Shown: positions 1 to 64,000 of the stretch, one piece after another
How the letters are laid out: each line of letters opens with the position of its first letter
Position numbering within the stretch: the stretch's first letter is position 1
Source of the DNA: Prochlorococcus marinus XMU1411
GTDB taxonomy: Bacteria > Cyanobacteriota > Cyanobacteriia > PCC-6307 > Cyanobiaceae
Length of the DNA: 64,000 nt
Direction: 5' to 3'
Assembly (NCBI RefSeq): GCF_017696075.1
Contig: NZ_JAAORI010000003.1
Coordinates: 186,001-250,000 of the forward strand
Made by a program: the position numbers and the translations under genes
The notes under the pieces: generated by a model
The model's database searches: none
Told to the model about the DNA's origin: nothing
Seen by the model: only the letters and a program-made list of their open reading frames with translations

Positions 1-1
1 T

Positions 2-349
2 GGAGAGCATATCGAAACATTGCAAGAAATTGATATTGAATATAAAGAAATTGCTGAAAAGTCTGGTATTAAAAACTTTCGGAGAGTTAAGGCTTTAAAT
101 ACTCATCCTACTTTTATTGAAGGCCTCAGTGATCTAGTAATTTCCTGTTTGGAAGGACCTCTTGTTAATATAGAAGAGGCATCACAGTTGCCTGAAAAAG
201 TTAAACTTTATCCCCAAGAGAAGTGGCAATGGGGTTGGAATAATAGTTCAGAAGTATGGAACGGAAGGGTTGCAATGATTATTTTTCTTGTACTTTTTAT
301 TGAACTTATTTCAGGCTCTGGACCTCTACATAAATTAGGTATTTTATAA
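2..349 (+). CDS. hemH: Ferrochelatase, C-terminal part (truncated by window edge)
   Basis: Only the last ~115 codons are present; the frame is open to the first bases of the window, so the 5' end lies upstream. Ferrochelatase inserts Fe2+ into protoporphyrin IX, the last step of heme synthesis. The visible start ([18 protein letters not shown]) matches the conserved late segment of the family. The tail is the cyanobacterial extension: a linker followed by a hydrophobic helix carrying a chlorophyll a/b-binding-like E-x-x-N-G-R-x-A-M motif ([13 protein letters not shown]). Known work on other cyanobacteria links this CAB helix to chlorophyll/carotenoid binding and heme-versus-chlorophyll regulation; here that role is inferred. 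It runs in the same direction as ilvB, 136 bp downstream. Confidence 0.9.
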
Positions 350-455
350 AGAACAATTGAAATTAATTTGAAAAGTATTAATTTCTTGCAAGACTATTTT
401 GAATACATTTCTGACATTACATTTATAAATGAGGCAAAAGTATTTAATTAAGTTT

Positions 456-474
456 AATATTTATAGTAAATATT
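456..474. repeat. Small AT-only inverted repeat upstream of ilvB
   Basis: An 8 bp perfect inverted repeat (AATATTTA / TAAATATT) with a 3-base loop, ending 11 bases before the GTG start of ilvB. It could be an operator or a weak hairpin in the leader. In a genome this AT-rich, such short symmetries are also expected by chance. Confidence 0.25.
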
Positions 475-485
475 GAATTTCTTTA

Positions 486-2249
486 GTGACCCTTACTTCG
501 AGATCCTTTTCAAAGGGTAGTTCAAAACATGAAAATCCAGTTTGGATAACTGGTGCAGATGCACTAATGGATTCTTTGAAAATTCATGGAGTAAAAGTTA
601 TATTTGGATATCCTGGGGGAGCCATACTACCAATATATGACGCTGTTCATAAGGCAGAGCAAGATGGTTGGCTAAAACATTATATGGTTAGGCATGAACA
701 AGGTGGTTCACATGCGGCTGATGGATATGCAAGATCTACTGGTGAAGTAGGAGTATGTTTTGGGACCTCAGGCCCAGGTGCAACAAATTTGGTAACTGGA
801 ATTGCTACTGCGCAAATGGATTCAGTTCCCTTAGTTGTAGTTACTGGTCAAGTCCCAAGACCTGCTATAGGGACAGACGCTTTTCAAGAAACTGATATTT
901 TTGGTATAACTCTTCCAATAGTGAAACATTCATGGGTAATAAGAGATCCTTCAGATATCGCGAAAGTAGTTTCTGAAGCTTTTTTTATAGCATCATCTGG
1001 AAGACCTGGCCCTGTTTTAATTGATATACCCAAAGATGTAGGTCAGGAGTTCTTTAATTACCAAAGAGTTTTGCCTGGTGAGATTATTCCTAAAGGATTT
1101 AAAAGGAATGGAGAAATTAATGATTGCGATATCAATAAAGCAATTAAATTAATAGAAGATTCTGAAAGACCTCTTCTATACGTAGGAGGAGGGGCAATAT
1201 CTTCAGGAGCTCATGATGAAATAAAAAATTTGGCAAAGAATTATCAAATACCAGTTACAACAACATTAATGGGAAAGGGCGCTTTTGATGAAAAAGACAA
1301 TTTGTCAGTAGGGATGTTAGGAATGCATGGAACTGCTTACGCAAATTTTGCTGTTACAGAATGCGATCTTTTAATTGCTATTGGAGCTAGATTCGATGAT
1401 AGGGTTACAGGAAAATTAGATACTTTTGCACCTAATGCAAAGGTAATTCATATAGATATCGACCCAGCAGAAGTTAATAAAAATAGACGTGTAGATGTTG
1501 CAATTGTTTCTGATGTCTCAAAAGCTGTTCTCAAAATTAATGAACAATCTCTAAAAAACAAATTTACTTGTCAGACGAAAAACTGGTTAGAAAAAATTGA
1601 TTTTTGGAAAAATAAACATCCTTTATATGACCCGCCTAAAGAAGGAGAAATTTATCCTCAGGAGGTTCTTTTAAAAGTGAGGGAACTTTTACCAGAAGCT
1701 TATGTAACTACAGATGTAGGACAACATCAGATGTGGGCTGCTCAATACCTTAGGAATTCTCCAAGAAAATGGATTAGTAGTGCAGGCTTAGGAACTATGG
1801 GTTTTGGATTGCCAGCGGCAATTGGAGTAAAAGTAGCCTTACCTAATTCAGATGTAATTTGTATTGCAGGAGATGCAAGTGTCTTAATGAATATTCAAGA
1901 ATTAGGAACTTTATCCCAATATGGTCTAAAGGTGAAATTGATTATTATCAATAATCGCTGGCAAGGGATGGTAAGACAATGGCAGGAAAGTTTCTACGAT
2001 GAGAGATATTCTTCATCTGATATGAGTTGTGGTGAACCTGATTTTGTAAAACTTGCTGAGTCTTTTGGAGTTAAAGGATACTTAATTTCTGATAGAAAAC
2101 AATTACAGAATGAATTAAAAAATGCAATTGATTATGACGGCCCTGCCTTGATTAATATCCTTGTCAGAAGAGGTGAAAATTGTTATCCAATGGTTCCTCC
2201 TGGTAAAAGTAATGCTCAAATGGTTGGATATGTTAATTGTGAAGACTAA
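486..2249 (+). CDS. ilvB: Acetolactate synthase, large (catalytic) subunit
   Basis: A thiamine-diphosphate enzyme that condenses two pyruvates to acetolactate, or pyruvate with 2-ketobutyrate, at the start of branched-chain amino acid synthesis. The 587 residues fit the usual catalytic subunit length. The N-terminal PYR domain carries the catalytic Glu in [16 protein letters not shown] (Glu71). A central FAD/DHAP-like domain follows. The C-terminal PP domain holds the ThDP motif starting GDASVLMN near residue 462, with the following [12 protein letters not shown] segment. It starts with GTG at 486 after a leader without a convincing Shine-Dalgarno sequence. The regulatory small subunit (ilvH) is not adjacent. 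An AT-only hairpin begins directly after the stop codon. Confidence 0.97.
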
Positions 2250-2276
2250 TTTTTTAAAATTCGTCATTTTAAAAAA
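2250..2276 (+). terminator. AT-only hairpin immediately 3' of ilvB
   Basis: A perfect 11 bp inverted repeat (TTTTTTAAAAT / ATTTTAAAAAA) around a 5-base TCGTC loop starts at the base after the ilvB stop codon. It has no GC in the stem, so it would be a weak terminator or an mRNA 3'-end stabiliser. The symmetry is visible in the sequence; the function is inferred. Confidence 0.45.
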
Positions 2277-2315
2277 TTAACTTTAAGATAATTTAAAAAC
2301 TTAGATATTTCTGAA

Positions 2316-2666
2316 TTGAAAAAATTATCAAAAATTTTAATTATAATCTGCTTGATTGTTCTTAATCCTGTAATAGTTAACTCTGCCGAAATTCTTCAAA
2401 TTAAAAGTTCAAATACTATTTTAGTTGGGGATCAAAATAGGAATTTAACTATTGGACTATTTTGTGTAGATGTAAATGAAAATGAAGAGCTTGAAGCAAC
2501 TAATTTACTTAAGAGTGAATTTCCAAGGGGAAGCAAAGTTAAAATAAAACCTTTTGGTTTCAAAGAGAATGTTTTGTTAGCCAAAGTTTTTAATATTAAA
2601 GGTACTAAGGAGATGACAGAAATATTAGTCGCCAAAGACTTAACTAGTGAAATTTGTCCAAGTTAA
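2316..2666 (+). CDS. Small secreted protein with SNase-like (OB-fold) pattern
   Basis: A 116-residue protein with a clear N-terminal signal peptide: KK followed by a hydrophobic run LIIICLIVLNPVIV and a likely cleavage site after NSA (about residue 24). The mature part follows the layout of thermonuclease/SNase proteins: a strand with an NTILVGD turn, then TIGLFCVDV where SNases have the RLxGIDxPE strand, a helix with A-x-x-L-L, and alternating strands ending LLAKVF. The Arg and Glu residues expected for catalysis are not where I would expect them, so it is probably a non-catalytic OB-fold. TTG start at 2316. It is convergent with the next gene, 6 bp apart. The fold assignment is an inference from pattern, not from a search. 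Confidence 0.6.
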   Translation: MKKLSKILIIICLIVLNPVIVNSAEILQIKSSNTILVGDQNRNLTIGLFCVDVNENEELEATNLLKSEFPRGSKVKIKPFGFKENVLLAKVFNIKGTKEMTEILVAKDLTSEICPS

Positions 2667-2672
2667 CTATCT

Positions 2673-3248
2673 TTATGAGCAAATAAAATTCCATTGTCTC
2701 GAGAATGTTTTGCTTCTTCTCCAGGAATTAAATTCATTTTTTAGTTTGTATGTGCATAAATTTGAGATTTCTATATTTGTATTGGGAATGCTCTCATTTA
2801 AAAGTTGCTTATAAGCAGATCTTTTAAGATCAAGTTGATTTAAGTCTTGCTCTTTGAAGTGATTCGAATCACTAAAACATAGATCTTTTTCAGCTTTAGT
2901 CAAATTGTTCGTTATGTTTTTGTCTTCTGCCTTTCTATAAAATTCTGTCATTGTTATTTTATCAACTAGATAATGTTCCTTCGAAATCGCTGGTCCTATA
3001 GCAACAAGTAAATCATCTCTAGAAGTACCTAAATTATCGAAAATTTTAATCATATTTTTTATTATTTTTTTTTCTAAACCCTTTCTTCCACAATGCAAAG
3101 CTGCCACACTTCTTTTCCTTTTATCTGCAAAAAATATTGGCATACAATCAGCCGTGTAAACCCATAAGTTTTGATTGAATTTATTACCAACAAGACCATC
3201 TGCATCAGCCTTACTCCCTTCTTGCGAATGTGATCCAAAAACTATCAC
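2673..3248 (-). CDS. PgeF/YfiH family (laccase-domain) protein, minimal reading frame
   Basis: A member of the YfiH/DUF152 family, now known variously as the peptidoglycan editing factor PgeF, LACC1-like purine nucleoside phosphorylase or 'multicopper polyphenol oxidoreductase'. Visible family marks are ADADGLV, TADCMPIFF (active-site Cys), ALHCGRKG in place of the usual HAGWRG, a GPAI loop, and a C-terminal NLCTY...NSWRRSKTFSRQW. The coordinates use the first canonical start (GTG at 3248), giving 191 residues against the usual 240-260. The same frame stays open upstream to 3485 and reads like the missing N-terminus (NFKHAYFAK), but contains no ATG, GTG or TTG. The true start is therefore probably a rare codon in 3249-3485, which would place it next to or overlapping the upstream gene's stop. 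Not likely a real laccase. Confidence 0.8.
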   Translation of the reverse strand: MIVFGSHSQEGSKADADGLVGNKFNQNLWVYTADCMPIFFADKRKRSVAALHCGRKGLEKKIIKNMIKIFDNLGTSRDDLLVAIGPAISKEHYLVDKITMTEFYRKAEDKNITNNLTKAEKDLCFSDSNHFKEQDLNQLDLKRSAYKQLLNESIPNTNIEISNLCTYKLKNEFNSWRRSKTFSRQWNFICS

Positions 3249-3477
3249 ATTACTGTGAATTTGATTAGAAACACAATTTATGTAATTTTCACAAAAGTGA
3301 TTCCCTAATACTCGAAGAAATTTCTCAGAGCTAGACTTAGCAAAATATGCATGTTTGAAATTATAATGACTAAGAATAGGCGATGAATAATACTCAAATT
3401 TTTTGTTTTGAATAAAAATTTCAGCTTTTGAGAAATATATTTCTTTGTAATGAATAGTTCCTGCTCCTAAACTTAAT

Positions 3478-4383
3478 TTATGAAATTAATTCAATATCTC
3501 TTAATATCCAGAAGCCTGCAAATTTTTCGATGTATGGCGTTGATTGTATGGAAATAAATTGATAACCAAAAGAATTTTTTTTATTCTCTAAAAACTTTTT
3601 ACTTAAAATATTTGCATCTTTTTCTGGTAGATCTGTTACAAGCCATTTATCATCTTCTGAAGCTTCAAGGATGAGTTGGTTCTTATTGATAACTAATTTA
3701 ATAGGTTCTAAACAACTGAACCATGCAGAAAGTGCTAAGGATCTATCTTTGCTAAAAAGTCTTAATCCTGGAACTAAGTCATTATCATCTAAATCTTGCT
3801 GAATTGGGAAAATATTTCCAAATTCTATAGGCCAATTTTCTGCTGATTTTAGTTCGCCAATTGATATTTCAGAGATAGTTAAAGCATCACCCCTCACTGC
3901 TTCTGGTAGAGGTTGAGGAGAGTTTTCCATTTTGGAAGTAAAATTAGGAGCTAGTACACCTCTTACATAACCTTTTTCCTTTGGATAAATTTCTTTTTCA
4001 AGAAATTCGATCCTATCGAATAAATCGTAAGTTCTTCTACTAACAAGAGCCTCGATACTTGTTGCCTCTAGAGATTTTTTAATAATCGATTTCATTGACG
4101 ATCTCCAAAATCTAACTACTGAGGGTTTTGCCCAGCCTTCTTTTTTTGCATCGTTAATTGCTTCATTTAGTGCTTTTGTAAGCCATACTGAATTAACTTC
4201 ATTAGCAGGGCATTTTTTATTCCAAAGAAAAATATCTTCTGTCTTATAACTTCTCGTAGAGCAAATAATTAACTCCCACCTTTTTTTTCCATTTGATTCA
4301 ATAATTGGTCTTGAGTAAAAGTCTAATTCCCAATTTGAAATTTTCAATTCAAGACTTGGTTCTACTTCATTATTAATGTTCAT
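3478..4383 (-). CDS. Tab2/Atab2-family RNA-binding protein
   Basis: A 301-residue protein of the Tab2/Atab2 family, recognised by the N-terminal WELDFYSRPI motif, GKKRWELIIC, the KPSVVRFWR segment and the C-terminal FAGFWILRDIE. In Chlamydomonas and Arabidopsis this family binds A/U-rich RNA and promotes translation of photosystem I (psaB) and related mRNAs; cyanobacterial members are thought to have a similar role in expression of photosystem genes. No membrane segment or signal is visible. Its ATG overlaps the stop of the upstream S1-like gene by 4 bases (ATGA), implying translational coupling of two RNA-binding proteins. The function in this organism is inferred from the family. Confidence 0.85.
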   Translation of the reverse strand: MNINNEVEPSLELKISNWELDFYSRPIIESNGKKRWELIICSTRSYKTEDIFLWNKKCPANEVNSVWLTKALNEAINDAKKEGWAKPSVVRFWRSSMKSIIKKSLEATSIEALVSRRTYDLFDRIEFLEKEIYPKEKGYVRGVLAPNFTSKMENSPQPLPEAVRGDALTISEISIGELKSAENWPIEFGNIFPIQQDLDDNDLVPGLRLFSKDRSLALSAWFSCLEPIKLVINKNQLILEASEDDKWLVTDLPEKDANILSKKFLENKKNSFGYQFISIQSTPYIEKFAGFWILRDIELIS

Positions 4384-5582
4384 TTATCTTGCTCTTTTTT
4401 ATCAAAGAGTGCTTTAGTTTTTAGGGCTCTATCTGTGGCTTCTTTCATGACTTTTTGCTTATCAATAATTAATTCTCCTGCAGAGTTCTCCAAGAGAGCT
4501 GTGTTGAGACCAATGCGCCCTTTTTCGAGGTCAATTTCTGATATTAAAGCTTTTATAATTTCCCCTTCTCTAAAAATTTCTCGTAAAGAACGAATCGATC
4601 CATTTGTTAGTGAGGATTGATGAAGAAGTCCACTAGCTCCACCTAAATCAATAAAGAATCCATATGGTTTAACTGCTAAAACTTCTCCTTCAATTAATTG
4701 GCCTAATTCTAGACTTGTAAGTTTAGAGACTAATGATGCTTTCTTTTCAGAGAGAACTAATTTTCTGGATTCTGGGTTCACCTCAATAAAAGCTACTTTT
4801 AGAGTTTTGCCAACAAAGGATTGATGATCTTGTCCATCTTCAAGTTGGGATCTTGGGATGAATCCTCTCAATCCATCTACATCACAAGTAAGCCCACCTC
4901 TGTTAAATCCATTAATTAAAACGGTAATTAATTCTCCGTTTTTTGCTGAACTTGATACTTTCTCCCAACTTTGCCTGAGAATTAATGCCCGAGCACTTAC
5001 TGTTACCATTCCATCAGCATTTTGTTCTTTGATAACCAAAACTTCCATTTCAAGGCCTATAGAAAATTTTTCTTTAAAGTTAGTTATGACGCCCAACCCA
5101 CATTCTTTTTTTGGCATATAACCAGGTGCTTTCCCTCCAATGTCAACATATAGACCATCACTTTCGATTGCTATTACCTTCCCTGAAATTGTTTCTCCTG
5201 TAGCCCCAATTGGCTCATTTGCATTCAAAGCCTCCAAAAAAGCACTTTCATCAAAATCGAATTCATCAACTGTTCTTTCTATTTGAAAATCTGTTTTTTG
5301 TTCAGAAAAATTAAGGGGTTTATTTATGTCTTGTTGAGAATTATCAAAAGATTTTGTGTTCTCATTATTTTCTTTAATTTCTTTTATTGATTCATCTTTA
5401 ATTATTTGAGGTTTGATTGCTATATTTTCTTTTTTAATTTCCTCTTGCGAATTGTTTTTCTCATTCTGTATTTCTTGAGTATCTTTTTTGCTTATGTGAA
5501 GTACCTGAAGAGGTTTTTTGAAATCTTTTTTATTGCCCTTTGGTTGGATATTATCTTGGGCATTTTTATTACTGACTCCCAT
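4380..5582 (-). CDS. rps1b: Ribosomal protein S1 homologue with S1 repeats
   Basis: A 400-residue protein. The first ~125 residues are low-complexity and charged (Lys/Asn/Glu/Gln rich). They are followed by three OB-type S1 RNA-binding repeats: GETISGKVIAIESDGLYVDIGGKAPGY near 130, a second around 215-280 (NGFNRGGLTCDVDGLRGFIPRSQL), and LIEGEVLAVKPYGFFIDLGGASGLLH near 300. Cyanobacteria commonly carry such a shorter second S1 protein beside the main RpsA; it is thought to act in mRNA binding or translation initiation. The disordered N-terminal tail is unlike canonical S1. It is the first gene of the minus-strand S1-Tab2-PgeF group and is divergent from the creatininase gene, 66 bp away. Confidence 0.9.
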   Translation of the reverse strand: MGVSNKNAQDNIQPKGNKKDFKKPLQVLHISKKDTQEIQNEKNNSQEEIKKENIAIKPQIIKDESIKEIKENNENTKSFDNSQQDINKPLNFSEQKTDFQIERTVDEFDFDESAFLEALNANEPIGATGETISGKVIAIESDGLYVDIGGKAPGYMPKKECGLGVITNFKEKFSIGLEMEVLVIKEQNADGMVTVSARALILRQSWEKVSSSAKNGELITVLINGFNRGGLTCDVDGLRGFIPRSQLEDGQDHQSFVGKTLKVAFIEVNPESRKLVLSEKKASLVSKLTSLELGQLIEGEVLAVKPYGFFIDLGGASGLLHQSSLTNGSIRSLREIFREGEIIKALISEIDLEKGRIGLNTALLENSAGELIIDKQKVMKEATDRALKTKALFDKKEQDK

Positions 5583-5648
5583 CGTAGGTAAAATAAGAAT
5601 AATTAATTATTAACATACTCTAAATGTTAGTACTCAAAATTAAAATTA

Positions 5649-6443
5649 ATGAACTTTAAACCAATACCTAATAAATTTGAATATTTAAATTGGCAAGAAA
5701 TTGAGAGTATTGCAAAAGATAAAAGATCAACAGTAATTTGGCCCTTTGGCGCTGTTGAGCAACATGGACCACATTTGCCTCTCGCTACAGATAGTATTTT
5801 TGTTGATGAAATAATTAGCGAAGTTTTTAAATTATTACCTTCCGATATCCCATTAAAAAAACTCCCAACTCAATATATTGGGTTTTCCCCAGAACATAAG
5901 GGTTTTGCTGGGACAATTTCACTTTCCTCAAGTTTAATAACCTCAATGATTAGTGAAGTCGGAGGTCAGTTGTCTGAAATGGGTTTTAAGAGATTGATAT
6001 TAATTAATGGACATGGAGGTCAAATTTCACTACTAAATGCAGCGGCGAGAGAGCTAAGAAGTTTAGCACCTGAGATGGCAGTTTTCCCTTGTTTCTTGTG
6101 GAGTGGTGTTGATGGATTAAGTGAATTATTAACAAAAACTGAGATCGAGAATGGACTTCATGCTTCTTTAGCTGAAACAAGTTTAATGCTCGCTTTAAAA
6201 CCAGAATTGGTGGGTGATGAGCGCCCAAATGAGAGCATCAAAGGAAAGATCCCAGAAGGTTGGAGTTTAGAGGGAAATGCGCCTACTGCTTGGCTTACTG
6301 ATGACATAAGTAAATCAGGTGTTATAGGAGATAGCAGAGGGGCTAATGAGTCTTTAGGAAAAAATTTAAACGAATTATTGATTAATCATTGGTTCAAATT
6401 GATAATGAATCTCATGAAATCAGATTGGCCAAACAATTCCTAA
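5649..6443 (+). CDS. Creatininase-family amidohydrolase
   Basis: A 264-residue protein of the creatininase/MftE-like family of metal-dependent amidohydrolases. Diagnostic segments are VIWPFGAVEQHGPHLPLATDS (metal-binding Glu and His with the following Asp), the LINGHGG motif near residue 120, and GLHASLAETSLML with the late metal-binding Glu. In marine cyanobacteria the substrate is not established; family members act on creatinine, on formamide intermediates of riboflavin/F420 synthesis, or on mycofactocin precursors. It stands alone between the S1 operon and the aldehyde oxygenase gene with no obvious functional partner. The family call is firm and the substrate unknown. Confidence 0.88.
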   Translation: MNFKPIPNKFEYLNWQEIESIAKDKRSTVIWPFGAVEQHGPHLPLATDSIFVDEIISEVFKLLPSDIPLKKLPTQYIGFSPEHKGFAGTISLSSSLITSMISEVGGQLSEMGFKRLILINGHGGQISLLNAAARELRSLAPEMAVFPCFLWSGVDGLSELLTKTEIENGLHASLAETSLMLALKPELVGDERPNESIKGKIPEGWSLEGNAPTAWLTDDISKSGVIGDSRGANESLGKNLNELLINHWFKLIMNLMKSDWPNNS

Positions 6444-6544
6444 GTAAAAAATTTGACTTAACAATTGAAACTATTTTCATGATATTTAAATAAACTCACT
6501 ATAATCATGTAATATTCATGCATAATGAGCTAAAGATTACTGAC

Positions 6545-7273
6545 ATGCAAACTCTAGAATCAAATAAAAAAACTACTGAGGAATCTCCTAATCCGATTTC
6601 TTTAAATTTACCTGACTTTACTACAGATTCATATAAAGATGCATATAGCAGAATTAATGCAATAGTTATAGAGGGAGAGCAAGAGGCTCATGATAATTAC
6701 ATTTCAATAGCAACTTTAATACCAAATGAGGTAGAAGAGTTGACTAAATTAGCAAGAATGGAAATGAAACACAAAAGAGGTTTTACTGCATGTGGAAGGA
6801 ATTTAGGCGTTCAAGCTGATATGGAATTTGCTAAAAAATTCTTTTCTGAATTACATGGTAATTTTCAAATTGCTCTTGAAAAAGGTAATTTAACAACATG
6901 TCTTCTAATACAAGCAATTTTAATCGAAGCCTTTGCAATCTCTGCTTATAATGTCTATATACGAGTTGCAGATCCTTTCGCTAAAAAAATAACAGAAGGT
7001 GTTGTTAAAGATGAATACCTTCATTTAAATTATGGTCAAGAGTGGCTTAAAGAGAATTTATCCACTTGTAAAGAGGAATTAATGGAAGCTAATAAGGTTA
7101 ATCTTCCTTTAATTAAAAAGATGTTAGATGAAGTTGCAGATGATGCATCAGTTTTAGCTATGGACAGAGAAGAATTAATGGAAGAATTTATGATTGCTTA
7201 CCAAGATACTCTTATGGAAATAGGTCTGGATAATAGAGAAATTGCAAGAATGGCTATGGCAGCTATTGTTTAA
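6545..7273 (+). CDS. ado: Aldehyde-deformylating oxygenase (alkane synthesis)
   Basis: A ferritin-like di-iron protein that converts fatty aldehydes to alkanes plus formate. The metal ligands are visible as the four-helix pattern EGEQEAHDNY, then Glu/His in ARMEMKHKRGF, the Glu in LIQAILIEAFAI and Glu/His in VVKDEYLHLNYG. I place the start at the ATG of MQTLESNKK (6545), the usual N-terminus in this lineage, giving 242 residues; an in-frame ATG at 6518 would add nine residues. Its partner, acyl-ACP reductase, follows 107 bp downstream on the same strand, the standard cyanobacterial arrangement. It provides pentadecane/heptadecane, thought to reside in membranes. Confidence 0.97.
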   Translation: MQTLESNKKTTEESPNPISLNLPDFTTDSYKDAYSRINAIVIEGEQEAHDNYISIATLIPNEVEELTKLARMEMKHKRGFTACGRNLGVQADMEFAKKFFSELHGNFQIALEKGNLTTCLLIQAILIEAFAISAYNVYIRVADPFAKKITEGVVKDEYLHLNYGQEWLKENLSTCKEELMEANKVNLPLIKKMLDEVADDASVLAMDREELMEEFMIAYQDTLMEIGLDNREIARMAMAAIV

Positions 7274-7380
7274 TTATATTTCCAGTTAATTAGCAATTTT
7301 AATAATTAATTTTTTTATTTAAATAGATAGCTCTGTGCTATTCTTCATAACATTGTATTGAAACCATTTATAAACTTTAA

Positions 7381-8421
7381 ATGTTTGGGTTAATAGGCCA
7401 CTCAACTAGCTTTGAAGATGCAAAAAGAAAAGCTTCTTTACTAGGCTTTGATCATATTGCAGATGGTGACCTAGATGTTTGGTGCACAGCTCCTCCTCAA
7501 TTGGTTGAGAATGTGGAAGTTAAGAGTGCTACTGGAATATCTATTGAAGGCTCTTACATAGATTCTTGCTTTGTTCCTGAAATGCTTTCTAGGTTTAAAA
7601 CAGCTAGAAGAAAAGTATTAAATGCTATGGAACTAGCTCAGAAAAAAGGGATTAACATAACCGCCTTAGGAGGATTTACTTCAATTATTTTCGAGAATTT
7701 TAATCTTCTACAACACAAACAAATTAGAAATACTTCATTAGAGTGGGAAAGGTTTACTACTGGCAATACTCATACTGCTTGGGTTATTTGTAGGCAACTA
7801 GAAATAAATGCACCTCGCATTGGGATAGACCTTAAAAAAGCAACTGTTGCTGTAATTGGTGCTACAGGTGATATTGGTAGCGCTGTTTGTAGATGGCTTA
7901 TAAATAAAACTGGGATTTCAGAACTTCTTATGGTGGCAAGACAACAAGAACCACTAGAGCTTTTACAAAAAGAATTAGATGGTGGCACCATAACAAGTTT
8001 AGATGAGGCATTGCCTCAGGCAGATATTGTTGTGTGGGTCGCAAGTATGCCTAAAACTATTGAAATTGATACTGATAACTTAAAAAAACCATGTTTAATG
8101 ATTGATGGTGGATACCCAAAAAATCTTGATGAGAAATTTCAAGGTGAAAATATTCATGTTTTAAAAGGAGGTATAGTAGAGTTTTTTAATGATATCGGTT
8201 GGAATATGATGGAACTTGCTGAAATGCAAAACCCTCAGCGAGAGATGTTTGCTTGCTTTGCAGAAGCTATGATTTTAGAATTTGAAAAGTGTCATACAAA
8301 CTTTAGTTGGGGAAGAAATAATATTTCTCTCGAAAAGATGGAATTTATTGGAGCAGCTTCTTTAAAACATGGTTTTTCTGCGATTGGACTCGATAAGCAG
8401 CCTAAAGTATTAACTGTCTAA
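7381..8421 (+). CDS. aar: Long-chain acyl-ACP reductase
   Basis: Reduces fatty acyl-ACP with NADPH to the aldehyde used by the oxygenase encoded just upstream. The 346 residues match the cyanobacterial AAR length. The Rossmann motif [15 protein letters not shown] lies near residue 158. The catalytic cysteine, which carries the acyl thioester in characterised AARs, is Cys292 in [11 protein letters not shown]. It begins MFGLIGHST, typical of the family. Only 3 bp separate its stop from accA, so AAR and the acetyl-CoA carboxylase subunit are very probably co-transcribed, tying alkane formation to fatty-acid supply. Confidence 0.97.
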
Positions 8422-8424
8422 ATT

Positions 8425-9432
8425 ATGGCTAAACGTTACCTTCTTGATTTTGAAAAGCCTCTTGTTGAACTTGAGAAACAGATAGAGCAAATTAAAGAAT
8501 TAGCTCGAGATTCAGAAGTTGATGTCAGTCAACAGCTTCTACAGCTTGAAACCTTAGCAGCGAGAAGAAGAGAAGAAATATTTAAATCTCTAACTCCTGC
8601 ACAAAAGATTCAAGTAGCTAGACATCCTCAAAGGCCCAGTACTTTGGACTTTGTTCAAATGTTTTGTGATGACTGGATCGAATTACATGGAGATAGGAAT
8701 GGCGGCGATGATATGGCATTAATTGGAGGAATAGGTTCGATAAATAATAGACCAGTTATGATGTTAGGGCATCAGAAAGGTAGGGACACAAAAGAAAATG
8801 TAGTAAGAAACTTTGGGATGGCAAAACCTGGAGGTTACAGAAAAGCCCTTAGATTAATGCAGCATGCAAATAGATTTTCCTTGCCAATTCTTACATTTAT
8901 TGATACTCCTGGAGCTTATGCTGGTTTAAAAGCTGAAGAACAAGGTCAAGGGGAAGCGATTGCAAGAAACCTAAGAGAGATGTTTGGACTGAAAGTTCCT
9001 ATAGTGGCTACTGTTATTGGAGAAGGCGGTTCAGGAGGCGCACTTGGAATAGGTGTTGCTGATAGGTTACTAATGTTTGAACACAGTGTTTATACAGTTG
9101 CGAGTCCAGAAGCATGTGCATCAATTTTGTGGAGAGATGCTGCGAAGGCACCAGAAGCAGCATCAGCACTTAAAATTACAGGTAAAGATTTACTTAAATT
9201 GGGGATTATAGATGAGGTATTACAAGAGCCTTCTGGAGGGAACAATTGGGCTCCTTTAGATGCTGGCAATACATTAAAAGAGGCTATTGAGAAACACCTT
9301 AATTCTTTATTGCAAATGTCTGAAGACGAATTAATTGAGGAAAGATACAAAAAATTTAGGGTTTTAGGTAAATTTATTGAAGCAAATAATATTGAAGAGA
9401 TTTATAGTGAAATTCCCCAGAAAACCGAATAA
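8425..9432 (+). CDS. accA: Acetyl-CoA carboxylase carboxyltransferase, alpha subunit
   Basis: Alpha subunit of the carboxyltransferase component that makes malonyl-CoA, the committed step of fatty-acid synthesis; it works as a heterotetramer with AccD, encoded elsewhere. The 335 residues are of normal length. Visible family features are the N-terminal helical segment ([20 protein letters not shown]), the RPSTLDFVQ and FIELHGDR-like [10 protein letters not shown] motifs, the crotonase-fold core with [10 protein letters not shown], and the [12 protein letters not shown] oxyanion loop. It sits 3 bp after aar and its 3' end overlaps or abuts the following SDR gene. Confidence 0.98.
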
Positions 9433-10141
9433 ATTGAAACTTGCTTTTATAACGGGTGCTACTAAAGGTATTGGCAGATCAACTGCAATTACTTTTGCTA
9501 ATGCTGGCTGGGATTTAATTTTGCTCTCCAGGAATATGGATGTAATGGAGAAACTAAAGAGCGAACTTTTGACTACTAAATCAAAAATTAACCTAGTTAA
9601 ATGTGATTTATCAAATCCTCTAGAAATAGAACAGTGTGTTAAAGAAGCGATTGAGAAGTATGGGTGCCCTTCAGTATTAATAAATAATGCTGGTTGTGCA
9701 TTTAATGGTCCTTTAGTTGAAATGGATTTAGGTCAATGGGAACAAACTATGCAAATAAACCTCACAAGTGTTTTCCAAATTTGCAGTTCAATAATTCCTA
9801 AAATGAGAAAAAATGGTGGATTAGTCATTAACGTTAGTAGTCATGCTTCTTATAATGCATTTCCCCAATGGGGAGCGTATTGTATTTCAAAGTCTGCACT
9901 ATCTATGTTTACTAAATGCTTGAGGGAAGAAGAGAGATCTAATTCAATTAGGGCCTGTACAATAACTTTAGGTTCAGTAAATACTCCTCTTTGGGACTCA
10001 GAATCTATCAATGCTGATTTTGATAGAACTTCTATGCTCTCCTCAAGCGAAGTATCAGATACTATTCTCTACATGGCTCAACAACCTGAATCACAACTTA
10101 TTGAAGACTTAACTTTAATGCCCTCTGGAGGAGCTTTTTAA
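9407..10141 (+). CDS. Short-chain dehydrogenase/reductase
   Basis: A classical SDR oxidoreductase of ~245 residues. The cofactor site TGATKGIGR is at the N-terminus, NNAG follows at about a third of the protein, the catalytic Ser is in VSSHASY, and the catalytic pair is in YCISK. The start is uncertain. GTG at 9407 overlaps accA by 26 bp, while TTG at 9434 lies just after the accA stop and gives a tighter N-terminus ([12 protein letters not shown]). The position behind aar-accA suggests a role in acyl metabolism, for example as a ketoacyl-ACP reductase-like enzyme, but the substrate cannot be read from sequence. Confidence 0.88.
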
Positions 10142-10162
10142 ACATTCTTTTTCTTTTCTTAA

Positions 10163-10187
10163 TCCTTAAAAAAGTGATTTTTTTTAG
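10163..10187. terminator. Possible imperfect terminator hairpin after the SDR gene
   Basis: An A-run and T-run flanked by CC and GG (CCTTAAAAAA / TTTTTTTTAGG around GTGA) can pair with one mismatch just downstream of the accA-SDR unit and before folE. The stem is mostly A-T. A weak terminator is plausible but not certain. Confidence 0.3.
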
Positions 10188-10296
10188 GGCTACGTGAACC
10201 CGATTAAACAAGAGAGTGTGATATAGTGTATAAGTAATTTAAGCTTTTAGAAGATACAGTTAATTAAGTTGCATACAATTTTCTGTCAAGAATTTT

Positions 10297-11037
10297 ATGA
10301 CCTCTACATTACCCAACGATAATATTAGAAACTTTGACGACCAGATTACTAATAAATTAATCTCCGAAATTATAAGAGACAGAATCAAAGATTCTGGGAC
10401 CAGATTTAGCGCCAACGATAATATTGCAGATTTTATAAATCCTGGAGAATTAGAGATTTTAGAAAGGGAAGTTGCTTCAAGAGTCAAGGACTTACTAAAG
10501 TCCCTCATAATTGATGTTGAGAATGATCATAATACTCAAGAAACTGCTGAAAGAGTTTCAAAAATGTATTTAAATGAAGTTTTTAAAGGCAGGTATCATC
10601 AACAACCTAAAGTTACAAGTTTCCCAAATGACAAGAATCTTGATGAGATTTATACAGTTGGCCCAATTTCTGTTAGATCTGCATGTTCGCATCACTTAGT
10701 TCCAATTTTAGGAGAGTGTTGGATAGGTATTAAACCTGGGAATAAAGTAATAGGACTTTCAAAATTTGCTAGAGTTGCTGATTGGGTTTTTTCAAGACCT
10801 CATATTCAGGAAGAAGCTGTAATGATACTTGCAGATGAAATCGAAAAACTATGTGAACCTAAAGGTTTAGGGATTATTGTAAAGGCCCAACATTATTGTA
10901 TGAAATGGAGGGGAGTCAAAGAACCAAATACAAGTATGATTAATTCTGTGGTGAGGGGAGATTTTAGACACGATTTAAGTTTAAAACAAGAATTTTTTGA
11001 ACTTGTAAAACAGCAGTCTGCTACTAATAATTACTAA
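10297..11037 (+). CDS. folE: GTP cyclohydrolase I
   Basis: Converts GTP to 7,8-dihydroneopterin triphosphate, the first step of tetrahydrofolate/pterin synthesis. The catalytic zinc and His set is visible in VRSACSHHLVPILGECWIG, with the second zinc Cys in VKAQHYCMKWRG. HNTQETAERVSKMY, near residue 75, is the usual start of the conserved domain. An N-terminal extension of ~50 residues is variable. Other folate/pterin genes in the window (folB at 62.3 kb, a PTPS-family gene at 46.1 kb) are not linked to it. It is convergent with trpF; the two stop codons overlap by 4 bases. Confidence 0.97.
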   Translation: MTSTLPNDNIRNFDDQITNKLISEIIRDRIKDSGTRFSANDNIADFINPGELEILEREVASRVKDLLKSLIIDVENDHNTQETAERVSKMYLNEVFKGRYHQQPKVTSFPNDKNLDEIYTVGPISVRSACSHHLVPILGECWIGIKPGNKVIGLSKFARVADWVFSRPHIQEEAVMILADEIEKLCEPKGLGIIVKAQHYCMKWRGVKEPNTSMINSVVRGDFRHDLSLKQEFFELVKQQSATNNY

Positions 11038-11705
11038 TCCTTTTTTAAAAACTTAAAAAGTTCTTCTGTTTTTTTTATATCTTTTAGACCAGGAGAAATC
11101 TCAATACAACTAGAAATATCTAGCCCATCAGGTTTGATATCATTGAGTATTTCATCAATCCATTCAATTGATATCCCACCGGCTAACCACCAAGGCTTGC
11201 TAAATTGCAGATTTTTTAAGTAAGTAGATTTTATTTTTTTTCCTGAACCTCCATAAGTTTCTCTATTCCAAGAATCAAGTAGTATCGCATCTACAAAATC
11301 CTCAAAAGGTTTGATTTTGTCTATGTCCTTTTCTGTTTTTATTCTAAAAGCCTTCCATAAGCCAATATTGGGAATTTTTTTCCTTATATTTTTGCAGTAA
11401 TCAATATCTTCATCTCCATGTAATTGAATGATAGTTTCACTTGGGTCTCCTAAGAAATTTTTGATAATTAAGTCTATTGGACAATTTTGTACAACTGATA
11501 TTCTCTCGATCTTTGGATAAAACCTCTCTATGGTTTTAAAAATTTTTTTCTTAATTTCAGCTGATATATACCTTGGTGACTCTTCCACTGAAATAATCCC
11601 TATAGCATGCGCTCCTAATTTTGCGATTTGAAGAGCCTGATCTTCAGAAGTTAGTCCACAAATTTTAACTAAAGGATTAGTCTTGGGCATATCATTATCC
11701 TGCAT
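11034..11705 (-). CDS. trpF: Phosphoribosylanthranilate isomerase
   Basis: A TIM-barrel isomerase of tryptophan synthesis. The signature VKICGLTSEDQALQIAKLGAHAIGII gives the catalytic Cys early in the protein. IQLHGDED marks the middle, DAILLDSW holds the catalytic Asp, and the phosphate-binding end is WWLAGGI and GLDISSCIEISPGLKD. The 223 residues include a short leader before MPKTNP; an internal ATG at 11690 is an equally reasonable start. It stands alone, apart from trpA at 41.8 kb, as is usual in cyanobacteria where trp genes are dispersed. It is divergent from the M50 protease gene, 40 bp away. Confidence 0.96.
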   Translation of the reverse strand: MQDNDMPKTNPLVKICGLTSEDQALQIAKLGAHAIGIISVEESPRYISAEIKKKIFKTIERFYPKIERISVVQNCPIDLIIKNFLGDPSETIIQLHGDEDIDYCKNIRKKIPNIGLWKAFRIKTEKDIDKIKPFEDFVDAILLDSWNRETYGGSGKKIKSTYLKNLQFSKPWWLAGGISIEWIDEILNDIKPDGLDISSCIEISPGLKDIKKTEELFKFLKKD

Positions 11706-11745
11706 GTAAGATTAATATTATTGTTAAATATAGCGGAGATTATTT

Positions 11746-12969
11746 TTGAGAAGTTGGCAAATTTTTAAAATATGGGGAATTCCCTTTAAAGTTCACCCCT
11801 ATTGGTTTGTTATTCTCTTTTTTTTCTCATGGAGTATAAGTAATCAGGTCAATTTATCTTCTGGTGATATCTACAATAATAAAGAAGCCTGGATTATAGG
11901 GTTTTTAACTTCTTTTTTCTTATTATCTTCAATTATTTTTCATGAGGTTTTTCATACTTTTGTTTCACTTAATCAGGGTGTAAAAATAAAAAAAATTACT
12001 TTTTATTTTTTAGGAGCAATTTTACAAATAGATAAGTATTGTCAAACTGCTTTAGGTAATATAAAAATTGCAATTGTTAGACCTCTTTTATGTTTCGCTA
12101 CAGCATCTATCCTACTTTTAATTAGTAATAACAGTGTATCTCAAGAACAAATAGCAGTTAATGTAATTTCAAGAGTAGGTATATTTAATTTATTCTTAGG
12201 CTTCTTAAATTTGATTCCAATTGGTTCTTTAGATGGAGGAAATTTATTAAAAAGTATTATTTGGCATTTCTCAGGGAGTAAAAATAAAGGAAGAAATTTC
12301 CTCAATAAAGTAAATTTATTATTATCTTTTTTTGTTTTATTTTTTGGGATAATTTGTTTATTTAGATTTAACTTTTACTTTGGTTTTATTCTCTCTTTTT
12401 TGGGCTTGTTTGGAGTTAATTCTTCAAAATCTGAAAGTCAATTTTTTAAAATTGAAAACATACTTAAATTTAGTAAAATTTCTGAGATCAAATTAAAGCC
12501 TTTGAGGAAAATTGAATACGACTCAAATTTCTCTGAATTTAATAAATTTATAAAAAATAAGAAGGATGCATCGGATAAATATTTTTTTGTAACGAATAAT
12601 GGTAGATGGACCGGTTTTGTTGATGAAAATATTTTAAAAACTATTTCCTTAAAAAAATGGGAACGGAACTTTGTTGGTGATTTTAAGAAACCAATCAATA
12701 GTTTTAAAAGTGTATCTTATAACGAGAAATTATGGAGAACTATAGAAAGACTTGAAGAAACAAATGAAGGTTTTTTATTGGTTCTCAATGCTGCAGATAT
12801 TCCTTTGGGGATAATTGATAGGTCAAAAATTGGAAACTTTGTATTGAATAAATTAGGTTTTAATTTGCCTTCAGATATTGTTAACAAATTAAAATTTAAA
12901 AATCATTATCCCTTAGGAATTGAATTGCCGAGAATAATTAATTCAATGAAGCAGAAAGGAGATCTTTAA
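11746..12969 (+). CDS. Site-2-protease-type (M50) zinc metalloprotease
   Basis: A multi-pass membrane protease of 407 residues. The zinc motif HEVFH lies in the second hydrophobic segment (near residue 66), and the second metal-site region is LIPIGSLDGGNLLK, the family's (N)PxxxLDG loop. About five to six membrane spans occupy the first ~225 residues. The remaining ~170 residues form a soluble C-terminal domain resembling a pair of CBS modules, as in M50 group peptidases of cyanobacteria. S2P enzymes cut membrane-anchored regulators; the substrate here is unknown. TTG start at 11746. Confidence 0.88.
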   Translation: MRSWQIFKIWGIPFKVHPYWFVILFFFSWSISNQVNLSSGDIYNNKEAWIIGFLTSFFLLSSIIFHEVFHTFVSLNQGVKIKKITFYFLGAILQIDKYCQTALGNIKIAIVRPLLCFATASILLLISNNSVSQEQIAVNVISRVGIFNLFLGFLNLIPIGSLDGGNLLKSIIWHFSGSKNKGRNFLNKVNLLLSFFVLFFGIICLFRFNFYFGFILSFLGLFGVNSSKSESQFFKIENILKFSKISEIKLKPLRKIEYDSNFSEFNKFIKNKKDASDKYFFVTNNGRWTGFVDENILKTISLKKWERNFVGDFKKPINSFKSVSYNEKLWRTIERLEETNEGFLLVLNAADIPLGIIDRSKIGNFVLNKLGFNLPSDIVNKLKFKNHYPLGIELPRIINSMKQKGDL

Positions 12970-12991
12970 TAATTCTTGTGATTAAAATTTT

Positions 12992-13720
12992 CTATTTTTT
13001 ATTATCTATGGCAATATTTTTGAAATTTATATTTGATTTATTTATCAGGAATGAATTTCTCAAATGTTGAACTATTTCATCATTTGTTAGCTTTAAATTT
13101 ACTTTTGGTGGAGCTTCTTCTTTGAATAATTTGAACCACAAATCTCTTGAAGGATTTGTTTGAATTTCTCCATGTTGAAGGAATGCACCTTTTTTACGAA
13201 ATTGAGCACTACCTATTCTCTTAAACCCATCTTGATCAACTAAATCGGAAATTAATGAAGTTCCAAAACAATTTGTTTTAATGCTTGATTTTCGTAAATT
13301 ACCATATTTTAAGTTTAGACCTAATTCTCTAAAACTTTCAATTAACCAATTATTAACCATTTCATAACTTAAGAATTTATAGTAAGTTTTTTTAAATGTT
13401 AATGCATATGTTATGCCTCCTGAATGCAGAACAGCACCCCCTCCAGAAGGACGTCTTACAATATTAATTTCCCCATTCGATAATAAATTTTTCCAATGAA
13501 GAGGAATTTCCTTTTGGTGATAGCCAATTGAAAGCCAATCCCCAGTCCAATAGTAGAACCTCAATGTGAGAATTATTTCAGGATTCGAAATTGTCTGATC
13601 TAAAGAATTTAAATCTAAAGCCATTTGATCAAATCCAGATAAATTATTTGTTGAAAAAATTAAAGCCTGATTTTCAATTCCCAAAATTAACTTTGTAGGT
13701 TTATTTATGATAATTTTCAA
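12992..13720 (-). CDS. Lipoate-protein ligase A family protein
   Basis: A 242-residue member of the BPL/LplA/LipB superfamily. The characteristic ligase loop is [23 protein letters not shown], with a [15 protein letters not shown] segment before it and [17 protein letters not shown] after it. These enzymes transfer lipoyl or octanoyl groups to E2/H proteins. The C-terminal accessory domain of full-length LplA is missing, as in many cyanobacterial and plastid-type members, so it could be an octanoyl/lipoyl transferase. It stands alone and is convergent with the M50 protease gene. Confidence 0.85.
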
Positions 13721-13821
13721 TAAATTTTTTCTTTCAATTTGTTAATTACGTAACATCATTTTGTAATAGTGTTTCAAATCTTCTCTTTTCGGTGGAGAAT
13801 ATAGAAAATCATTTTTTTACC

Positions 13822-13926
13822 ATGGAGCCAACTCAAACAATAAATCTTATTGCATTAAGCCTCATCGTTGTTATGCATGCAGGAGTTTTAGCATTAAGAC
13901 TAGGAATTAGTTTAGGTAGGAACTAA
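13822..13926 (+). CDS. psaM: Photosystem I subunit XII (PsaM)
   Basis: A 34-codon gene, starting at ATG and ending at TAA 13924-13926. The peptide [20 protein letters not shown] continues with [14 protein letters not shown]. This is a single membrane helix ending in the LALRLGxxL pattern typical of PsaM, the 30-34 residue PSI subunit at the trimer/monomer interface region. The upstream sequence contains GGTGGAG about 20 bases before the start. It probably shares a transcript with the small membrane protein at 14012. The call is from sequence pattern and size. Confidence 0.9.
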
Positions 13927-13971
13927 AGTCTATTAGAAAATTTAAAATTTATAAGGTAATAATAAAGTAAG

Positions 13972-13991
13972 ACTGAATTAATTTATTCAGT
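13972..13991. repeat. Hairpin downstream of psaM
   Basis: A perfect 7 bp stem (ACTGAAT / ATTCAGT) with loop TAATTT lies 46 bp after the psaM stop and 20 bp before the next start. No T-tract of note follows, so an mRNA-stabilising or processing hairpin is more likely than a strong terminator. Confidence 0.4.
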
Positions 13992-14011
13992 AAAAATTTC
14001 AACTACTTAAT

Positions 14012-14359
14012 TTGTCAAAATCTTTTTATAAAAATAGTATTTTCTACAAAAAATATTTAGGGTCCGTATTTATAAAAAGACAACAGAAACAGGATAATTT
14101 TGCATCATTAGTTTTTTTAATTATAAAAATTAGCTTTTCCCTTTTAGCAATAATAAGCCTAATTAAACTTGGCTATAGCTCTAAAGTAAGGTTGACCAGA
14201 TTAAGGGAGATTGAAGACTCATTTTTATACGAAAAATATAGATTTAATGTTTTAACAGATAAGTTTGATGATTTATTCTCTTCTGAAGGTGAGCAAAGAT
14301 TTATGAAGGATCAGGATCAAATAATTTCTAGGGACATTATCAGAGTAATATGGCGTTGA
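14012..14359 (+). CDS. Conserved small membrane protein of unknown function
   Basis: A 115-residue protein I cannot place in a characterised family. It has a basic N-terminus, one strongly hydrophobic segment (LVFLIIKISFSLLAIISLI, about residues 32-52), and then a charged, helical, probably coiled-coil tail (KVRLTRLREIEDSFLYEKY) ending RDIIRVIWR. This layout suits a single-span membrane anchor with a cytoplasmic helix. TTG start at 14012. It sits between psaM and por, suggesting a thylakoid-related role, but that is only context. Confidence 0.65.
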   Translation: MSKSFYKNSIFYKKYLGSVFIKRQQKQDNFASLVFLIIKISFSLLAIISLIKLGYSSKVRLTRLREIEDSFLYEKYRFNVLTDKFDDLFSSEGEQRFMKDQDQIISRDIIRVIWR

Positions 14360-14413
14360 TAAGGATGATCTTGAATCATCCTACTTTTCATTTTTCAATT
14401 AACTTTTTTACTA

Positions 14414-15418
14414 GTGAGTAAGAACATTAAAGGTTTAGTCCTAATAACAGGAACAACTTCAGGAGTTGGATTAAATACTCTAAAACCTCTATTAAGATTT
14501 GGATGGGAGGTTATAGCAGTTAATCGATCAAATAAAAGAGCTATAAAAATAGCTGAGGAATCACTGACAAAAGAGGAAGTTGAAAATGTTCACTTTATAG
14601 AAATAGATCTTTCTAATTTGGATGATGTGAGAAAAGGTTGCGATGAAATATTAGAAAGATTTAAAAAACCAATAAATTCTCTTATTTGTAATGCAGCAGT
14701 TTATAAACCGAGACTAAAGAGACCTGAAAGGTCAGCACAGGGGTTTGAAAACTCTATGGCAGTAAATCATTTTGGGCATTTTCTTATGATAAATCTACTT
14801 ATGGAAAATATTTTATCTTCTGAAAGAGAAATTGTTTTAAATGGCAAATCAACTGTATTCAAGCCAAGAATTACAGTATTAGGTACTGTTACGGCTAATT
14901 ATTCAGAACTTGGTGGAAGAATCCCCATCCCTGCACCAGCTGATTTGGGAGATTTATCTGGATTCAAAAATGGTTTTTTATCTCCAATAAGTATGGCGAA
15001 TGGAAAGAAATTTAAACCTGGTAAGGCTTATAAGGATAGTAAACTTTGCAATATGGTGACCGTTCAGGAATTATCAAAAAGATATCCTGCAGAGAAGGTC
15101 ATTGTAAATTCTCTATATCCTGGATGTGTTGCTGATACAAAACTTTTTAGAGATACACCTTGGTTATTTAGATTCCTTTTCCCGATATTTCAAAAATTCA
15201 TAACAAAAGGATATGTTTCACAAAGAATGGCAGGAGAGAGGGTCGCTCAAGTGGCAACTTATAAAGAATTTGCTAAACCATCAGTCCATTGGAGCTGGGG
15301 AAATCGTCAAAAAACTGGCAGAAAAGCTTTTTCTCAAAAGTTGTCAAAAAGAATAATTGATACGAAGACCTCTCAACAAACTTATGATTTAACAAGCCAA
15401 TTGCTTGGATTAGATTAA
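14414..15418 (+). CDS. por: Light-dependent protochlorophyllide oxidoreductase
   Basis: An SDR-family photoenzyme that reduces the D ring of protochlorophyllide to chlorophyllide using NADPH and light. The Rossmann motif TGTTSGVG is at residues 12-19, followed by CNAAVYKP. The catalytic pair is Tyr206 and Lys210 in GKAYKDSKLCNM, and the POR-specific loop and C-terminal WSWGNRQ segment are present. 334 residues, GTG start. It is convergent with chlL (6 bp between stop codons), so the light-dependent and dark-operative enzymes for the same reaction are neighbours on opposite strands. Confidence 0.97.
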   Translation: MSKNIKGLVLITGTTSGVGLNTLKPLLRFGWEVIAVNRSNKRAIKIAEESLTKEEVENVHFIEIDLSNLDDVRKGCDEILERFKKPINSLICNAAVYKPRLKRPERSAQGFENSMAVNHFGHFLMINLLMENILSSEREIVLNGKSTVFKPRITVLGTVTANYSELGGRIPIPAPADLGDLSGFKNGFLSPISMANGKKFKPGKAYKDSKLCNMVTVQELSKRYPAEKVIVNSLYPGCVADTKLFRDTPWLFRFLFPIFQKFITKGYVSQRMAGERVAQVATYKEFAKPSVHWSWGNRQKTGRKAFSQKLSKRIIDTKTSQQTYDLTSQLLGLD

Positions 15419-15424
15419 TTAAGA

Positions 15425-16312
<888 letters not shown>

Positions 16313-16502
16313 TTAAAGCTTAAAACACATTATTATTTATATTCTTGCAGCGCAAATACACATGAAATATGTTTCTAAACAAATATGTATTTAATTGTAT
16401 TAAAAGCGGGAAATATGTTCTTATAACTGAATTTTTAAGGATTAAATTTATTAGATTTTGAGTGAAAATACTCATGACTTAATTATGGTTTGTTAGTAAA
16501 AA
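16313..16502. promoter_or_regulatory. chlB-chlL intergenic spacer
   Basis: 190 bp without an open frame worth calling. It presumably holds the chlL promoter (minus strand) and the 3' UTR of chlB. I see no clear terminator hairpin and no intact NtcA-type GTA-N8-TAC site. The presence of a promoter is inferred only from the gap size. Confidence 0.35.
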
Positions 16503-18074
16503 TTAACTGAAATAGGCTTTTGCATCGTAAAGGGTCTCATCGCTTATTTCTGGAATTCCTCTTAAGATTGCGTATTTTTCAGTATTCGTTTTAACTTTCC
16601 CTCTTACGAAAAATGGAACTTTTGTTAATTCAGCTCTACCAGCTTCAGTCCAGATAATTCCTTCTTCACTATTTTTTTCTTTTTTTTCGTCAGACTTTAA
16701 AAAGTCTTTTGTGCTTGTTGCTGTATGTCCTAAATGGCTTTGATGACCATCAACGAACTCAAAGTCATGTTTGAACATATCAATAAGATGCTCTTCTAAT
16801 CCCATCATTAGGGGATGTACCCAGTCATCGAAAATCACATTTGCTCCTTCCCATCCCATTTGAGGGCTGTATCTTGCAGGAACATCTTGAACATGCATTG
16901 GAGTGCTAATTACTGAGCATGGAATACCGAGTCTTTTTGCACTATGCCTTTCCATTTGGGTCCCTAAAACTAGTTCAGGGGCCGATTTTTTCATGGCATC
17001 TTCTACTTCTAGATAATTGTTGGTTATCAGAGCTTCTACATTTAGATCTTTTGCAGTAGCTCTTACTTGCCTCGCCATCTCCCTACTGTATGTACCAAGA
17101 CCAACTACTTCAAAACCTAATTCCTCTTTGGCAATTTTTGCAGCCGCGATTGCATGTGTTCCATCACCAAAAATAAAAACCCTTTTACCAGTTAAGTAAT
17201 TAGAGTCAACTGATTTTGAGTACCAAGGAAGTTTTGACTTGTGTTCTAATTCTTCTTTATTAGTCAAAGGGAGATCCAACTTGTTATGAACTTCATTTAT
17301 AAATTCAATTGTATTTTTTATTCCAATTGGAATTGTATTTGTATATTGCATTCCAAAGTTCCGTCTAAGCCATTCACATGATGCTTCAGCAATTTCTTGA
17401 TAAAGACAAATATTTATTTCAGCATCAATTAATCTTTCAATATCTTCTGGACTAGCACCTAATGGAGCAACAACGTTTGTATCTATTCCTTGTTCTGAGA
17501 GTATGCGTTGGATTTCAATAACATCATCCCTGCATCTAAATCCTAGTAATGAAGGACCCAATATATTGACTTTTGGCCTGCGACCTAATTCCTTCCACCT
17601 TAGAGGACTTATTTTTTCTGAAGAACTTACTTTCTCTTTTAAAAGAGTTCTTGTTAATTGATAAAAAGTTTCTGAAGCGCCCCAATTTTCTTTTTTGCTA
17701 TAAGCAGGTAATTCAAGATTAACAATTGGCATATCAAACCCCATTCCTTTTGCAAGAGCTCCAGGTTGATCTTGGATTAGTTCTGCTGTACAACTTTCTC
17801 CAACTAAAAGAGTTTTTGGTTTAAATCGTTCTACAGCTTCCTTAATATTTTTCTTCACTAATTCAGCAGTATCGCCTCCGAGGTCTCTAGCCTGGAAAGT
17901 TGTATAAGTCACTGGAGGCCTTTGCCCCCTCCTCTCAATCATTGTAAAAAGAAGATCTGCATATGTATCTCCTTGAGGTGCATGAAGAACATAATGTATA
18001 TCTTTCATTGAAGAGGCAATTCTCATTGCACCAACATGTGGTGGTCCTTCATATGTCCATAGAGTTAATTCCAT
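16503..18074 (-). CDS. chlB: Light-independent protochlorophyllide reductase, subunit B
   Basis: Catalytic subunit of dark-operative protochlorophyllide reductase, homologous to NifK. The N-terminus [18 protein letters not shown] is diagnostic, followed by the [15 protein letters not shown] segment with the conserved Cys. ChlB supplies an Asp as the unusual fourth ligand of the NB-cluster in characterised enzymes. The C-terminal small domain ([21 protein letters not shown]) is the ChlB-specific 'DPOR B' tail. 523 residues, normal length. It follows chlN by 6 bp on the minus strand, so chlN and chlB form one transcript. Confidence 0.98.
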
Positions 18075-18080
18075 ATTCTT

Positions 18081-19361
<1,281 letters not shown>

Positions 19362-19495
19362 TCAAGCTTGCATAAACTTTTTAATTTAAGAAAGTAATTA
19401 ATAAGTTCTCTTACAAAATGAACACATTTAAAAAACTTATATGAATGTTTAAATACTTAAATGGGAATTATGAAAAAAAACTTTTGGGGCGCATT

Positions 19496-19864
19496 CTAAT
19501 TTCTGTAGAAGGAATTTCCTTGATTTATTTTTGAAATCTTCCACACATTTCTAGCTATTTTCGTTGCTAATAATCCTGCTCTTTCTAACTTAGATTTCCC
19601 GGGCTTTGCCCCAATTAAAGCTGTAACTTCTGAAGTGGTTAAAGGTGCTCCAGTATTTATAGCTAATTGCGTTAACTCCAATCTATCTCTAAGGTTCTTA
19701 AGATTTACTTTTTCAATTTTATCTTCTTCTAACCAACTAAATGATGGGTCTTTTTGAGATAGTTTTTGCATTAAGCTTAGGCTAACTAATCCAAGAGTTT
19801 GATCAGGAGTTAATTCTTTTTCAGTACCAGAAACATTTGGTTCTTTTTTTTGAGAAGTTCCCAT
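19496..19864 (-). CDS. Conserved hypothetical protein, picocyanobacterial type
   Basis: 122 residues, not recognised as a characterised family. The N-terminal ~20 residues are polar. The remainder is helical with a basic C-terminus. The block APLTTSEVTALIGAKPGK followed by ERAGLLATKIARNVW looks like a small helix-turn-helix-like or helical-bundle domain. There is no signal peptide or membrane span. It lies upstream of chlN on the same strand (158 bp gap) and is divergent from csoS1D (97 bp), so it could belong with chlorophyll genes or with the carboxysome locus. No function is claimed. Confidence 0.65.
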   Translation of the reverse strand: MGTSQKKEPNVSGTEKELTPDQTLGLVSLSLMQKLSQKDPSFSWLEEDKIEKVNLKNLRDRLELTQLAINTGAPLTTSEVTALIGAKPGKSKLERAGLLATKIARNVWKISKINQGNSFYRN

Positions 19865-19961
19865 AAAAATGCATATCTTTTACTTGAAGTTATCGTTTTG
19901 TGGGAAGCATGCAAGTAAATTTAATAGAAAAAATGAACCATTATCCGTTATAGTCGCGTGA

Positions 19962-20732
19962 ATGGAACCAACTTCGAGTTTAAACAGAGGGGAACGAAAA
20001 AAAGGCAGTTCTCTTGTTACAGGATCTGAGGTGCAATCTCAGGCCAGTGGTGCAAGCTGTTTTATTACAACTGATTCAGAAAAGTCTTTGGTGTCCAGAC
20101 AAGCAAGTCAAGTTGAGCAAATTGAGTTGAGAACATATGTTTTTTTGGATTCTCTTCAACCTCAATTAGCTGCATATATGGGTACGGTTAGTAGAGGTTT
20201 TTTACCTATACCTGGAGATTCATGCCTTTGGATGGAAGTTTCACCTGGGATGGCCGTGCATAGAGTCACTGATATTGCCTTAAAAGCAAGTAATGTAAGA
20301 CTTGGTCAGATGATTGTTGAAAGAGCATTTGGCTCTCTTGCTCTTTATCACAAAGATCAAAGTACTGTTTTACATTCTGGTGATGTTGTTCTGGATGCTA
20401 TTGGAAGTGAAGTTAGAAAAAGAACCAAACCTTCAACAAGTTGGACAGAAGTTATTCGAGCTATTACTCCAGATCATGCTGTTTTAATAAATAGACAAAA
20501 TAGAAGTGGATCAATGATTCAATCTGGAATGAGCATGTTTATATTAGAAACTGAACCGGCTGGCTATGTCTTAAAAGCAGCAAATGAAGCAGAAAAAGCA
20601 TCAAATATAACTGTTGTTGATGTAAAGGCAGTTGGTGCTTTTGGTAGATTAACTCTAGCCGGGAAAGAAGGAGATGTAGAAGAAGCAGCAGCTGCTGCTA
20701 TAAGAGCAATAGATGAAATTTCAAATTATTGA
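19962..20732 (+). CDS. csoS1D: Carboxysome shell protein CsoS1D (tandem BMC domains)
   Basis: A 256-residue shell protein with two fused BMC domains after a ~50-residue variable N-terminus. It forms trimers (pseudohexamers) that stack and have a large gated pore. The gating residues described for Prochlorococcus CsoS1D fall exactly here: Glu120 and Arg121 in [11 protein letters not shown]. The second BMC domain ends [25 protein letters not shown]. It lies upstream of the main carboxysome operon, separated from csoS1 by rdgB on the other strand, the usual arrangement in alpha-cyanobacteria. A TATAGT box at 19949-19954 lies only 7 bases before the ATG, so if used the leader would be almost absent. 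Confidence 0.96.
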
Positions 20733-20739
20733 TAATTTT

Positions 20740-21324
20740 TTAATTTAAACCAATTTCTTTTTTGAGGTAAGGAGACATGATTTTGGCAGCTTTACCTCTG
20801 CTTCCTAACTTACTTAGTTGTGATTGTGAGAGCTCTCCATAAACAGAGTTAGCTTCTTTTACCCAAAAAATAGATTCAAACTCCCCATTTGGATATTTTG
20901 GTGCCTTAAGAATTTCTCCCCAGCATATTCCAGTTGTATCTTTCACTAAGTTTCCTGAGGGATCACATAAAACCATACAACTTATAAATCTTGCGCTCCT
21001 GTAAGGGCTATCAGAAAGTTCATTAATTAATTTTTTAATTTTTTCAGCGTTGTTTTTGGCATATCGAGCAGAATATATGCCTGGTCGACCATCTAAAATA
21101 TCCACTTCAAGGCCTGAATCGTCAGCTAATGCCCAAGTTTTTGTCTCTAGAGCAGCCGCTTTTGCTTTTAAAAGTGCATTTTCAAAATAGGTATTTCCAG
21201 TCTCTTCGATATTTAAATATTCTGGTTGCTTCTGAACCCTTAAGGACAAAACATCCAGCATTTCCGAAATTTCAGAAACTTTACTTTTGTTGCCACTCGC
21301 AATAGTAAGGACTGGAAGATTCAA
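20740..21324 (-). CDS. rdgB: Non-canonical purine NTP pyrophosphatase (HAM1/RdgB)
   Basis: Hydrolyses ITP, dITP and XTP to monophosphates, cleaning the nucleotide pool. Family motifs are IASGNKSKVSEISEML at the N-terminus, ALADDSGLEVDILDGRPGIYSARYA near residue 65-90 (substrate and metal binding), and the late LSQLSKLGSRGKAA. 194 residues, normal length. It is the only gene between csoS1D and csoS1 and is transcribed against them, convergent with csoS1D (7 bp) and divergent from csoS1. No functional link to carboxysomes is known; the placement may simply be ancestral. Confidence 0.95.
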   Translation of the reverse strand: MNLPVLTIASGNKSKVSEISEMLDVLSLRVQKQPEYLNIEETGNTYFENALLKAKAAALETKTWALADDSGLEVDILDGRPGIYSARYAKNNAEKIKKLINELSDSPYRSARFISCMVLCDPSGNLVKDTTGICWGEILKAPKYPNGEFESIFWVKEANSVYGELSQSQLSKLGSRGKAAKIMSPYLKKEIGLN

Positions 21325-21371
21325 AATAACAAATAAATTTATTGAGAATATTATCTTACTTCAAAGCTAGA

Positions 21372-21428
21372 TACGGAGACAGGAAAGGTTGAACATTCCA
21401 CACCTGTGTAGACAGGGCCTGCCTCGTA
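21372..21428. other. GC-richer folded element in the csoS1 upstream region
   Basis: Within the 327 bp gap between rdgB and csoS1, bases 21372-21383 (TACGGAGACAGG) can pair with 21418-21428 (CCTGCCTCGTA), interrupted by one bulge and one mismatch. Inside lies a second hairpin, CCTGT/ACAGG with a GTAG tetraloop (21403-21416). A T-run follows at 21449-21454. The stretch is clearly richer in GC than its surroundings. It could be a small RNA on either strand or a structured leader of rdgB. I do not recognise a named RNA family. Confidence 0.45.
21389..21402 (+). repeat. 14 bp direct repeat, copy 1
   Basis: TTGAACATTCCACA, identical to 21620-21633. This copy lies in the loop of the folded element, about 250 bp before csoS1. 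Two identical 14-mers in a few hundred bases are unlikely by chance. Confidence 0.7.
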
Positions 21429-21527
21429 CGGAAATAACATAATGTAAATTTTTTCTTAACACAAGAGTATGTTTTGATGCACTAACTAATTTGCATAAGT
21501 ATTGACATATCAATAATACCAAGGGTG

Positions 21528-21542
21528 ATAAGTTTAACTTAT
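21528..21542. promoter_or_regulatory. Candidate RbcR/CbbR (LysR-type) operator upstream of the carboxysome operon
   Basis: ATAAGTTTAACTTAT is a perfect 7 bp inverted repeat around one base. It fits the LysR-type T-N11-A rule and the CbbR/RbcR form TNA-N7-TNA (TAA-GTTTAAC-TTA), extended to ATNA-N7-TNAT. It lies 110 bp before csoS1 and about 68 bp before the start predicted from the -10-like TATAAG at 21591, which is the usual position of a LysR activator site. Binding is inferred. Confidence 0.55.
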
Positions 21543-21590
21543 GAATGATAGAAAAAACATTAATGGAGATTTTATCGAAAACGCTTGACT

Positions 21591-21596
21591 TATAAG
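21591..21596 (+). promoter_or_regulatory. Candidate -10 element for csoS1 operon
   Basis: TATAAG, inside the palindrome ACTTATAAGT (21588-21597). A start near 21603 would give a leader of ~49 bases. There is no good -35 at 17 bp, which would suit an activator-dependent promoter. A second option is the TTGACA at 21502-21507 with a poor TGATAA 18 bases on. Confidence 0.35.
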
Positions 21597-21619
21597 TACT
21601 TAATGAAGCATTCTTCGAA

Positions 21620-21633
21620 TTGAACATTCCACA
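21620..21633 (+). repeat. 14 bp direct repeat, copy 2 (csoS1 leader)
   Basis: TTGAACATTCCACA, second copy of 21389-21402, ending 18 bases before the csoS1 ATG. Its position in the presumed leader makes it a candidate protein- or RNA-binding site. Confidence 0.7.
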
Positions 21634-21651
21634 TTTAGTAATTAGTAGACA

Positions 21652-21963
21652 ATGGCTACAGAAACAATGGGTATCGCTCTCGGCATGATCGAGACACGCG
21701 GACTAGTACCTGCAATCGAAGCAGCAGATGCAATGACAAAGGCTGCAGAAGTTCGCCTTATTGGTCGTGAATTCGTAGGTGGCGGTTATGTCACAGTATT
21801 AGTTAGAGGCGAAACAGGCGCAGTTAACGCAGCTGTAAGAGCTGGTGCTGATGCTTGTGAAAGAGTTGGTGACGGCTTAGTTGCAGCTCACATTATTGCT
21901 CGTCCTCATAGAGAAGTTGAACCTGCTCTTGGTAATGGTGAATTTCTTGGTCAAAAGGACTAA
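21652..21963 (+). CDS. csoS1: Major carboxysome shell hexamer CsoS1
   Basis: A 103-residue single BMC-domain protein (MATETMGIALGMIETRG at the N-terminus, then AVRAGADACERVGDGLVAAHIIARPH). It forms flat hexamers that tile the facets of the alpha-carboxysome and pass bicarbonate and RuBP. It is the first gene of the csoS1-cbbL-cbbS-csoS2-csoSCA-csoS4A-csoS4B operon. Codon choice is visibly more GC-rich (CTC, GGC, CGC) than in neighbouring genes, as expected for a very highly expressed protein. Only one csoS1 paralogue is present, as usual in Prochlorococcus. Confidence 0.98.
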   Translation: MATETMGIALGMIETRGLVPAIEAADAMTKAAEVRLIGREFVGGGYVTVLVRGETGAVNAAVRAGADACERVGDGLVAAHIIARPHREVEPALGNGEFLGQKD

Positions 21964-21972
21964 TTAAGTAAA

Positions 21973-21992
21973 GCAAGATTTATAAATTTTGC
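21973..21992 (+). repeat. Small hairpin between csoS1 and cbbL
   Basis: GCAAGATT / AATTTTGC with loop TATA (one G-T pair). It lies in the 69 bp gap and is a weak hairpin, possibly involved in RNA processing. Confidence 0.3.
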
Positions 21993-22032
21993 ACAATAAT
22001 TATTTTCCCTACACAGACCTAAATTTATCCTT

Positions 22033-23448
22033 ATGAGTAAGAAGTATGATGCAGGGGTAAAGGAGTACAGAGATACCTACTGGACTCCTGAATATGTACC
22101 CCTAGACACCGATTTACTAGCCTGTTTCAAATGTACAGGTCAAGAAGGTGTTCCCAGAGAAGAAGTTGCAGCAGCTGTTGCCGCTGAATCTTCAACAGGT
22201 ACTTGGTCAACAGTTTGGTCCGAGTTACTTACAGATTTAGAATTTTATAAAGGACGTTGTTATCGAATCGAAGACGTTCCTGGAGATCCTGAAGCTTTTT
22301 ATGCTTTTATTGCATATCCTTTAGATCTTTTTGAAGAAGGTTCTATTACAAACGTATTAACATCTCTAGTAGGAAACGTTTTTGGATTTAAAGCTCTAAG
22401 ACACCTACGCCTAGAAGATATTAGATTCCCAATCGCTTTCATCAAAACTTGCGGTGGTCCACCAAATGGAATCGTGGTTGAAAGAGATCGTTTAAACAAA
22501 TATGGAAGACCTCTTCTTGGTTGTACCATTAAACCTAAATTAGGATTATCTGGTAAAAACTATGGTCGAGTTGTATACGAGTGCCTTAGAGGTGGTCTTG
22601 ATTTAACGAAGGATGACGAGAACATAAACTCTCAGCCATTCCAACGTTGGAGAGAAAGATTTGAGTTTGTTGCAGAAGCAGTTAAGCTTGCTCAGCAAGA
22701 AACTGGAGAAGTTAAAGGTCACTACCTAAACTGTACTGCCAACACTCCTGAAGAACTTTACGAGAGAGCTGAATTTGCAAAAGAGCTAGATATGCCAATC
22801 ATCATGCATGATTATATAACTGGCGGTTTTACAGCAAATACTGGATTAGCAAACTGGTGTCGTAAAAATGGCATGCTTCTACACATTCATAGAGCGATGC
22901 ATGCTGTTATTGATAGACATCCAAAACACGGTATTCATTTCAGGGTTCTAGCAAAATGTTTGAGACTCTCCGGAGGGGATCAATTACATACTGGAACTGT
23001 TGTTGGAAAACTAGAAGGTGATCGTCAAACAACTCTTGGTTACATTGATAACTTAAGAGAGTCATTTGTTCCCGAAGATAGATCAAGAGGTAACTTCTTT
23101 GATCAAGATTGGGGTTCAATGCCAGGAGTATTTGCTGTCGCATCAGGTGGTATTCACGTATGGCATATGCCTGCACTCCTAGCGATTTTTGGAGATGATT
23201 CTTGTCTTCAGTTTGGTGGAGGAACACATGGTCATCCATGGGGTTCAGCTGCTGGAGCTGCAGCTAACAGAGTTGCTTTAGAAGCTTGTGTAAAAGCACG
23301 TAATGCTGGTCGCGAAATCGAAAAAGAGAGTAGAGACATTCTTATGGAAGCTGCTAAACACAGTCCTGAATTAGCTATCGCTCTTGAAACTTGGAAGGAA
23401 ATTAAGTTTGAATTTGATACCGTCGACAAACTCGACGTTCAAGGTTAA
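22033..23448 (+). CDS. cbbL: RubisCO large subunit, form IA
   Basis: Catalytic subunit of ribulose-1,5-bisphosphate carboxylase/oxygenase, packed inside the carboxysome. 471 residues, starting [17 protein letters not shown] as in form IA enzymes. The active-site lysine region is [16 protein letters not shown]. The carbamylated lysine is Lys193 in [17 protein letters not shown]. Loop 6 carries [11 protein letters not shown]. The gene shows highly optimised codon use. It follows csoS1 by 69 bp and precedes cbbS by 93 bp containing a strong hairpin. Form IA, rather than the form IB of freshwater cyanobacteria, is the hallmark of alpha-cyanobacteria. Confidence 0.99.
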
Positions 23449-23462
23449 ACCAGATTTCAAAA

Positions 23463-23487
23463 TTGAGGAGATTCTTCTTCTCCTCAA
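23463..23487 (+). terminator. Hairpin between cbbL and cbbS
   Basis: A perfect 9 bp stem TTGAGGAGA / TCTCCTCAA with a 7-base TTCTTCT loop, 14 bases after the cbbL stop. No T-run follows, so it is more likely a processing or 3'-end-protecting hairpin that tunes cbbL against cbbS mRNA than a full terminator. Confidence 0.65.
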
Positions 23488-23541
23488 ACTTCTACAAATC
23501 TCGTTCTATTACGAGTAATTTTATTCACATTTAAATTTATT

Positions 23542-23883
23542 ATGCCTTTCCAGAGCACAGTAGGCGACTATCAAACAGTTGCAACCCTGGAAACATTCGG
23601 TTTCTTACCACCGATGACCCAGGAGGAAATATACGATCAAATTGCATACATAATTGCTCAAGGCTGGAGTCCTGTTATTGAGCATGTTCATCCTAGTGGA
23701 AGTATGCAAACTTATTGGTCTTATTGGAAGCTCCCATTCTTTGGGGAAAAAGACCTTAACTTGGTTGTAAGTGAATTAGAGGCATGTCATAGAGCATACC
23801 CTGATCATCATGTAAGAATCATCGGATACGATGCTTACACCCAAAGCCAAGGAACAGCTTTTGTAGTTTTCCAAGGACGTTAA
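23542..23883 (+). CDS. cbbS: RubisCO small subunit
   Basis: Small subunit of form IA RubisCO, 113 residues (MPFQSTVGDYQTVATLETFGFLPPMTQEEIYDQIAYI). The conserved YWSYWKLPFFGE segment and the HVRIIGYDAYTQSQGTAFVVF end are intact. Four-fold capping of the large-subunit core completes the L8S8 enzyme. CsoS2 N-repeats bind at the CbbL/CbbS interface in studied alpha-carboxysomes. A strong terminator-like hairpin follows 22 bp after its stop, so part of the transcript probably ends here. Confidence 0.98.
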   Translation: MPFQSTVGDYQTVATLETFGFLPPMTQEEIYDQIAYIIAQGWSPVIEHVHPSGSMQTYWSYWKLPFFGEKDLNLVVSELEACHRAYPDHHVRIIGYDAYTQSQGTAFVVFQGR

Positions 23884-23905
23884 ATCTACTTTAGGTAGTA
23901 AATAT

Positions 23906-23940
23906 CTTTCTCCAAAAAATATTTTTGGAGAAAGTTTTTT
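23906..23940 (+). terminator. Strong intrinsic-terminator hairpin inside the carboxysome operon
   Basis: Stem CTTTCTCCAAAAA / TTTTTGGAGAAAG (13 bp, perfect) with a 3-base loop at 23906-23934, directly followed by six T (23935-23940). This is the textbook form of a Rho-independent terminator, placed between cbbS and csoS2. Partial readthrough would make csoS1-cbbL-cbbS mRNA more abundant than the csoS2-csoSCA-csoS4 part. Confidence 0.85.
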
Positions 23941-23965
23941 CAAAAGAGTTTCACATTTGAAGATT

Positions 23966-26263
23966 ATGTCAAAAAAAACCAGTAGAGAGATTGCACTAGA
24001 AAGAAGAAAGGCGATGAGTGATAGCGGCAAAAAAGCTGCTGCTTTTTCTTCAACTACTCAAGATAGAGTTCGATCTTTTCAAGATATACAGATTTCTGGT
24101 ACTCAGTCTTCTCCAAATAATAAAAATATTACTAAACCAGTTACAAAACATATCCCAAAAACTTCGGTCAATAGTAAGTTTTCTTCAACAACTTTATCTA
24201 GTAAAGAGTTAGTAATAGAAAGAAGAAAAGCAATGTCTAGTCATGGTAAATCCGCAATTACTTCATCAGATAGAACTCGTACTGATGTTAAAAAAGAAAG
24301 CCCTGTAAACACAGTTAAAATTACTCCAAGCAAAAATCAAGAAGTTCAAAATTCACATAATACAGAAATTAAAATATCAAAATCAAACGTTAAAAGAAGA
24401 ATTAATCAGAAGAGAAAGCCTATTACTAATACAAGTAGAGATATTGTTTTAGCGAGAAGAGAAGCTCAATCTAAGCATGGTAAATCAGCAACTAAACAAA
24501 ATACCAGTGCAGCTTCTTTAGCTAGAAGGGGAGACCCAGATTTAAGTAGTAGAGAGATTTCGCAGAGAGTGAGAGAGCTAAGAAGTAAAACTGGTGCCAC
24601 AGGCAAAAAAGGTAATGGTAAATGTAGACCATGTGGTCCAAATAAAAATGGGGCCAAACAAAATATTGCTGATGCTAGCTGGAAAGTTGGTAAAAGTGAA
24701 ACTGATTCAGGTCAAATAGTTACTGGAACACAAGCTAATAGATCTGTAAAAACTACAGGTAATGAAGCAAGTACGTGTAGAACTGTCACTGGTACTCAAT
24801 ATATGGGAGCAGAAGTGGTTGACCAATTTTGTCAAGATAGATCAAGTTATAAACAACCACTTAGATCTACTGTTACCTCTACAACATCAGGTAATAAAGT
24901 AACTGGAAATGAAGTCGGTAGATCTGAGAGGGTCACAGGCGATGAGCCTGGGACTTGTAAAAACCTTACAGGTACTGAATATGTATCTGCTAATCAATCA
25001 CAGAAGTATTGTGATGATGTCCCAAAAAATCCCTCAAAGGTTAAACTTAGTACTACAATTGATGGATTAAAAGTATCTGGATCACTTCCTGGTAGATCAA
25101 CTCTGGTAACTGGAGATGAATCAGGTTCTGGACATCAGTTAACTGGAGATCAATATCTTGGCTCAGAGCCAAATCCTAAAGGCAAAGCATTTGAAAAAGT
25201 AGGCAGTTACAATACTCTAAATGGGAATAATGTAACTGGTACAGGGGTAGGAAGATCAGACCATATGACAGGCAATGAACATGGTAGTTGCAAGAATGTA
25301 ACTGGTGATGAGTACATAGGATCTCAACAATATGAGAAGTTTTGCGGTTCAAAACCAAAACCAGAAGCTAGAAAAGTAGGTTTAAGCCTTTCTTCAAAGT
25401 CAAATTTAATAAGTGGGACTATGACAGGAAGATCAAAAATAGTAACTGGAGACGAACCAGGTTCATGCAAAGTGCTAACAGGAACTCCATACGCAGGCTT
25501 AGATCAGATTAATGATAATTGTAATAATGAAATTTCTGAAGATATGAAATCACGAGCAATAGTTAATTCTGGAAATAATTCAAATGCCAGACTTACAGGT
25601 CAACAACCAGGAATTGGCGGAGTAATGACAGGTGCTAAGAAAGGTGCTTGTAAAAACCTAACGGGGACTCCTTATGTTGGTGGAGATCAGTTCTCACAAG
25701 CTTGTGATAATCCTCCAAATGATACTGCTTATGCGAATCCAGAAAAGTCAGCAGGCAACTCTTGGAACGAATTCTCTGTTAAATCACCATCAAGAGATCA
25801 ATATTCTGAAAAAAATACCCAAGGTGTTACGGGTAATGAATATGAAAATGGTTCAAAGGTAACAGGACCTTTTGATATGGCAGTTGATAAGGTCACTGGT
25901 ACTGAAAAATTTAGATTTGAACCGAATAAAAATATTACTTATAAACAAAAAATGGAAATCGAAGAAGCAGACCGTGCTGCAAAGACACCAGAAAAAAGAG
26001 TAGCATCAAGGATTACTGGTGAAGGACAATCAGTGGGAAACGTAACTGGTGATGATTGGGATCGCGGTGATAAGGTAACAGGCACTGAGGGAGCTTCTTC
26101 TAGAAAGCGAAATCCATCAAGAGCAGGATTCATGAGCGCAATGCCCCCTATGGAAGTTAAAAGAAATGAGGAAACAGAAAAACCAGATTTCTTGATAACT
26201 GGATCTAGTGGTAATACTCGTGAAGGACAACTTGTTACCTTTTCAGGTGGTGCAAGAGGGTAA
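23966..26263 (+). CDS. csoS2: Carboxysome assembly scaffold CsoS2
   Basis: A long, basic, intrinsically disordered scaffold joining RubisCO to the shell. I start at ATG 23966 (MSKKTSREIALERRK); an in-frame TTG at 23957 is less likely. The N-region has four repeats of the R-x-x-A-x-x-RR type (SREIALERRKAMSDSGK, SKELVIERRKAMSSHGK, SRDIVLARREAQSKHGK, SREISQRVRELRSKTG) that bind RubisCO. The middle region has six repeats with spaced VTG motifs; five carry a Cys pair, but the third (VTGDESGSGHQLTGDQY) has neither Cys. The C-region has further VTG motifs and the conserved end LITGSSGNTREGQLVTFSGGARG, which anchors the shell. It reads as one continuous frame of 765 residues, and I saw no sign of the short isoform made by frameshifting in Halothiobacillus. 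Confidence 0.97.
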   Translation: MSKKTSREIALERRKAMSDSGKKAAAFSSTTQDRVRSFQDIQISGTQSSPNNKNITKPVTKHIPKTSVNSKFSSTTLSSKELVIERRKAMSSHGKSAITSSDRTRTDVKKESPVNTVKITPSKNQEVQNSHNTEIKISKSNVKRRINQKRKPITNTSRDIVLARREAQSKHGKSATKQNTSAASLARRGDPDLSSREISQRVRELRSKTGATGKKGNGKCRPCGPNKNGAKQNIADASWKVGKSETDSGQIVTGTQANRSVKTTGNEASTCRTVTGTQYMGAEVVDQFCQDRSSYKQPLRSTVTSTTSGNKVTGNEVGRSERVTGDEPGTCKNLTGTEYVSANQSQKYCDDVPKNPSKVKLSTTIDGLKVSGSLPGRSTLVTGDESGSGHQLTGDQYLGSEPNPKGKAFEKVGSYNTLNGNNVTGTGVGRSDHMTGNEHGSCKNVTGDEYIGSQQYEKFCGSKPKPEARKVGLSLSSKSNLISGTMTGRSKIVTGDEPGSCKVLTGTPYAGLDQINDNCNNEISEDMKSRAIVNSGNNSNARLTGQQPGIGGVMTGAKKGACKNLTGTPYVGGDQFSQACDNPPNDTAYANPEKSAGNSWNEFSVKSPSRDQYSEKNTQGVTGNEYENGSKVTGPFDMAVDKVTGTEKFRFEPNKNITYKQKMEIEEADRAAKTPEKRVASRITGEGQSVGNVTGDDWDRGDKVTGTEGASSRKRNPSRAGFMSAMPPMEVKRNEETEKPDFLITGSSGNTREGQLVTFSGGARG

Positions 26264-26270
26264 GTAAATA

Positions 26271-27800
26271 ATGCCTTTAAGAGGACTGGCTAAAGCCAAG
26301 AACTTCACATTGGGGCCAACCGCTCCAATGAAAACTTTTACTGAGAATATCCATATACAAACTAAAGAATCAAATAATTTACGAAATTCTGGAAAGTCTC
26401 ATCAATTAACCAATAATATTCAAAATGAAAATCTATTTGGGTATGAAAGCAAGATAAAAAGTGATTTTGATGAAATTGTTCCAACTCTCAAGGAAATTGC
26501 CCGAATTCAACATCATGAAGATTTTATAAATAAGGCTCAGAAAATATCAAGAAAAAATTTAGGAATAGATTTACCTCTACATGTATTAGATAAATCTTGG
26601 GTTAAACCTCTTGATATGAGAGCTTTATATGCATGGTGTGCTTTCAAACAGCATGAGAAACTTAGCGACAATTTTTTTAACAATGATCCACTTGAAGGTG
26701 CTACTGGAAGTAGAGATGCGGAAGACTTTGAAAAATTTCTTTTAGATTGTGGAATACATTTGCTTGATATTACTCCTTGTTCAGATGGAAGATTAGCTCA
26801 TTCAGTTGCTTATGTAATGAGAATACCTTTTAGTTCAGTAAGAAGAAGATCCCATGCTGGAGCCCTTTTTGATATTGAAAATACCGTTAATCGATGGGTA
26901 AAAACTGAACATAAAAGATATAGAGAGAATGTTCCTAATGAAGCTCATAAAGATACCAGGTACTTAAAAGTTGTAACTTATCATTTTAGTTCAGTAGATC
27001 CTTTGCATCAGGGATGCGCAGCTCATGGAAGTAATGACGAGTTAGCTGCAGCAGAAGGTAGAAATAAATTGTATGCTTTCAAAGAGGCTGTAGAGAATAG
27101 CTTTTGCTGCGGAGCTTCTGTGGATTTAATGTTAATTGGACTTGATACAGACACTGATTCATTAAAAATACATTTACCAACTAGCGATGGAGGTATAGAT
27201 TTAGAAAAAACTATTTCTACATCAGAAATTTATAATTCAACAATAAATTTTTCAAAAGAGGATGCGGAAAGAGAAATTTGCCAGATAATTTCTAAGCAAT
27301 CTTCAAAAGATAAACTCAGTGGACTGGAAAAATTTACGTATAAATTAATTGTCAATAATATTTCTCAAATTGATTATGTTAAGAGTTTTCATAATGGTTC
27401 TTATGAAGATATTGGACATGCAGAGAGGTTTATTGGAGTAGGTATAGGTTTTAAAGAAGTACATCTCAGAAATTTAACTTATTTTGCTCATTTAGATACA
27501 GTCGAAGAAGGGGCTCCAGATTTAGATGTAGGAGTGAAGATTTTTACTGGATTAAATGTTTGTCAAGATCTACCTATTCCCGTAGTAATAAGATTTGATT
27601 ACTCTGGTAAAGTACCCGGCGCAAAAGAGAGGGCTATAAATGATTGTGAAAGAGTTAATAATGCGATATCAATTAGATATAAAAATTTAGTTGATCAAGG
27701 TTTGTTACATACTTGCTCTACTATTAGAGACAGGGACAACATTCATTCCGCCCAAATTATTGGAATGTCTTTAGATAAAAAAACAGAGGAGGCTCACTAA
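26271..27800 (+). CDS. csoS3: Carboxysomal carbonic anhydrase CsoSCA (CsoS3)
   Basis: Converts bicarbonate to CO2 inside the carboxysome; a divergent beta-class enzyme once called epsilon. 509 residues. The zinc ligands and active-site dyad can be read: Cys170 with Asp172 and Arg174 in TPCSDGR, His238 in TYHFSSVD and Cys249 in HQGCAAHG. The 11-residue spacing between His and the second Cys equals that in the Halothiobacillus enzyme. The N-terminal ~90 residues are disordered (GLAKAKNFTLGPTAP...) and in studied systems bind RubisCO. It starts 7 bp after the csoS2 stop and ends 2 bp before csoS4A. Confidence 0.97.
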   Translation: MPLRGLAKAKNFTLGPTAPMKTFTENIHIQTKESNNLRNSGKSHQLTNNIQNENLFGYESKIKSDFDEIVPTLKEIARIQHHEDFINKAQKISRKNLGIDLPLHVLDKSWVKPLDMRALYAWCAFKQHEKLSDNFFNNDPLEGATGSRDAEDFEKFLLDCGIHLLDITPCSDGRLAHSVAYVMRIPFSSVRRRSHAGALFDIENTVNRWVKTEHKRYRENVPNEAHKDTRYLKVVTYHFSSVDPLHQGCAAHGSNDELAAAEGRNKLYAFKEAVENSFCCGASVDLMLIGLDTDTDSLKIHLPTSDGGIDLEKTISTSEIYNSTINFSKEDAEREICQIISKQSSKDKLSGLEKFTYKLIVNNISQIDYVKSFHNGSYEDIGHAERFIGVGIGFKEVHLRNLTYFAHLDTVEEGAPDLDVGVKIFTGLNVCQDLPIPVVIRFDYSGKVPGAKERAINDCERVNNAISIRYKNLVDQGLLHTCSTIRDRDNIHSAQIIGMSLDKKTEEAH

Positions 27801-27802
27801 TC

Positions 27803-28054
27803 ATGTTAATTTGTAAGGTTGTAAAACCACTTGTTTCTACCAATAGGATTCCTGGATTTGAACATAAACATCTGCAGGTCGTATTAGATGGTTCTTCTAA
27901 TAAAGTTGCAGTTGATTCTGTTGGCTGTAAACCAGGAGATTGGGTTATTTGTGTTGGAAGTTCTGCAGCTAGGGAAGCAGCGGGAAGTAAATCTTATCCA
28001 AGCGATTTAACTATTGTTGGAATAATTGATCATTGGGATCCTGACAATTCATAA
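27803..28054 (+). CDS. csoS4A: Carboxysome vertex protein CsoS4A
   Basis: An 83-residue BMV (EutN/CcmL-type) pentamer that caps icosahedral vertices. It begins MLICKVVKPLVSTNRIPGFEH and contains GCKPGDWVICVGSSAARE and the end DLTIVGIIDHWD. It starts 2 bp after csoSCA with an AGAGGAGG-like Shine-Dalgarno sequence inside the csoSCA 3' end (near 27785-27792), implying translational coupling. A few pentamers per carboxysome are enough, in line with its late place in the operon. Confidence 0.97.
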   Translation: MLICKVVKPLVSTNRIPGFEHKHLQVVLDGSSNKVAVDSVGCKPGDWVICVGSSAAREAAGSKSYPSDLTIVGIIDHWDPDNS

Positions 28055-28072
28055 AAAAGGAGGATATAAATT

Positions 28073-28321
28073 GTGGAAATCATGAAGGTACTAGGAAGGA
28101 TGGTATGCACTCAAAGAGTTTCTGGCTTAGGTCATATGAATTTACGAATTTTAGAAAATAATAAAGGAAAGAAATTAGTTGCTGTTGATCCTGTTGGAGC
28201 TAGAGAAGGTAACTGGGTTTTTACTGCTAGTGGCTCTGCCGCTAGATTTGCATGCCCTAATCCAGAAGTACAAACCGATTTAACAATTGGCGGTATTATT
28301 GATTATTGGGAGAGTGACTAA
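28073..28321 (+). CDS. csoS4B: Carboxysome vertex protein CsoS4B
   Basis: An 82-residue paralogue of CsoS4A (VLGRMVCTQRVSGLGHMNLR, VGAREGNWVFTASGSAARF, DLTIGGIIDYWESD). It is the second BMV pentamer type. The start is decided by a strong AGGAGG at 28058-28063, nine bases before GTG 28073; the in-frame ATG at 28082 is too far from it, and TTG at 28070 is out of frame. The protein is the last shell gene of the operon; the probable RubisCO assembly factor follows after 74 bp. Confidence 0.96.
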   Translation: MEIMKVLGRMVCTQRVSGLGHMNLRILENNKGKKLVAVDPVGAREGNWVFTASGSAARFACPNPEVQTDLTIGGIIDYWESD

Positions 28322-28395
28322 AGATTTTAACTTCAAAAATTTATTGAGAAACTTTGTAGAAGGTATAGTGTAATTAGTCTTGAATAAAGAATGTA

Positions 28396-28635
28396 ATGTG
28401 GAATGAAAGAGAATCACCTTTGAGGATTGAAAAAAGATTTGAATTTGATCAATACTCAAGAATTAGTAAATTCATGGGGGAAATTGAGAAATTATGTAAA
28501 GAAAGGGATATCTATCCAAATATCAGCTTCGGTAGGAATTTTGTAAGTCTTTCAATATTTTTAGATACTAAAGAAATATCAGACAAGGAAAAAGACTTTT
28601 CAATGGAAATTGATAAATTTTATTTAAAAGATTAG
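28396..28635 (+). CDS. Probable alpha-carboxysome RubisCO assembly factor (acRAF, PCD-like)
   Basis: A 79-residue protein resembling pterin-4a-carbinolamine dehydratase (PCD): RFEFDQYSRISKFMGEIEKLCKERDIYPNISFGRN followed by a VSLSIF strand. In true PCD the active site has a conserved HHP-type motif; here the corresponding stretch reads DIYPNISFG, so the dehydratase activity is probably lost. PCD-like proteins encoded next to cso operons have been shown to act as RubisCO assembly factors (acRAF). It lies 74 bp after csoS4B on the same strand, with a possible TATAGT -10 at 28364-28369. The role is inferred from context and family. Confidence 0.8.
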   Translation: MWNERESPLRIEKRFEFDQYSRISKFMGEIEKLCKERDIYPNISFGRNFVSLSIFLDTKEISDKEKDFSMEIDKFYLKD

Positions 28636-28641
28636 TACTTT

Positions 28642-28869
28642 TTAATAATTATTTGGCTTTGCAATATCTCTTTTGATTAAAGCCATTAAATATTTTGGTG
28701 CTTTATATCTGCCAGGTAGACATCTATTTAAAGTTTCAAGATGACTCCAGCACACTGTCTTTTCTATATCTTTAACTGAGTTTCCTTTTAGAATTAATAG
28801 TCTAAGAGCTTTGCAAAATAAAGGATAACCTGCTTCTAGTTCATCTATATTAAGCTTTGCTGCTGACAT
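28642..28869 (-). CDS. Small conserved cyanobacterial protein (DUF3136-like)
   Basis: 75 residues, soluble, no signal or membrane span. The sequence IDELEAGYPLFCKALRLLIL and the block CWSHLETLNRCLPGRYKAP are highly patterned and I recognise them as a cyanobacterial family of unknown function; I believe DUF3136, but the number is from memory. It contains two cysteines and a compact helical layout. It is convergent with the PCD-like gene (6 bp). No function is claimed. Confidence 0.7.
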   Translation of the reverse strand: MSAAKLNIDELEAGYPLFCKALRLLILKGNSVKDIEKTVCWSHLETLNRCLPGRYKAPKYLMALIKRDIAKPNNY

Positions 28870-28954
28870 AGATCAAAGATGAATTATCAACTAATAATCT
28901 ATACAACTATGGTGCACAATTGGCTCATATTTCAAATTTCTCAATAATTAGAAA

Positions 28955-29347
28955 TTAATCTAGAAATGCGACGCAATCTATTTCAACTAAAACTCCTTTT
29001 GGCAGAGATGAAACTTCCACACAGGCTCTTGCTGGAGGATTCTCTATATTAAAAAAATCACTATATATTTTATTGACAATTTGAAAATTACTTAAGTCCG
29101 TTAAGTAAATAGTTGTTTTTATTACATCCTCTATTTTGGCTCCGCCAGCTTTAAGAACTTCTGCGAGATTTTTTAAAACTTGAATAGTTTCCTTCTCTAT
29201 ATCACCTAAACATGTTATTTCATTTAAAGTTGGGTCTATAGCAATTTGACCAGAACAATAGATAAAATCCCCAGCTTTTATTGCTTGATTATAAGGTCCT
29301 ACTGGATCTGGAGCATTTGATGTTTTAATTACTTGTTTGGGGGACAT
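28955..29347 (-). CDS. ridA: RidA family enamine/imine deaminase
   Basis: A 130-residue trimeric YjgF/YER057c/UK114 protein that hydrolyses reactive 2-aminoacrylate and related enamines released by PLP enzymes. Visible marks are the N-terminal SNAPDPVGPYNQAIKAGDFIYCSGQI, the DVIKTTIYLTDLSNF helix-strand, and the C-terminal PPARACVEVSSLPKGVLVEIDCVA containing the catalytic Arg. It follows gloB on the same minus strand with a 24 bp gap, so the two are probably one metabolite-repair transcript. Confidence 0.95.
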   Translation of the reverse strand: MSPKQVIKTSNAPDPVGPYNQAIKAGDFIYCSGQIAIDPTLNEITCLGDIEKETIQVLKNLAEVLKAGGAKIEDVIKTTIYLTDLSNFQIVNKIYSDFFNIENPPARACVEVSSLPKGVLVEIDCVAFLD

Positions 29348-29371
29348 TTGTTTAATAAGATACCTATTTAT

Positions 29372-30115
29372 TTAAACCCATAAATCTTTATTTGTTCTTA
29401 AAAAAGTAAATTCTTCTAAATTTTTTGCTCTTAAGAAAAGGTTTATTTTCATCTCTTCATCAAGTAAAAATGGAATTGTTAACTCATTAAGAGAAAGTTT
29501 TTTTTCAACTTCCAAAAGTTTATTTTTTATATCTTGATCTTTTGGCTTGAGATTCAATGCCCACAATATATTTGCCTTTGTATATTCATGTGCACAATAT
29601 ATGAGAGTATTTTTTGGTAAAGATTTGATTCTTTCTAGTGAAGAATACATTTGTTGATAAGTTCCTTCAAAAATTTTTCCACAGCCTCCAGAAAATAATG
29701 TATCACCAACAAAAAGAATAGGATTTTTGTCAGTATTCAAAAAGAAGGCAATATGTGAGCTTGTATGTCCTAATACTTCAATTATTTTTACTTCTTCACC
29801 TAGGATATTCAAAGTTTCTCCATCTTTTACGGATACATTTTGAAAAGGTATTCGCTTTTTTTCTTTGGAAGAAGCAATCACCTTAACATTTGGCCATTTT
29901 TCAATAAGATACTTCGTTCCTCCAATATGGTCTGAATGATGATGAGTTTGCAAAATAGCTTTTAAGTGGAAATTATTTTCATCTATATATCTAATTACTG
30001 GTTCGTGTATAGATGGATCTACAACTACAACGGATTTATCTTTTACCCACAACCAAATGATGTTATCACTTAAAACTCTGAGTCCTATTATATTTCGAGC
30101 TTTATTAAATTCCAT
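29372..30115 (-). CDS. gloB: Hydroxyacylglutathione hydrolase (glyoxalase II)
   Basis: A metallo-beta-lactamase-fold hydrolase that releases lactate and glutathione from S-lactoylglutathione in methylglyoxal detoxification. The zinc motif [10 protein letters not shown] is near residue 58. Further metal ligands appear in GHTSSHIAF and [13 protein letters not shown], and the C-terminal glutathione-binding domain has [15 protein letters not shown] start at ATG 30115 ([15 protein letters not shown]), giving 247 residues. The longer open frame would run into hisG on the other strand and adds nothing family-like. It is divergent from hisG with only 40 bp between starts. Confidence 0.93.
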
Positions 30116-30155
30116 TGTTAACTTAGAATGAAGAATCCTTGGAAGAAATTGATCT

Positions 30156-30794
30156 ATGTTTACTATAGCTTTACCAAAAGGAGCTCTGTTAAAAGATTCA
30201 ATTTCAACTTTTAAAAGAGCTGGGTTAGATTTTTCTGATGCGTTGGACAAAAATAATAGATCATTAACCTTTGAATCAAATTGTAAACGAGCTAAAGCTT
30301 TATTAGTAAGAAATGGGGATGTTCCTGTTTATGTAAGTTATGGTCAAGCTGATTTAGGCATTGTTGGGTATGACGTATTAAGTGAATCTGAATTAAAAGT
30401 CGCAAAGTTATTAGATTTAGGATTTGGGGGTTGTCATATGTCGTTGGCGGTCAAGAAAAATAGCAATTATTCAAAACCAACTGATCTTCCAGCGAATTGT
30501 AAAGTAGCAAGTAAATTTATTAGAACAGCGAGATCTTATTTTGATGAATTAAATATTCCTGTAGAAATAGTTCATTTGACAGGTTCAGTAGAGCTTGGTC
30601 CTATTACTGGTATGGCAGAGGCAATAGTTGATTTGGTGGCAACTGGAAAGACTCTTAAGGAGAATGGTTTAATTAAAATAGATGATCTTTTCTACTCGAC
30701 GGCAAGATTAATTGGAAATCCTTTATCTATGAGGTTAGATGATAATCATCTCAGAGATACGATTTTATCAATAGAATCTACAAATGTTTTATAA
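30156..30794 (+). CDS. hisG: ATP phosphoribosyltransferase, short form
   Basis: First enzyme of histidine synthesis, condensing ATP and PRPP. 212 residues is the short HisG form, which lacks the C-terminal histidine-feedback domain and needs the HisZ regulatory subunit (not in the window). Signature segments are [31 protein letters not shown], and [22 protein letters not shown] holding the PRPP loop. It is divergent from gloB and 11 bp before the ABC exporter gene. hisIE lies separately at 45.4 kb. Confidence 0.96.
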
Positions 30795-30805
30795 AGAATA
30801 GCTTA

Positions 30806-32596
30806 ATGTTTAAGGATTTTAGAAGGATAAAAAAGTTAGGTAAATATTTAACTAAAGATAAAAAAACAATCTATTTAATCTTAATAGTTTTGTTACCTGT
30901 TTCTTTCTCAGGAGCTATTCAACCATTGTTAGTTGGTCAAGCAATTACCCTTCTTAAAAATGAAAGTACAGAAGTTTGGCTAAGTAAAACTTTTATTGGG
31001 CAGTCAATAAATGCCATCATTTTAACCTTATTTGTAACAGTAATATTTAGGTTGGTTTTGCAAGGATACCAAACCTACAATATTCAAGCGGTGGGGCAAA
31101 AATTAACTGCAAGGATAAGAAGAGAACTTTTTGATCATTCAATATCTTTGTCACTTAAGTATCACGATAAAATGCCTGTTGGGAAATTACTAACTAGATT
31201 AACCAATGATGTTGATGCTTTAGCTGAGGTTTTTGGTAGTGGAGCAGTTGGAGTTATCGCTGACTTTGTCAGCCTGATTGTGATTTCATTAACAATGCTT
31301 TCAATTGATCGAGGACTTGCCATTTTATTGCTCTTAACTCAAATTCCCGTTTCATATTTCATTATTTGGCTGCAAAAACGTTATAGAAGAGCTAATTATC
31401 GAGTAAGAGAGGAGTTATCTCAACTCAACTCTGATTTTCAAGAGAATCTTCAAGGTTTAGAAGTTGTTCAGATGTTCAGAAGAGAGGCTTTCAATAGCAA
31501 GAAATTTTCTACTACTGGAGGTGCATATAAAAAAGCAGTTAATGGAACAATATTTTATGACAGTAGTATTTCCGCATTTATAGAGTGGATTTCGCTTGCC
31601 GCTGTTTCCTTAGTTTTAGCAGTTGGAGGGTATCTTGTTACCTCTGGGAATATTGGTTTAGGAACTTTGACAACTTTTATTTTATATTCCCAAAGACTTT
31701 TTGAGCCTTTAAGACAGCTTGCAGAAAGATTTACTCAGATCCAAGGAGGTCTTACGGCTGTTGAAAGAATAAATGAATTATTGGATGAAGAAATTCAGAT
31801 TAAAGACTCTACTTCGGCAAGGCACTTTTCAGAAGATATCCGAAATGCAAATAAATTTAAGGGTAAGATTGAGTTCAAAAATGTTAGTTTCTTTTACAAT
31901 GAAGGTGAATATATTTTAAAGAATTTATCTTTCTTGATAAACCCAGGAGAGCATGTAGCTTTCGTGGGGCCAACTGGTTCTGGTAAAACAACCATAATTA
32001 GATTGTTATGTAGATTATATGAACCTCAATCAGGCCAAATTTTAATCGATGATATTAATATAAAAGATATTCCTATCGCTACTCTTAGAAATATGTTGGG
32101 AGTAGTTTTACAAGATACCTTTATCTTTAGTGGGAATGTTGCAGATAATTTGAAACTAAGTGCCAATATAGACAATCTCAAACTAGAAAATATTTGTAAA
32201 GAATTAGGATTAAATAATTTGCTAAAAAAATTACCTGAAGGTTTGAATACTTATCTTAGAGAAAGAGGTGGGAATCTATCTTCTGGAGAGAGACAACTTA
32301 TATCGGTAGCAAGAGTAGCGATTAGAAATCCTGTTGTTTTGATAATGGACGAAGCCACAGCATTTATGGATCCTTCTACTGAAGCTTCTTTGCAGAAAGA
32401 TCTTGAAAGAATTCTTACAAAAAGAACTGCATTAGTCATAGCGCACAGATTAGCAACTATTGAAAGTTCTGATAAGATTTTAGTTTTAAAGGGAGGGTCG
32501 TTAGTTGAAGAGGGCTCACATCGTGAATTAAGAATGAAAAAGGGTTTATATTTTCAGCTCTCTGAGCTTCAAAGAAAAGGATTCGCAAATTTTTAA
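30806..32596 (+). CDS. ABC exporter, fused membrane and ATPase domains
   Basis: A half-transporter of the MsbA/multidrug type, 596 residues. Six membrane helices fill the first ~320 residues, followed by the nucleotide-binding domain: Walker A GPTGSGKT near 388, Q-loop VVLQDTFIFSG, signature LSSGERQL, Walker B VVLIMDEATA and the His switch AHRLATI. It works as a homodimer or with a partner half-transporter, exporting lipids or amphiphiles; the substrate is not readable. It sits 11 bp behind hisG and its stop overlaps the GNAT start (TAATG). Confidence 0.93.
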   Translation: MFKDFRRIKKLGKYLTKDKKTIYLILIVLLPVSFSGAIQPLLVGQAITLLKNESTEVWLSKTFIGQSINAIILTLFVTVIFRLVLQGYQTYNIQAVGQKLTARIRRELFDHSISLSLKYHDKMPVGKLLTRLTNDVDALAEVFGSGAVGVIADFVSLIVISLTMLSIDRGLAILLLLTQIPVSYFIIWLQKRYRRANYRVREELSQLNSDFQENLQGLEVVQMFRREAFNSKKFSTTGGAYKKAVNGTIFYDSSISAFIEWISLAAVSLVLAVGGYLVTSGNIGLGTLTTFILYSQRLFEPLRQLAERFTQIQGGLTAVERINELLDEEIQIKDSTSARHFSEDIRNANKFKGKIEFKNVSFFYNEGEYILKNLSFLINPGEHVAFVGPTGSGKTTIIRLLCRLYEPQSGQILIDDINIKDIPIATLRNMLGVVLQDTFIFSGNVADNLKLSANIDNLKLENICKELGLNNLLKKLPEGLNTYLRERGGNLSSGERQLISVARVAIRNPVVLIMDEATAFMDPSTEASLQKDLERILTKRTALVIAHRLATIESSDKILVLKGGSLVEEGSHRELRMKKGLYFQLSELQRKGFANF

Positions 32597-33126
32597 TGAT
32601 TTTTAGAAACCAGGGCTCATCAGTAAAAAAATCTAACAGTATATCGAGGGATAAACTTATAGATATCTATGGTTTAAATTCTTATGAATTTACTCAAAAA
32701 AACAAAGAAGAAATTTTTGTATGTAGTAAAAGAAAAGAATTAGATCTTATTGAACTAGATCAACTTTTACAAACTGTTGGATGGAGCAGGCGACCAATAA
32801 GAAGAGTTAAAAGAGCTTTGGACTTTAGTATTTTGGTTGTTGGTTTATGGCGCCATGACGATAAATTTCCTAGGCTAGTAGGATTTGCAAGATGTACTGG
32901 CGATGGAATCCTAGAAGCAACAGTTTGGGATGTGGCTGTTAATCCTGTCTATCAAGGGCTAGGACTGGGTAAAGAGTTAATGAAATATATCCTAAAAGAA
33001 TTAAAAAATATTGGCATTTCAAAGGTTACACTTTTTGCTGACGCGGAAGTGGTTTCATTTTACAAAAGACAAGGCTGGGTATTAGAACCTAAGGGATCTA
33101 AATGCGCTTTTTGGTACGCAAATTAA
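32596..33126 (+). CDS. GNAT-family N-acetyltransferase (Ycf52-like)
   Basis: A 176-residue acetyltransferase resembling the Ycf52/plastid GNAT group. The acetyl-CoA loop is VNPVYQGLGLGKELMKYILKEL. The strand-helix before it (GFARCTGDGILEATVWDVAV) and the end VVSFYKRQGWVLEP are typical. An N-terminal ~55-residue stretch is variable. Plastid relatives acetylate lysines and N-termini of chloroplast proteins, including photosynthetic ones; the substrate here is unknown. Its ATG overlaps the ABC exporter's stop codon by one base, indicating coupled translation. Confidence 0.88.
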   Translation: MIFRNQGSSVKKSNSISRDKLIDIYGLNSYEFTQKNKEEIFVCSKRKELDLIELDQLLQTVGWSRRPIRRVKRALDFSILVVGLWRHDDKFPRLVGFARCTGDGILEATVWDVAVNPVYQGLGLGKELMKYILKELKNIGISKVTLFADAEVVSFYKRQGWVLEPKGSKCAFWYAN

Positions 33127-33810
33127 TTATTTTTTGTAGTAATCAGAATATATAGATTTTGTTGATTCGCCATTTAACCATCTTCTTCTAAAGTTCCAGT
33201 TTTTGAAAGCTTGGAGAAAAACATTAGTTTTTTCCCATTTCCTAGAACTTGTAAAAATAGGTAAATTTAATTGCTTTAAATCTTTTTTTTTCTTTAATCT
33301 CCTTATAAAATCTAAGTCTTCCATTAATGCAATGTTTCTAAATCCATTATTCTTGAAATAAATAGATCTATGAATTATTAAACCTTGGTCTCCATAAGGC
33401 TCTTTAAAATATTTGCTTCTAAAATTAACAATAGGCTCGAGGAATCTATAAATTATCTTTTTGTTGTTTATTTTGAATTTAAAATAGTAAATATATTTTT
33501 TATCTCCCTTAAAAACTGATTTTATTTTTGTAAACCACTTATTGGTTAATCTAGTGTCCGCATGTAAAAATATGAGCCAGTCTCCTTTTGAATTTTTAGC
33601 ACCTATATCTAATTGTAAGCCTCGATTTCTTTCTTTAGATTTATATACTTTCGCTCCATATATATTGCCTATGTCAATAGTTTTATCTTCACTACCACAG
33701 TCAACTATAAGAATTTCCGCCTCTTTAGGAATAATCAACAAGTCTGAAAGCAATAATGGCAAATTATTAGCTTCATTGATGGTTGGAATAATAATTGAGA
33801 TTTTAGACAA
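33127..33810 (-). CDS. Family 2 glycosyltransferase of the 'rSAM/selenodomain-associated' type
   Basis: A GT-A fold glycosyltransferase, 227 residues: SIIIPTINEANNLPLLLSDL, then ILIVDCGSEDKTIDI and the DXD-like WLIFLHADTRL. YGDQGLIIHR and LMEDLDFIRRLKK complete the family pattern. I place it in the small group often called TIGR04283, found paired with a TIGR04282 nucleotidyl/glycosyl-transferase-like protein. Relatives have been linked to arsenosugar formation, but the substrate is not proven here. It lies 6 bp after its partner gene on the minus strand. No membrane span, unlike polyisoprenyl-linked GT2 enzymes. Confidence 0.85.
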   Translation of the reverse strand: MSKISIIIPTINEANNLPLLLSDLLIIPKEAEILIVDCGSEDKTIDIGNIYGAKVYKSKERNRGLQLDIGAKNSKGDWLIFLHADTRLTNKWFTKIKSVFKGDKKYIYYFKFKINNKKIIYRFLEPIVNFRSKYFKEPYGDQGLIIHRSIYFKNNGFRNIALMEDLDFIRRLKKKKDLKQLNLPIFTSSRKWEKTNVFLQAFKNWNFRRRWLNGESTKSIYSDYYKK

Positions 33811-33816
33811 GTTTTT

Positions 33817-34452
33817 TTACTTTCTATTTTCAATATCTATTATTGTATCTATATCTATTTTTTGATTTAGAAACTTATATTTCAATTTAGTAGACGAAAA
33901 ATTATTAATAGTATTTTGTAAAACAGTTTCTTTACTCCAACTAATATTGATAAATGGTAAATGAAGATGTTGAGATATTATTTTTTCTGATAAACCAATA
34001 AGCCAATAACCCCCATCATTAGATGGACCTAATACAAGATCATTTTGTTTTAGCTCTTTGATGGTATTCAATAAATCTAAATGGCATAAATCTGGGAGAT
34101 CAGTACCAATAAAAATAATATTTTTTATCTTGTTCTGATTACAAAATTTTTTGTTTATGATTATTTGCCTCTTCATTTTTTCTCCCAAGCAACCTTTCCC
34201 CTGTAAATTAAACTTTTTAATTCCTAATTGCCGAGACCATTTTCTACAATTATTTCCCCCTAGACCTGATATGGCTATAGAAATATGAATTGGTTTAATT
34301 CTTTGGAGAGCTTTGGCGACGGAGATAGTGTGTTTGGTCATCACACTTTGCACATGTGCCGAATTAATCTTACCTATATCTCTGGATAATCTTGTTTTGC
34401 ATCTTCCAAAACCATTCCATTTAGCCATGATAATTAGTAATGCTTTATCCAA
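33817..34452 (-). CDS. DUF2064/TIGR04282-type glycosyltransferase-like protein
   Basis: A 211-residue nucleotide-diphospho-sugar-transferase-fold protein: ALLIIMAKWNGFGRCKTRLSRDIG at the N-terminus (the 'AKxPxxGxxKTRL' type nucleotide loop), IIFIGTDLPDLCHLDL with the metal-binding Asp, and LVLGPSNDGGYWLIGLS. These proteins regularly occur directly upstream of the GT2 gene that follows here (6 bp), so the pair should act in one pathway. Relatives are linked to arsenosugar or related sugar metabolism. It is divergent from dnaA across 167 bp. Confidence 0.85.
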   Translation of the reverse strand: MDKALLIIMAKWNGFGRCKTRLSRDIGKINSAHVQSVMTKHTISVAKALQRIKPIHISIAISGLGGNNCRKWSRQLGIKKFNLQGKGCLGEKMKRQIIINKKFCNQNKIKNIIFIGTDLPDLCHLDLLNTIKELKQNDLVLGPSNDGGYWLIGLSEKIISQHLHLPFINISWSKETVLQNTINNFSSTKLKYKFLNQKIDIDTIIDIENRK

Positions 34453-34600
34453 AACTTCAACAAGATTTATAATAATTATATGTCTATAAAATAAAAAAAT
34501 TTATTGCTATAAATTTTGAGCATGCTTTGTTAAAAAATTTTAAATTTGTCGTGATCTTGTGATTTGATAATGGCCAATTATTAAATTCCAACTAGATTAA

Positions 34601-34614
34601 TAATCTATAGATTA
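34601..34614. repeat. 14 bp perfect palindrome at the dnaA start
   Basis: TAATCTATAGATTA is a perfect palindrome ending 5 bases before the TTG start of dnaA, next to a further GATTA half-site (34595). It is a candidate operator or a core promoter (contains CTATAGATT). It does not match the usual DnaA box, and I found no cluster of DnaA boxes here. Confidence 0.4.
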
Positions 34615-34619
34615 AAACT

Positions 34620-36014
34620 TTGCAAGCAACTAATCCTATTTGGGCGGAAGTTCAACAATTACTCCAAAAAACTTTAAGTAAGCCTTCATTTGAAACATGG
34701 ATAAGGCCTGCTAAATTTAACTGTTTTGAGAATGGGGTATTGACCTTAATCGCTCCAAATACATTTTCCAGTGATTGGTTAAGAAAGAATTATTGTGAAA
34801 CCATCGAAAAAGCTGCACAAGAAATTTGTGGCCATAACGTAAAAGTTTCTTTTAAATCTGAAACAAACATGAGGAAGGAAGTTATAAATAATGAAAACCT
34901 AATTGAACAAAACGTTAATCATAAAAATAAATCTTTTTCAAAAAATAGCCAAGATAATTCTTCAAAAAATCAATTCAAAAATCCTAATGGTTTAAATTTA
35001 CGTTACGTTTTTAAGAGATTTGTTGTGGGCCCAAATAGTAGGTTGGCTCACGCAGCAGCTTTAGCTGTTGCAGAATCTCCTGGGAGAGAATTTAATCCTT
35101 TATTTATTTGTGGTGGAGTAGGTCTTGGTAAAACTCATTTAATGCAAGCAATAGGTCACTATCGAGTAGAAATAGATCCAGAAGCAAAAGTTAAATATGT
35201 TTCTACAGAGACTTTTACTAATGATGTTATTAGTGGTATTAGGAGAGATGGAATGACAGCTATTAGAGACAAATATAGAAATGTAGATTTAATTTTAATT
35301 GATGATATACAGTTCTTAGAAGGTAAAGAATATACACAGGAGGAATTCTTTCATACTTTTAACGCTCTTCACGAATCAGGAAGTCAAATAGTTATAGCAA
35401 GTGATAGGCCTCCAAATCAATTATCGGGGATTCAAGAGAGATTGATTTCTAGGTTTTCAATGGGTATGACTGCAGATATTCAACCACCTGACCTTGAAAC
35501 GAGGACGGCAATACTTCAAAAAAAGGCAGAACAAGAAAGGATGAGCCTTCCGCGAGATTTAATTCAATTCATAGCAGGAAGATTCACTTCGAATATTAGA
35601 GAATTAGAAGGGGCATTTACTAGAGCTGTTGCATTCGCTTCAATAACAGGCTTGCCAATGACAGTTCAATCAATTGCTCCAATGCTTGATCCTAATAGTG
35701 TTGGAGTAGTCGTAACTCCTAAACAAGTTATTAACAAAGTTTCAGATTTTTTCAAAGTTTCTACTGATGAATTGATTAGTTCAAGTAGAAGAAAACCAGT
35801 AAGTCAAGCTAGACAAATAGGCATGTATCTTATGCGACATGGAACCGATTTAAGCCTACCAAGAATTGGAGATGAATTTGGGGGAAAAGATCATACAACT
35901 GTTATGTATGCTATTGAACAAGTTGAAAAAAAGTTATCTGTCGATCCTAATATCGCAAGTCAAGTTCAAAAAATAAGAGATTTACTTCAAATAGATTCAA
36001 GAAAAAATTTATAG
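34620..36014 (+). CDS. dnaA: Chromosomal replication initiator DnaA
   Basis: AAA+ replication initiator, 464 residues. Domain I spans residues 1-~85 ([24 protein letters not shown]), followed by an Asn/Lys-rich disordered domain II. The ATPase has Walker [14 protein letters not shown] near 165, Walker [15 protein letters not shown] and sensor 1 [12 protein letters not shown]. The DNA-binding domain IV has [19 protein letters not shown] start at 34620, giving the expected N-terminus [11 protein letters not shown]. In many cyanobacteria dnaA is not at a classical oriC, and I see no origin structure here. Its stop abuts that of the convergent GST-like gene. Confidence 0.98.
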
Positions 36015-37244
36015 TTAATTAGAAATGAAATTTCTAGGATCTTGATCATATCTATGGTTGAGGGGTATCTTATCTATTTCATTATTATTACTTAGTAGTT
36101 CAATTTTATTTAATGATTTTCTTAATAATCTTGCAGAAATAATTGGCATATCTCTTGGTACTGAGATTCTATTTTTTAAATATCTCAAAGATTTTCCTGA
36201 AATATTCACAGGAATACTAACTTCACCTGTAACCATATGTGTCAATGCTGATCTCAGTGATTCTTCAAAGTATCCATTATCGTATGGATTTACTTTTATT
36301 AAACTATCTTTATGCTTTATTACTCTGTTCAGAGCGAATGCAGCGTAAAATTTTGAATCATACTTTTGATTAAATTCAAAATTACCAAGGCCCTCCCCAC
36401 TATCTATTGAATTAGAGAAATCAATCTGTTCATCGTTACTTTCTTTGTAACATCCCCCCATTTGTGGCGGTAAATCATGAGAATGAGTATGAAAATCTCC
36501 CTGAGTTCCTCTATAGGCACTTTTCCCTTCAAAAAGGGTAAGCCATTTATCTACATATTGGTAATTGGATCTTAAATTAAAACCTTTATAATAAGTTAAA
36601 GAAGCATTCATTCTTTCCATATAAGGAATAAAAATTATATCCCCAGTACCAGGCTCAATATCACCAGATTTAGATAATGCTGGATCAATGAACCCAGAAA
36701 CTGATCCGCTCAAGATTTTATCAAATTTAGAAATAGATTCTTTAAATCTTTTTTTTCTAAAAGAGTTATCCAAAAAATTAAAGCTTTCTCGGCAAAGCCA
36801 ATTACACCAGGAGCTGAAAATTTCTCTCTCTAATTCTCTAGTTTTTCTGAGGTGACTCGAAGTTATAAAAGACCCAAGAGCTCCAAATTTGTTTTCTAAA
36901 AAAGCTATGATGTTGTCACTTTCAGTTATAACTTGTCCTTTAAATTCAATCGCAGGTAATTTACCTGATCTGACTTTATCGAGGAACCAACTTTCTTTTT
37001 GACCATAGCAAAACATATTTATTTTTTTTACTCTGTACGGAATCCTCTTGAATTCAAGCCATAACCATATTTTCTGGCAATAAGGGCACCAAGAATGTCT
37101 ATCTCTATAAAGAGTAACTATTACATCATCTTTAGTGTGCCCAAATAATCTTAAATTTGCTTGGGAATTATTAATACCATTGACTCTATCAAATTCTTCA
37201 ATTTCAAACTTATTTAAATCATCCCATGTCAAAATCCCGTTCAT
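36015..37244 (-). CDS. Glutathione S-transferase-like protein with thioredoxin-fold N-terminus
   Basis: A 409-residue protein, about twice a normal GST. Residues ~55-140 form a glutaredoxin-like N-domain with the redox motif SWCPYCQKIW, then a cis-Pro region GKLPAIEFKGQVITESDNI. A helical C-domain follows (to ~275), and a further C-terminal ~130 residues of unclear type containing DLPPQMGGCY and ALTHMVTGEV. It is convergent with dnaA (no gap) and divergent from glutathione reductase (36 bp), an apt neighbour for a glutathione-using enzyme. The substrate is unknown. Confidence 0.8.
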   Translation of the reverse strand: MNGILTWDDLNKFEIEEFDRVNGINNSQANLRLFGHTKDDVIVTLYRDRHSWCPYCQKIWLWLEFKRIPYRVKKINMFCYGQKESWFLDKVRSGKLPAIEFKGQVITESDNIIAFLENKFGALGSFITSSHLRKTRELEREIFSSWCNWLCRESFNFLDNSFRKKRFKESISKFDKILSGSVSGFIDPALSKSGDIEPGTGDIIFIPYMERMNASLTYYKGFNLRSNYQYVDKWLTLFEGKSAYRGTQGDFHTHSHDLPPQMGGCYKESNDEQIDFSNSIDSGEGLGNFEFNQKYDSKFYAAFALNRVIKHKDSLIKVNPYDNGYFEESLRSALTHMVTGEVSIPVNISGKSLRYLKNRISVPRDMPIISARLLRKSLNKIELLSNNNEIDKIPLNHRYDQDPRNFISN

Positions 37245-37280
37245 TATTTGAATTAAAGCTATAAACTAACGTTATATTAA

Positions 37281-38660
37281 TTGATTAAAAAAGTCTTGGA
37301 ATTTAAATTTGATTTAATTGTTGTCGGTGCTGGGTCTGGGGGACTGGCGGCGGCTAAACGTGCTGCTATTTATGGAGCAAAAGTTGCAATCATTGAAAAA
37401 AATAAAATTGGAGGAACTTGTGTAATACGGGGATGTGTCCCTAAAAAATTGATGGTTTATGCTGCTGTAAGTAAAAGAAATATGAGTTCTTCTGAAGGAT
37501 ATGGCTTAAAAAGTACAGGTATTAGCTTTGAATCCAGTATTTTATTGAAGAATGTTAGGAAGGAGGTTTCCAGATTAAGTAATTTACATAGAAATTCTCT
37601 AAATAAATTAGATGTAACTGTTTTTGAGGGCCAAGGAAGATTTACAACTCAAAATGAATTAGAAATAATTTGTCCAGAAACAAATAAAATTATAAATAAG
37701 ATAAGTTCAGAGAAAATTCTTATTTCAGTAGGAGGTAAACCTAAGAAATTGAATATTCCTGGGATAGATTTAGCATGGACTAGTGATGATATTTTTGAAT
37801 TAGAGAAGTTTCCCAAATCAATATTAATAGTTGGTGGAGGATATATTGCTTGTGAATTTGCTTCTATTTTCGCAAATTTAGGTACTGAAGTTACTCAGTT
37901 AATTAGAGGTCAAAATTTACTTAATGGCTTTGATGAGGATCTTTCTTCATGTCTTGAGGAATCACCTACTTTTAATCAAATAAATATAATCTCCAATACT
38001 AGATTAAAGTCTATCAAGAGAGTAAATGGAAATTTGGAATCTACCTTAGACTCAGGCGATAACCTTCTAACAAATAATATCCTTATTGCTACAGGTAGAG
38101 AACCAAATCTTTTGCCCTTAAATTTAGATTTCTTAAATCTAAAGATGGATGGCCAATATTTGGATGTTAATGAACTTAATCAAACAAGCAACGCAAATAT
38201 TTTTGCAGTTGGCGATATTATAAATAAACCAAACTTAACTCCAGTAGCAATAGAACAAGGTAGAGTTTTTTCGGATAATTTTTTTAATGACCAAAAAAGA
38301 AAAGTAAATTATGACTATATCCCTAAAGCCGTATTTACAATTCCTGAACTTTCAACAGTTGGCTTAAGTGAGAAAAAAGCTAAAGAGATTTACACTGAAA
38401 AAAATATAAAAGTTTTCAAATGCAAATTTACCCCTATGTCTAATACTTTTAAAGAGAATAAATCAAAATGTATGTTAAAGATTGTAGTTCATAAGCTAAC
38501 TGATAAAGTCCTGGGATGTCATATGTTTGGAGAAACATCATCTGAGATTATTCAAATGGTATCAATTTCATTAAATGCAGGGATAACAAAAAAAGACTTT
38601 GATATTACTATGGCTTTGCACCCAACCATCTCAGAAGAGTTTGTGACAATGTATGGCTAA
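37281..38660 (+). CDS. gor: Glutathione reductase
   Basis: A FAD/NADPH disulfide oxidoreductase, 459 residues. The FAD motif GAGSGGLAAAKRAA is near residue 17. The redox-active disulfide is GGTCVIRGCVPKKLM. The NADPH-binding fold has ILIVGGGYIACEFASI. The second FAD motif is ANIFAVGDI, and the C-terminal catalytic ALHPTISEEF gives the His-Glu pair from the dimer partner. VIRGCVPKK is the plant/cyanobacterial glutathione reductase form. TTG start at 37281. It is divergent from the GST-like gene, suggesting a small glutathione module. Confidence 0.95.
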   Translation: MIKKVLEFKFDLIVVGAGSGGLAAAKRAAIYGAKVAIIEKNKIGGTCVIRGCVPKKLMVYAAVSKRNMSSSEGYGLKSTGISFESSILLKNVRKEVSRLSNLHRNSLNKLDVTVFEGQGRFTTQNELEIICPETNKIINKISSEKILISVGGKPKKLNIPGIDLAWTSDDIFELEKFPKSILIVGGGYIACEFASIFANLGTEVTQLIRGQNLLNGFDEDLSSCLEESPTFNQINIISNTRLKSIKRVNGNLESTLDSGDNLLTNNILIATGREPNLLPLNLDFLNLKMDGQYLDVNELNQTSNANIFAVGDIINKPNLTPVAIEQGRVFSDNFFNDQKRKVNYDYIPKAVFTIPELSTVGLSEKKAKEIYTEKNIKVFKCKFTPMSNTFKENKSKCMLKIVVHKLTDKVLGCHMFGETSSEIIQMVSISLNAGITKKDFDITMALHPTISEEFVTMYG

Positions 38661-38662
38661 AA

Positions 38663-39742
38663 TTATGAATTAGAAAATTTTAATTTTTCTTGAGCAAATA
38701 GAATTACTATAAGTAGTGAAAAGTAAATAAATAAACCTATCCTTAATTCAGAGAGATAATTAAATCCATTCAAAAAGAGTATCTTATCGAGAATGTAAAA
38801 AATATAAAAATTAATCAAAATAAACCCTTCAATTCTAGTGATTTTCCCTTTGCTCCAGAAAATTGGTAAGCATGCAAAGGTAGTTAAAACCATAAAAGGT
38901 AAGTCAACTTTTATTAGACTTTGTTCAATTACTAGACCTTTAAATCCTGAGAAAATACTACAACTTCCAAGGATTAGAAGTTGATTGAGCAAATTACTTC
39001 CTATCACATTACCAATCGCAAGATCTGTTTTACCTTTAAATGCAGCAATTATCGAAGTCACTAATTCGGGCAATGATGTTCCGGTGGCGACGATAGTTAA
39101 ACCAATAACAATTTCATTTACTCCCAAAAGAGTAGCAAGCGTTTGAGAACCATTTACTAAAATATTTGAACCAAAGCTTAAAAGAAATATTCCCAATATT
39201 AACTTTATTAAAATATTAAGTTTCCCTTTATAGTTATCTTTAAATTCTTCTATCTCTGGTTCAGCATCTTTTGTCTCTTCCCCTTTCTCATTGATGGTAT
39301 TAATTTCCCATATTGTATTTAAGACTAAACAAAATATTAGAAAGACCCCTGCTTGCAAAGTCAATAAGCCAGTTGATGACATGGCCCAAACAGCACAAGA
39401 GATAGCCATTAATAGAGGAACATCTCTTCTGACTATTCTGCTTTTTACCTTGAGAGGCGTTATCAATGAGCTTATACCCAAAACAACGAGAACATTGAAA
39501 ATATTGCTTCCAATTACATTGCTCGCCGCAAGCGAATCACTGCCTTTAAAAATTGAACTTAAACTTACTAACAACTCAGGAGAGCTTGTTCCAAGAGAAA
39601 CAACTGTTAATCCAATTACTATTTGAGGTATTCCTAAAATTAAAGATAAAAATATGGCTCCTTGAATAAAGAACTCTCCTCCAGCAAAAAGTAGAACTAC
39701 TCCTAAAACTATTTCTATTATTGGAAATAAAAAATCACTCAT
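38663..39742 (-). CDS. Calcium/sodium:proton antiporter, CaCA family (YrbG-like)
   Basis: A membrane cation exchanger with ten or so hydrophobic segments and the two inverted alpha repeats of the family: GLTVVSLGTSSPELLVSL (near residue 45) and GLTIVATGTSLPELVTSI (near 220). Each is followed by a GNVIGSN-type or SNVIGSN motif where ion-binding Glu/Ser/Asn residues cluster. An acidic loop lies between the halves (EKGEETKDAEPEIEEFKDN). 359 residues, typical of the YrbG branch. The ion pair (Ca2+ or Na+) is inferred. Convergent with gor with 2 bp between stops. Confidence 0.9.
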   Translation of the reverse strand: MSDFLFPIIEIVLGVVLLFAGGEFFIQGAIFLSLILGIPQIVIGLTVVSLGTSSPELLVSLSSIFKGSDSLAASNVIGSNIFNVLVVLGISSLITPLKVKSRIVRRDVPLLMAISCAVWAMSSTGLLTLQAGVFLIFCLVLNTIWEINTINEKGEETKDAEPEIEEFKDNYKGKLNILIKLILGIFLLSFGSNILVNGSQTLATLLGVNEIVIGLTIVATGTSLPELVTSIIAAFKGKTDLAIGNVIGSNLLNQLLILGSCSIFSGFKGLVIEQSLIKVDLPFMVLTTFACLPIFWSKGKITRIEGFILINFYIFYILDKILFLNGFNYLSELRIGLFIYFSLLIVILFAQEKLKFSNS

Positions 39743-39859
39743 ATCTAGGATTTATTTAGATAATAAAAATCTTCATAATTGGTTAATAACTATCCTCGAA
39801 TATCTATAAATTATTGTCAATTTTAATTTGCTGTTAAAATTGATTAAATAGAAAAAATT

Positions 39860-40909
39860 TTGAAGACTTTAACTATAATAAAACCTGATGATTGGCATTT
39901 ACATTTAAGAGAAGGTCTTGTATTAAAAAATATCATTCATTTTACTTCCAAATTTTTTGGAAGAGCTATCGTTATGCCAAATACTAAAACTCCTATTACA
40001 TCCGTTGAAAGCGCTATCTCTTACAAAAAATCTATTATTGAAGCGTTATCAGAAAGTTCTAAGTTTGAACCACTAATGACGATGTATCTTACAGATGAGA
40101 CTAATAAAGCAGAGCTAATAAATGGTTTCAAAAATAATATCTTTTTCGCAGCAAAATTATACCCTGCTAATGCGACAACAAATTCCAGTCATGGAGTAAA
40201 GAAAATAGAAAATCTATATAATATTTTCGAATCAATGCAAGATAATGGAATGCCTCTTTTAATTCACGGGGAAGTGACTGATTCTGAAGTAGATGTATTC
40301 GATAGAGAAGAGGTTTTTATAGATAAAGAACTCTCCCAAATAACTAAAAGATTTCCAAAATTAAAAATTGTTTTAGAACATATAACCACCTCTTATGCCG
40401 TAGATTTTGTTCAAGAAAATAATATTGGAGCTACTATTACTCCGCATCATTTGCATATAAATAGAAATGCAATGTTTTTTGGAGGTTTAAATAGTGATTT
40501 TTACTGCTTACCAGTTGCTAAGAGAGAAAATAATAGACTCGCTTTAAGGAGAGCTGCAACAAGTGGAAAAAAATGTTTTTTCTTGGGAACTGACTCTGCT
40601 CCACACCTTAGGAAGTGGAAGGCTTTTTGTGGATGTGCTGGCATTTTTAATTCGCCAGTAGCAATAGAAAGCTATTTAACAGTATTCGAAGAGGAAGATG
40701 CTCTAGATAATTTTGAAAAGTTTGCAAGTTTAAATGGCCCCAATTTTTATAATGTTTCCCCAAATAAAGAAAAATTAAAATTAGTTTCTAGACCTAATAA
40801 AATTAAAGAATTTATTGATGTTGTTGAAGAAAATAATATTGTCGGACAAATAAAACCATTTCATGCAGGTGAAATTTTACACTGGCAAGTAGAAGGTTTA
40901 GTAAATTAA
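39860..40909 (+). CDS. pyrC: Dihydroorotase
   Basis: A zinc amidohydrolase of pyrimidine synthesis that cyclises carbamoyl aspartate. The N-terminal metal-binding DDWHLHLREG, IVMPNTKTP, KLYPANATTNS (the carbamylated lysine region), LIHGEV, LEHITT and LGTDSAPHLR are all present, which marks the E. coli-type (class II) PyrC. 349 residues, normal length. It has a TTG start at 39860. It stands alone; tRNA-Leu follows 100 bp after. Confidence 0.95.
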   Translation: MKTLTIIKPDDWHLHLREGLVLKNIIHFTSKFFGRAIVMPNTKTPITSVESAISYKKSIIEALSESSKFEPLMTMYLTDETNKAELINGFKNNIFFAAKLYPANATTNSSHGVKKIENLYNIFESMQDNGMPLLIHGEVTDSEVDVFDREEVFIDKELSQITKRFPKLKIVLEHITTSYAVDFVQENNIGATITPHHLHINRNAMFFGGLNSDFYCLPVAKRENNRLALRRAATSGKKCFFLGTDSAPHLRKWKAFCGCAGIFNSPVAIESYLTVFEEEDALDNFEKFASLNGPNFYNVSPNKEKLKLVSRPNKIKEFIDVVEENNIVGQIKPFHAGEILHWQVEGLVN

Positions 40910-40958
40910 AAAATTTGAGTTAATCTGAAAATTAAAAGTGTAAATATTCCAATTTTTC

Positions 40959-40988
40959 TTGGTTAAATGGGTTGCTTTCGGCTACGAT
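40959..40988 (+). promoter_or_regulatory. Candidate promoter for tRNA-Leu
   Basis: TTGGTT (40959-40964), an 18-base spacer, then TACGAT (40983-40988), with a predicted start ~15 bases before the tRNA. Match quality is moderate. Confidence 0.35.
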
Positions 40989-41009
40989 AAAAAAGCGCAA
41001 ATTGCTATT

Positions 41010-41095
41010 GGGAGTGTGGCGGAATTGGTAGACGCGCCGGACTTAAAATCCGTCGAGCGATTTAGCTCGTGGGGGTTCAAGTCCCCCCACTCCCA
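41010..41095 (+). tRNA. trnL: tRNA-Leu (UAA), intron-less
   Basis: The acceptor stem GGGAGTG (41010-41016) pairs with CACTCCC (41088-41094), followed by discriminator A. The D-arm contains the usual GGTAGACGC. The anticodon stem-loop CCGGA-CTTAAAA-TCCG gives anticodon UAA. A long variable arm (GAGCGATTTAGCTC, a Leu hallmark) and GGTTCAAGTCC T-arm follow. CCA is not encoded. Many cyanobacteria have a group I intron in the anticodon loop of this gene; here it is uninterrupted. Confidence 0.97.
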
Positions 41096-41174
41096 TTATT
41101 TAATTATTTATTTTTTAGTTCTGACGATAACTTCTAATAATTGTTATGTTTTAACTAATCAACCATAAATCAAA

Positions 41175-41408
41175 ATGGAAAGTTTTTTTAATAATTCATT
41201 AGCTACTTTAATTGCTTATATTGGAATTATTTCTACCTATTTATTGGTTATTCCATTATTACTATTTTACTGGATGAATAATAGATGGAATATTATGGGC
41301 AAATTTGAAAGATTAGGAATTTATGGCCTTGTATTTCTTTTCTTTCCAGGTTTAATTTTATTTTCTCCATTTTTAAATCTCAGATTGAAAGGAAGTGGTA
41401 AAGGGTAA
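41175..41408 (+). CDS. ndhL: NAD(P)H dehydrogenase subunit NdhL
   Basis: A 77-residue membrane subunit of the cyanobacterial NDH-1 complex, formerly IctA. Two hydrophobic helices ([23 protein letters not shown] and [22 protein letters not shown]) flank a WNIMGKFER loop, the usual NdhL pattern. NDH-1 carries out cyclic electron flow and respiration, and NdhL mutants elsewhere affect inorganic carbon uptake. It forms a close unit with the following DUF3007 gene and trpA. Confidence 0.93.
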
Positions 41409-41412
41409 ATTA

Positions 41413-41733
41413 TTGACTAAAGGTAAAGTTATACAAATAGGTTTATTGATTTCATTTATTGGATTAATTAGTTATAAATTTGCACCGCAAAATGGCATCG
41501 AAAATTTTACATCTACTACTCTCTCAAGTTGTATCTTGATTTTGATTGTTATTACTTGGGTAACATCTTATGTTTATAGAGTTATAAATGGAAAAATGAC
41601 GTTTATGGAACAAAGGAAGCGTTATAGAAAAGAGTATGAAAAAATTGTTAATGATAAACTAGAAACCAAATTCAATTCATTGTCAAAGGAAGAGCAGCAA
41701 AAACTAATGGAAGATTTAGAGAAAAATCCATAA
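41413..41733 (+). CDS. DUF3007 membrane protein
   Basis: About 106 residues with two hydrophobic helices (VIQIGLLISFIGLISYKF and LILIVITWVTSYVYRVI) and a charged C-terminal tail (MTFMEQRKRYRKEYEKI). It is the cyanobacterial/plastid DUF3007 type, regularly found right after ndhL. The start is chosen by a Shine-Dalgarno AAGGG at 41401-41405 seven bases before TTG 41413, giving LTKGKVIQIG. The GTG at 41395 would overlap ndhL and has no spaced SD. The neighbourhood suggests a link with NDH-1, unproven. Confidence 0.8.
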   Translation: MTKGKVIQIGLLISFIGLISYKFAPQNGIENFTSTTLSSCILILIVITWVTSYVYRVINGKMTFMEQRKRYRKEYEKIVNDKLETKFNSLSKEEQQKLMEDLEKNP

Positions 41734-41760
41734 ATTTTTCATAGAAAAAATTCAAAAATC

Positions 41761-42603
41761 ATGAAAGATAACAAAATGCAAATTACTAAAAACGAATCTC
41801 TATCTAAGGTAGATGAGAAGTTTGTTGAGTTAAAAAATAACAAAAAATTAGCTTTGATGCCTTTCATCATGGCTGGGGATCCCAATATTGAAATAACTTC
41901 TGAGATCCTATTGAAGTTACAAGAAAATGGAGCTGACCTTATTGAATTAGGTATCCCTTACAGTGATCCACTTGCAGACGGACCAGTTATTCAAGTTGCG
42001 GCCTCTCGCGCCTTAAAGTCAGGTACTAATCCAAGAAAAGTAATTAAACTTTTAGAGTCTTTAAAAGGCAAATTAAATATTCCCATCATTCTTTTTTCTT
42101 ACTTAAATCCATTACTATGTTTTGGTTTTGAAAATTTTTGCGAGATGGCATCTAATGCTGGAGTTTCTGGACTAATAGTTCCTGATCTTCCTTTAGAGGA
42201 AGCTTATAAATTTTCTAAAATAGTTAGTAACCATTCCATAGACTTGATTTTATTGGTAGCTCCTACTACTCCTTTTGAAAGAATGAAACAAATATCAAAT
42301 CATACAAAAGGCTTTACTTATTTAGTAAGTGTTACTGGTGTCACTGGTGAGAGAAATAAAATGGAAAATAGAGTAGAAAATCTTATTGCTAAATTAAAAG
42401 ATGTAAATAGCAATCCAATTGCTGTTGGTTTTGGGATATCTACCCCTGAACATGTAAATAAAGTTCGTGAGTGGGGAGCAGATGGAGTAATTATTGGAAG
42501 TGCATTTGTAAAACGAATTTCTAGTTCAAGTGAAAAAGATGTCGTCTATCATGTAGGTAAATTTTGTAAAGAAATGCGTTTAGCTGCAGATCAAAAAAAA
42601 TAA
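41761..42603 (+). CDS. trpA: Tryptophan synthase, alpha subunit
   Basis: A TIM-barrel enzyme that cleaves indole-3-glycerol phosphate and passes indole to TrpB. Catalytic Glu is in LIELGIPYSDPLADGPVIQ and the Asp in the same loop. Other marks are MAGDPN, LIVPDLPLEEA, SVTGVTGERNKM (mobile loop 6) and the phosphate-binding AVGFGIS and GVIIGSAFV. 280 residues including a ~20-residue N-terminal lead. trpB is not adjacent. Confidence 0.97.
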   Translation: MKDNKMQITKNESLSKVDEKFVELKNNKKLALMPFIMAGDPNIEITSEILLKLQENGADLIELGIPYSDPLADGPVIQVAASRALKSGTNPRKVIKLLESLKGKLNIPIILFSYLNPLLCFGFENFCEMASNAGVSGLIVPDLPLEEAYKFSKIVSNHSIDLILLVAPTTPFERMKQISNHTKGFTYLVSVTGVTGERNKMENRVENLIAKLKDVNSNPIAVGFGISTPEHVNKVREWGADGVIIGSAFVKRISSSSEKDVVYHVGKFCKEMRLAADQKK

Positions 42604-42658
42604 ATAAAAAGATAATTTATTAATTTAAAATGATGTATTCAATTTATTTTTGTTGTCT

Positions 42659-43015
42659 TTAAGATCCTTCTGTAGGTAATAATCTAATTTGTTTTCTTCC
42701 TAGCTTAATTTCGAATTCATCACCTGCTTTTAAATCAAGAAGTGCTGTATACGCTTTCCCAATTAGAAGATTTCCATTGCCTTGAACTGTAGCTATATAA
42801 CTAAGTTTTCTTCCACCTTTCCCAATACCTGCGACTCCAGAATCACCAAGATTAACCCCTTTTGCTTCTAAAAGTGCTTCATAAAATGCGGTAAAGTTTA
42901 ATCGTTCACCTCCGTTTTTCTTATTAGAAACATATCCACAGGCGCGAACTAGGTCAGATTTGCTAACATCACCAAGTTCTTTAACTTTTGCAAGGAGATC
43001 GCTTCCAGTTAGCAT
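42659..43015 (-). CDS. AbrB-like transcriptional regulator (cyAbrB type)
   Basis: 118 residues. The N-terminal helical part is unique to cyanobacteria (LTGSDLLAKVKELGDVSKSDLVRACGYVS), and the C-terminal swapped-hairpin AbrB DNA-binding fold is recognisable in GNLLIGKAYTALLDLKAGDEFEIKLGRKQIRLLP. cyAbrB proteins regulate carbon and nitrogen genes in other cyanobacteria and bind DNA broadly, similar to nucleoid proteins. The targets here are unknown. Convergent with trpA (55 bp). Confidence 0.88.
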   Translation of the reverse strand: MLTGSDLLAKVKELGDVSKSDLVRACGYVSNKKNGGERLNFTAFYEALLEAKGVNLGDSGVAGIGKGGRKLSYIATVQGNGNLLIGKAYTALLDLKAGDEFEIKLGRKQIRLLPTEGS

Positions 43016-43112
43016 AATTAATTAAAAGAAAGTTGTATTAAATAACATAGCAATTTGTGTGTAATATATGCAATTATTTAGTATGTATTTATTCTATTAT
43101 TTATCTTTAAAA

Positions 43113-43382
43113 ATGGAAAAGTTTGTAGTTTTTGGAAAGTACTGTCAAGATGCAATTATTAAAAGGGAACCATTTCGTGAACAACATCTTAATAGACTTA
43201 AAAACTTAAAAGATCGAGATATACTTATTACATTAGGGCCAACAAAATGCACCAAATATTTGTTTGGAATTTTTAATGCTAATGATGAAAATGAGTTGAA
43301 AGATCTTATTGAGGAAGATATATATTGGAAAAAAGGTATATGGATTAATTATGATATTTATCCCTGGATTCAGGCGTTTTAA
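43113..43382 (+). CDS. YciI-like protein
   Basis: 89 residues with the YCII/dimeric alpha-beta-barrel layout: MEKFVVFGKYCQDAIIKREPFREQHL with the conserved R-x-x-H, LITLGPTKCTK and DENELKDLIEEDIYWKKGIW. The usual His-Asp pair of YciI is represented by EQH and ED. I start at 43113; an in-frame ATG at 43068 would add 15 hydrophobic residues that do not fit the fold. It is divergent from the AbrB gene. No substrate is known for most members. Confidence 0.8.
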   Translation: MEKFVVFGKYCQDAIIKREPFREQHLNRLKNLKDRDILITLGPTKCTKYLFGIFNANDENELKDLIEEDIYWKKGIWINYDIYPWIQAF

Positions 43383-43524
43383 ATATAACTTAAGAAATTA
43401 TTTTTAGTAATTATAAATTATTAATTGAATAATTAATTTAAATTAAAATATATAATATTTTTGCTTTAATAATTTAATTATTTATCATATTAAGGAATTA
43501 AATTGATATTTATTCGAAGGTTAT

Positions 43525-43550
43525 TTTCAAGGGAGTTATATTTCTTGAAA
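43525..43550. repeat. Hairpin in the gap between the YciI-like gene and the HTH gene
   Basis: TTTCAAG / CTTGAAA (7 bp stem, 12-base loop) inside a very AT-rich 194 bp gap (43383-43576) that holds no gene I can support. It may mark the transcript ends of two convergent genes. Confidence 0.3.
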
Positions 43551-43576
43551 CTAAAATATAATATTTTAAATAATAT

Positions 43577-43897
43577 TTATTCACAAGTATCTTGAGTTAT
43601 CTGGTTTACTAACGAGTCGATATCTAATTGATTATATGGTTGATTTTGTTTTGTTTCTCGACAATCATTCTTAATATTATTTAACCACTTTTGCTCAATC
43701 TCTATAAGATTTTTTGCAATATTGAACATGCCGCCTTTCTTATATAACTCTTTAATTTTGAAAATAATCTCAGAGGTTCTGCTTGATTTAATATTTAATT
43801 CATTTGCTAAGTCTTTTTGGGTAAATCCATGAGATTTTAACCAATCTTTAATGAAGGAGACGAGTTCTTTTTCTTCCTGTATAGATAATTTAGTCAT
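43577..43897 (-). CDS. Small helix-turn-helix protein
   Basis: 106 residues. The central portion GFTQKDLANELNIKSSRTSEIIFKIKELY reads as a helix-turn-helix, with the TQKDLA first helix and a Ser/Arg-rich recognition helix. The N- and C-terminal parts are polar (KQNQPYNQLDIDSLVNQI). It is likely a DNA-binding regulator; targets are unknown. It starts directly after the stop of the DUF1232 gene upstream (no spacing), so the two share a transcript. Confidence 0.7.
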   Translation of the reverse strand: MTKLSIQEEKELVSFIKDWLKSHGFTQKDLANELNIKSSRTSEIIFKIKELYKKGGMFNIAKNLIEIEQKWLNNIKNDCRETKQNQPYNQLDIDSLVNQITQDTCE

Positions 43898-44266
43898 TCA
43901 AAAAAAAGGAAATAACTTATTAAGCTTATTCTCTGCTCTTGCTCTTATTGAAGGAGTCATGTATTTGCTCCATATACTGAGTACTGCTGTAAGGGCTACA
44001 AAATCATCACTAAACCCAACTAAAGGCATAAAGTCAGGGAAAAGATCAAATGGCATTATTAAATAGGCTAGTGCAGCCATTAATGAAACTCTTACTTGTG
44101 CAGGAGTAAAAGGATCTAAGGCCATCTCCAAAACTTCTAAGGCAGGCTTGGCAATTGTTCTTCCTGCTTTAATAAGAATCTTGATAATGATATTTTCATC
44201 AAATGTTGAACTCTCTAAAACTTCAGCATCGTAGATTTTTTCTTGGGTTTTGTAATTCTCTTTCAT
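43898..44266 (-). CDS. YkvA-like DUF1232 membrane protein
   Basis: 122 residues. The conserved core is VRVSLMAALAYLIMPFDLFPDFMPLVGFSDDFVAL, the DUF1232 signature (Y-x-x-x-P-x-D-x-x-P-D). A ~45-residue variable N-terminus precedes it. Two short hydrophobic stretches suggest membrane association. Its function is unknown in bacteria, though members are widespread. The downstream neighbour is the HTH gene, and the upstream one is the sigma factor (37 bp), all on the minus strand. Confidence 0.88.
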   Translation of the reverse strand: MKENYKTQEKIYDAEVLESSTFDENIIIKILIKAGRTIAKPALEVLEMALDPFTPAQVRVSLMAALAYLIMPFDLFPDFMPLVGFSDDFVALTAVLSIWSKYMTPSIRARAENKLNKLFPFF

Positions 44267-44303
44267 CTTTATAAATGAAATTTAAATGTTTTTATTGAAA
44301 TTT

Positions 44304-45227
44304 TTAGCTAATACTATCAACTAGTCCATTCTGTATTCCTGCTTTTCTAAGTTTCCTCAGAGCACGTTGAACAACTTGTCGACAATATTCCCTGCTACAA
44401 CTCATATGTCTTGCAACTTCAGCTAAAGTTCTCCATTCATTTGAGCCGTCTAAACCAAATCTTAGGCTTACTATCTTTCTTTCTTTTTCAGTTAAATTTG
44501 CTTTATCTAGTAACTTCCAAGCCGAGGCTGTCCTTTCGGCTAATTCTGCTAACTCCATTGGGGCAACCTGATCACTTGGAAGGATGTCCACCAACTCGGA
44601 AGGATCTGATTTTGATTTAACAGTACCTTGGAGACTAACAGTGATGCTTCTCAATTCGCAAGAAAGGAGTTCGTCAATTTCTTCTTTAGTTATTTTCATT
44701 TCTTCAGCTAGCTGATCACTACTGGGTGGAACACCCTTAAGTTGCATAAGCTTTGATTTTGCTGATCTTAGTTTTGTAAGTTTTTCATTAATGTTAACAG
44801 GGATCCTAATCGTTCTACTTTGAGTTGATAATGCTCTATTTAGACCTTGCCTAATCCACCAATAAGCATAGGTAGAAAATCTATGTCCTCTAGACGGATC
44901 ATATTTTTCTACGGCCCTTGTAAGACCTAATGTCCCTTCCTGAATTAAGTCAAGTAACTCTAATCCTTTCCCTTGGTATCTTTTAGCAAGGTTGACGACT
45001 AGTCTTAGATTGGCAGTTATCATCTCGTTTTTAGCTTTTTCGCCAATCTTGATCTTTTTTCTTTCATCTTGGGAATATTCACAAGCAGGCCCTTTGCCAC
45101 CTGCCTCTTGACATCTATTAATAAGCAAGACCATTTCTTGGACTTTTCTGCCCATAGTGAGTTCTCTTTCGGGAGTCAAAAGTTGATGACGACCTATTTC
45201 ACCAAGAAAATCGCTTAATGAACTCAC
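44304..45227 (-). CDS. RNA polymerase sigma factor, group 2 (RpoD-like)
   Basis: 307 residues, shorter than the principal sigma. It lacks region 1.1 and starts at region 1.2 (DFLGEIGRHQLLTPEREL). Region 2 is complete: NLRLVVNLAKRYQGKGLELLDLIQEGTLGLTRAVEKYDPSRGHRFSTYAYWWIRQ. Region 3 follows, and the region 4 HTH is WRTLAEVARHMSCSREYCRQVVQRALRKLRK. In cyanobacteria, group 2 factors respond to light, stress and the day-night cycle. GTG start at 45227. The upstream 163 bp gap contains an AT tandem repeat. Confidence 0.95.
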   Translation of the reverse strand: MSSLSDFLGEIGRHQLLTPERELTMGRKVQEMVLLINRCQEAGGKGPACEYSQDERKKIKIGEKAKNEMITANLRLVVNLAKRYQGKGLELLDLIQEGTLGLTRAVEKYDPSRGHRFSTYAYWWIRQGLNRALSTQSRTIRIPVNINEKLTKLRSAKSKLMQLKGVPPSSDQLAEEMKITKEEIDELLSCELRSITVSLQGTVKSKSDPSELVDILPSDQVAPMELAELAERTASAWKLLDKANLTEKERKIVSLRFGLDGSNEWRTLAEVARHMSCSREYCRQVVQRALRKLRKAGIQNGLVDSIS

Positions 45228-45290
45228 GATTTACCTCATTGATTGATATATCCAACTTATAGTCAATTCATTAATAAGCCATACATGTAA

Positions 45291-45323
45291 TAATTAATTA
45301 ATAATTAATTAATAATTATTAAT
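45291..45323. repeat. AT-only 11 bp tandem repeat upstream of the sigma factor gene
   Basis: Two exact copies of TAATTAATTAA (45291-45301, 45302-45312) and a degenerate third, in the 163 bp between hisIE and the sigma gene. Low-complexity; it may bend DNA or bind AT-binding proteins. Confidence 0.6.
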
Positions 45324-45390
45324 TAGTTAATTAACAATTTTTTTTCAAATTTTTAGGTTTAAAAAATTATAAATTATGAATTTTAATTAT

Positions 45391-46050
45391 TTAATTTTTT
45401 CTTCTTGATTCTAGAACAGTAAGTACATCTCTCCACTCAACGCCTTTATGCATAAGGGCTACTTGTAGATGATAAATTAAATCAGCAGCTTCATTTGAGA
45501 TTGAATTTTTATCATTATCTTTGCACGCCATTATAAATTCTGCGGATTCCTCTCCTATTTTCTTCAAGATAGTATTACTGCCTTTTGTTAATAATTGATT
45601 TGTGTAACTTTTTTCTGATGGATTTATTGATCTTTCGTGAATTGTATTAAATAATTCAGAGCTAATATTTGAGAAGGGAGTTGTTCTTTTCTCTTTTTTA
45701 TCATTTTGATTAATTTGGATTTCGTTGAAAAAACAACTTTTTTCACCAGTGTGACATGCTCCTAAACCATTTTGTTCAATCAAAAGGATTAATGCATCAT
45801 TATCGCAGTCGAATCTTATCTCCTTAAGTATTTGGGTACTTCCACTTGTAGCTCCTTTTCTCCAAATTTCTGATCTTGATCTACTCCAGTAATGAACGTT
45901 TTTGGTTTCAAGTGTCATTGCCAACGATTCTTTGTTCATCCAAGCAAGCATAAGAATTGATCCGTCTAGCCAATCTTGTGCTATTGCGGGGATTAATCCA
46001 TAATTATCAAAGTGTAGATCTTCTATAGAAAAATTAGTTGAATAAGTCAT
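45391..46050 (-). CDS. hisI: Bifunctional phosphoribosyl-AMP cyclohydrolase / phosphoribosyl-ATP pyrophosphatase
   Basis: Fused HisI-HisE (hisIE), steps 2 and 3 of histidine synthesis. The HisI domain spans ~1-125: AIAQDWLDGSILMLAWMNKESL, the RSRSEIWRKGATSGSTQ loop, and the zinc/metal segment FDCDNDALILLIEQNGLGACHTGEKSCFF. The HisE domain (~130-219) carries SYTNQLLTKGSNTILKKIGEESAEFIMACKD and NEAADLIYHLQVAL. I start at ATG 46050 (MTYSTNF); the frame extends to 46125 but those residues are unlike the family and lie next to the divergent PTPS gene. Confidence 0.96.
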   Translation of the reverse strand: MTYSTNFSIEDLHFDNYGLIPAIAQDWLDGSILMLAWMNKESLAMTLETKNVHYWSRSRSEIWRKGATSGSTQILKEIRFDCDNDALILLIEQNGLGACHTGEKSCFFNEIQINQNDKKEKRTTPFSNISSELFNTIHERSINPSEKSYTNQLLTKGSNTILKKIGEESAEFIMACKDNDKNSISNEAADLIYHLQVALMHKGVEWRDVLTVLESRRKN

Positions 46051-46113
46051 TATGTTCGTTATGTTAAATACTACTAAATGTGTTTTATTAAAAATTATCC
46101 TAACAGTTAATTG

Positions 46114-46584
46114 ATGTATATTCATTCTGCGAAATTTTCATGCAGCAAAAGTTACGAGGATTTTCCCTGTTCACATAGGCAATGGCGCCATGAAGGCCAC
46201 TGCAGATTTGTTCATGGATATTCGAGATCATTCACCTTTTGGTTCACTGCAAAAAAGTTAGACCTAAATGGTTTTGTTGTGGATTTTTCAAGCCTAAAGC
46301 CCCTAGAAAATAGACTAAAGGAGCAATTTGACCATACTTTTTTAGTAAATAAAGATGATCCTTTGTTGAATTACTGGGAAAAATTACATGAGTTAGATGC
46401 TTTAGATCTGAGAATTATGGATAATGTGGGAATGGAGTCCACTTCTGCATTGATTTGGAGATGGGCTAATGAATACTTGCAGGACAAGGATAAAGGCAGA
46501 ACATGTTGTTGGAAAACAGAATCAAAAGAAAATAAATCTAATAAAGCATGTTATGAGGAAATTCCTGAATGGTTCAAATTTTAG
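46114..46584 (+). CDS. 6-pyruvoyltetrahydropterin synthase (PTPS)-family protein
   Basis: 156 residues of T-fold PTPS/QueD type. The N-terminus YIHSAKFSCSKSYEDFPCSHRQWRHEGHCRFVHGYSRSFTFWF shows the family's Cys and His residues, and VDFSSLKPLENRLKEQFDHTFLVN is the conserved middle. Where most members have H-G-H for zinc, this one has H-G-Y, although there are additional His and Cys just before. It could be a QueD, a carboxytetrahydropterin or a pterin enzyme with a changed metal site. Start at ATG 46114 (a TTG precedes it). Confidence 0.83.
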   Translation: MYIHSAKFSCSKSYEDFPCSHRQWRHEGHCRFVHGYSRSFTFWFTAKKLDLNGFVVDFSSLKPLENRLKEQFDHTFLVNKDDPLLNYWEKLHELDALDLRIMDNVGMESTSALIWRWANEYLQDKDKGRTCCWKTESKENKSNKACYEEIPEWFKF

Positions 46585-46631
46585 ATTAAAGTTGTTAAAT
46601 TTTAAGTAATATAATTCTTTAATTTAGATCT

Positions 46632-49214
46632 TTAATCAACAATTAGCTCTCCATTAACCAGATAAATTTTAATCTCGTCTTTATTAAGGTAATAATTATT
46701 CAATATATTATTTGAAATTTTTGTCTCAATTTGTTTTTGAATAATTCTTTTTAAAGGCCTAGCACCATAGGCATGATCGAAACTATTCTCGACAAGTTGG
46801 TTAATTGCCTCATCTGTAATTTTTAATTTTAAGTTTTTTTTGTTAAGTCTTTTTTCTAAATTTTGAAGCTGGATTTTTGCAATTTCATTTATGTCATTTA
46901 ATTCTAAATTATTAAAAATAACTATTTCATCAAGTCGATTTAAAAACTCAGGCTTGAAAAATTTTTTAAGTTCATTATCTACAACCTTTTTAATTTCATT
47001 TGTATCTTCTTTTCTAACTGATAAATCATTTATTGATTGACTTCCTAAATTACTTGTGAGAACGATGATTGAATTTTTGAAATTGATGGTACGACCTTGA
47101 CCATCAGTAATGATTCCATCATCAAGAACCTGTAAAAGAATATCTAAGATATCTTTATGAGCTTTCTCTATTTCATCAAGAAGTATCAATGAATAAGGAT
47201 TTTTGCGTACAGCTTCAGTTAGTTGACCGCCTGATTCGAAACCTAAATATCCAGGAGGCGCACCTATGATTTTGCTAACTGAATGTTTTTCCATATATTC
47301 AGACATATCCAGTCTTGTCATTGAAGAATTTGAATCGAATATTACTTTTGCTACAACTTTACTAAGCTCTGTTTTTCCAACACCAGTTGGACCTAAAAAG
47401 AGAAAACTGGCTAATGGCTTGCTTGGATCATTTAGACCAGTCCTTGATCTCTTGATGGAATCTGCAACAGCTCTAATTGCACTATCTTGCCCAATAATTT
47501 TTTCTTGAAGGATCGATTCTAGGCTTAAAAGCTTATCTTTTTCTGACTGGTTTAAGTTCTGTACTGGAATCGTCGTCCATTTTGACACGACTTCTGCAAT
47601 ATCATCGAATGTTACCTCTTGCCTTAAAAGACTCGTTTCTCCTTTTTTGTGAGAATTAACCAAGGACTCACTTTTTTCTTTCAATTTTTTTTGTAAAGAA
47701 TTTAAAGTTCCAAATTCTAATTCTGCTGCTTTGTTGAGGTCAAAACTCCTTTTGGCTTGATCTATTTTTAATTGTATGGATTCAATTTCCTCTTTTATGG
47801 TGCTAATCTCATCAATTTCATCTTTTTCTTTTTTCCATTGAGCGCCTAATTCTGCCTGTCTATCTTTTAGTGATAAAAGTTCATTATTGATTTTTTTTAA
47901 TCTTTCTATAGAAAAATCATCTGTTTCTCTCTTTAAAGAGAATTTTTCCATCTCAAACTGTAAAACTTTTCGATCTATTTCATCAATTTCTTCAGGTTTG
48001 GAAGTTATGATCATATTTAATCTTGAGGCTGCCTCATCGATTAGATCTATTGCTTTGTCAGGAAGAAATCTGTCGTTAATATATCTTTCGCTAAGAGTGG
48101 CAGCTGCAACTAAAGCATTATCAGAAATTCTTACACTATGATGAACTTCGTATCTTTCTCTCAATCCTCTTAAAATTGATACAGTATCATCTATTGAAGG
48201 TGCAACAATTTTTATTTTCTGAAATCTTCGTTCTAGAGCAGGATCTTTTTCTATATTTTGTTTATGTTCACTAATAGTCGTAGCACCAATACATCTAAGT
48301 TCTCCTCTCGCAAGCATTGGTTTTAATAGGTTACTTGCATCTAAAGAACCTCCACTGGCACCCGCACCAACTACTGTATGAATTTCATCAATAAATAGAA
48401 TGATCTTACCGTCTGATTCCTTTACTTTCTTTAGGACATTTTTTATTCTTTCTTCAAATTCTCCACGATATTTTGCCCCAGCTAAAAGTGAACCCATATC
48501 TAATGAAATTAGTTGCCTATTTTGTAGTGCAGAAGGTACATCGCCATTAATAATTCTTTGAGCCAACCCTTCCACTATGGCTGTTTTACCAACCCCAGGT
48601 TCTCCAATAAGAACAGGATTATTTTTTGTTCTTCTACTCAATATTTGAATTGTTCTTCTAATTTCTTCATCTCTACCAATAACTGGATCTAAGATTCCAT
48701 CCCTTGCTGATTGAGTTAGATCAATACCATATTTATCTAAAGAATCATTTAAATTATCAAAGTCATTTTTTGTTGATGGATCTGACTTCATTTTCTTTAT
48801 TGTTTCAAGGAATTCTGGAATACTTTTGTGATTTAAAATTTGAAATCTGTATTTAACATCATAAGCGAAACCGTAAATTAAGTGTTCTGTTGATATCACT
48901 ACATCATCTAAAGTATTTTTAATATCATTTGCTTTTGAAAATATCTCATAAAGAGTATTACCAATATATAAATTATCTTGTTTATTTTTCATTTTTGACT
49001 TCGAATTTAATGAAGACATAATTTTTTTCTCAATTTTTTTGATATTTACATTATTTTCTTTTAAGATCTTTTTTGTAAGGTTGTCTTTTTTTATAAGAGC
49101 TAATAATAAATTGTCAGAATCTACGTCTTGTTGATAATTTCTATAAGCAATTTCTTTGCCAAAAAGAAAACAGTCCCAAGCAGAATTTGAGAATTCGCTG
49201 GGGACTATTTTCAT
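46632..49214 (-). CDS. clpB: AAA+ disaggregase ClpB
   Basis: An Hsp100 chaperone that works with DnaK to pull apart aggregates. The Clp N-domain spans ~1-130. The first AAA module has Walker [18 protein letters not shown] near 203 and [13 protein letters not shown]. The coiled-coil middle domain at ~390-520 identifies ClpB rather than ClpC/ClpA. The second AAA module has [16 protein letters not shown] near 605, [12 protein letters not shown], and the [11 protein letters not shown] sensor 2. I see no ClpP-binding tripeptide loop. Start at ATG 49214 (a TTG directly precedes it). 860 residues, normal length. Confidence 0.95.
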
Positions 49215-49277
49215 CAATCAAAATATAATTATGACTGTAATAAGTATTAAATAAAAAGAACTTAAATTTATAAAGAA

Positions 49278-49628
49278 TTATTCAACGACAACTTTACCTA
49301 CCATTCCAGCACCTCTGTGGGGCTCGCAATAGTAATCATAAGTTCCAGCTGTATCAAATGTTTCTTCCCAAGACTCTCCTGGAGCAAAAGCTAAATCTGC
49401 ATGACTAAGTTCCTCATGTCCATCGAAAACAGCATTGTGAGGAGCAAGTTTGTTATTGACGAATTTAACTGTATCACCAGCACTAATGGTTACTGTGCTT
49501 GGTTCAAATGCAAGCATTCCAGCATCAGTACCAAGTTTTACTTCAACAGTCTTAGCTGAAACAGATGAAATACCTAGACCTAGAGTTAAAACTATTGCGA
49601 ATAACCCTGCAAAGATTGAACGTAACAT
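49278..49628 (-). CDS. petE: Plastocyanin
   Basis: Copper protein carrying electrons from cytochrome b6f to photosystem I in the thylakoid lumen. A signal peptide ([20 protein letters not shown]) is cut after about residue 25, leaving [14 protein letters not shown]. The four copper ligands are visible: His in APHNAVFDG, then Cys, His and Met in [17 protein letters not shown]. 116 residues in total. It is a monocistronic gene with spacers on both sides. It replaces cytochrome c6 as the main donor in these cyanobacteria. Confidence 0.98.
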
Positions 49629-49687
49629 AATTAAAATTTACTTATATATACATATTACAAGGCTTTGGGAACCTAACCGTGAGAATT

Positions 49688-50671
49688 TTAATTGTTATTA
49701 CAGCTTGGTAACTTAGATAACCTTAAAATATCGTTCAGTGACTTGGCATAACTTGTAAGTTTGAAAGTCTCAGGATTCGTGATGGGGACATGATTGAAGT
49801 CATATTTTTTGATACTGAAGCTATCCCAAGGTGTGGTTTGGATAGGAAGAATTCTTAATAATAATTTTAGAATTTTTTTTGTAAGAGGTATCGCAAAATA
49901 TCTCCTCATATTATTTCTTTTTAAAAGTGTAATTATGGCCTGATCAATTGAAATAAATTTCTGACCTAATACAAATTTTCTAAAGCCTTTGTATGTTTCT
50001 TCTCTATGATTTTTAATTAGAAAACCGCAAATTTGAGCAATATCATTTGCGTGTATAAAGTGAAATTTAGAATCGAGTTTTAAAAATCTTGCTAACCAAA
50101 GCCATTTCCCAATTTCTTGCAATCCACTAGTTAAATAACTCACAGGATATTTACTTTTTTTGCCAAGAGTTCCTCCGAAAACCAAGGTAGGGAAAACAGC
50201 GAATGTTTTTTCTGCATATACGCTTTCTCTCAGTTTCTGGAAACATTCATATTTTGTTTGTATGTACTCTGTTCCATAAATTAATGATTCCCTCATTAAT
50301 TCTGTTTGTGTGTCAAGAATGCTAGCTGTTGAAAAATAAATAATCTTTTCTAACTTTTCAATATCAAGCATTTCAAGTAATTCTTCAAAAGCTTTGATAT
50401 TTACTTCATACGCTCTTCTTGGATCCCCCCAAGCTGTAGCAGTATGTATTAGGTAATTAATTTGACTAATTTCCTTTTTATATTTATGTGATTCCCTGAT
50501 ATCGCACACCATTAACTTGACTTTTTTATTTTCTTGAATTGGAATTGGTAACTTACTTTTATCTCGCACCATGAGATAAAGCCTGAATTTTGTGTTTTTT
50601 AAAAACCAATCTACTAAATATTGGCCAACACATCCATTAGCACCTGTAATTAATAAGTTTTTATATGTCAA
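49688..50671 (-). CDS. NAD-dependent epimerase/dehydratase family protein
   Basis: 327 residues, extended SDR type. The cofactor motif is NLLITGANGCVGQYLVDWFL (GxxGxxG at residues ~10-15). DIRES, then the catalytic Tyr and Lys in YGTEYIQTKYECF, and HANDIAQICGFLI are present. It resembles NAD-binding reductases of lipid, sugar or flavonoid-type metabolism without further clue. It lies 8 bp after hemE on the minus strand, so it is co-transcribed, but a role in heme synthesis is not indicated by sequence. Confidence 0.83.
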   Translation of the reverse strand: MTYKNLLITGANGCVGQYLVDWFLKNTKFRLYLMVRDKSKLPIPIQENKKVKLMVCDIRESHKYKKEISQINYLIHTATAWGDPRRAYEVNIKAFEELLEMLDIEKLEKIIYFSTASILDTQTELMRESLIYGTEYIQTKYECFQKLRESVYAEKTFAVFPTLVFGGTLGKKSKYPVSYLTSGLQEIGKWLWLARFLKLDSKFHFIHANDIAQICGFLIKNHREETYKGFRKFVLGQKFISIDQAIITLLKRNNMRRYFAIPLTKKILKLLLRILPIQTTPWDSFSIKKYDFNHVPITNPETFKLTSYAKSLNDILRLSKLPSCNNN

Positions 50672-50679
50672 GTTTTTAA

Positions 50680-51720
50680 CTAGTAAGTGAGTTTTTTCCC
50701 ATGTTCAAAAAATGTTTGAGCATTTTCTTCTGGAGTCCCAGGTAAAATCCCATGACCTAAATTAAGAATATACTTCCGGTCTTTAATTTTATTAAAAGTA
50801 TTATCTATCCTTTCTTTAATTGATTCTTTGTTCCCGAATAAAATACCAGGGTCAATATTGCCTTGAATTCCTATCCCACTAGGGATTCTTTTACAAGCCT
50901 CTTCAATGTCTACTGTCCAGTCTAATGAAATTATATCTACGCCTGTTTTTGCCATTCTTTCTATTACGCCAGCACTTCCTGAAATGTAAAGAATTACTGG
51001 TGTTTCAGGGTATTCCGCTTTTACAATGTCAACAACTTTTTTTTGATATGGTCCAGCAAAGATATCATAATCTTGTGGGCTTAGTTGGCCTGCCCATGAA
51101 TCAAAAATTTGTACTACTTGCGCTCCAGATTTTATTTGATATTTAAGATATTCACCAATAGATTTTGCAAAATGATCAAGGAGTTTATGAAGTAAATCTG
51201 GTTCTTTAAAAGCCATTGATTTGATTAAAGAATAATTTTTACTGCTTTTACCTTCAACGACATATGCAGCGAGAGTCCAAGGTGCGCCAACAAAACCTAA
51301 AACCGTTGCCTCATTATTCACATCTTTTTTTAGTGAAGAAAGCACTTGCCCAACAAAACTTAAACTCTCACTTGGATTTAATTCTTTTAAATTCTCTATC
51401 TGGCTAAGAGTTCTTATTGGGTCCTCAATTATTGGACCTTTACTTTCTATTATTTCAAAATTTATTCCCATCCCTGGAAGAGGTGTGAGAATATCTGAAA
51501 AAAGGATCACACCATCTGGTTTGAAAGCATGAAAAGGCTGCATTGAAATCTCATATGATAGTTCTGGATTTTCAGACCTTTCTCTAAAACTAGGGTAACG
51601 CTCCCTTAAATCTCTATAGATTTTCATATATCTTCCTGCTTGCCTCATCATCCATACTGGCGGTCTATTAACTTTTTTACCTAATGCGGCAGAAAGTAGT
51701 AGCGGTAAATTTTCACCCAT
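50680..51720 (-). CDS. hemE: Uroporphyrinogen decarboxylase
   Basis: Converts uroporphyrinogen III to coproporphyrinogen III in the shared heme/chlorophyll pathway. Signature motifs are [14 protein letters not shown] (with the active-site Arg and Asp neighbours), [30 protein letters not shown] and the late [13 protein letters not shown]. 346 residues, normal length. It leads a two-gene unit with the epimerase. The window thus contains three tetrapyrrole points: hemE, hemH and por/chl. Confidence 0.97.
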
Positions 51721-51845
51721 TTTTCAATAAGATATGTTTTTTTAAAAAAAAATTTTAAAATTCCAACTTAGAAATCTTACAATGCAAAGGATATCAAAAG
51801 CGTTATATGAACATTTATATGAAGTACTAAGTTAGATAAGCATTA

Positions 51846-54110
51846 TTATTTTTCTGATTGATGTTTGAAGATACTTACGCTTAATGGGGGCAAAGCAAGT
51901 TCTAGAGCATTTTGATAATCATGAATATTGTAATTTATAGTTTCTTTACCTCCCATATTTCCTTTATTACTCCCCCCATATCTAGATCCATCTGAATTAA
52001 ATATCTCCTTGTAGAATCCTTCTACTGGAACGCCTACTTTATATGAACCATGGGTATTAGGAGTAAAGTTGGCAACAACAACAAGCCATTCATTGGAATC
52101 GTTTTCTCTTCTCATAAAACTTATTACCGAATTAGATTTGTCATTACAATCAATCCATTGGAATCCATAAGGATCAAAGTCGTTTTTCCATAACGCAGGT
52201 TCATTTTTATAAAGTGCGTTTAGGTCATCAATCAAGTTTCTGATACCTTTATGAGGCTCAAATTCCAGTAATTCCCATTGCAGATCATCCCAAACATTCC
52301 ATTCTTGTCTTTGTCCAAATTCCATTCCCATAAATATCGTTTTTTTACCAGGGTGGGTCCACATATAAGTTAGTAAAGCTCGAGTATTTGCATATTTCTT
52401 CCAGTCATCGCCAGGCATTTTATGCAAAAGATGACTTTTTCCATGTACAACCTCATCATGACTAAGAGCAAGCATAAAGTTCTCTGTATAGTTATAGGTT
52501 ATAGAGAAAGTTACACTGTTTTGATGGAATTGCCTAAACCAAGGATCTATCTCAAAATAATCGAGCATATCGTGCATCCATCCCATATTCCATTTCAAAT
52601 TAAACCCCAACCCTCCCATGTCAGTTGGTTTGGTTACCATTGGCCAAGTTGTTGATTCTTCAGCGATAGAAAGTGCACCTGGGAAATGTTGGAAGAGTAC
52701 ATGATTAGCCTGTTGAAGAAATTTAACGGCTTCTATATTTTCATTACCACCATTTTCATTGGGTATCCATTCTCCATCTGGGCGAAGATAATCTCTGTAA
52801 AGCATTGAGGCTACAGCATCTACTCTTATGCCATCAATATGAAACTCTTCAAACCAATAAACGAGATTAGCTACTAAGAAATTTCTTACTTCGTTTCTGC
52901 TGTAATTAAATATTAGAGTTCCCCATTCTTTGTGTTCACCTATTCGTGAATCTCCATGTTCGTAAAGATGACATCCATCAAAAAATGCTAAACCATGCTT
53001 ATCTTTTGGGAAATGACCAGGCACCCAATCCAGAATTACACCTATGCCCTCTTCATGACATTTATTAACAAACTCTCTAAATTCATTTGGGGTGCCAAAT
53101 CTACTTGTTGGTGCATACCAGCCTGTAACCTGGTATCCCCATGAACCATCGAAAGGATGTTCAGATATTGGCATTAGTTCAATATGAGTGAATCCTCTCT
53201 CTTTTACATAAGGTATAAGTTTTTTGGTTAATTCTGGATAAGTTAATAATCTTGAACCAGGTTTTAAATCGGCTGCAGGCACTGGGTCTCTTGGTTCACC
53301 ATTGTCTTCAAGATATTTATTATCTGTTGATTCATGGAGCCAACTTCCTAAATGCATTTCATAAACTGAAATTGGCTTGTTAATTTGACTAGAAGAATCT
53401 CTATTTGAAATCCATGAACTATCATTCCAATTAAAGTTGTTCAATTTTGAAACTATTGAACCATTCTGAGGTCTGATTTCATGAAGGAAACCATATGGAT
53501 CAGCTTTCTCATAAATATGACCTTGTTGTGTTCTTATTTCATATTTATATGTGTCTCCTTCTTTCATTGTTGGCATGAATAGTTCCCAAATTCCCCCTAA
53601 TCTTTTTTGCATTGGATGATGTCTTCCATCCCAAGAATTTATATCTCCAATTATCGAGATTGATTTTGCATTTGGAGCCCAAATACAAAACATGACTCCT
53701 TTTTGATTCTTTTCTTCAATGAGATGTGCTCCCATTTTTTCCCAAATATGATGATGATTACCTTCTGCAAAAAGATGCCTATCTACTTCTCCCATCCACT
53801 CTTCTTTATATGACCAAGGGTCATGTTGTGTATGTGTGATACCTCCTCGTGAAATAGTTATTTCGTAATTAGAATTTGGATTTTCAGGCAGGATTGCTTC
53901 AAAAAGCCATTTATGATTAATGCTTTCTGCTTTGTAGGTTTTATTTTTAAAATTTATTTTAACTTCGTCTGCTTCAGGCATCCATATCCTTACTACCCAT
54001 TGCTCTTCATAAAAATGAGGACCTAATATTTTTAATGGATTATCATTGCAACAATTTTCTAGGTTGATCGCTTCTGATTTAATCCAGTCTGCTTGAATTG
54101 TCTCGATCAT
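51846..54110 (-). CDS. glgB: 1,4-alpha-glucan branching enzyme
   Basis: Adds alpha-1,6 branches to glycogen. 754 residues: an N-terminal extension and N1 domain, a CBM48 domain ([30 protein letters not shown]), and the GH13 catalytic barrel. The nucleophile Asp is near residue 431 ([15 protein letters not shown]), the acid Glu in AEESTTWP, and the [10 protein letters not shown] motif follows. A C-terminal beta-sandwich ends the protein. Glycogen is the overnight carbon store. It is single, with 125 bp before hemE, and 59 bp after the CocE-type hydrolase. Confidence 0.97.
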
Positions 54111-54169
54111 GACTGGTAGATGTTAAGGATTAATAATATCAAAAGATTAACCAAAAAAATAATTATTTA

Positions 54170-55744
54170 TTAAAAAAAAGGGGTCATTTTCATAAATGTT
54201 TTATTAAGGCTAAAACTTAGAGTAATAATTCTATGATTTGCTGAAGGTGCCCCAATATGGCCTTCCCCAAATCCAGGATTAACTCCAATAGCGGGATAAG
54301 CTGCTGGAGATATAGATAATCGAAGCTTGCTACCTTTTGTCAAACAAATATTTGTTGGCTGCATTGTTATTTGATAGATGCATTCTTCACTTATTTTGGA
54401 GTTTTTAACCCTTAAGAATCCAGTCGAAAATTGATTCACCTCCTCATCACCTTCTTCAACTAGAGATAAAGCGAGGCAGATATCGAAATTAGGCTGATCA
54501 CTTTTTACTGGGATTTCTAATTTGGGAACTCCTTTTAAGTATTGATCTTCTTTAAAAGAATTGGTTTGGAAAACACCTACATCAAGTCGTTTATCAATAA
54601 TATTTCTATTAAACTTTCCCGGATTTTGACCTAAATGACCACCGTCAGATGGAGTAGGTCTCCATGGGTCATTAACAATTGTGAACCATCCTGATCCTTT
54701 TGAATTTATTGTCAGACTTCCATCTTCGACATTTACATTTGCTGTGCCATCACTTTTGAGCCCAAAAATAAATTCAGGGTAAAATTTATTATCTAATTCT
54801 TCCCATTTATTTAATGAAATATTCCATATTTTTTTCTCACTTTTTGTAGTCTTACAATTAAAATTTTCATCTGATTTTAAATGTTTATCAAAGAATTTTA
54901 ATAAAGATTCTTGCGATTCTTCCCACCAATTTAGATGTGTCGCATTCCCAATAATCATCTCTGGACTGCCACCGGCTTCTTTAGATTTTTTATAAAGATC
55001 AAAAGCACCTTTTAAATGTGGATCCCAAAGCCCCCCAATAATTAACATGGGTTGTTTAATCCATGTTGAAATTGGCTTAAATTCTTCAAAGGGGCTACCA
55101 TTATTTAAATTTTTAAGCCATTCCAAAACAAAGCTATTAGGGTCATATTTTTTTAAAATATTAATTCCTTCCCTTAAATAACTATCATTTTCTAAGGCTA
55201 ATCTGATCATTTCCCACTCAAACAATTTATTTTCTCTTTTCATTTTTAGTGCTGCGATTTGAAGTCCCCATGTAATATTGTTGTGCCACCAATATGCTCC
55301 ACCATCCGCGCACCAATGATCCTTAATATTCATCCCAGTCATTGCTGGAGATAAACAATCGGGGGGCTTTGAATTTAATTCACTAGTTAGTTGAGTAAAT
55401 CCTTGATATGAAAAACCATATAAGCCAAGTTTGCCATTACATTCTTTTAGAGACCTTACCCATTTATGTGTTTCAGAAGTATCGCTAGCTTCTTGAGAAA
55501 AACCATTAAAAACCCCTTCAGAAGAACCCATACCTCTGACATCTTGAATTATTACCATATATCCTTGGGAAGCCCACCATTCAGGATGAGCATAGGTAAT
55601 TGTTGAAGCTATCTCCCTGCCATAAGGTTGTCTCATTAATAATGCAGGCCATGGCCCATTACCATTAGGTAACCAAATTCTTGATATAAGTCTTATCCCA
55701 TCTCTAAGTACTAGAGACTTATCAAACCATCTTGAACCAGACAT
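54170..55744 (-). CDS. CocE/NonD-type (S15) alpha/beta hydrolase
   Basis: 524 residues. N-terminal hydrolase fold: PWPALLMRQPYGREIAS, VIIQDVRGMGSSEG, and the nucleophile elbow LYGFSYQGFTQ. A catalytic His region lies near ATHLNWWEE. The C-terminal jelly-roll domain (from ~310) is the X-Pro dipeptidyl-peptidase C-domain type with GSKLRLSISPAAYPAI. Family members hydrolyse esters (cocaine esterase, cephalosporin acylases) or Xaa-Pro peptides; the substrate here is open. There is no signal peptide. Followed by glgB on the same strand. Confidence 0.88.
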   Translation of the reverse strand: MSGSRWFDKSLVLRDGIRLISRIWLPNGNGPWPALLMRQPYGREIASTITYAHPEWWASQGYMVIIQDVRGMGSSEGVFNGFSQEASDTSETHKWVRSLKECNGKLGLYGFSYQGFTQLTSELNSKPPDCLSPAMTGMNIKDHWCADGGAYWWHNNITWGLQIAALKMKRENKLFEWEMIRLALENDSYLREGINILKKYDPNSFVLEWLKNLNNGSPFEEFKPISTWIKQPMLIIGGLWDPHLKGAFDLYKKSKEAGGSPEMIIGNATHLNWWEESQESLLKFFDKHLKSDENFNCKTTKSEKKIWNISLNKWEELDNKFYPEFIFGLKSDGTANVNVEDGSLTINSKGSGWFTIVNDPWRPTPSDGGHLGQNPGKFNRNIIDKRLDVGVFQTNSFKEDQYLKGVPKLEIPVKSDQPNFDICLALSLVEEGDEEVNQFSTGFLRVKNSKISEECIYQITMQPTNICLTKGSKLRLSISPAAYPAIGVNPGFGEGHIGAPSANHRIITLSFSLNKTFMKMTPFF

Positions 55745-55751
55745 TTAGGCT

Positions 55752-56018
55752 TTAGATAATGTCCGGACAATGCAGTCCAATGACGTAAATTGAAAAGATC
55801 TCTGCGTTAACAGGAGTTAACTTTTGTTTGTTTGATATATATTCTATAGCTTTATCTGAACTAGCTGAAATACCTTTTGAATTAAACTCTCTTAACTTAT
55901 TACATAAATTTCTAGCTTCATTTGGATTCTTTTTTACACTTTCTAACAAGTTAGATTGACTAAAAACAGGATACAAAGAGTTGAAAAACAAAAATAACAA
56001 AAATAATAAAGGTTTCAT
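55752..56018 (-). CDS. Small secreted protein of unknown function
   Basis: 88 residues with a signal peptide: MKPLLFLLFLFFNSLYPVFS, likely cut after residue ~20. The mature ~68 residues are helical and polar (ARNLCNKLREFNSKGISASSDKAIEYI) with two Cys (Cys39 and a late Cys in GLHCPDII) that may form a disulfide in the periplasm or lumen. I recognise no family. It lies 7 bp upstream of the hydrolase gene, so the two share a transcript. Confidence 0.65.
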   Translation of the reverse strand: MKPLLFLLFLFFNSLYPVFSQSNLLESVKKNPNEARNLCNKLREFNSKGISASSDKAIEYISNKQKLTPVNAEIFSIYVIGLHCPDII

Positions 56019-56070
56019 TATTACTAACTTTTTTTAAATTCTACATTAAAAAATTTTTTTATCCAAGATT

Positions 56071-56478
56071 TCAAATAGATTTGTAGATTTGACCAGCTTT
56101 TTTAATCCATTCTTTTAAGAGAGTAAAAGTTGTGCCTGTCTCGGTTTTTATTCTAAGAGTTCTTTCTAATCTGCCAATTTTGCGTTCTAATTCGTAAGGA
56201 GTAGAAAGTGCTAATGATTTAACAGAAGATATACCGCAATGTAAAAGTAAATATGCTTTCGGTGGAGCAATTCCAATTTCTTTTTGAAAAATAGCTATAG
56301 CCCTAATTTTCTTTAGATTATTCAACGTACATAGCGAAGATTTTCTTAGAATCTCATTTATGTCAAGGTCAGAAAGATTACTTAGTTTTTCAAAGTCAGT
56401 TAGATTATTTTGAATAAAAAAAGATTTTTCATGTCTAAAGTTATTTGGTAAAAAATCTAAAAAGGTTTTGATTTCCAT
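56071..56478 (-). CDS. Helix-hairpin-helix-like protein (DUF4332 type)
   Basis: 135 residues of all-helical pattern: NLTDFEKLSNLSDLDINEILRKSSLCTLNNLKKIRAIA, then APPKAYLLLHCGISSVKSLALSTPYELERKIGRLERTL. The two repeats of 'LLxxGI.SVxxLA..sPxeL' resemble the DUF4332 and helix-hairpin-helix fold that binds DNA or proteins. There is no signal or membrane span. It lies 11 bp after ycf51. The function is unknown. Confidence 0.72.
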   Translation of the reverse strand: MEIKTFLDFLPNNFRHEKSFFIQNNLTDFEKLSNLSDLDINEILRKSSLCTLNNLKKIRAIAIFQKEIGIAPPKAYLLLHCGISSVKSLALSTPYELERKIGRLERTLRIKTETGTTFTLLKEWIKKAGQIYKSI

Positions 56479-56489
56479 TATTTTACAAA

Positions 56490-56933
56490 CTAATTCATCT
56501 TGACATTCTTCTGAACCTCTCCTATAACTAATGGCTTGCTTACACCATCTGAAATTTTTTCAAGTTTCCTTATCTTTATTTTTACATTCGCACCAGATCT
56601 GCTACCTTTCCTTAAGTTTTCCGATAATTGTTTTAGAGTTGGTTCAATAGACTCTTCTGGGAAATCATTATCTGCTTTAGCAATAATCAAATCGAAACCA
56701 TTGTCATAAACAATTGGAACATATTTTGCATCTTCTATTATTACTTTTTCAGTATAACTTTGTATAAATGCCCAACTGCTTAAAGAAAGTAATAATGAGA
56801 AAATGGTTGCTCCTATTATTCGAAATTTAAAGCCAAAATTAAATATAAAAGCTGCTATGGTGCAAATAAAAAGAAATACTCCAAAGAATCCAAAAATTTT
56901 GGGTGTGTTCTCTAATAGTTCAAAAAAAGACAT
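56490..56933 (-). CDS. ycf51: Ycf51 (DUF2518) membrane protein
   Basis: 147 residues. Two membrane helices near the N-terminus (IFGFFGVFLFICTIAAFIFNFGF and IIGATIFSLLLSLSSWAFI) are followed by a soluble domain with YVPIVYDNGFDLIIAKADNDFPEESIEPTLKQL, the Ycf51/DUF2518 pattern found in cyanobacteria and red-algal plastids. No function has been demonstrated. It is the first gene of the minus-strand ycf51-DUF4332 pair and is divergent from the large TamB gene (64 bp). Confidence 0.87.
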   Translation of the reverse strand: MSFFELLENTPKIFGFFGVFLFICTIAAFIFNFGFKFRIIGATIFSLLLSLSSWAFIQSYTEKVIIEDAKYVPIVYDNGFDLIIAKADNDFPEESIEPTLKQLSENLRKGSRSGANVKIKIRKLEKISDGVSKPLVIGEVQKNVKMN

Positions 56934-56997
56934 TTAGTGGCTTTGACCTGATTAATTTCTTATATTTTGTAAGCCTACTCTATTTTCGGGCTCTAAC

Positions 56998-59900
56998 TTG
57001 AAAAAAATTAGATCTCTAAATTTAAATACTAAGATTCTTTTAGTAGGGATGCTTTTCCCCTTAGGTTTTTTAGGGACTTTTTTATTAAATAATTTTTTAA
57101 AAGAAACTTATAGTTCTAGGAAATTAGAATTAGAAGAAAGTATTGAGAATCTTTTAAATAAAAATGTTGAATTGGGTGATTATGTCGGGATTAGATTTCT
57201 AGGTTTTTCTTTAGGTAATTCAAAAATTAATGATAAAAAAGATACAGATTCTGTAATTAAATCTAAAAATGTATATGTGGGCATTATGCCTTTTAGCTCT
57301 CTTTTAAAACAAAAATGGATAGTAAAAATAAGTCCTGAGCAAACTGCAATTAATATCGATAGAGATTTTTTTAAAAGGGATAAACCTTATAAAAAAGATA
57401 GAAGTACAAAAAAATCAAAATTGAAATATGAATTGAACTTTAATTTAAATAAATATTCAGTCCTTAATTTTAAAAAGGCAGGATTAAAAACGAAAGTAAA
57501 AGGTAATTTTATCTACAAGTCAAGTAATAGACAAATTATTGCAAATATAAAATCAAATTTTGATGAAAAAGGTTTTTTAAAATTTAAATTTAATACAAAA
57601 TTAAATCAAGACTTTTTAAAACTGGATTTATTTTCTAGGGGTTTAGATCTTGAGAGTTCTGAATATATTATTGGTAATAGAAAAATTAGTTTTAAAAAAG
57701 GTAACTTTAAATCTAACTTTAAATTTAATAAATTACCAAATAAAACATTTTGCAAAGGAAGATTTTCTTTTACTAACTTAAAAATACAATCGGAAGCTTT
57801 CTCAGAAAATATAAATTCAGATTCAACTAGTTTTTTCTGTAAAGATAATAATTTAATTGGTAATTCAGAAAAATTAAATTATGGAACTTTGACTTCGAAT
57901 TTTTATCTAAATGTCCCATTTAATAAAAGTTCTAATAATATCGATCTAAAAGGAAGTATTGGATATATTAATAGCCTAAATCCAGATATCAAATTATCTG
58001 GTAATATTCCCTATTGGTTGGATAGAAGAGGTATTAATTTTGGTGATATAGATACTAGTTTTAAAATAAATAGAACTCAATTATCTAATTTAAATATTTT
58101 CAGAAAGAATGATATAAGGGGCTTTATTACTGCTAGAGGAGAATTAAAAGGAAGAATTACTGATCCTGATATTTCGATAAACTTTAATGTTGATTATCCA
58201 CACTTTAAAGGTGTCCGTATTAGAGAAATATGGGAGGGGGATATTAAAAATAAAAATGATAAATTTGTTTTAAATATGAAAAACAGATACTCTCCAATTC
58301 CTTCATTTCTTTCTATAAAGTTTGATTATGATCTTAAATTAGATAATTTATCTTTTAGTAGAATTTTTAATTCTAATAAAGGAAACATAGAATTATTTAA
58401 GGAGAATAATAGTTATATTTGGAGAGCTAATAAATTTCCTCTTGATGAACTTGAATTATCTATAAGAAACAATCAATTCGATAGAATTGAAGGAATTATT
58501 AATGGTTCTGGATCAATATCTTTAGACCAGTCCTATCTTGATGGCAGACTGGCTTGGAGTTTAGGTAAATATAGAAATATAGAGCTAGATAATTCCTTAT
58601 TTGATTTTAACTTTAATGAGAATTCTTTTAATATAAGCTCATCATTTTATCCAATTGATGGAGGAATAATTGAAGCAGAGTATAACTCAAATGCTAATAA
58701 TAAAATTAATTTAGATTTTATTAATACTAGTACTATTTGGACAATACAGACCGCTATTGACATTTTGAATTTTGATAATAAAAAATTTAGTCAAACAAGT
58801 AGATTAAATATCTTGGATGATTTTGAAATAAATAAAGATAACAATTCGTTTAAAGAGAAGATTGATTTTATAAATAACTTTATTGAAAATAATAAAGCAA
58901 AAGATGAAAAGTTTAACTTGCAAAAATATTTTAATAAATTCAATAGTAGATATAATGCAGAAGTATCTATTGAGGGCGATAAACCAGGCAACTATAAAAT
59001 AAATGCAGAATTAAATGGCTATCTTGATACTTCTAAAGATGATTACAAAAATAAAAAAGAAGAATTTTCTATTGATTTAAAAGGAGGATTATTAAGGGGT
59101 AAAGGTTCTTTAAGAATTAAAAAACTACCATTGAGTACTGCAAATATTTTTTTAAATCAATCAAGAGATTTTATGGGAGGGTTGGATATTAATTTATTTT
59201 ATGATATGGATACAAAATCTTTCTCAAGTGAAATTGCTTCCAATAATTCATCAATAAAAAATAAAAAAATAGTATTTGATAAAGGACTAATTGAGTTTAA
59301 AAATTCTATTTTTGATATTGATTTTTCAGTATTAATAAATGACTCAGAAATTCCAATTAATATTGAAGGATCAATACCTATAAATAAATCAGATAAATTA
59401 GATCTTAGATTAATTGGAAATGGAAAATTTATTGAGTTAATAGATATTTTTGCTGATGAATACTTTACCTTTAAAAAAGGTGATGTGAATCTTAGAATGA
59501 TTCTAAAAGGAACCTTAGAAAAACCTATCTTAAATGGATTTCTCGTAATTAAAGATTCTGAAATTGATTTTTTCAACAATATAATAGAAGACATTAATAG
59601 CACAATAATTTTTGATTTTGATTCTTTAGAGATCAATAATCTAAAAGCAAATTCTGAAGATTCTGGAAAGATTTTTATAAAAGGGTCTTTGCCTTTTTAT
59701 GGTAGGAACGATTCCGAGAAATCAGAAATTAATTTGATAACGAATAGATTTACTTTAAAGAAAGATAATTTTAATTTTTTAATAGATTCAGATATTGATT
59801 TAAGTGGATCATTTGAAAGTCCTGTTTTGGGAGGTTCTCTATCTTTTAATAATGGATTTATTAATTTTAATAGCACCAATCAAAATATTAAAAAAGAAAA

Positions 59901-60945
59901 TAATCTTATACGAAAAGAGGATAAAAAAGATTGGCCAGAACTCTATTGGAATAATAATGAAAATATTGAGATAATTTCAAATGAAACAATTTTGAATTCA
60001 GTTCTTTTGGGAGAAACTTTGCCTAATTATTTGGATAATTTAAGTTTTAATAATCTTAAATTAAAACTTGGTCCAGATTTTAAACTTCAATATTCAGAAA
60101 TAGTTCAAGCTTATTTAGATACCAAATTAGACCTTAATATAAACGGAAAGGTAGGTAAAGATTTAAATGCCAGAGGTCTAATTTATCTTAAAAAAGGTAT
60201 AGCTAATCTTTATACTACTCCATTTAAACTTGATAAAAATAAAGATAACTATATTTTGTTTGCATCAAGAAGTGGCGTTGTTCCATTTATTAATTTTTCT
60301 CTGGTTAGTAAAGTTCCAGATTCTATAATACCTATAAGTGAAAATAATGAGGATTTAAATATCTCAGGTGATCTTGATGTAAATGAGACTTCTAGTGGTT
60401 TTGGATCATTTGGTATTGGTAATTCAAGGCTTATTAAAATTGAAGCTTCTTATGAAGGATTTTTGGATCAATTATCTTTTGCAGATGAAAATAAAAGAAT
60501 TCAATTAAGGAGCACGCCAAGTTATAACAGATCACAAATAATTGGTTTAATTGGAGGTAATTCAGCAAATTTAATAAATAGGGCATTTATTTCCCAACTT
60601 AATAATGCTGATGCTTTTAGTGAAAGATTTCAGTTATCTTTATATCCAGCTTTAATAGAAAATAATGATTCCTTAAATAATATTTTTTCCAATGAAAATT
60701 TAGATATAGAAAATGATGGTCAATCATCCTCTAATGAGGAATTTTCTTCTCAAGCTTGGGTAGCCGAACTAGGGCTTGATATTACTGATGCGATAAATTT
60801 TTCCTTTCAAACGGTTCCAGGTAGAGATGATATTTCACCTTTAGGAATTTTGACTTTTCAGGCCAATCCAAACTTAGAATTATTAGGTTCTTATGATTCC
60901 AATGGGGATTGGAAAAGTCAAATTCAATTATTTTTTAGATATTAA
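56998..60945 (+). CDS. Large TamB/DUF490-family protein
   Basis: 1315 residues with a TTG start. A single N-terminal membrane helix (LLVGMLFPLGFLGTFLL) anchors a long, Asn/Lys-rich beta-repeat region, with repeated 'LKGSL..P.LNG.l.i' elements (GSIPINKSDKLDLRLIGNGK; GTLEKPILNGFLVIKDSEI). The C-terminal DUF490 domain is present (NINGKVGKDLNARGLIYLKKG...FELSLYPA-type end, with LSLYPALIENN and LELLGSYD). TamB proteins form hydrophobic grooves that move lipids or help outer-membrane protein assembly; the plastid relative is SUBSTANDARD STARCH GRAIN 4 (TIC236). The location is therefore the envelope. It is the longest gene in the window, with stronger AT bias than its neighbours. Confidence 0.9.
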   Translation: MKKIRSLNLNTKILLVGMLFPLGFLGTFLLNNFLKETYSSRKLELEESIENLLNKNVELGDYVGIRFLGFSLGNSKINDKKDTDSVIKSKNVYVGIMPFSSLLKQKWIVKISPEQTAINIDRDFFKRDKPYKKDRSTKKSKLKYELNFNLNKYSVLNFKKAGLKTKVKGNFIYKSSNRQIIANIKSNFDEKGFLKFKFNTKLNQDFLKLDLFSRGLDLESSEYIIGNRKISFKKGNFKSNFKFNKLPNKTFCKGRFSFTNLKIQSEAFSENINSDSTSFFCKDNNLIGNSEKLNYGTLTSNFYLNVPFNKSSNNIDLKGSIGYINSLNPDIKLSGNIPYWLDRRGINFGDIDTSFKINRTQLSNLNIFRKNDIRGFITARGELKGRITDPDISINFNVDYPHFKGVRIREIWEGDIKNKNDKFVLNMKNRYSPIPSFLSIKFDYDLKLDNLSFSRIFNSNKGNIELFKENNSYIWRANKFPLDELELSIRNNQFDRIEGIINGSGSISLDQSYLDGRLAWSLGKYRNIELDNSLFDFNFNENSFNISSSFYPIDGGIIEAEYNSNANNKINLDFINTSTIWTIQTAIDILNFDNKKFSQTSRLNILDDFEINKDNNSFKEKIDFINNFIENNKAKDEKFNLQKYFNKFNSRYNAEVSIEGDKPGNYKINAELNGYLDTSKDDYKNKKEEFSIDLKGGLLRGKGSLRIKKLPLSTANIFLNQSRDFMGGLDINLFYDMDTKSFSSEIASNNSSIKNKKIVFDKGLIEFKNSIFDIDFSVLINDSEIPINIEGSIPINKSDKLDLRLIGNGKFIELIDIFADEYFTFKKGDVNLRMILKGTLEKPILNGFLVIKDSEIDFFNNIIEDINSTIIFDFDSLEINNLKANSEDSGKIFIKGSLPFYGRNDSEKSEINLITNRFTLKKDNFNFLIDSDIDLSGSFESPVLGGSLSFNNGFINFNSTNQNIKKENNLIRKEDKKDWPELYWNNNENIEIISNETILNSVLLGETLPNYLDNLSFNNLKLKLGPDFKLQYSEIVQAYLDTKLDLNINGKVGKDLNARGLIYLKKGIANLYTTPFKLDKNKDNYILFASRSGVVPFINFSLVSKVPDSIIPISENNEDLNISGDLDVNETSSGFGSFGIGNSRLIKIEASYEGFLDQLSFADENKRIQLRSTPSYNRSQIIGLIGGNSANLINRAFISQLNNADAFSERFQLSLYPALIENNDSLNNIFSNENLDIENDGQSSSNEEFSSQAWVAELGLDITDAINFSFQTVPGRDDISPLGILTFQANPNLELLGSYDSNGDWKSQIQLFFRY

Positions 60946-61011
60946 CTCAGAAATAAATTTACTTTAAAGAATCGTTGATTTGAATTATTATTAAATTAAC
61001 TAAAAATTATT

Positions 61012-62322
61012 ATGGCTAATATCTTTGAAGTCCCTCAACCTGGTAATGATCTTATAGAAAAAGCTGATAAAGTTCGTTTGGCATCAATAAAAACAAGTCA
61101 AGCTGAAAATCAAAATCGAATTAAAGCCTTAAATTTTATGGCTGATTATCTAGAAAAAAATTCAAAAGAAATATTAGAGGCTAATAGCAGGGACTATAAA
61201 ACAGCAGAAAAGAAAGGAATTTCAAAGGCTTTGCTCTCAAGATTAAAGTTATCCCCAGAAAAATTAAATTCGGGAATTGAAGGAGTGAGAAAAGTTGGAG
61301 ACTTGGCTGATCCTGTAAATCAAGTTCAAATAAAAAGAGAGCTTTCAAAGGGATTGATCTTAGAAAGAAAAACTGTACCCATTGGAGTGTTAGGGGTTAT
61401 TTTTGAATCAAGACCTGATGCCGTGATGCAGATTAGTTCTTTAGCAATAAGATCAGGTAATGGAGTAATACTAAAAGGTGGTAGTGAAGCTAATTTAACA
61501 AACACTGCAATAGTCAATGCCTTACAAAAGGGTTTATGGGAATCAGGTCTTGATTCAAATGCAATATGTTTACTAACAAGCAGAAAAGATAGCATGGCGA
61601 TGTTAAATCTTGAGAAATACATTAATTTAATAATTCCAAGAGGAAGTAATGAATTAGTCAAATTTATTCAGGAGAATACAAGAATTCCAGTGCTAGGCCA
61701 TGCTGATGGAATTTGCCATTTGTTTATAGATATTGAGGCAAATGTAGAGATGGCTTTATCAGTCGCTTTGGATAGCAAGATTCAATATCCTGCAGCATGT
61801 AATGCTATCGAAACTTTATTAGTCCATAAAGATATTGCATCAACTTTTCTAGAAAAGGCTATACCTTTGTTTCAAGGCAATGATGTTAAATTAATTGGGG
61901 ATAAGAGATCAGTCGAATTAGGTTTAAAGTATGAGGCTAGTTTAGAAGATTGGCAAACTGAATATTTGGATTTAATTTTATCGATAAAAATTGTTGATAA
62001 TATGGAGGAAGCAATCACACATATTCAAAAATATAGTTCAAAACATACAGATGGAATAATTACTGAAAATTCAATTACTGCCAATAAATTTATGAATTTA
62101 GTTGATAGTGCAGGTGTTTTTCATAATTGCTCTACAAGGTTTGCCGATGGCTTTAGATATGGATTCGGAGCTGAAGTTGGTATATCTACCCAATTACTTC
62201 CACCAAGGGGACCTGTAGGTCTAGAAGGTTTGGTAACTTATAAATATTTTCTGAAAGGCGATGGGAATATAGTTGATGATTTTTCATCCGGAAAGTCTAT
62301 ATTTACACATAAAGATCTTTAA
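61012..62322 (+). CDS. proA: Gamma-glutamyl phosphate reductase
   Basis: Second step of proline synthesis: NADPH reduction of glutamyl-5-phosphate to the semialdehyde. Aldehyde-dehydrogenase fold, 436 residues. The marks are GVLGVIFESRPDAVMQISSLAIRSGN, the glycine-rich LKGGSEA, VPVLGHADGICH-type VLGHADGICHLFID, the catalytic Cys in PAACNAIETLLVH, and the end GFGAEVGISTQLLPPRGPVGLEGLVTYKY. The stop codon falls inside a 22 bp palindrome that reaches into the folB start. proB is elsewhere. Confidence 0.97.
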   Translation: MANIFEVPQPGNDLIEKADKVRLASIKTSQAENQNRIKALNFMADYLEKNSKEILEANSRDYKTAEKKGISKALLSRLKLSPEKLNSGIEGVRKVGDLADPVNQVQIKRELSKGLILERKTVPIGVLGVIFESRPDAVMQISSLAIRSGNGVILKGGSEANLTNTAIVNALQKGLWESGLDSNAICLLTSRKDSMAMLNLEKYINLIIPRGSNELVKFIQENTRIPVLGHADGICHLFIDIEANVEMALSVALDSKIQYPAACNAIETLLVHKDIASTFLEKAIPLFQGNDVKLIGDKRSVELGLKYEASLEDWQTEYLDLILSIKIVDNMEEAITHIQKYSSKHTDGIITENSITANKFMNLVDSAGVFHNCSTRFADGFRYGFGAEVGISTQLLPPRGPVGLEGLVTYKYFLKGDGNIVDDFSSGKSIFTHKDL

Positions 62323-62336
62323 AAATTTTTAAAGAT
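62315..62336. repeat. 22 bp perfect palindrome spanning the proA stop and folB start
   Basis: ATCTTTAAAAATTTTTAAAGAT is symmetrical over its whole length. It includes the proA stop TAA (62320-62322) and the first two bases of the folB ATG (62335-62337). As RNA it could fold and mask the folB start; as DNA it could be an operator. Confidence 0.6.
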
Positions 62337-62697
62337 GGAAACTTTCTTAAAAATTGAGAATATTAAACTTTGGGCTAGGGTTGGCGTTCTTGATGAAGAA
62401 AGGGAATTAGGTCAACTATTTAGTTTAGATATATTTTTGTGGACTGATTTTGAAAATTGTACAGTAAATGATGATATAAAAAAAACAGTTGACTATTCTA
62501 AATTAGTTCAAATTTTAAAAGATCAATCTAAAAAAATATATTGTTTTACAATCGAAAAGTATTCAAACGCAATTTTAGAAATCATTGATGAAGAATTTAA
62601 TCTTTCTAAAATTAAAATTATTTTGACAAAATGCAATCCTCCAATAACAGGTTTCGATGGGAAGGTTTCAATAGTAAGAATTCTTGAAAATAATTAA
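62335..62697 (+). CDS. folB: Dihydroneopterin aldolase
   Basis: Tetrahydrofolate pathway enzyme that cleaves 7,8-dihydroneopterin to 6-hydroxymethyl-dihydropterin and glycolaldehyde. 120 residues with LKIENIKLWARVGVLDEERELGQLFSLDIFLW, the VDYSKLVQIL segment, FTIEKYSNAI and the end ILTKCNPPITGFDGKVSIV. The conserved Glu and Lys residues of the T-fold octamer are present. It follows proA by 12 bp across a palindrome and precedes the lipase-like gene by 5 bp. Confidence 0.93.
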   Translation: METFLKIENIKLWARVGVLDEERELGQLFSLDIFLWTDFENCTVNDDIKKTVDYSKLVQILKDQSKKIYCFTIEKYSNAILEIIDEEFNLSKIKIILTKCNPPITGFDGKVSIVRILENN

Positions 62698-62702
62698 AAG
62701 TA

Positions 62703-63296
62703 TTGGAAAAAAGAAATCCCATTATATTGATTCATGGTCTTTGGAATACTTCAAGTATTTTTTCTTCTATTACCTCAAAACTTGATAATATTGGAATTGA
62801 ATATTTTGCCCCAACTCTTAAGCATTCATATGGAATGACTTCAATTATTGATCTAACAATAATATTAAACGAATTAATTTTAGACAAATACGGTTTAGAA
62901 AAAGAAATAGATATTTTAGGATTTTCTATGGGAGGAATAATTGGTAGGTACTGGCTTCAAAAATTTAAAGGATATAAAAGAACAAGAAGATTCATATCTA
63001 TAGGCTCCCCTCACAAAGGAACATTGATGGCTCAATTAATACCTAGTTACCCTTTTAGAGGAATATCAGAAATGAAAATAAATAGTGAGTTTTTGAAAGA
63101 GCTTGCAAATAATGATTTTTTTCTTGATGGTATCGAGTGTATAAATTTCTTTACTTATTGGGACCTAATGGTATTCCCAAGCTGGTGGACTAATTTAAAT
63201 TTTGGAAAGAAAATATCAGTAAAAGTATATAAACATAGAAATCTTGTGAGAAATAAATCTGCGATTTACAAAATAATCAATGAAATTATCAATTAG
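62703..63296 (+). CDS. Lipase-like alpha/beta hydrolase
   Basis: 197 residues. The N-terminal oxyanion loop is PIILIHGLWNTSSIF. The nucleophile Ser is in DILGFSMGGIIGRYWLQ, the G-x-S-x-G elbow. Downstream is SIGSPHKGTLMAQLIPS, the lid-region pattern of class 2 / PGAP1-like lipases. A late Asp/His pair may be in YWDLMVFP and YKHRNLV. It is shorter than secreted lipases and has no signal peptide, so it is probably cytoplasmic. TTG start at 62703. The 3' end overlaps that of the convergent M3 peptidase by 8 bp. Confidence 0.87.
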   Translation: MEKRNPIILIHGLWNTSSIFSSITSKLDNIGIEYFAPTLKHSYGMTSIIDLTIILNELILDKYGLEKEIDILGFSMGGIIGRYWLQKFKGYKRTRRFISIGSPHKGTLMAQLIPSYPFRGISEMKINSEFLKELANNDFFLDGIECINFFTYWDLMVFPSWWTNLNFGKKISVKVYKHRNLVRNKSAIYKIINEIIN

Positions 63297-63999
63297 CTCC
63301 AGAAAGACCTAAGTGTCTTATTAAGGAATCTGTTTGTGGTTTTCTTCCCCTGAATAGTTTGAATATGTCTAATGGAGGTAAGCTTCCACCTAAGCTAAGT
63401 ATTGTATCTTTAAATTTCTTGCCTATTGACTTTAAATTTTCAGGATTTTCTAGATCAGCCTCTTCGAACATTGAAAAGGCATCGGCACTTAGAACTTCAG
63501 CCCACTTATAGGAGTAATATCCTGCAGAATATCCTCCTGCAAATATGTGACTAAAACAACAAAGAAATTGATCTTCTTGAATTGGTTCAATAACAGTAGT
63601 TTGTTTTGCAATTTCTCTTCTTATTTCGTCTGCTGTTTTGCCTTGGTTTTTATCAATATTACTGTGTAATCTGAGGTCTGTAATTGCAAAATGTAGTTGT
63701 CTAAGAGTAGCCATACCACAATTAAAAGTTCTATTCTTTAGGAGCTTCTCAAAATTCTCATCGGATAATTTTTCTCCTGTTTTATAGTGATTAGCAATAT
63801 TCATAAGTGTATTTTTATGGAAACACCAGTTTTCCATAAATTGACTTGGAAGTTCGACCGCATCCCATTCAACATTATTGATGCCAGCTGCTTGAGGAAG
63901 ATTTACAGTAGTAAGCATGTGTTGAAGACCATGACCAAATTCATGGAAGAGTGTCTGAACTTCTTCAAAACTCATCAAACTAGGTTTATCTTTTGAAGG
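63289..63999 (-). CDS. M3-family oligopeptidase (oligopeptidase A type), C-terminal part
   Basis: The frame is open to the window edge, so only the last ~237 residues are here. The zinc motif is HEFGH in VQTLFHEFGHGLQHML, with the third ligand region in NVEWDAVELPSQFMENW (Glu). The substrate-binding Tyr/His block is FAGGYSAGYYSYKWAEVLSADAFSMF. This is typical of PrlC/OpdA-like oligopeptidases, which degrade signal peptides and small peptides in the cytosol. The last residues are RHLGLSGAN. Convergent with the lipase-like gene, 8 bp overlap. Confidence 0.94.
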   Translation of the reverse strand, partial: PSKDKPSLMSFEEVQTLFHEFGHGLQHMLTTVNLPQAAGINNVEWDAVELPSQFMENWCFHKNTLMNIANHYKTGEKLSDENFEKLLKNRTFNCGMATLRQLHFAITDLRLHSNIDKNQGKTADEIRREIAKQTTVIEPIQEDQFLCCFSHIFAGGYSAGYYSYKWAEVLSADAFSMFEEADLENPENLKSIGKKFKDTILSLGGSLPPLDIFKLFRGRKPQTDSLIRHLGLSGAN

Positions 64000-64000
64000 T

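Follow-up and report, generated by a model that had tools for sequence, protein, structure and literature searches.

An RbcR-type recognition site predicted upstream of the RubisCO–carboxysome operon of Prochlorococcus and its conservation in marine alpha-cyanobacteria

A large share of marine carbon fixation is due to alpha-cyanobacteria, Prochlorococcus among them, and the question raised by the locus described here is whether their genes for RubisCO and the carboxysome shell are switched, and by which regulator. The window (the whole stretch of DNA analysed, 64 kb of Prochlorococcus marinus XMU1411) carries on its plus strand a presumed operon that begins with csoS1 (21652–21963; BMC shell protein, PF00936) and continues with the RubisCO large subunit gene cbbL/rbcL (22033–23448; form IA by context; PF00016, PF02788), the small subunit gene (23542–23883; PF00101), csoS2 (23957–26263; PF12288), the shell carbonic anhydrase gene csoSCA (26271–27800; PF20686, PF08936, PF20687) and the genes csoS4A (27803–28054) and csoS4B (28073–28321) of two vertex proteins of the EutN/CcmL family (PF03319 each); the divergent neighbour is ham1 (20740–21324, minus strand; Ham1 family, PF01725). 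The RubisCO large subunit encoded here matches that of many Prochlorococcus records at 100% identity. A survey presumed that the carboxysome operon of cyanobacteria is constitutive because no local CbbR is present (PMC4207490), and the account of regulation in a 2026 review rests on other organisms, e.g., Synechocystis (PMC13249358).

The candidate operator, ATAAGTTTAACTTAT, was found at 21528–21542 precisely as the initial annotation had described it: a perfect 7+1+7 inverted repeat, assigned to neither strand, of the TNA/ATNA type, with 109 nt between its end at 21542 and the csoS1 ATG at 21652. It fits ATNA-N7-TNAT and can be written as arms AT.AG and CT.AT with a spacer of 5. The exact RbcR consensus, ATTA(G/A)-N5-(C/T)TAAT (PMC13249358, citing Bolay 2022), was missed by one base per arm; the NdhR/CcmR operator form ATAG-N8-CTAT was not matched, the box being ATAAG-N5-CTTAT.

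Conservation of the box: a scan with RubisCO protein gave 578 loci, of which the best 80 were taken; with L001, the same place as the window, the set came to 81. In 59 of these csoS1 was placed by tblastn, and these are cyanobacterial (alpha); the other 22 are proteobacterial, judged by title. AT.AG-N5-CT.AT was present in 58 of the 59 csoS1 upstream regions (drawn from the best 80 of 578 loci plus L001), starting 120–129 nt before csoS1; the sole exception, L035, is a MAG with the left arm ATCGG. In the 400 nt before cbbL the box was missing at 21 of the 22 proteobacterial loci. The 59 rows were thinned to 21 non-redundant ones (<35% shared 6-mers) and aligned with MAFFT, the box being left unused; the arms (positions 0, 1, 3, 4, 10, 11, 13, 14) reached 1.97 bits per position, against 0.35 over the 5 spacer positions and 0.68 over a further 197 well-filled columns. 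Rows anchored on TTGAC alone gave the same peaks, blurred by the 57–59 bp spacing; earlier information contents for csoS1 and petF came from pattern-anchored or selected rows and are partly circular, and the pattern-free alignments had the same outcome. A gap of 5 was found in 20 of the 21 rows, and 0–4 matches at the other gaps (gaps 0–15 tried). The csoS1 upstream regions thus contain the dyad ATNA(G/A)-N5-(C/T)TNAT with conserved arms and a free spacer, and the alignment upstream of csoS1 that the initial annotation had proposed as a check bears the box out. Comparison of these sequences shows the box to be deeply conserved in marine alpha-cyanobacteria, very probably as a site of RbcR. The conserved feature is not the perfect symmetry: of the 59 rows 35 have the perfect palindrome of the window, and the two arms behave differently, the right reading CTTAT in 20 of the 21 non-redundant rows and the left being free at its third base (0.27 bits). 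Many csoS1 promoters also have a half-conserved block, ca. TAACAGT[CT], at 21508–21515 (offsets −20 to −13; 0.6–1.3 bits per position).

Promoter elements downstream of the box, all on the plus strand: the −35 hexamer TTGACT lies at 21585–21590, and TTGAC was present in 59/59 rows at 57, 58 or 59 bp from the box start (27, 29 and 3 rows, respectively); the −10 hexamer CATTCT lies at 21609–21614 after an 18-bp spacer (nAnnnT in 59/59 rows, CAnnnT in 54/59). The predicted start, ca. 21622, falls in a conserved leader start, TTGAACATTCCACA (21620–21633), and GAAC occupies the same place in 58/59 rows. A further conserved block, ACATTAAT (21557–21564, plus strand), ends 22 bp past the box and has A, T, A and T at offsets 29, 33, 35 and 36 from the box start (1.7–2.0 bits in the 21 rows). 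LysR-type regulators generally bind as tetramers with a separate activation half-site, and by analogy this block may be such a half-site.

The conserved TTGAC and nAnnnT lead to the predicted start at ca. 21622 and so to a box centre near −87; the activating position published for RbcR of Synechocystis is ca. 90 nt upstream of the start (PMC13249358, citing Bolay 2022). The initial annotation had taken TATAAG at 21591–21596 as the −10 element, with the box near −68 and the start 60–75 bp downstream of it. TATAAG is present, but it follows directly after TTGACT in 28 of the 59 rows and in only 1 of the 21 non-redundant ones; it was given up as the −10, and the start at ca. 21622, itself a prediction, would lie outside the range of 60–75 bp. 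A plain consensus promoter scan did not report the csoS1 promoter because its −10 is poor. Mapped csoS1 start sites were not found in the open-licence literature, and neither PMC5607370 nor PMC5069720 mentions csoS1, rbcL or the carboxysome in its main text; a table of PMC1242208 has an element of 336 nt, present in two of four genomes, under 'Region upstream of the rbcLS cluster containing conserved promoter', which probably corresponds to this intergenic region and was thus pointed out already in 2005.

These distances bear on the manner of action. RbcR can repress from a site ca. 10 nt upstream of the start (PMC13249358), and expression of cyanobacterial alpha-carboxysomes was presumed constitutive (PMC4207490); binding at csoS1 as a repressor, or constitutive binding with little regulatory effect, would accord with these statements and is nevertheless unlikely, since the predicted site near −87 is close to the published activating position and the combination of a good −35 with a poor −10 would fit an activator-dependent promoter. 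Activation by RbcR is accordingly preferred, and the RubisCO–carboxysome genes are probably under the control of a regulator, not permanently on.

The same dyad at other genes: for comparison, 20 RbcX-bearing beta-cyanobacteria were picked for spread from 31 positives among 78 genomes, and 19 of the 20 fetched regions upstream of form-IB rbcL were placed (600 nt each). ATNAR-N5-YTNAT gave 16 matches in 12 of the 19, and other gaps gave 0–5; Markov-simulated upstream regions gave 2.2 matches on average and 9 at most in 300 simulations. The remaining 7 of 19 had no box in the 600 nt searched. The ferredoxin gene petF was reached through a perfect-arm pattern match in the genome of the window (L151:1038–1052), whose left arm shares bases with the stop codon of the preceding gene. 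A box stood before petF in 26 of 30 alpha genomes (L272–L301; 31 genomes of the family searched), at −132 to −161 (other gaps, 0–4 matches); with all 30 rows aligned without selection, the arms had 1.82, the spacer 0.43 and the other columns 0.66 bits. A further block, TTTGATTGGCCTT, follows in these upstream regions at +27 to +39. In beta genomes, taking the best ferredoxin gene of each, 14 of 20 had a box before petF (19 matches; other gaps, 0–8), and 6 of 20 had none in the 500 nt searched (one, 242 nt). Several of the boxes before beta rbcL and petF are of the ATAAG-N5-CTTAT variant, as in the window, and the published RbcR consensus therefore seems too narrow.

The petF literature was sought only after the petF boxes had been found. 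In Anabaena, PacR (rbcR, all3953) is stated to bind the petF promoter directly, and petF is down in the pacR mutant (PMC12052932, 2025; direct binding citing Picossi 2015). With boxes in 26/30 alpha and 14/20 beta genomes, petF thus provides the motif at another RbcR target; the orthology of PacR is taken from the papers. Neither petF nor ferredoxin is named in the main text of PMC12014562, where genes of the Synechocystis RbcR regulon are listed. For csoS1D, tried as a further box-bearing gene, 49 upstream regions (3 proteobacterial) yielded loose matches in 5 (the wrongly cut L047 included) with no common position, and this candidate was dropped.

The regulator: the host genome of the window (1.67 Mb) has one LysR-type gene, the orthologue of RbcR; the sole LysR gene of MED4 is likewise named RbcR (PMC6778093). 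The gene was found in 25 of 31 genomes of the genus, including 11/11 of those at least 90% complete and little contaminated. Among the 20 beta genomes 19 had an orthologue at 64–68% identity, other LysR matches reaching at most 40%; by this comparison RbcR is orthologous to the LysR gene that beta-cyanobacteria conserve best. In a tree of 39 rows alpha and beta RbcR were joined with support 100/99 (the tool gave a long-branch warning), the paralogues and the one proteobacterial CbbR found falling outside this clade; the DNA-binding regions of alpha and beta RbcR are closely similar. In NCBIfam no RbcR model passed, the best matches being to other LysR families and below the cut-offs. By tblastn with a cyanobacterial RbcR (flanks of up to 3 kb on each side) no LysR gene was found beside the RubisCO operon at any of the 59 cyanobacterial loci, and the divergent cbbR–cbbL arrangement of proteobacteria was absent from them. 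The same search gave one match among the 22 proteobacterial loci (L081), fewer than is reported in PMC4207490, perhaps because of the query or the choice of loci.

Two beta genomes of one genus were noted separately: G104 (L196, L317, L224), the only one of the 20 in which RbcR was not detected, has no box at rbcL or petF, and in G044, of the same genus, RbcR is present and each of the two genes is preceded by a loose box. Upstream of rbcR itself, ATNAG-N5-CTNAT was found in 0 of 25 loci of the genus, and the looser ATNA-N7-TNAT in 9 of 25, five of these at −59/−60. In Synechocystis, RbcR is described as acting on its own gene as well (PMC13249358); as the dyad is missing here, autoregulation would need another site. 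The regions L098–L122 have a conserved block, TTAACAA-N-AAT ... ATTAGAATTAT, ca. 20–60 nt before rbcR, which is possibly an autoregulatory site of another form.

Conservation alone names no protein, and the regulators listed for MED4 include several other families (PMC6778093), so that the box could be taken for the conserved site of another dimeric regulator (GntR, ArsR or Crp type, or a response regulator). This is very unlikely: the same gap-5 dyad stands at beta rbcL and petF, the box agrees with the published RbcR consensus save for one base per arm (PMC13249358), and direct binding of PacR/RbcR to the petF promoter is stated for Anabaena (PMC12052932). That G104, where RbcR was not detected, has no box at either gene points the same way, yet six other rbcL and five other petF upstream regions are also boxless. 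RbcR remains the preferred binder.

Chance statistics: in the 64-kb window ATNA-N7-TNAT had 81 matches (74.9 expected), ATNAG-N5-CTNAT 2 (2.6 expected) and perfect 7+1+7 repeats of any sequence 18 (9.5 ± 2.9 expected). Genome-wide, ATNAG-N5-CTNAT had 59 sites against 43 for the reversed control, ATTAR-N5-YTAAT 136 against 95, and ATAAG-N5-CTNAT 18 forward and 22 reverse against 22 and 14. A lone box is a chance-level match; it is conservation that makes the box real. A chance palindrome in an AT-rich genome, which these frequencies by themselves would allow, is practically dismissed by the conserved arms and free spacer over 21 non-redundant upstream regions, the near-fixed distance to the −35 and the gap-5 preference in 20 of 21 rows. 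Motif counts alone were dropped as evidence, the genome-wide numbers being near their controls, and for the same reason the motif by itself cannot list the regulon. When 57 of the 59 genomic ATNAG-N5-CTNAT sites were examined together with open reading frames, 9 were intergenic by a crude rule; conservation tests covered csoS1 and petF, and the remaining seven (L085, L097, L133, L137, L140, L147, L153) could include further targets. At L153:1087–1101 (position 331486 of contig C4 of the host genome) a perfect-arm box, ATAAGTAATTCTTAT, lies in a gene-poor stretch.

The core of the initial annotation, an RbcR-class site before RubisCO and the shell genes, is strongly supported by the conservation, the motif at beta rbcL and petF and the single LysR gene that is an RbcR orthologue; the promoter geometry attached to it did not hold. 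On these sequence comparisons we regard the box with high confidence as a recognition site of RbcR. RbcR would bind as a tetramer to the dyad (centre near −87) and to a weaker site at ca. 21557–21564 (near −60), would help sigma-70 RNA polymerase at an activator-dependent promoter (TTGACT, CATTCT, 18-bp spacer) and would so turn on csoS1-cbbL-cbbS-csoS2-csoSCA-csoS4AB as one operon. The trigger may be Calvin-cycle metabolites signalling carbon limitation or excess light; RuBP, 3PGA and NADPH are effectors of red-algal Ycf30 (PMC4390856), and those of cyanobacterial RbcR are described as yet to be identified (PMC13249358).

A neighbouring feature, which is not needed for the RbcR reading, was found in the same intergenic region. 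It is a structured RNA element before ham1 (21376–21425, minus strand) with a covarying stem and a loop antisense to the predicted 5' end of the csoS1 mRNA; from the minus-strand flanks, a −10 TATGTT is predicted at 21436–21441 and a −35 candidate TTGTGT at 21459–21464 (both minus strand). Minus-strand TAnnnT starts 13–18 nt before the element in 16 of 20 rows and 12 nt before it in three more (by eye). A covariance model built from four sequences matched 22 of 36 sources at E up to 0.08 (four being the seeds; L001 and the window, one and the same place, E 4e-5), and one further match, on the plus strand, is spurious. In the model-fitted alignment, the spurious row included, 8/8 pairs of the outer stem had changes on both sides with 97% of cells paired, and covariation was 0.440 against 0.189 for shuffled and at most 0.103 for slid alignments. 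One copy each was found in 38 of 81 genomes of the family (E 0.01, strict filters). In 20/20 fetched loci ham1 lies downstream of the element on the same strand (51–691 nt), and csoS1 is present within 8 of them, so the element belongs with ham1. Rfam gave no match there; elsewhere in 20600–22100 it gave only a sub-threshold L20_leader (20674–20766, E 0.14).

The leader start TTGAACATTCCACA of csoS1 has an exact copy at 21389–21402, inside the element; a third copy (position 160633 of contig C3 of the host genome), next to a sigma-factor-like gene and before a PriA-like one (both named by eye), looks incidental. Duplexes of the loop with the csoS1 5' end were predicted at −27 to −47 kcal/mol; own pairs averaged −35.2 and swapped pairs −29.8, and a permutation test gave 0/5000 with relatedness uncontrolled. 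Exact runs shared by leader and loop are 9–16 nt long, with none of at least 8 in L045. Matching changes in the two copies are few: L028 agrees and L038 partly, L031, L045 and L052 have mismatches and L030 a wobble pair. Because of this mixed co-variation, regulatory pairing of the loop with csoS1 mRNA is put forward as a lead and not as a finding. The element was not found in L035, L039, L047, L048, L051 and L053–L057. The csoS1 leader start departs from GAACATTCC in L035, L039, L051 and L057, all among the loci with no match to the element. An antisense RNA, RblR, is reported to act on RubisCO in Synechocystis (PMC5306279), and csoS1 mRNA is a reported target of Yfr10 in MED4 (PMC6778093).

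Taken jointly, these observations would describe two-level control from one divergent intergenic region, in which RbcR captured an acquired cso operon, replacing a local CbbR, and co-drives ferredoxin, and a structured RNA without an Rfam match, transcribed in the opposite direction before ham1, pairs through its loop with the start of the csoS1 mRNA over at most 16 bases; this combined scheme is offered tentatively, as a rather doubtful whole.

Proteobacterial CbbR, likewise of the LysR type, governs form-I RubisCO and carboxysome genes through sites of the T-N11-A type. In chemoautotrophs cbbR usually lies right upstream of cbbL (PMC4207490), whereas the cyanobacterial loci studied here have no flanking LysR gene and their regulator groups, unlike CbbR, with cyanobacterial RbcR (39-row tree). 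The form-IA cso operon is believed to have been laterally acquired (PMC4390856); since the box is absent from the 400 nt before cbbL at 21 of 22 proteobacterial loci, the simplest reading is that the RbcR of the host took control of the acquired operon. An RbcR operator at this place would contradict the published presumption of constitutive expression (PMC4207490). A paper naming this operator was not found in the open-licence literature, as far as its available text goes. A conserved RbcR operator makes the question testable, since it points to the probable switch, to ferredoxin as another target and to the bases that should be altered.

The nearest known system is RbcR (sll0998) of Synechocystis PCC 6803, which by published description is alike in the motif form ATNA(G/A)-N5-(C/T)TNAT and in having RubisCO and carboxysome targets, and its activating position of ca. 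90 nt is close to the −87 predicted here (PMC13249358, PMC12014562). Its targets are rbcLXS and the beta-carboxysome operon ccmK2K1LMN, whereas here it is the form-IA cso operon that carries the site, and the box of the window differs from its consensus by one base per arm. PacR (all3953) of Anabaena PCC 7120, called rbcR and stated to bind petF (PMC12052932), corresponds to the petF box seen in most genomes here; it differs in its nitrogen-fixing filamentous host and larger regulon, and the text of that paper gives no motif ('motif' and 'binding site', 0 occurrences). The carbon-acquisition LysR regulators NdhR/CcmR and CmpR recognise ATAG-N8-CTAT and TTA-N7/8-TAA sites, respectively (PMC13249358); these have other arms or another spacing than the box, and the single LysR gene of the host genome is the orthologue of RbcR.
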